Shown one piece after another: positions 1-11,120 of a stretch of DNA of 11,120 nucleotides. A model generated the notes under the pieces. That model made no database searches. It was not told where the DNA came from and saw nothing but the letters and a program-made list of their open reading frames with translations. This DNA is from Streptomyces roseochromogenus subsp. oscitans DS 12.976 (GTDB lineage Bacteria; Actinomycetota; Actinomycetes; Streptomycetales; Streptomycetaceae), in contig NZ_CM002285.1 of assembly GCF_000497445.1 (NCBI RefSeq), positions 3,082,851 to 3,093,970 of the forward strand, read 5' to 3'. Position 1 is the stretch's first letter; each line of letters begins with the position of its first letter. The translations under genes and the position numbers were made by a program.

Positions 1-1353
1 GAGTGGGCGGCGGCGGACCCTGGCGCGGCCTGGCTGCGCGCCTCCGGGGCGCGCGCGCTGCTGGCGGTGCCGCTGCTCGTCCAGGGCAGCACGCTCGGCG
101 TGGCGCTCTTCGGCCGGCGCCCAGGGCGGGGGCCGTTCGGCCCGGAGGAGCTGCGGCTGGCGCAGGAGTTCACAGCCAGGGCGGCCGCCGGCATCCGGCA
201 GGCCCGGTCCTACACACGCGCCCGCACCACCACCATGGCGCTGCAGCACAGCCTGCTCCCGCACACGCTGCCCGAGCAGGCGGCCCTGGAGATCGCCACC
301 CGCTATCTGCCCGCCGCGACCCGGGCCGGGGTGGGCGGCGACTGGTTCGACGTGATCCCGCTGTCCGGGGCGCGGGTGGCACTCGTCGTGGGCGATGTGG
401 TGGGCCACGGCATCCGCGCCTCGGCCACCATGGGCCGGCTGCGCACCGCCGTACGCACCCTCGCCGATGTCGATCTGCCGGCCGACGAACTCCTCACGCA
501 CCTCGACGACCTGGTCCTCCGGCTCGCCGCCGACGAGGGCAGCGCGGACCCGGCCGCCGAGACCGCCGGCGGCATCGGCACCACCTGTCTGTACGCGGTC
601 TACGACCCGGTCTCGCGCCGCTGCACCCTGGCCCGGGCCGGGCATCCGCCGCCCGCCGTGGTCAGCCCGGACGGCGCCGTGCGCTTCCTGGACGTGCCCG
701 CGGGGCCGCCGCTCGGGCTCGGCGGGCTGCCGTTCGAGGCCATCGAGACCGATCTGCCCGAGGGCAGCCTGCTCGTGCTCTACACCAACGGGCTGTTCGA
801 GGCCCGCGAGCACGACATCGACGAGGCGCTGGACAAGATGTTCGCCGCGCTCGGCCGGCCCGCGAAGTCGCTGGACGCGCTCTGCGACCATGTGCTCACC
901 GCGCTGCTGAGCCACCGCCCGGACGACGACATCGCCCTGCTCGTCGCCCGCACCCGGGTCCTGCACGAGGACCGGGTCGCCGCCTGGGAGCTGCGGAACG
1001 ACCCCACGGACGTCTCCCGCGCCCGCCACCTGGTCCACGACCAGCTGACCACGTGGGACCTGGAGGAAGCCGCCTTCCCCACCGAGCTGATGGTCAGCGA
1101 GCTGGTCACCAACGCCATGCGCTACGGCCGCCCGCCCATCCAGCTCCGGCTGATCCACCGGGACGCGACCCTGATCTGCGAGGTGTACGACTCCAGCGGC
1201 ACCACCCCGCACATGCGGCGCGCCCGTATCTTCGACGAGGGCGGCCGGGGCCTGCTGCTGGTCGCCCAGCTGGCCGACCGCTGGGGCACCCGGCACGACC
1301 GGGTCGGCAAGACGGTGTGGGCGGAGCAGTCGCTCTCCGGGGCGTCCGGGTGA
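1..1353 (+). CDS. SpoIIE/PP2C-type phosphatase with C-terminal HATPase domain (5' truncated)
   Basis: The frame is open from base 1, so the start lies outside the window; 450 residues are visible. Residues about 1-75 look like the end of a GAF sensor domain. Residues about 80-320 are a SpoIIE-type PP2C phosphatase core: the LQHSLLP entry motif, GGDWFD (113-118), VGDVVGHG (131-138), RAGHPPP and a late PDDDIALL (307-314). Residues about 330-448 are a GHKL/HATPase domain of the anti-sigma-factor type with N-box ELVTNAMRYG and GGRGLLLV. In this family the phosphatase acts on a phosphorylated anti-sigma-factor antagonist while the ATPase half resembles RsbW-like kinases, so the protein probably belongs to a partner-switching circuit. 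No membrane segment is visible in this part. Residue 263 is odd: the usual LYTDG motif reads LYTNG, replacing an Asp expected to bind metal. The stop faces the next gene's stop with a one-base gap. The family is secure; substrate and activity are not. Confidence 0.93.
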   Translation, partial: EWAAADPGAAWLRASGARALLAVPLLVQGSTLGVALFGRRPGRGPFGPEELRLAQEFTARAAAGIRQARSYTRARTTTMALQHSLLPHTLPEQAALEIATRYLPAATRAGVGGDWFDVIPLSGARVALVVGDVVGHGIRASATMGRLRTAVRTLADVDLPADELLTHLDDLVLRLAADEGSADPAAETAGGIGTTCLYAVYDPVSRRCTLARAGHPPPAVVSPDGAVRFLDVPAGPPLGLGGLPFEAIETDLPEGSLLVLYTNGLFEAREHDIDEALDKMFAALGRPAKSLDALCDHVLTALLSHRPDDDIALLVARTRVLHEDRVAAWELRNDPTDVSRARHLVHDQLTTWDLEEAAFPTELMVSELVTNAMRYGRPPIQLRLIHRDATLICEVYDSSGTTPHMRRARIFDEGGRGLLLVAQLADRWGTRHDRVGKTVWAEQSLSGASG

Positions 1354-1354
1354 G

Positions 1355-1867
1355 TCAGCCACTGCCGCCGTTGCCCCCACGGCCACCCTGACCGCTGGTC
1401 TCGCAGCCGACACCGAGGCAGATCCCGCCGTTGCCGCCCCGACCGCCGTTGCCGCCGTCGCCCGTGCCCGCCGCGTCGCCGCCGTTCCCGCCGGCGCCGC
1501 CGTTGACGCTGCCCGAGCAGACGCCGACGCAGATTCCGCCGTTGCCGCCCCTGGTGCCGTCCTGCCCCGATGCGCCGTCGGTGCCGGCGCCGCCGTTGGC
1601 GCTGCCGTTGCAGAGCCCGGCGCAGATGCCGCCGTCGTGTCCGCTGGTGCCGTTGACGGTGCCGTCGCAGTTGCCCGCGCAGATCGAGTCGCCGACGCGG
1701 ACGCTGCCGTTGCCCAGCTGGACGCTGCTGAGGCGGGGAGGGCCGCTGCCCGAGCCGCTGCCGGCGGGGCCGGTGTCGGCCATCGCGGCCGGTGCCATCG
1801 CGCCCCCGGCGATCACGAAGGTGGAGACCGCGAGCCCGAGACCGAATTTCCAGGAGTGCCTGCGCAT
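1355..1867 (-). CDS. Secreted Gly-rich protein with four cysteine pairs
   Basis: This is a 170-residue protein of no family I recognise. The start is ATG 1867, preceded by GAGAAGG at eight bases; a GTG at 1894 lies further upstream in frame but would include the ribosome binding site in the coding region. Residues 1-30 form a Sec signal peptide (MRRHSWKF, hydrophobic stretch, cleavage likely after AMA). The mature chain is about half Gly with Asn, Ser, Asp and Ala, and carries four copies of an I-C-x-G-x-C unit with cysteines at 63/67, 82/86, 113/117 and 150/155. The first three are CX3C and each is followed by a G-x-x-N-G turn; the last is CX4C. The regular pairing suggests disulfides or metal binding in an extracellular protein. 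It lies 43 bp after the collagen-like lipoprotein gene on the same strand and may share its transcript. The opposite-strand frame is Pro/Ala-rich shadow coding. Function unknown; a surface or matrix component is an inference. Confidence 0.8.
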   Translation of the reverse strand: MRRHSWKFGLGLAVSTFVIAGGAMAPAAMADTGPAGSGSGSGPPRLSSVQLGNGSVRVGDSICAGNCDGTVNGTSGHDGGICAGLCNGSANGGAGTDGASGQDGTRGGNGGICVGVCSGSVNGGAGGNGGDAAGTGDGGNGGRGGNGGICLGVGCETSGQGGRGGNGGSG

Positions 1868-1875
1868 GGGATTTA

Positions 1876-1882
1876 CCTTCTC
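1876..1882 (-). promoter_or_regulatory. Ribosome binding site deciding the start of the Cys-pair protein
   Basis: On the minus strand GAGAAGG stands eight bases before ATG 1867. It favours that ATG over the in-frame GTG at 1894, which has no comparable site. Confidence 0.7.
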
Positions 1883-1885
1883 TGA

Positions 1886-1925
1886 ATTTCTCACGGAGAT
1901 TCCGGACTTCTCACTGAGATTCCGG
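1886..1925 (-). repeat. Tandem 20-bp direct repeat across a stop codon
   Basis: Two adjacent 20-base units (1925-1906 and 1905-1886 on the minus strand) begin CCGGAATCTC and match at 18 of 20 positions. The first copy encodes the last codons and stop of the collagen-like lipoprotein; the second lies wholly in the spacer before the next gene. It looks like a local duplication that lengthened the intergenic spacer; no binding function is evident. Confidence 0.75.
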
Positions 1926-2354
1926 CTGCAGAAATGCGAGCCAGTCGCCGTTCAGGAGCTGACGCTCCCAGTTGCTGATTTCCTGCTCCGAGATCTTGTA
2001 CTTCTTGGCCGCGTCGGCCTGGGTGACCCGGCCCGTCAGCACGGTCAGCGCGATCCGCGCCTTGTCCAGCTGGGAGAGGTCCGACTTCGATTTGTCGGGC
2101 AGGTCCTGCAGGCCGTTGAACACGGAGCAGCCCGGCTTGCCGGGCTGGCCGGGCTCACCCGGCTGTCCGGGCGCGCCGCCCTTGCCGCCTTCGCCGCCTT
2201 CGCCGCAGTGCGACGACTGCTGCGCCAGAGCCGAGTAGCCGGTGGCGGCCGGGGCCGCGTGGGTGACTGCCTGGGCGCCGCACGCGGTGACGGTGACGAG
2301 AGCCGCGGAGGCCGCCGCGAGGAGGAAGGGACGCTGCCAGAGGTGTGTGGACAT
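1911..2354 (-). CDS. Collagen-like lipoprotein with transposase-like helix-turn-helix C-terminus
   Basis: This 147-residue protein starts at ATG 2354, with GGAG six bases upstream. Residues 1-24 are a lipoprotein signal peptide ending in the lipobox V-T-A-C, so Cys25 would be lipidated and the protein anchored on the outer face of the membrane. Residues 51-75 are eight uninterrupted Gly-X-Y triplets, the last five with Pro in the third position and charged or Gln residues in the second, bounded exactly by Cys50 and Cys76. Residues about 97-135 are predicted helical and resemble the helix-turn-helix of IS3-type transposase OrfA proteins (TGRVTQADAAKKY, then KISEQEISNWERQLL). A DNA-binding fold on an exported lipoprotein is hard to reconcile; it may be a domain reused for protein contacts. 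The gene follows a terminator-like hairpin, so it probably has its own promoter, and it is followed closely by the Cys-pair protein. I cannot assign a function. Confidence 0.82.
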   Translation of the reverse strand: MSTHLWQRPFLLAAASAALVTVTACGAQAVTHAAPAATGYSALAQQSSHCGEGGEGGKGGAPGQPGEPGQPGKPGCSVFNGLQDLPDKSKSDLSQLDKARIALTVLTGRVTQADAAKKYKISEQEISNWERQLLNGDWLAFLQPESQ

Positions 2355-2434
2355 CGAGGGCTCCGATTGCCATCAGAAGGAAGTGAAGAGGGGAAGTGAG
2401 GGGTTTCGGGTGCGGGCGCTGTGGCCCGGTCAGG

Positions 2435-2461
2435 GGGTGGAGGCCTGGGCGGCCTCCACCC
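2435..2461 (-). terminator. Hairpin after the periodic Gly-rich gene
   Basis: Perfect 11-bp arms (GGGTGGAGGCC and GGCCTCCACCC on the plus strand) surround a five-base loop. It lies 37 bases past the stop at 2499. No T-run follows, as is usual for Streptomyces terminators. It separates this gene from the two further downstream. Confidence 0.7.
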
Positions 2462-2498
2462 GGTTGGCGCTCAGCGGAGACGGGCTCGGCAGAGACGG

Positions 2499-3095
2499 TC
2501 AGAAGAGGCTGATGCCACCGGCACCACCGGACCCGCCGGCGCCGCCGAAGAGGCCGCCGAAGCCGCCCTTTCCGCCCTTGCCGCCGTTGCCGCCCTGGAA
2601 GATGCTGTTGCCGCCCTTCCCGCCGTTGCCGCCCTGGCCACCGACGAGGACGCCGTCGCCGCCGCCACCGCCGGAGCCGCCGCCACCGCCGGAGAAGATG
2701 CCGAAGCCACCGGCACCGCCGTCGCCGCCCTTACCGCCGATGACGCCTTCACCGCCGCCACCACCGCCACCGCCGCCACCACCGGCCAGGACCCCGTCGC
2801 CGCCCTTACCGCCGGCGCCGCCGTCACCACCGGTGCCGAGGACGCTGCCGCCACCGGATCCACCGGCGCCACCGCCGCCGCCGACCAGCCCGGAGCCGCC
2901 GTCACCACCGGCGCCACCGGCTCCGCCGCCATGGACGAAGGCCACGGTCGACGTGGGCATCGGGGCCGCCATCGCGGCGGACACGGGGAGGAGGACACCT
3001 CCGGTGACCAGCGCGGCGGAGGCGACGACGGTCGCCAGCCGGAGACCTCGGCGCTTCGGACGGATTTCGTCGTGGGTCTGCACATTACGAGTCAT
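2499..3095 (-). CDS. Secreted Gly-rich protein with 16-residue periodic hydrophobic pairs
   Basis: This 198-residue protein matches no family I can name. Start ATG 3095 has GGGAG seven bases upstream; longer in-frame readings run through this site. Residues 1-43 are a signal peptide: an unusually long basic N-region (EIRPKRRGLR), a hydrophobic core, and cleavage likely after AMA. The rest is dominated by GGxGGx sequence. Hydrophobic pairs interrupt the Gly tracts at 70/71, 85/86, 102/103, 118/119, 133/134, 149/150, 165/166, 182/183 and the C-terminal 197/198 (LV, VL, VL, VI, IF, VL, IF, LF, LF), spaced 15-17 residues. There is no cysteine. The composition recalls mycobacterial PGRS tracts, but there is no PE domain, so kinship is not implied. 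It sits 202 bp downstream of a Ser/Thr kinase gene and ends at a hairpin. The plus-strand Pro-rich reading is its shadow. A structural surface role is inference only. Confidence 0.82.
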   Translation of the reverse strand: MTRNVQTHDEIRPKRRGLRLATVVASAALVTGGVLLPVSAAMAAPMPTSTVAFVHGGGAGGAGGDGGSGLVGGGGGAGGSGGGSVLGTGGDGGAGGKGGDGVLAGGGGGGGGGGGEGVIGGKGGDGGAGGFGIFSGGGGGSGGGGGDGVLVGGQGGNGGKGGNSIFQGGNGGKGGKGGFGGLFGGAGGSGGAGGISLF

Positions 3096-3099
3096 GAGT

Positions 3100-3107
3100 C
3101 TTCTCCC
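3100..3107 (-). promoter_or_regulatory. Ribosome binding site of the periodic Gly-rich gene
   Basis: GGGAGAAG on the minus strand, with its GGGAG core seven bases before ATG 3095, fixes the start and gives a complete signal peptide. A further in-frame start 78 bases upstream (3173) would add 26 residues before the signal peptide. Confidence 0.7.
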
Positions 3108-3176
3108 ATGGATGTGAGGAAATCTGAATGCGAGGAATTCCGGAGAGAATTTCCACCCTCCGTGCCGCCTCATTTC

Positions 3177-3196
3177 CTTTCCGGTGCTTTCCGGTG
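3177..3196. repeat. Tandem 10-bp direct repeat upstream of the Gly-rich gene
   Basis: CTTTCCGGTG occurs twice with no gap (3177-3186 and 3187-3196), in the 202-bp spacer between the kinase stop and the Gly-rich gene's start. One DNA turn per repeat and the upstream position fit a regulator binding site, but no known box is matched. The rest of this spacer shows no gene and no convincing promoter hexamers. Confidence 0.6.
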
Positions 3197-3297
3197 AGGC
3201 CGCACTTCAAGTAGGCCCGAAGCGGAAATCCGGGTCATGTTCCGAGGACTCGGGACTTGACGGCACCACGGGAGTCGGGTAAGGCCCGCATAAGGGC

Positions 3298-4248
3298 TCA
3301 GATGAGGAACGGCCGCGCCCAGGAAGGCGGCTCAGGCGGCGGAACCCGGTCCACCGCGGTCGGCGTACGGCGGCGGGGGACGGGCTCGGCGACCGCGTCG
3401 CGCAGGGCCGCGACGAACTCCAGACAGGAGTCGTAGCGGTCGTCCGGGGCCTTCGCCAGGGCACGCCGGAGAACCGCGTCGGCGGCCGCCGGGATGTCCG
3501 GCCGCTCCTCGCTGAGGGCGGGCGGCGGGTCGTACTGGTGGGCCCAGAGCAGTTCGAGCTGGTCCTCCCGCCGGAAGGGCGGGGCACCCGTGAGCATCTC
3601 GTGCACGACGCAGGCCAGGCTGTACAGATCGGCCCGGCCGTCCACCGGGCGCCCGGCGATCCGCTCGGGCGCCACATAGTCGAGGGTGCCGACGAACTCG
3701 CCCGCGGTGGTGAACCCGGTGAGCGACAGCGACTTCTTCGCCAGCCCGAAGTCGGTGAGATAGACGTGCTCGGGGTGGTCGCTGTCGACGACCTTGGCGA
3801 CCAGGACGTTGCCGGGTTTGACGTCCCGGTGCACCAGCTCGCGCGCGTGGGCCGCGTCCAGGGCGGAGGCCAGCTGGGCCGCCATGCGCAGCGCGACCGC
3901 CACCGGCAGCCGGCCCTCCTGGTCGATCAGGGCGCGCAGATCCTGCCCGGAGACGTAGCACATGGCGATGTAGAGGAGCCCGTCGAACTCGCCGGCCTCG
4001 AAGACGGGGACGATGTTGGGATGGTCGATGGCGGCCGCCACCCGTGACTCCTGGGTGAAACGACGACGGAAGGCGTCGTTGCGGGTGTACTGCGGGGCGA
4101 GCAGCTTGAGCGCGACCGTCCGGCCGAGGCGCAGATCCTTGGCCTGGTAGACGACGGCCATGCCACCTCGGCCGAGTTCGCGTTCCACCCGGTAGCCCGC
4201 GATCTCGGCCCCGATCAGGCCGGAGGGGCTCTTGGGGGGCCAACTCAC
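3298..4248 (-). CDS. Soluble Hanks-type Ser/Thr protein kinase
   Basis: This 316-residue eukaryotic-type kinase carries every core motif: Gly-rich loop GRGGMA (26-31), VALK with Lys48, helix-C Glu67, HRDVKPGN (140-147) with catalytic Asp142, DFG (166-168) with Asp166, and APE (193-195). The activation segment is rich in Ser/Thr (173-181), the usual autophosphorylation sites. The domain fills residues about 17-285. After it there is only a short Pro/Arg tail, with no membrane helix and no PASTA or other sensor domain, so the enzyme is probably cytoplasmic and short for its family. The start is GTG 4248; no good Shine-Dalgarno is present and a -10-like hexamer lies six bases upstream, suggesting leaderless translation. 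Its neighbours are Lon upstream, behind a strong terminator, and the Gly-rich protein genes downstream on the same strand. Targets are unknown; control of the neighbouring export genes is only a guess. Confidence 0.95.
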   Translation of the reverse strand: MSWPPKSPSGLIGAEIAGYRVERELGRGGMAVVYQAKDLRLGRTVALKLLAPQYTRNDAFRRRFTQESRVAAAIDHPNIVPVFEAGEFDGLLYIAMCYVSGQDLRALIDQEGRLPVAVALRMAAQLASALDAAHARELVHRDVKPGNVLVAKVVDSDHPEHVYLTDFGLAKKSLSLTGFTTAGEFVGTLDYVAPERIAGRPVDGRADLYSLACVVHEMLTGAPPFRREDQLELLWAHQYDPPPALSEERPDIPAAADAVLRRALAKAPDDRYDSCLEFVAALRDAVAEPVPRRRTPTAVDRVPPPEPPSWARPFLI

Positions 4249-4254
4249 GCCTGA

Positions 4255-4260
4255 ATTCTA
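4255..4260 (-). promoter_or_regulatory. Candidate -10 of a leaderless kinase promoter
   Basis: The minus strand reads TAGAAT six bases before the GTG at 4248. That spacing would put transcription start at or next to the start codon, as in Streptomyces leaderless mRNAs, and agrees with the missing Shine-Dalgarno. The -35 (around GACTCT, 18 bases upstream) is weak. Confidence 0.45.
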
Positions 4261-4300
4261 CCGAGCTATACCGATATGAGAGTCCGGTGAGGGCGTACGG

Positions 4301-4338
4301 CGGAGGCCCGGGCCTCCCTCACGGGCCCCGGGCCTCCG
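4301..4338 (-). terminator. lon transcription terminator
   Basis: A perfect 12-bp inverted repeat (CGGAGGCCCGGG / CCCGGGCCTCCG) with a 14-base loop begins 18 bases after the Lon stop. There is no T-tract, as is common in this genus. It isolates the kinase from lon transcription. Confidence 0.78.
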
Positions 4339-4356
4339 TCTATCCGGCCGCGTCCG

Positions 4357-6777
4357 TCACGCCGCGACCGGAATCTCAGGCGCCGCCCCGTTCGCCGCGG
4401 GGGTGAGCGCCAGCTCCAGGACCTGGCGGACGTCGGTCACGGTGTGGACGTCGAGCTTGTCCAGCACCTCGGCCGGGACGTCGTCCAGGTCGGGTTCGTT
4501 ACGCTTGGGGATGATCACGGTGGTCACCCCGGCGCGCTGGGCGGCGAGCAGCTTCTGCTTCACGCCGCCGATGGGCAGCACCCGGCCGGTCAGCGAGACC
4601 TCGCCGGTCATCGCCACATCCGTGCGCACCAGACGCCCGGAGAGCAGCGACGCGAGCGCCGTGGTCATCGTGATGCCGGCGCTGGGGCCGTCCTTCGGGA
4701 CCGCGCCCGCCGGGAAGTGGATGTGCACGCCCCGGTCCCTCAAGTCGCCCACCGGCAGCTCCAGTTCGGCGCCGTGGCTGCGCAGGAAGCTCAGCGCGAT
4801 CTGCGCCGACTCCTTCATCACGTCACCGAGCTGACCGGTGAGGGTCAGACCGGCCGCGCCCGTCTCCGGGTCGGCGAGGGACGCCTCGACGAAGAGGACG
4901 TCGCCGCCGGCTCCGGTGACCGCGAGACCGGTCGCCACGCCCGGCACCGACGTACGGCGCTCGGCCGGGTCCTGGGCGGACTCGGGCACGTGGTGCGGGC
5001 GCCCGATCAGACCGCGCAGGTCCGTGTCCCGGACGGTGAACGGCAGCTCGCGCTCGCCGAGTTCGTGCTGGGCCGCGACCTTGCGGAGCAGGCGTGCGAT
5101 GGACCGCTCCAGGGTGCGCACGCCCGCCTCGCGGGTGTACTCGCCGGCGAGCTTGCGCAGCGCGCCCTCGTCGATCGTGACCTCGTCCTTGCCGAGTCCG
5201 GCCCGCTCCAGCTGACGCGGGAGCAGGTGGTCGCGGGCGATGACGACCTTCTCGTCCTCGGTGTAGCCGTCGAGGCGGACGATCTCCATCCGGTCGGCGA
5301 GCGCCTCCGGGATGGCCTCCAGGACGTTGGCGGTGGCCAGGAAGACCACGTCCGACAGGTCGAGTTCGACCTCCAGGTAGTGGTCCCGGAAGGTGTGGTT
5401 CTGCGCCGGGTCCAGGACTTCGAGCAGGGCCGCGGCCGGGTCGCCGCGGTAGTCCGAGCCCACCTTGTCGATCTCGTCCAGCAGGACCACCGGGTTCATG
5501 GATCCGGCCTCCTTGACGGCCCGCACGATCCGGCCGGGCAGCGCACCGACGTACGTACGGCGGTGGCCGCGGATCTCGGCCTCGTCCCGGACGCCGCCGA
5601 GGGCGACGCGGACGAACTTGCGGCCCATCGCGTGCGCGACGGACTCGCCGAGCGACGTCTTGCCGACGCCCGGCGGCCCGACTAGGGCCAGTACGGCGCC
5701 GCCGCGCCGGCCGCCGATGACGCCGAGGCCACGGTCGCTGCGGCGCTTGCGCACCGCGAGGTACTCGGTGATGCGCGCCTTCACGTCCTCCAGGCCGGCG
5801 TGCTCGGCGTCCAGGATCGCCTTGGCGCCCTGGATGTCGTACACATCCTCCGTCCGTTCCTTCCACGGCATTTCGAGGACGGTGTCCAGCCAGGTGCGGA
5901 TCCAGGAGCCCTCCGGGGACTGGTCGCTGGACCGCTCCAGCTTGTCGACCTCCTTGAGCGCGGCCTCGCGGACCTTCTCCGGCAGGTCGGCGGCCTCCAC
6001 GCGGGCGCGGTAGTCGTCGGACTCCTCGCCGTCCTGCTCGCCGTTCAGCTCGCGCAGCTCCTTGCGGACGGCCTCCAGCTGGCGGCGGAGCAGGAACTCG
6101 CGCTGCTGCTTGTCGACGCCCTCCTGGACGTCCTTGGCGATGGAGTCGGCCACGTCCTGCTCGGCGAGGTGCTCGCGCAGCTGCCGCGTGGCGAGCTTCA
6201 GCCGGGCCACCGGGTCGGCGGTCTCCAGCAGCTCGACCTTCTGTTCGGTGGTGAGGAACGGCGAGTAGCCGGAGTTGTCGGCGAGCGCGGAAACGCCTTC
6301 GATGGCCTGGACCCGGTCGACGACCTGCCAGGCGCCGCGCTTCTTCAGCCAGGTGGTGGCGAGCGCCTTGTACTCCTTGACCAGGTCCGCGACCTGACCC
6401 GGCAGCGGGTCCGGCACGCTCTCGTCGATACGCGCGCCCTCGACCCACAGGGCGGCGCCGGGACCGGTGGTGCCGGCGCCGATCCGCACGCGGCTCCGGC
6501 CGCGGATCAGAGCCCCCGGGTCACCGTCGGCCAGCCGGCCGACCTGCTCGACCGTGCCCAGCACACCGGTCTTCGCGTACGTGCCGTCGACGCGTGGCAC
6601 CAGCAGCACCCTGGGCTTGCCCGGCTCCGACCGGGCGGCGGCCTGTGCGGCCTCCACCGCGGCCCGTACGTCGGCGTCGCTCAGGTCCAGCGGAACCACC
6701 ATGCCGGGCAGCACGACCTCGTCGTCGAGCGGCAGCACGGGCAGTACGAGCGTGAACGCCGTGGACTCAGCAGCCAT
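4357..6777 (-). CDS. lon: ATP-dependent Lon protease (LonA type)
   Basis: This is an 806-residue, full-length LonA, the cytoplasmic hexameric protease that degrades damaged and some regulatory proteins. Domains in order are: the N-terminal substrate-binding domain (about 5-200), a coiled-coil linker (about 200-300), and the AAA+ module with Walker A GPPGVGKT (367-374) and Walker B LLDEID (432-437). The C-terminal protease domain has a Ser-Lys dyad: Ser699 in PKDGPSAG and Lys742 in GGVKQKL. The C-terminal tail is a short Ala/Pro extension. The start is ATG 6777, which has AAGGGG five bases upstream; an in-frame ATG at 6798 adjoins the operator and would add only seven residues. A HAIR-type inverted repeat lies 21 bp upstream, so repression by HspR and heat-shock induction are expected, as reported for lon in Streptomyces lividans. 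A strong hairpin follows the gene, which therefore looks monocistronic. No missing catalytic residue. Confidence 0.98.
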   Translation of the reverse strand: MAAESTAFTLVLPVLPLDDEVVLPGMVVPLDLSDADVRAAVEAAQAAARSEPGKPRVLLVPRVDGTYAKTGVLGTVEQVGRLADGDPGALIRGRSRVRIGAGTTGPGAALWVEGARIDESVPDPLPGQVADLVKEYKALATTWLKKRGAWQVVDRVQAIEGVSALADNSGYSPFLTTEQKVELLETADPVARLKLATRQLREHLAEQDVADSIAKDVQEGVDKQQREFLLRRQLEAVRKELRELNGEQDGEESDDYRARVEAADLPEKVREAALKEVDKLERSSDQSPEGSWIRTWLDTVLEMPWKERTEDVYDIQGAKAILDAEHAGLEDVKARITEYLAVRKRRSDRGLGVIGGRRGGAVLALVGPPGVGKTSLGESVAHAMGRKFVRVALGGVRDEAEIRGHRRTYVGALPGRIVRAVKEAGSMNPVVLLDEIDKVGSDYRGDPAAALLEVLDPAQNHTFRDHYLEVELDLSDVVFLATANVLEAIPEALADRMEIVRLDGYTEDEKVVIARDHLLPRQLERAGLGKDEVTIDEGALRKLAGEYTREAGVRTLERSIARLLRKVAAQHELGERELPFTVRDTDLRGLIGRPHHVPESAQDPAERRTSVPGVATGLAVTGAGGDVLFVEASLADPETGAAGLTLTGQLGDVMKESAQIALSFLRSHGAELELPVGDLRDRGVHIHFPAGAVPKDGPSAGITMTTALASLLSGRLVRTDVAMTGEVSLTGRVLPIGGVKQKLLAAQRAGVTTVIIPKRNEPDLDDVPAEVLDKLDVHTVTDVRQVLELALTPAANGAAPEIPVAA

Positions 6778-6780
6778 GAT

Positions 6781-6788
6781 CTCCCCTT
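6781..6788 (-). promoter_or_regulatory. Ribosome binding site deciding the lon start
   Basis: AAGGGGAG on the minus strand precedes ATG 6777 by a few bases. It supports this start over the ATG at 6798, which abuts the operator and has no such site. Confidence 0.75.
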
Positions 6789-6798
6789 CGGCAGTCAA

Positions 6799-6819
6799 GT
6801 TGAGCTATGCCGACTCAAC
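6799..6819 (-). promoter_or_regulatory. HAIR (HspR-associated inverted repeat) operator of lon
   Basis: GTTGAG and CTCAAC arms are separated by nine bases, matching the HAIR consensus CTTGAGT-N7-ACTCAAG at all ten core positions (TTGAG-N9-CTCAA). It sits between the rhomboid-like gene's stop and the lon ribosome binding site. HspR, the DnaK-operon repressor of actinomycetes, is the expected ligand; lon is a known member of this regulon in Streptomyces. I could not place the promoter hexamers convincingly. Confidence 0.85.
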
Positions 6820-6867
6820 CGTGGAGGGGTGGGCTGGTGTTCCCTGGGTTTGTTCGCTGTGAGCGAT

Positions 6868-7695
6868 TCAGCCCGGGCGCTGCCAGCGGCGGACCAGAGG
6901 CCAGCCCGCCACACCGATCGTCAGGGCGATGAGGTGGCCCCAGTCCGTCATCGGGTCCGCGAACTCGATCAGGTCGCTCACCAGCAACCAGCCCACCAGG
7001 GCGAGGAGGGGCCAGCGGAGCCAGGGGCGCAGCAGGCCGGACAGCGAGCCGATGCTGGCGGCCACGCCGAAGCTGATGCCGTAGTCGAGGCGGTGCAGTG
7101 AGGTGGTGGGCAGGTGGCCGAAGAGGACGGCCAGGCCCACGGGAACCTCGGTGGCGAGGGTGGCCAGGACGTGGCCCGCCAGGAAGACACAAGCGGCTCG
7201 CGCACCGCCTATGCGCCGCTCCAGCGAGGTGAGCACCAGCACGAACGCGAGCGCGTACGGCGACAGGACACCGCCCGCGATCCACAGCGCGCTCGCCAGC
7301 AGCACCACGACGGGCGAGCACACCAGGTGGGCCACGTCCGTGCTGGAGTCCTGGTAGAGGGCCTGGATCAGGCCGGGGTCGGCGACAGCCGCGATCAGGG
7401 AGGTGACGGCCAGGATGGCCGTGTAGGCGAAGGTGAACGGGGTGACGGCCGGGGTGGGCAGCAGCCGCCAGATGCGCGGGAACCGTACGGCCGGGCGCGC
7501 CTCGATGGCGACGGGGACGACGGCGAGGTCCGCGGCGGGGACGGGAACGGGGGCCGTGGCGTGCCGCTGGCGCGGCATGCCGTCCAGCAGGTCGGCGAGC
7601 GCGGGAGCCGGGACGGCGGCGGTGCCGTCGGCCAGGGGCAGGCCCGGCAGGGGTGGCGTCGCGGCCGCCGCTGGGCCCGTCGCGGTCCGTTCCAC
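6868..7695 (-). CDS. Rhomboid-like multi-pass membrane protein
   Basis: The protein has 275 residues from GTG 7695, chosen because GGAAGGAG lies nine bases upstream; a GTG at 7764 would add 23 residues without such a site. The N-terminal 75 residues are Ala/Pro-rich and probably cytoplasmic and disordered. From about residue 85 there are roughly six hydrophobic segments (about 85-104, 122-143, 145-157, 166-182, 206-222 and 228-243, with a last one near 254-268). The pattern fits the rhomboid fold, including the ERRIGG loop (159-164) typical of actinobacterial rhomboid-like proteins. Ser208 in GISFG and His254 in DWGHL sit where rhomboid proteases carry their Ser-His dyad, so activity is possible but not assured, since the usual GxSG is not exact. 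Its 3' end lies 90 bp before lon with the HAIR operator between, so the two are probably controlled separately. Substrate unknown. Confidence 0.8.
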   Translation of the reverse strand: MERTATGPAAAATPPLPGLPLADGTAAVPAPALADLLDGMPRQRHATAPVPVPAADLAVVPVAIEARPAVRFPRIWRLLPTPAVTPFTFAYTAILAVTSLIAAVADPGLIQALYQDSSTDVAHLVCSPVVVLLASALWIAGGVLSPYALAFVLVLTSLERRIGGARAACVFLAGHVLATLATEVPVGLAVLFGHLPTTSLHRLDYGISFGVAASIGSLSGLLRPWLRWPLLALVGWLLVSDLIEFADPMTDWGHLIALTIGVAGWPLVRRWQRPG

Positions 7696-7704
7696 GTTGC
7701 GGAA

Positions 7705-7712
7705 CTCCTTCC
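7705..7712 (-). promoter_or_regulatory. Ribosome binding site deciding the rhomboid-like start
   Basis: GGAAGGAG on the minus strand, nine bases before GTG 7695, is the best Shine-Dalgarno in this region. It argues for the shorter form of the protein. Confidence 0.65.
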
Positions 7713-7799
7713 GTCGCGCCCAACCCTTCGGGTTCCGGGGGCCGCTGTCTATGACCGACGCCACGCGAGAGCCGATTCACAGCAACCTCTCACGCTCCG

Positions 7800-7829
7800 T
7801 TGACGTCCATGCCCCGCCGAAACTACTCA
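7800..7829 (+). promoter_or_regulatory. Weak candidate promoter for the spermidine synthase-like gene
   Basis: TTGACG (7800-7805) is a good -35 for the housekeeping sigma factor. The hexamer 18 bases later, TACTCA, matches the -10 consensus poorly. The divergent spacer 7696-7923 also contains overlapping inverted repeats (AACGCA...TGCGTT at 7830-7858; GCTCGA...TCGAGC at 7837-7863). Confidence 0.25.
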
Positions 7830-7889
7830 AACGCATGCTCGATGGTGAATATTGCGTTCGAGCCGCCGTGCCGCCATCCGCAATTCCCA

Positions 7890-7909
7890 TGAACGACAGG
7901 ACTCGTTCA
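7890..7909. promoter_or_regulatory. Perfect palindrome in the leader of the spermidine synthase-like gene
   Basis: TGAACGA and TCGTTCA form perfect 7-bp arms around a six-base spacer, ending 14 bases before ATG 7924. It could be a repressor site or an mRNA hairpin next to the ribosome binding site. No known consensus is recognised. Confidence 0.5.
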
Positions 7910-7923
7910 AGCAGGATGGGGGC

Positions 7924-8601
7924 ATGACTGCCGTGTACGACTCCCCCGTGGTCCTCGACCGGCGCGACGGCCCGTACGGCGAGGTGGTGCTGCGCCGGCA
8001 TGGAGGACTGTTGCAGATCATTGCCAACGGCTGTTTCCTGATGGACACCTCCGACGGCCGCTCGGAGCGGCTGCTGGTCGACGCCGCGTACGACGCGCTG
8101 GACGGGCGGCCGGCACCGAACGTGCTGATCGGCGGGCTGGGCGTGGGATTCTCACTCGCACATGCCGCTGCGGACCCCAGGTGGGGGCGGATCACCGTCG
8201 TCGAGCGGGAGCCGGCCGTCGTGGGCTGGCACCGGGACGGGCCGCTGGCCGAGGTGTCCGCAGGGGCGCTAGGCGATCCGCGCACCGAGGTCGTGGAAGG
8301 CGATCTCATGGCGTTCGTCCATGAGACATGTGACACGTTCGACGCACTCTGCCTGGACATCGACAACGGCCCGGGCTGGACGGTCACGGACGACAATCAC
8401 ACCCTGTACTCACCGGCCGGACTCGCCGCCTGTTCAAGGGTGTTGAGACCCGGCGGGGTGCTCGCGGTGTGGTCGGCCGAGCCCTCTCCGGAATTTGAAG
8501 GAACCTTGCGGAATGCCGGGTTCCGGCAGGTGCGTACCGAAGAGGTGCCCGTTGCCCGGGGCGTTCCGGACGCGGTGCACCTCGGCGTCAGACCTGGATA
8601 G
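7924..8601 (+). CDS. Spermidine synthase-like SAM-fold protein
   Basis: This 225-residue protein starts at ATG 7924, just after AGGATGGGGG; an in-frame upstream start at 7852 would run through the palindrome and the ribosome binding site. The fold is a class I nucleotide-binding Rossmann domain. Its glycine motif is VLIGGLGVGFSLA (67-79), followed by acidic Glu94 in TVVERE (expected to hold the ribose of the cofactor) and LRPGGVLAVWS (174-184) as a late strand. The N-terminal 50 residues (SERLLVDAAY) match the beta-hairpin and substrate-gate region of spermidine synthases. The DSTDP-type catalytic motif of true spermidine synthases is replaced by LDIDNGPGW (144-152), so putrescine aminopropylation is not safe to assume, and there is no decarboxylase gene beside it. 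Many actinobacterial genomes carry such orphan homologues of unknown role. It is read away from the rhomboid-like gene and is followed 113 bp later by the response regulator. Confidence 0.85.
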   Translation: MTAVYDSPVVLDRRDGPYGEVVLRRHGGLLQIIANGCFLMDTSDGRSERLLVDAAYDALDGRPAPNVLIGGLGVGFSLAHAAADPRWGRITVVEREPAVVGWHRDGPLAEVSAGALGDPRTEVVEGDLMAFVHETCDTFDALCLDIDNGPGWTVTDDNHTLYSPAGLAACSRVLRPGGVLAVWSAEPSPEFEGTLRNAGFRQVRTEEVPVARGVPDAVHLGVRPG

Positions 8602-8635
8602 CGACAGCACGGTGGATCCCCGTAATGTGCAGTCC

Positions 8636-8658
8636 TGACGCGGATCATTCAAGCGTCA
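8636..8658. promoter_or_regulatory. Inverted repeat before the two-component operon
   Basis: TGACGC and GCGTCA arms flank 11 bases in the 113-bp spacer between the spermidine synthase-like gene and the response regulator. It may be a regulator site, possibly autoregulatory, or a weak terminator. The stem is short, so I hold it loosely. Confidence 0.35.
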
Positions 8659-8714
8659 ATCGCAGACATGGGATCACCCCACTGGTTCCGGAAAGCAACA
8701 AGCAGGGGCGGGCG

Positions 8715-9455
8715 ATGGAGCAGACACACACCTCCCAGAGCGGCGCGGCGACGACTTCCCCGGGCGCACAGCGCCGGGTACTGGTCGTCGAGGACGATCC
8801 CACGATCGTCGACGCCATCGCGGCCCGGCTCCGCGCCGAGGGATTTCTCGTACAGACCGCGATGGACGGCCCGGCCGCCGTCGACACGGCCGAGGCCTGG
8901 CAGCCCGATCTGCTGATCCTCGACATCATGCTGCCGGGCTTCGACGGCCTTGAGGTCTGCCGGCGGGTGCAGGCGCAGCGCCCGGTGCCGGTGCTGATGC
9001 TGACCGCGCGCGACGACGAGACGGACATGCTGGTCGGTCTCGGGGTCGGCGCGGACGACTACATGACCAAGCCGTTCTCGATGCGGGAGCTGGCCGCGCG
9101 GGTGCATGTGCTGCTGCGCCGGGTGGAGCGGGCGGCGCTGGCCGCGGCGACACCACGCTCGGGCATCCTGCGCCTCGGTGAGCTGGAGATCGACCACGCG
9201 CAGCGCCGGGTGCGGGTGAAGTCCGAGGACGTCCATCTGACGCCCACCGAGTTCGACCTGCTGGTGTGCCTGGCGAACACCCCGCGCGCGGTGCTCTCCC
9301 GGGAGCAGTTGCTGGCCGAGGTGTGGGACTGGGCGGACGCCTCCGGCACCCGTACGGTCGACAGCCACATCAAGGCGCTGCGCCGGAAGATCGGCGCCGA
9401 GCGGATCCGCACCGTGCACGGCGTCGGGTACGCCCTGGAGACGCCCACGCCATGA
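8715..9455 (+). CDS. OmpR/PhoB-family response regulator
   Basis: This 246-residue cytoplasmic transcription factor has a disordered N-terminal leader of about 19 residues. The receiver domain (about 20-133) has the acidic pocket EDD (26-28), phospho-acceptor Asp70 in LILDIMLPGFDG, switch Thr97 and invariant Lys119 in TKPFSM. A winged-helix DNA-binding domain (about 150-243) carries LTPTEFDLL, the recognition helix with RTVDSHIKALRRKI, and the final hairpin RTVHGVGYALE. The start ATG 8715 has an AGGGGCGGG purine-rich site directly upstream; the earlier in-frame start at 8625 lacks one. Its stop overlaps the kinase start as ATGA, so the two are translationally coupled and form a cognate pair. 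Target genes are not evident from the window; the nearest candidates are its own promoter and the downstream kgd. Confidence 0.97.
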   Translation: MEQTHTSQSGAATTSPGAQRRVLVVEDDPTIVDAIAARLRAEGFLVQTAMDGPAAVDTAEAWQPDLLILDIMLPGFDGLEVCRRVQAQRPVPVLMLTARDDETDMLVGLGVGADDYMTKPFSMRELAARVHVLLRRVERAALAAATPRSGILRLGELEIDHAQRRVRVKSEDVHLTPTEFDLLVCLANTPRAVLSREQLLAEVWDWADASGTRTVDSHIKALRRKIGAERIRTVHGVGYALETPTP

Positions 9456-10567
9456 GCAGCGTCGGGCGCCCGGCCGCGCGGAGGAGCCCCGGGGAGGATC
9501 CCTGGGGCGGCGTGCGCCCGTTCTCGATCAAAACCAAGCTGGGCGCGCTCGTCGTCATCGCGGTGCTGATCACCACCGGACTGTCGATCGTCGCGGTGCA
9601 CACCAAGACCGAGCTGCGCTTCATCACCGTCTTCTCGATGATCGCCACGCTGCTGATCACACAGTTCGTGGCGCATTCGCTGACCATGCCGCTGGACGAG
9701 ATGAACGCGGTGGCGCGGTCGATCTCCCAGGGCGACTACACGCGCCGGGTGAGCGAGGGCCGCCGGGACGAGCTGGGCGACCTGGCCCAGACGATCAACG
9801 TCATGGCGGACGAGCTGGAGGCCCAGGACCGCCAGCGAAAAGAGCTGGTCGCGAATGTCTCCCATGAGCTGCGGACGCCCATCGCGGGGCTCCGCGCGGT
9901 GCTGGAGAACATCGTCGACGGGGTCACCGAGGCCGACCAGGAGACCATGCGGACGGCCCTGAAGCAGACCGAGCGGCTCGGCCGGCTGGTGGAGACCCTG
10001 CTGGACCTGTCCCGGCTCGACAACGGCGTCGTACCGCTGAAGATGCGCCGTTTCGAGGTGTGGCCGTATCTCTCGGGCGTGCTGAAGGAGGCCAACATGG
10101 TGGCCTCGGCGCGGGCCGGCATAGCCTCCGGCTCGGGCAGCCACACGCGCACCGACGTCCACCTCCACCTGGACGTCTCCCCGCCGGAGCTGACCGCGCA
10201 CGCGGATCCCGAGCGGATCCACCAGGTCGTCGCCAATCTGATCGACAACGCGGTCAAGCACAGCCCGCCGCACGGCCGGGTGACGGTGAAGGCGCGGCGC
10301 GGGCCGCAGCCGGAGTCGCTGGAGCTGGAGGTCCTGGACGAGGGCCCCGGCATTCCGCGCTCGGAGTGGCACCGGGTGTTCGAGCGGTTCAACCGGGGCG
10401 CGGTGACCCGGCCGCACGGTCCGGGCAGCGACGGCGGTACGGGGCTCGGGCTGGCGATCGCCCGCTGGGCGGTGGATCTGCACGGCGGCCGGATCGGTGT
10501 GGCCGAATCCGAACGGGGCTGCCGGATCATCGTCACCCTTCCGGGACTGTCTTCCGTTCCAAGTTGA
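9452..10567 (+). CDS. Membrane sensor histidine kinase with minimal extracytoplasmic loop
   Basis: A 371-residue kinase whose ATG overlaps the response regulator's stop (ATGA). Two membrane helices (about 30-49 and 57-75) are joined by only seven residues, HTKTELR, so there is no extracellular sensor domain. HAMP follows (about 76-130). The dimerisation and phosphotransfer domain has SHELRTP with His138. The HATPase domain has N-box NLIDNAVKH (262-270), G1 DEGPG (296-300), F-box RVFERFNRG and G2 GTGLGL (329-334). All catalytic motifs are intact. Family knowledge says kinases of this layout sense within or at the membrane, or through a partner protein. The first 25 residues are a Pro/Arg-rich cytoplasmic lead. 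A longer reading from 9266 in this frame lies inside the regulator gene and is rejected. Function is therefore signal input for the preceding regulator; the stimulus is unknown. Confidence 0.96.
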   Translation: MSSVGRPAARRSPGEDPWGGVRPFSIKTKLGALVVIAVLITTGLSIVAVHTKTELRFITVFSMIATLLITQFVAHSLTMPLDEMNAVARSISQGDYTRRVSEGRRDELGDLAQTINVMADELEAQDRQRKELVANVSHELRTPIAGLRAVLENIVDGVTEADQETMRTALKQTERLGRLVETLLDLSRLDNGVVPLKMRRFEVWPYLSGVLKEANMVASARAGIASGSGSHTRTDVHLHLDVSPPELTAHADPERIHQVVANLIDNAVKHSPPHGRVTVKARRGPQPESLELEVLDEGPGIPRSEWHRVFERFNRGAVTRPHGPGSDGGTGLGLAIARWAVDLHGGRIGVAESERGCRIIVTLPGLSSVPS

Positions 10568-10647
10568 CGTAAAGTTCCCACCGGAAGCACAAGATCCACG
10601 AGTGTCCGCGCCGTAGCCGTGCAGCTGGACACGTGTGATCAGGGGCA

Positions 10648-10684
10648 GGCCCGCGCGACCCGCACGAGAGCGGCGCGCCGGGCC
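10648..10684 (+). terminator. Candidate terminator of the two-component operon
   Basis: GGCCCGCGCG (10648-10657) pairs with CGCGCCGGGCC (10674-10684) with one bulged base and a 16-base loop. It is a strong GC stem 80 bases after the kinase stop, without a T-run. Confidence 0.4.
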
Positions 10685-10790
10685 GGGACCGGTGCACCCT
10701 CTCACCTGCGGAACCACGCTTGTTTCCCGCCATATCAAGCCCTGAAACAAGATTTCCGATGTGACTTACGCGACGATGACCTTGCTCGAC

Positions 10791-10820
10791 CTGACCTTCC
10801 CGGCCACAGAGGCGTAGCCT
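10791..10820 (+). promoter_or_regulatory. Candidate kgd promoter
   Basis: CTGACC (10791-10796) and TAGCCT (10815-10820) are 18 bases apart and fit the housekeeping sigma pattern (TTGAC-like, TAnnnT). Transcription would begin near 10827, giving a leader of roughly 45 bases before GTG 10871. Confidence 0.45.
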
Positions 10821-10870
10821 TTATTCCCGCTGTCCATCACCTTGTGAAGCGGAAGAGGGCGGTTGCCGCC

Positions 10871-11120
10871 GTGTCGCCACAGTCCCCCAGTAACCCGAGC
10901 GTCTCCACCGACGACCAAGCCGGGAAGAACCCCGCTGCCGCGTTCGGTCCGAACGAGTGGCTCGTCGACGAGATCTATCAGCAGTACCTCCAGGACCCGA
11001 ATTCGGTAGACCGCGCCTGGTGGGACTTCTTCGCCGATTACAAGCCGGGTGCTCCTGTCACCCCGGCTGCGGCGGGTACTGCGGCCGCGGGGGCCGCAGC
11101 CACCACCACGGCCCCGCAGG
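10871..11120 (+). CDS. kgd: 2-oxoglutarate dehydrogenase / decarboxylase N-terminus (3' truncated)
   Basis: The first 83 codons of a gene that leaves the window. The start is GTG 10871, with GGAAGAGGG 11 bases upstream; an in-frame GTG at 10844 has no ribosome binding site. The N-terminus is a short Ser/Pro-rich leader followed by FGPNEWLVDEIYQQYLQDP and SVDRAWWDFFADY (residues about 25-57), the conserved N-terminal segment of 2-oxoglutarate dehydrogenase E1. The Ala/Thr/Pro-rich stretch that follows is the flexible linker that, in actinobacteria, leads to a fused E2-like succinyltransferase domain and then the thiamine-diphosphate E1 domains in a protein of roughly 1,200-1,300 residues. It would oxidatively decarboxylate 2-oxoglutarate in the TCA cycle. 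The fused architecture is expected from the family, not visible here. It lies 303 bp after the two-component genes with its own candidate promoter. Confidence 0.93.
   Translation, partial: MSPQSPSNPSVSTDDQAGKNPAAAFGPNEWLVDEIYQQYLQDPNSVDRAWWDFFADYKPGAPVTPAAAGTAAAGAAATTTAPQ

Follow-up and report, generated by a model that had tools for sequence, protein, structure and literature searches.

The locus analysed here raises a simple question: what is a fold of the type that grips DNA doing at the end of a protein that seems built to leave the cell? The window, an 11,120-nucleotide stretch of chromosomal DNA from a Streptomyces genome of 9.78 Mb, carries an open reading frame that a first-pass annotation described as a collagen-like lipoprotein with a C-terminal helix-turn-helix (HTH) domain. 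Three solutions were offered: that the HTH had been captured and repurposed as an interaction domain, that the protein binds extracellular DNA, or that it has a second, cytoplasmic form. Our analysis confirms the composite ORF at 1911–2354, with its signal, its eight Gly-X-Y triplets and its HTH, and some Streptomyces do appear to encode an exported protein, here called CLP-HTH, that combines a short collagen-like stretch with a fold of this kind. The features to which we refer are as follows.

1..1353, plus strand: SpoIIE-type phosphatase with a HATPase domain (SpoIIE 6.1e-53, HATPase_c_2 8e-13), convergent, a frequent neighbour
1355..1894, minus strand: GRP2, Gly/Cys-rich, with a signal-like N-terminus and CxGxC repeats, the downstream neighbour; likely start ATG 1867 (by eye)
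1911..2354, minus strand: CLP-HTH, predicted exported collagen-like protein with a C-terminal HTH fold; ORF with ATG start, 147 aa
1929..2078, minus strand: tri-helical HTH domain, residues 93–142, with an acidic recognition helix, 123–134
2127..2207, minus strand: Cys50-(Gly-X-Y)8-Gly75-Cys76, a collagen-like or polyproline-II-like run between two Cys residues
2268..2354, minus strand: CLP-HTH export signal, residues 1–29, with lipobox-like VTAC25 followed by A/G-A-Q-A (signal peptidase I-like)
2435..2461, minus strand: GC-rich hairpin in the gap between GRP1 and CLP-HTH, 11-bp stem, no U run (by eye and by folding)
2499..3095, minus strand: GRP1, GGX-repeat protein with a signal-like N-terminus, a predicted polyproline-II bundle; start 3095 likely from alignment, ORF extending to 3173
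3298..4248, minus strand: Ser/Thr protein kinase, a frequent neighbour (Pkinase 3.5e-45)
4357..6798, minus strand: lon (Lon_C 6.9e-77)

The gene order on the minus strand is thus lon, Ser/Thr kinase, GRP1, CLP-HTH and GRP2, with the SpoIIE-type phosphatase converging from the plus strand. A GGAG sequence begins 10 bases 5′ of the CLP-HTH ATG. The protein comprises the signal (residues 1–29), an unconserved linker (30–49), Cys50, eight Gly-X-Y triplets with a closing Gly75, Cys76, a conserved LPDK entry (85–88) and the HTH domain (93–142).

Searches for homologues sharing these parts, as the first-pass annotation had proposed, show that signal, Gly-X-Y run and HTH recur together in a family that is here confined to Streptomyces. 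Of 375 candidates from a protein search, 63 are homologues at E≤1e-3. Matches at this threshold are present in 43 of 295 Streptomyces genomes; those in 23 genomes lie below 1e-28 and constitute the family, and the other 20 are low-scoring partial matches. In 19 of the 23 the match is in one piece and in four (G213, G284, G033 and G224) it is in two; in G033:C24:178388-178933 and G224:C1:576915-577442 the second piece contains a TAG, perhaps reflecting an insertion or a broken copy. Across the class, three of 394 genomes match at E≤1e-8, all of them from the same genus (1 of 137 genera). None of 72,556 plasmid records covers 80% of CLP-HTH, and four Streptomyces replicons among them match residues 76–142. 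Several family proteins bear source names such as ‘helix-turn-helix domain-containing protein’ or ‘transposase’. The comparisons below use 88 distinct members, drawn from the protein alignment and from loci among the genome matches listed; P0063 (partial) and L014 were left out, and P0064–P0069 lie outside this set.

Conservation across the family leaves the assignment of the N-terminus as an export signal well supported. Its interpretation as a lipoprotein signal, the other half of the original reading of residues 1–25, is uncertain. These residues fit both the PS51257-type and the strict lipobox patterns, with VTA preceding Cys25. The strict lipobox is, however, found in only 11 of the 88 members, and the Cys is absent from five (P0049, P0051, P0054, L011 and L013). 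Position −3 is Gly in 68 of the 83 Cys-bearing members, compared with 0/38 substrate-binding-type proteins of the same genome (44 in all, six of them without a lipobox-like Cys; a few of the 38 are doubtful). At positions +1 to +4 nearly all members have Ala/Gly-Ala-Gln-Ala, compared with mostly Gly or Ser in the comparison set, and an [AVSG]-[QHDP]-A site is retained in 84 of 88 members. The near-invariant Ala-Gln-Ala suits cleavage by an ordinary signal peptidase; the lipoprotein reading appears weak, and lipidation, possible in the clade to which the window belongs, does not look like a rule of the family. The earlier reading had been staked on HTH similarity at residues 97–135 and on homologues that keep the lipobox; the similarity is present, and the Cys is missing from the five homologues named above. 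Its placing of the protein on an outer membrane face does not apply, Streptomyces having no outer membrane.

The collagen-like run is regular. Nine in-phase Gly residues between 51 and 75 give the eight full Gly-X-Y triplets originally counted, and none of 100,000 shuffles of the CLP-HTH sequence reached nine (maximum seven). The Pfam Collagen model (PF01391) scores 17.3 bits on residues 51–75, under its cut-off of 27.2. An uninterrupted run, of five to 14 triplets, is present in 88/88 members. Glu, Lys, Gln or Arg predominate at X and Gly or Pro at Y; in CLP-HTH itself the first half of the run has the GGX form seen in GRP1 and the second half the form GXP. The spacing of the two bracketing Cys residues is 3n+1 in 81 of 88 members, at seven lengths (19, 25, 28, 31, 34, 37 and 40), so the triplet phase between them mostly survives changes of length; the remaining seven sequences have spacings of 29, 30, 33, 35 (two), 60 and 96. 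Two rearranged loci keep the HTH, L064 (5714-6358) having a long Gly-rich insertion between the Cys residues and L014 (5538-6195) a long Lys/Glu/Asp/Ser-rich insertion ahead of the HTH. P0064, outside the 88, has signal and HTH and lacks the entire Gly-X-Y run, so the rod is not required in every member. Collagen-like sequences have been annotated in Streptomyces, according to a passage of PMC4448552.

The HTH that had been placed at about residues 97–135 is likewise borne out. Pfam DUF1153 (PF06627) matches residues 82–133 with 25.1 bits, above its cut-off of 23.5, and in the AlphaFold model helices span residues 95–106, 112–119, 123–134 and 138–142, with mean pLDDT per ten residues of 91–95 over residues 91–130, falling to 84 (131–140) and 66 (141–147). 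DUF1153 is matched by 43 of 64 aligned family members at E≤1e-3, and CLP-HTH is the single DUF1153 match in its own genome. L85, P86, D97, I101, K118 and Y119 are invariant in the family, and W129, G136, D137 and W138 nearly so. HTH_28 scores 20.9 bits over residues 98–135, below its cut-off of 25. The NCBIfam SciP equivalog reaches 22.3 against a 100-bit cut-off and the IS3 equivalog 12.2 against 160 bits; PF01527 (HTH_Tnp_1) is not among the CLP-HTH matches at E≤1, and one of 64 members matches it at 1e-3. A Foldseek search with the CLP-HTH model gave no match with E below 0.001.

A profile of the CLP-HTH domain picks out seven Streptomyces HTH ORFs at 23–42 bits, the other listed matches scoring 14 bits or less, a ranking that is not independent because five of the seven come from sites that the family profile itself had located and two were reached through one of the group. 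A reverse search with one stand-alone HTH ORF returned the CLP-HTH gene at E 4.6e-8, and in a large database the only non-family match among the best 16 of 710 candidates was P0070, named transposase in its source (E 4e-3). A region-limited homologue search gave eight candidates, of which seven were family members, with no outsider among them. From the profile, the reverse search and the matches of these relatives we therefore assign the head to the HTH_28/OrfA-like/DUF1153 group. The original label ‘IS3 OrfA-like’ stands as a statement of fold kinship. In the four regions considered here, close stand-alone relatives from Streptomyces lie near HopA1 (L140 and L141), APH (L141), M16 peptidase (L142 and L143), luciferase-like (L143) and flavoprotein (L142 and L143) genes; one of nine ORFs tested had no Pfam match, and L140 contains an ABC-transporter gene (by eye). 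Direct capture from a transposon, with ORFs of the L038/L040/L043 type as IS3 OrfA, was rejected, since Pfam names non-transposase neighbours in these four fetched regions, as seen in a GC-filtered set of ORFs outside which a transposase gene could lie.

The relatives in these regions are small OrfA-like HTH proteins, of about 107 aa at L140 2245-2565 and L141 2136-2459 (both minus strand) and present also in L142 and L143, and their surroundings are reminiscent of class V lanthipeptide clusters. We considered and set aside their identification with LxmX of such clusters: LxmX-type proteins are homologous to kinases according to passages of PMC12291118 and PMC9415263, and a passage of PMC8068269 counts LxmX within the lanthionine synthetase. 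A read-through relic was also discarded. The OrfA-like query L040 matched 78 bases beyond the CLP-HTH stop, which might have been the remnant of an OrfA coiled coil; this match is probably due to chance, because by eye the frame after the stop has no sequence in common with the majority of the 33 other loci.

Substitution rates indicate which parts of the protein matter. Nine separate close pairs gave Nei-Gojobori dN/dS values of 0.19 for the signal, 0.94 for the linker, 0.26 for the Cys residues and triplets, 0.30 for residues 77–92 and 0.42 for the HTH; five loci were left out, L014 and L064 as rearranged and L047, L051 and L056 as duplicates. Pooling 405/406 pairs of 29 sequences gave 0.43, 1.13, 0.27, 0.53 and 0.88 for the same segments; here GC bias limits synonymous change. 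By these values signal, triplets and HTH are under purifying selection and the linker is not; the HTH is therefore constrained relative to a neutral linker, yet is the fastest-changing of the conserved parts.

CLP-HTH usually lies between two exported Gly-rich proteins, and GRP1 and GRP2 are its conserved neighbours. GRP2 follows downstream on the same strand in 25 of 30 loci, and among the 295 Streptomyces genomes 20 have both CLP-HTH and GRP2, three CLP-HTH only, one GRP2 only and 271 neither. A kinase match of at least 40 bits is found nearby in 19 of the 30 loci and a SpoIIE-type phosphatase match within 6 kb in 21; these counts include weak matches (40 bits or more) and drop three duplicate loci. 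GRP2 repeats GGICxGxCxGSxNGG-like motifs, with their Cys pairs, and has no Pfam or NCBIfam match at E≤1. GRP1 has scores of invariant Gly residues and a confident AlphaFold model. Foldseek placed no structure below E 0.001 for this model (best 5.2e-3, TM 0.10 to 0.14, rmsd 14.5); VIA-align, which covered only ten chains from the Foldseek list, gave springtail antifreeze polyproline-II (PPII) bundles as its best matches. The evidence that GRP1 forms a PPII bundle is weak to moderate.

A strong hairpin like that in the GRP1/CLP-HTH gap is visible in each of the 10 upstream regions, out of 34, that were inspected by eye, and folding was carried out for five; the hairpin is possibly an attenuator or a processing site. 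Of nine known sigma-factor and regulator motifs sought in the 160 bases before CLP-HTH, eight occur in 0/34 loci and one in two. No TTA codons are present in the four genes counted.

The recognition helix bears on whether the head could still bind DNA. Of the 89 sequences read, 57 carry Glu or Asp at position 4 of helix 3 and 75 an acid at position 6; at least one of the two is acidic in 89/89, compared with 1/23 control HTH strings from the same taxonomic order, and mean net charge is −1.17 in the family against +1.35 in the controls. The family strings (90 distinct sequences, P0063 unread) are related and not independent; the controls come from 38 loci, nine without a usable string and identical strings merged, and at least three of them are out of register and two MerR-looking, with the contrast unchanged. 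Because 2jrt and 2oa4, the solved DUF1153 proteins, share the position-4 Glu, the family is distinguished from them by the position-6 acid alone. The window domain has net charge −1 and pI 5.2; in 16 of the 64 domains the charge ranges between +5 and −6 (mean of all 64, −0.7), P0032 being one of the basic members (net +5, pI 9.6), and in one clade an acidic insertion of two residues lengthens the turn that follows helix 1. With moderate confidence, the pattern suggests that the HTH fold has been kept and its DNA surface lost, and it disfavours DNA binding by the head.

We put at slightly better than even the chance that CLP-HTH is exported and carries, on a Cys-bracketed Gly-X-Y rod, an exapted HTH that functions outside the cell as an interaction head together with the cassette neighbours. 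Among the earlier proposals, repurposing as an interaction domain is the best supported, by the export signal, the purifying selection and the acidic recognition helix. Computation establishes the export-signal pattern, the periodicity of the triplets, the HTH fold, the conservation of the parts together, the selection and the gene cassette; location, assembly state, disulfides, partner and role we infer as follows. CLP-HTH would be a secreted surface or matrix protein of Streptomyces, exported most likely via Sec and cut by signal peptidase I after Ala-Gln-Ala, or possibly lipidated at Cys25 in the window's clade. The Cys-bracketed run would form extended PPII chains that assemble in register, either by forming a short collagen-like trimer clamped by disulfides or by packing against further PPII chains, and the assembly would display several copies of the C-terminal HTH fold. 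The exapted HTH, with its core kept and its DNA-facing helix acidified, may then serve as an extracellular head that binds protein or polymer, its likely partners being the other cassette proteins, the predicted PPII bundle GRP1 and the Gly/Cys-rich GRP2. Several observations fit this proposal poorly: the position-4 Glu of 2jrt and 2oa4, the basic members, the pooled HTH dN/dS of 0.88, P0064 without its run, and the prediction of HTH-only proteins (P0067–P0069). The run may also be too short, since eight to eleven triplets without hydroxyproline may not suffice for a stable triple helix.

The proposal has to be weighed against four others. If the head kept its nucleic-acid binding, it could tether extracellular DNA to the surface or to a Gly-rich matrix, multimerisation of the rod offsetting weak binding at single sites. 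That the fold is an HTH with DNA-binding families among its relatives, that some domains are basic, and that the solved DUF1153 proteins share the Glu at position 4 of a helix in a family whose member SciP acts on DNA or on CtrA, all speak for such tethering; the acidity of the window domain and of helix 3 in every sequence read, the acidic turn insertion and a domain charge that wanders from +5 to −6 speak against it, and we think it unlikely, the earlier suggestion of extracellular DNA binding being weakened by them. Alternatively, the run might not be collagen-like at all, and might form one or two PPII strands that fold back, with a Cys50–Cys76 disulfide closing the hairpin, or that dock on the GRP1 bundle, as in the springtail antifreeze proteins. 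The GGX character of its first half, shared with GRP1, the PPII-type model of GRP1, and a bracketing Cys pair whose phase is mostly kept would all be accommodated, but the Pro-rich Gly-X-Pro half is collagen-like, as the sub-threshold Pfam Collagen score reflects, and we regard this arrangement as distinctly unlikely.

That the head is the decaying remnant of a regulator or transposase domain once captured, now a passive globular cap, would explain why the HTH has the highest dN/dS of the conserved parts and why the family is patchy (23/295 genomes). This reading is improbable in view of the HTH value of 0.42 against 0.94 for the linker, the invariant and near-invariant residues of the domain and its entry, and the survival of the HTH in L064 and L014 despite the rearrangement of their middle parts. 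More improbable still is the second, cytoplasmic form that the first-pass annotation had entertained, here taken as an HTH-only product of an internal start. The only ATG, GTG or TTG between triplets and helix 1 in the window is an in-frame GTG at codon 78, which has no Shine-Dalgarno-like 4-mer, so that an internal start is unlikely there. The family is less clear: a GTG or ATG occurs 10 or 11 codons past LPD, where helix 1 begins, in 26 of 34 loci, of which five have a Shine-Dalgarno-like 4-mer, and a source predicts P0067 (57 aa) from about this place. Such a start is missing from the window and from seven other loci, however, and in GC-rich DNA Val is commonly encoded by GTG, at a position that is often Val in the family. 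P0067–P0069, predicted HTH-only ORFs of 42–57 aa, may be gene-calling fragments or real short forms.

Returning to an extracellular interaction head, a more ambitious version would make the cassette a three-protein PPII-packed material outside the cell. GRP1 would supply the bundle, the Gly-X-Y runs would add strands or trimerise, Cys pairs would lock the structure, and the captured HTH would act as a cross-linking head that does not bind DNA and possibly recognises GRP2. This we hold to be a rather unlikely reading, which if true would reveal a bacterial matrix in which a regulator fold has been turned into a structural connector. More generally, HTH domains are usually taken as markers of regulators or transposases, and CLP-HTH, in which one lies behind an export signal, under selection and in a structural setting, warns against annotation by domain alone. 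It possibly exemplifies the recruitment of a DNA-binding fold to the outside of the cell. In addition, the cassette places a predicted bacterial PPII-type protein beside a cysteine-clamped collagen-like one, and makes the assembly of Gly-rich bacterial surface proteins testable in a genus with good genetics. The parts of CLP-HTH are each of a known kind, and their combination is absent from the literature searched, in which no paper about the family was found, as judged by titles among the papers listed.

Comparison with known systems brings out what is shared. With the DUF1153/SciP proteins 2jrt and 2oa4, CLP-HTH has in common the LP-x(n)-helix-1 entry, the HTH helices, and the Glu at position 4 and Trp at position 8 of helix 3; it differs in placing the domain behind an export signal and a Gly-X-Y run and in having mostly Asp at position 6. 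SciP is a cytoplasmic regulator of CtrA in alphaproteobacteria. The small HTH_28 and IS3 OrfA-like proteins have the same helix pattern, including W-x-x-Q-[FLY]-x-x-G, but those of Streptomyces stand alone, without an export signal in the translations read, and helix 3 is net positive in seven of the eight outsider HTH ORFs typed (L042, at −3, being the exception), unlike that of the CLP-HTH family.

GGX-style triplets are shared with the PGII or PPII Gly-rich proteins, such as the PE_PGRS sandwich and the springtail antifreeze proteins, yet CLP-HTH has too few of them to form a PPII bundle alone. GRP1 shares with them its GGX repeats and, through the VIA-align matches of its model, the predicted PPII bundle; no PE domain is seen. 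The collagen-like bacterial surface proteins of the Scl1/Scl2 type are likewise exported and likewise combine a Gly-X-Y repeat with a globular end domain. The CLP-HTH family has five to fourteen triplets in place of the many tens in Scl, and the window protein has no LPXTG anchor of the Scl type (by eye); its run, moreover, is bracketed by two Cys residues, and its head is an HTH fold.
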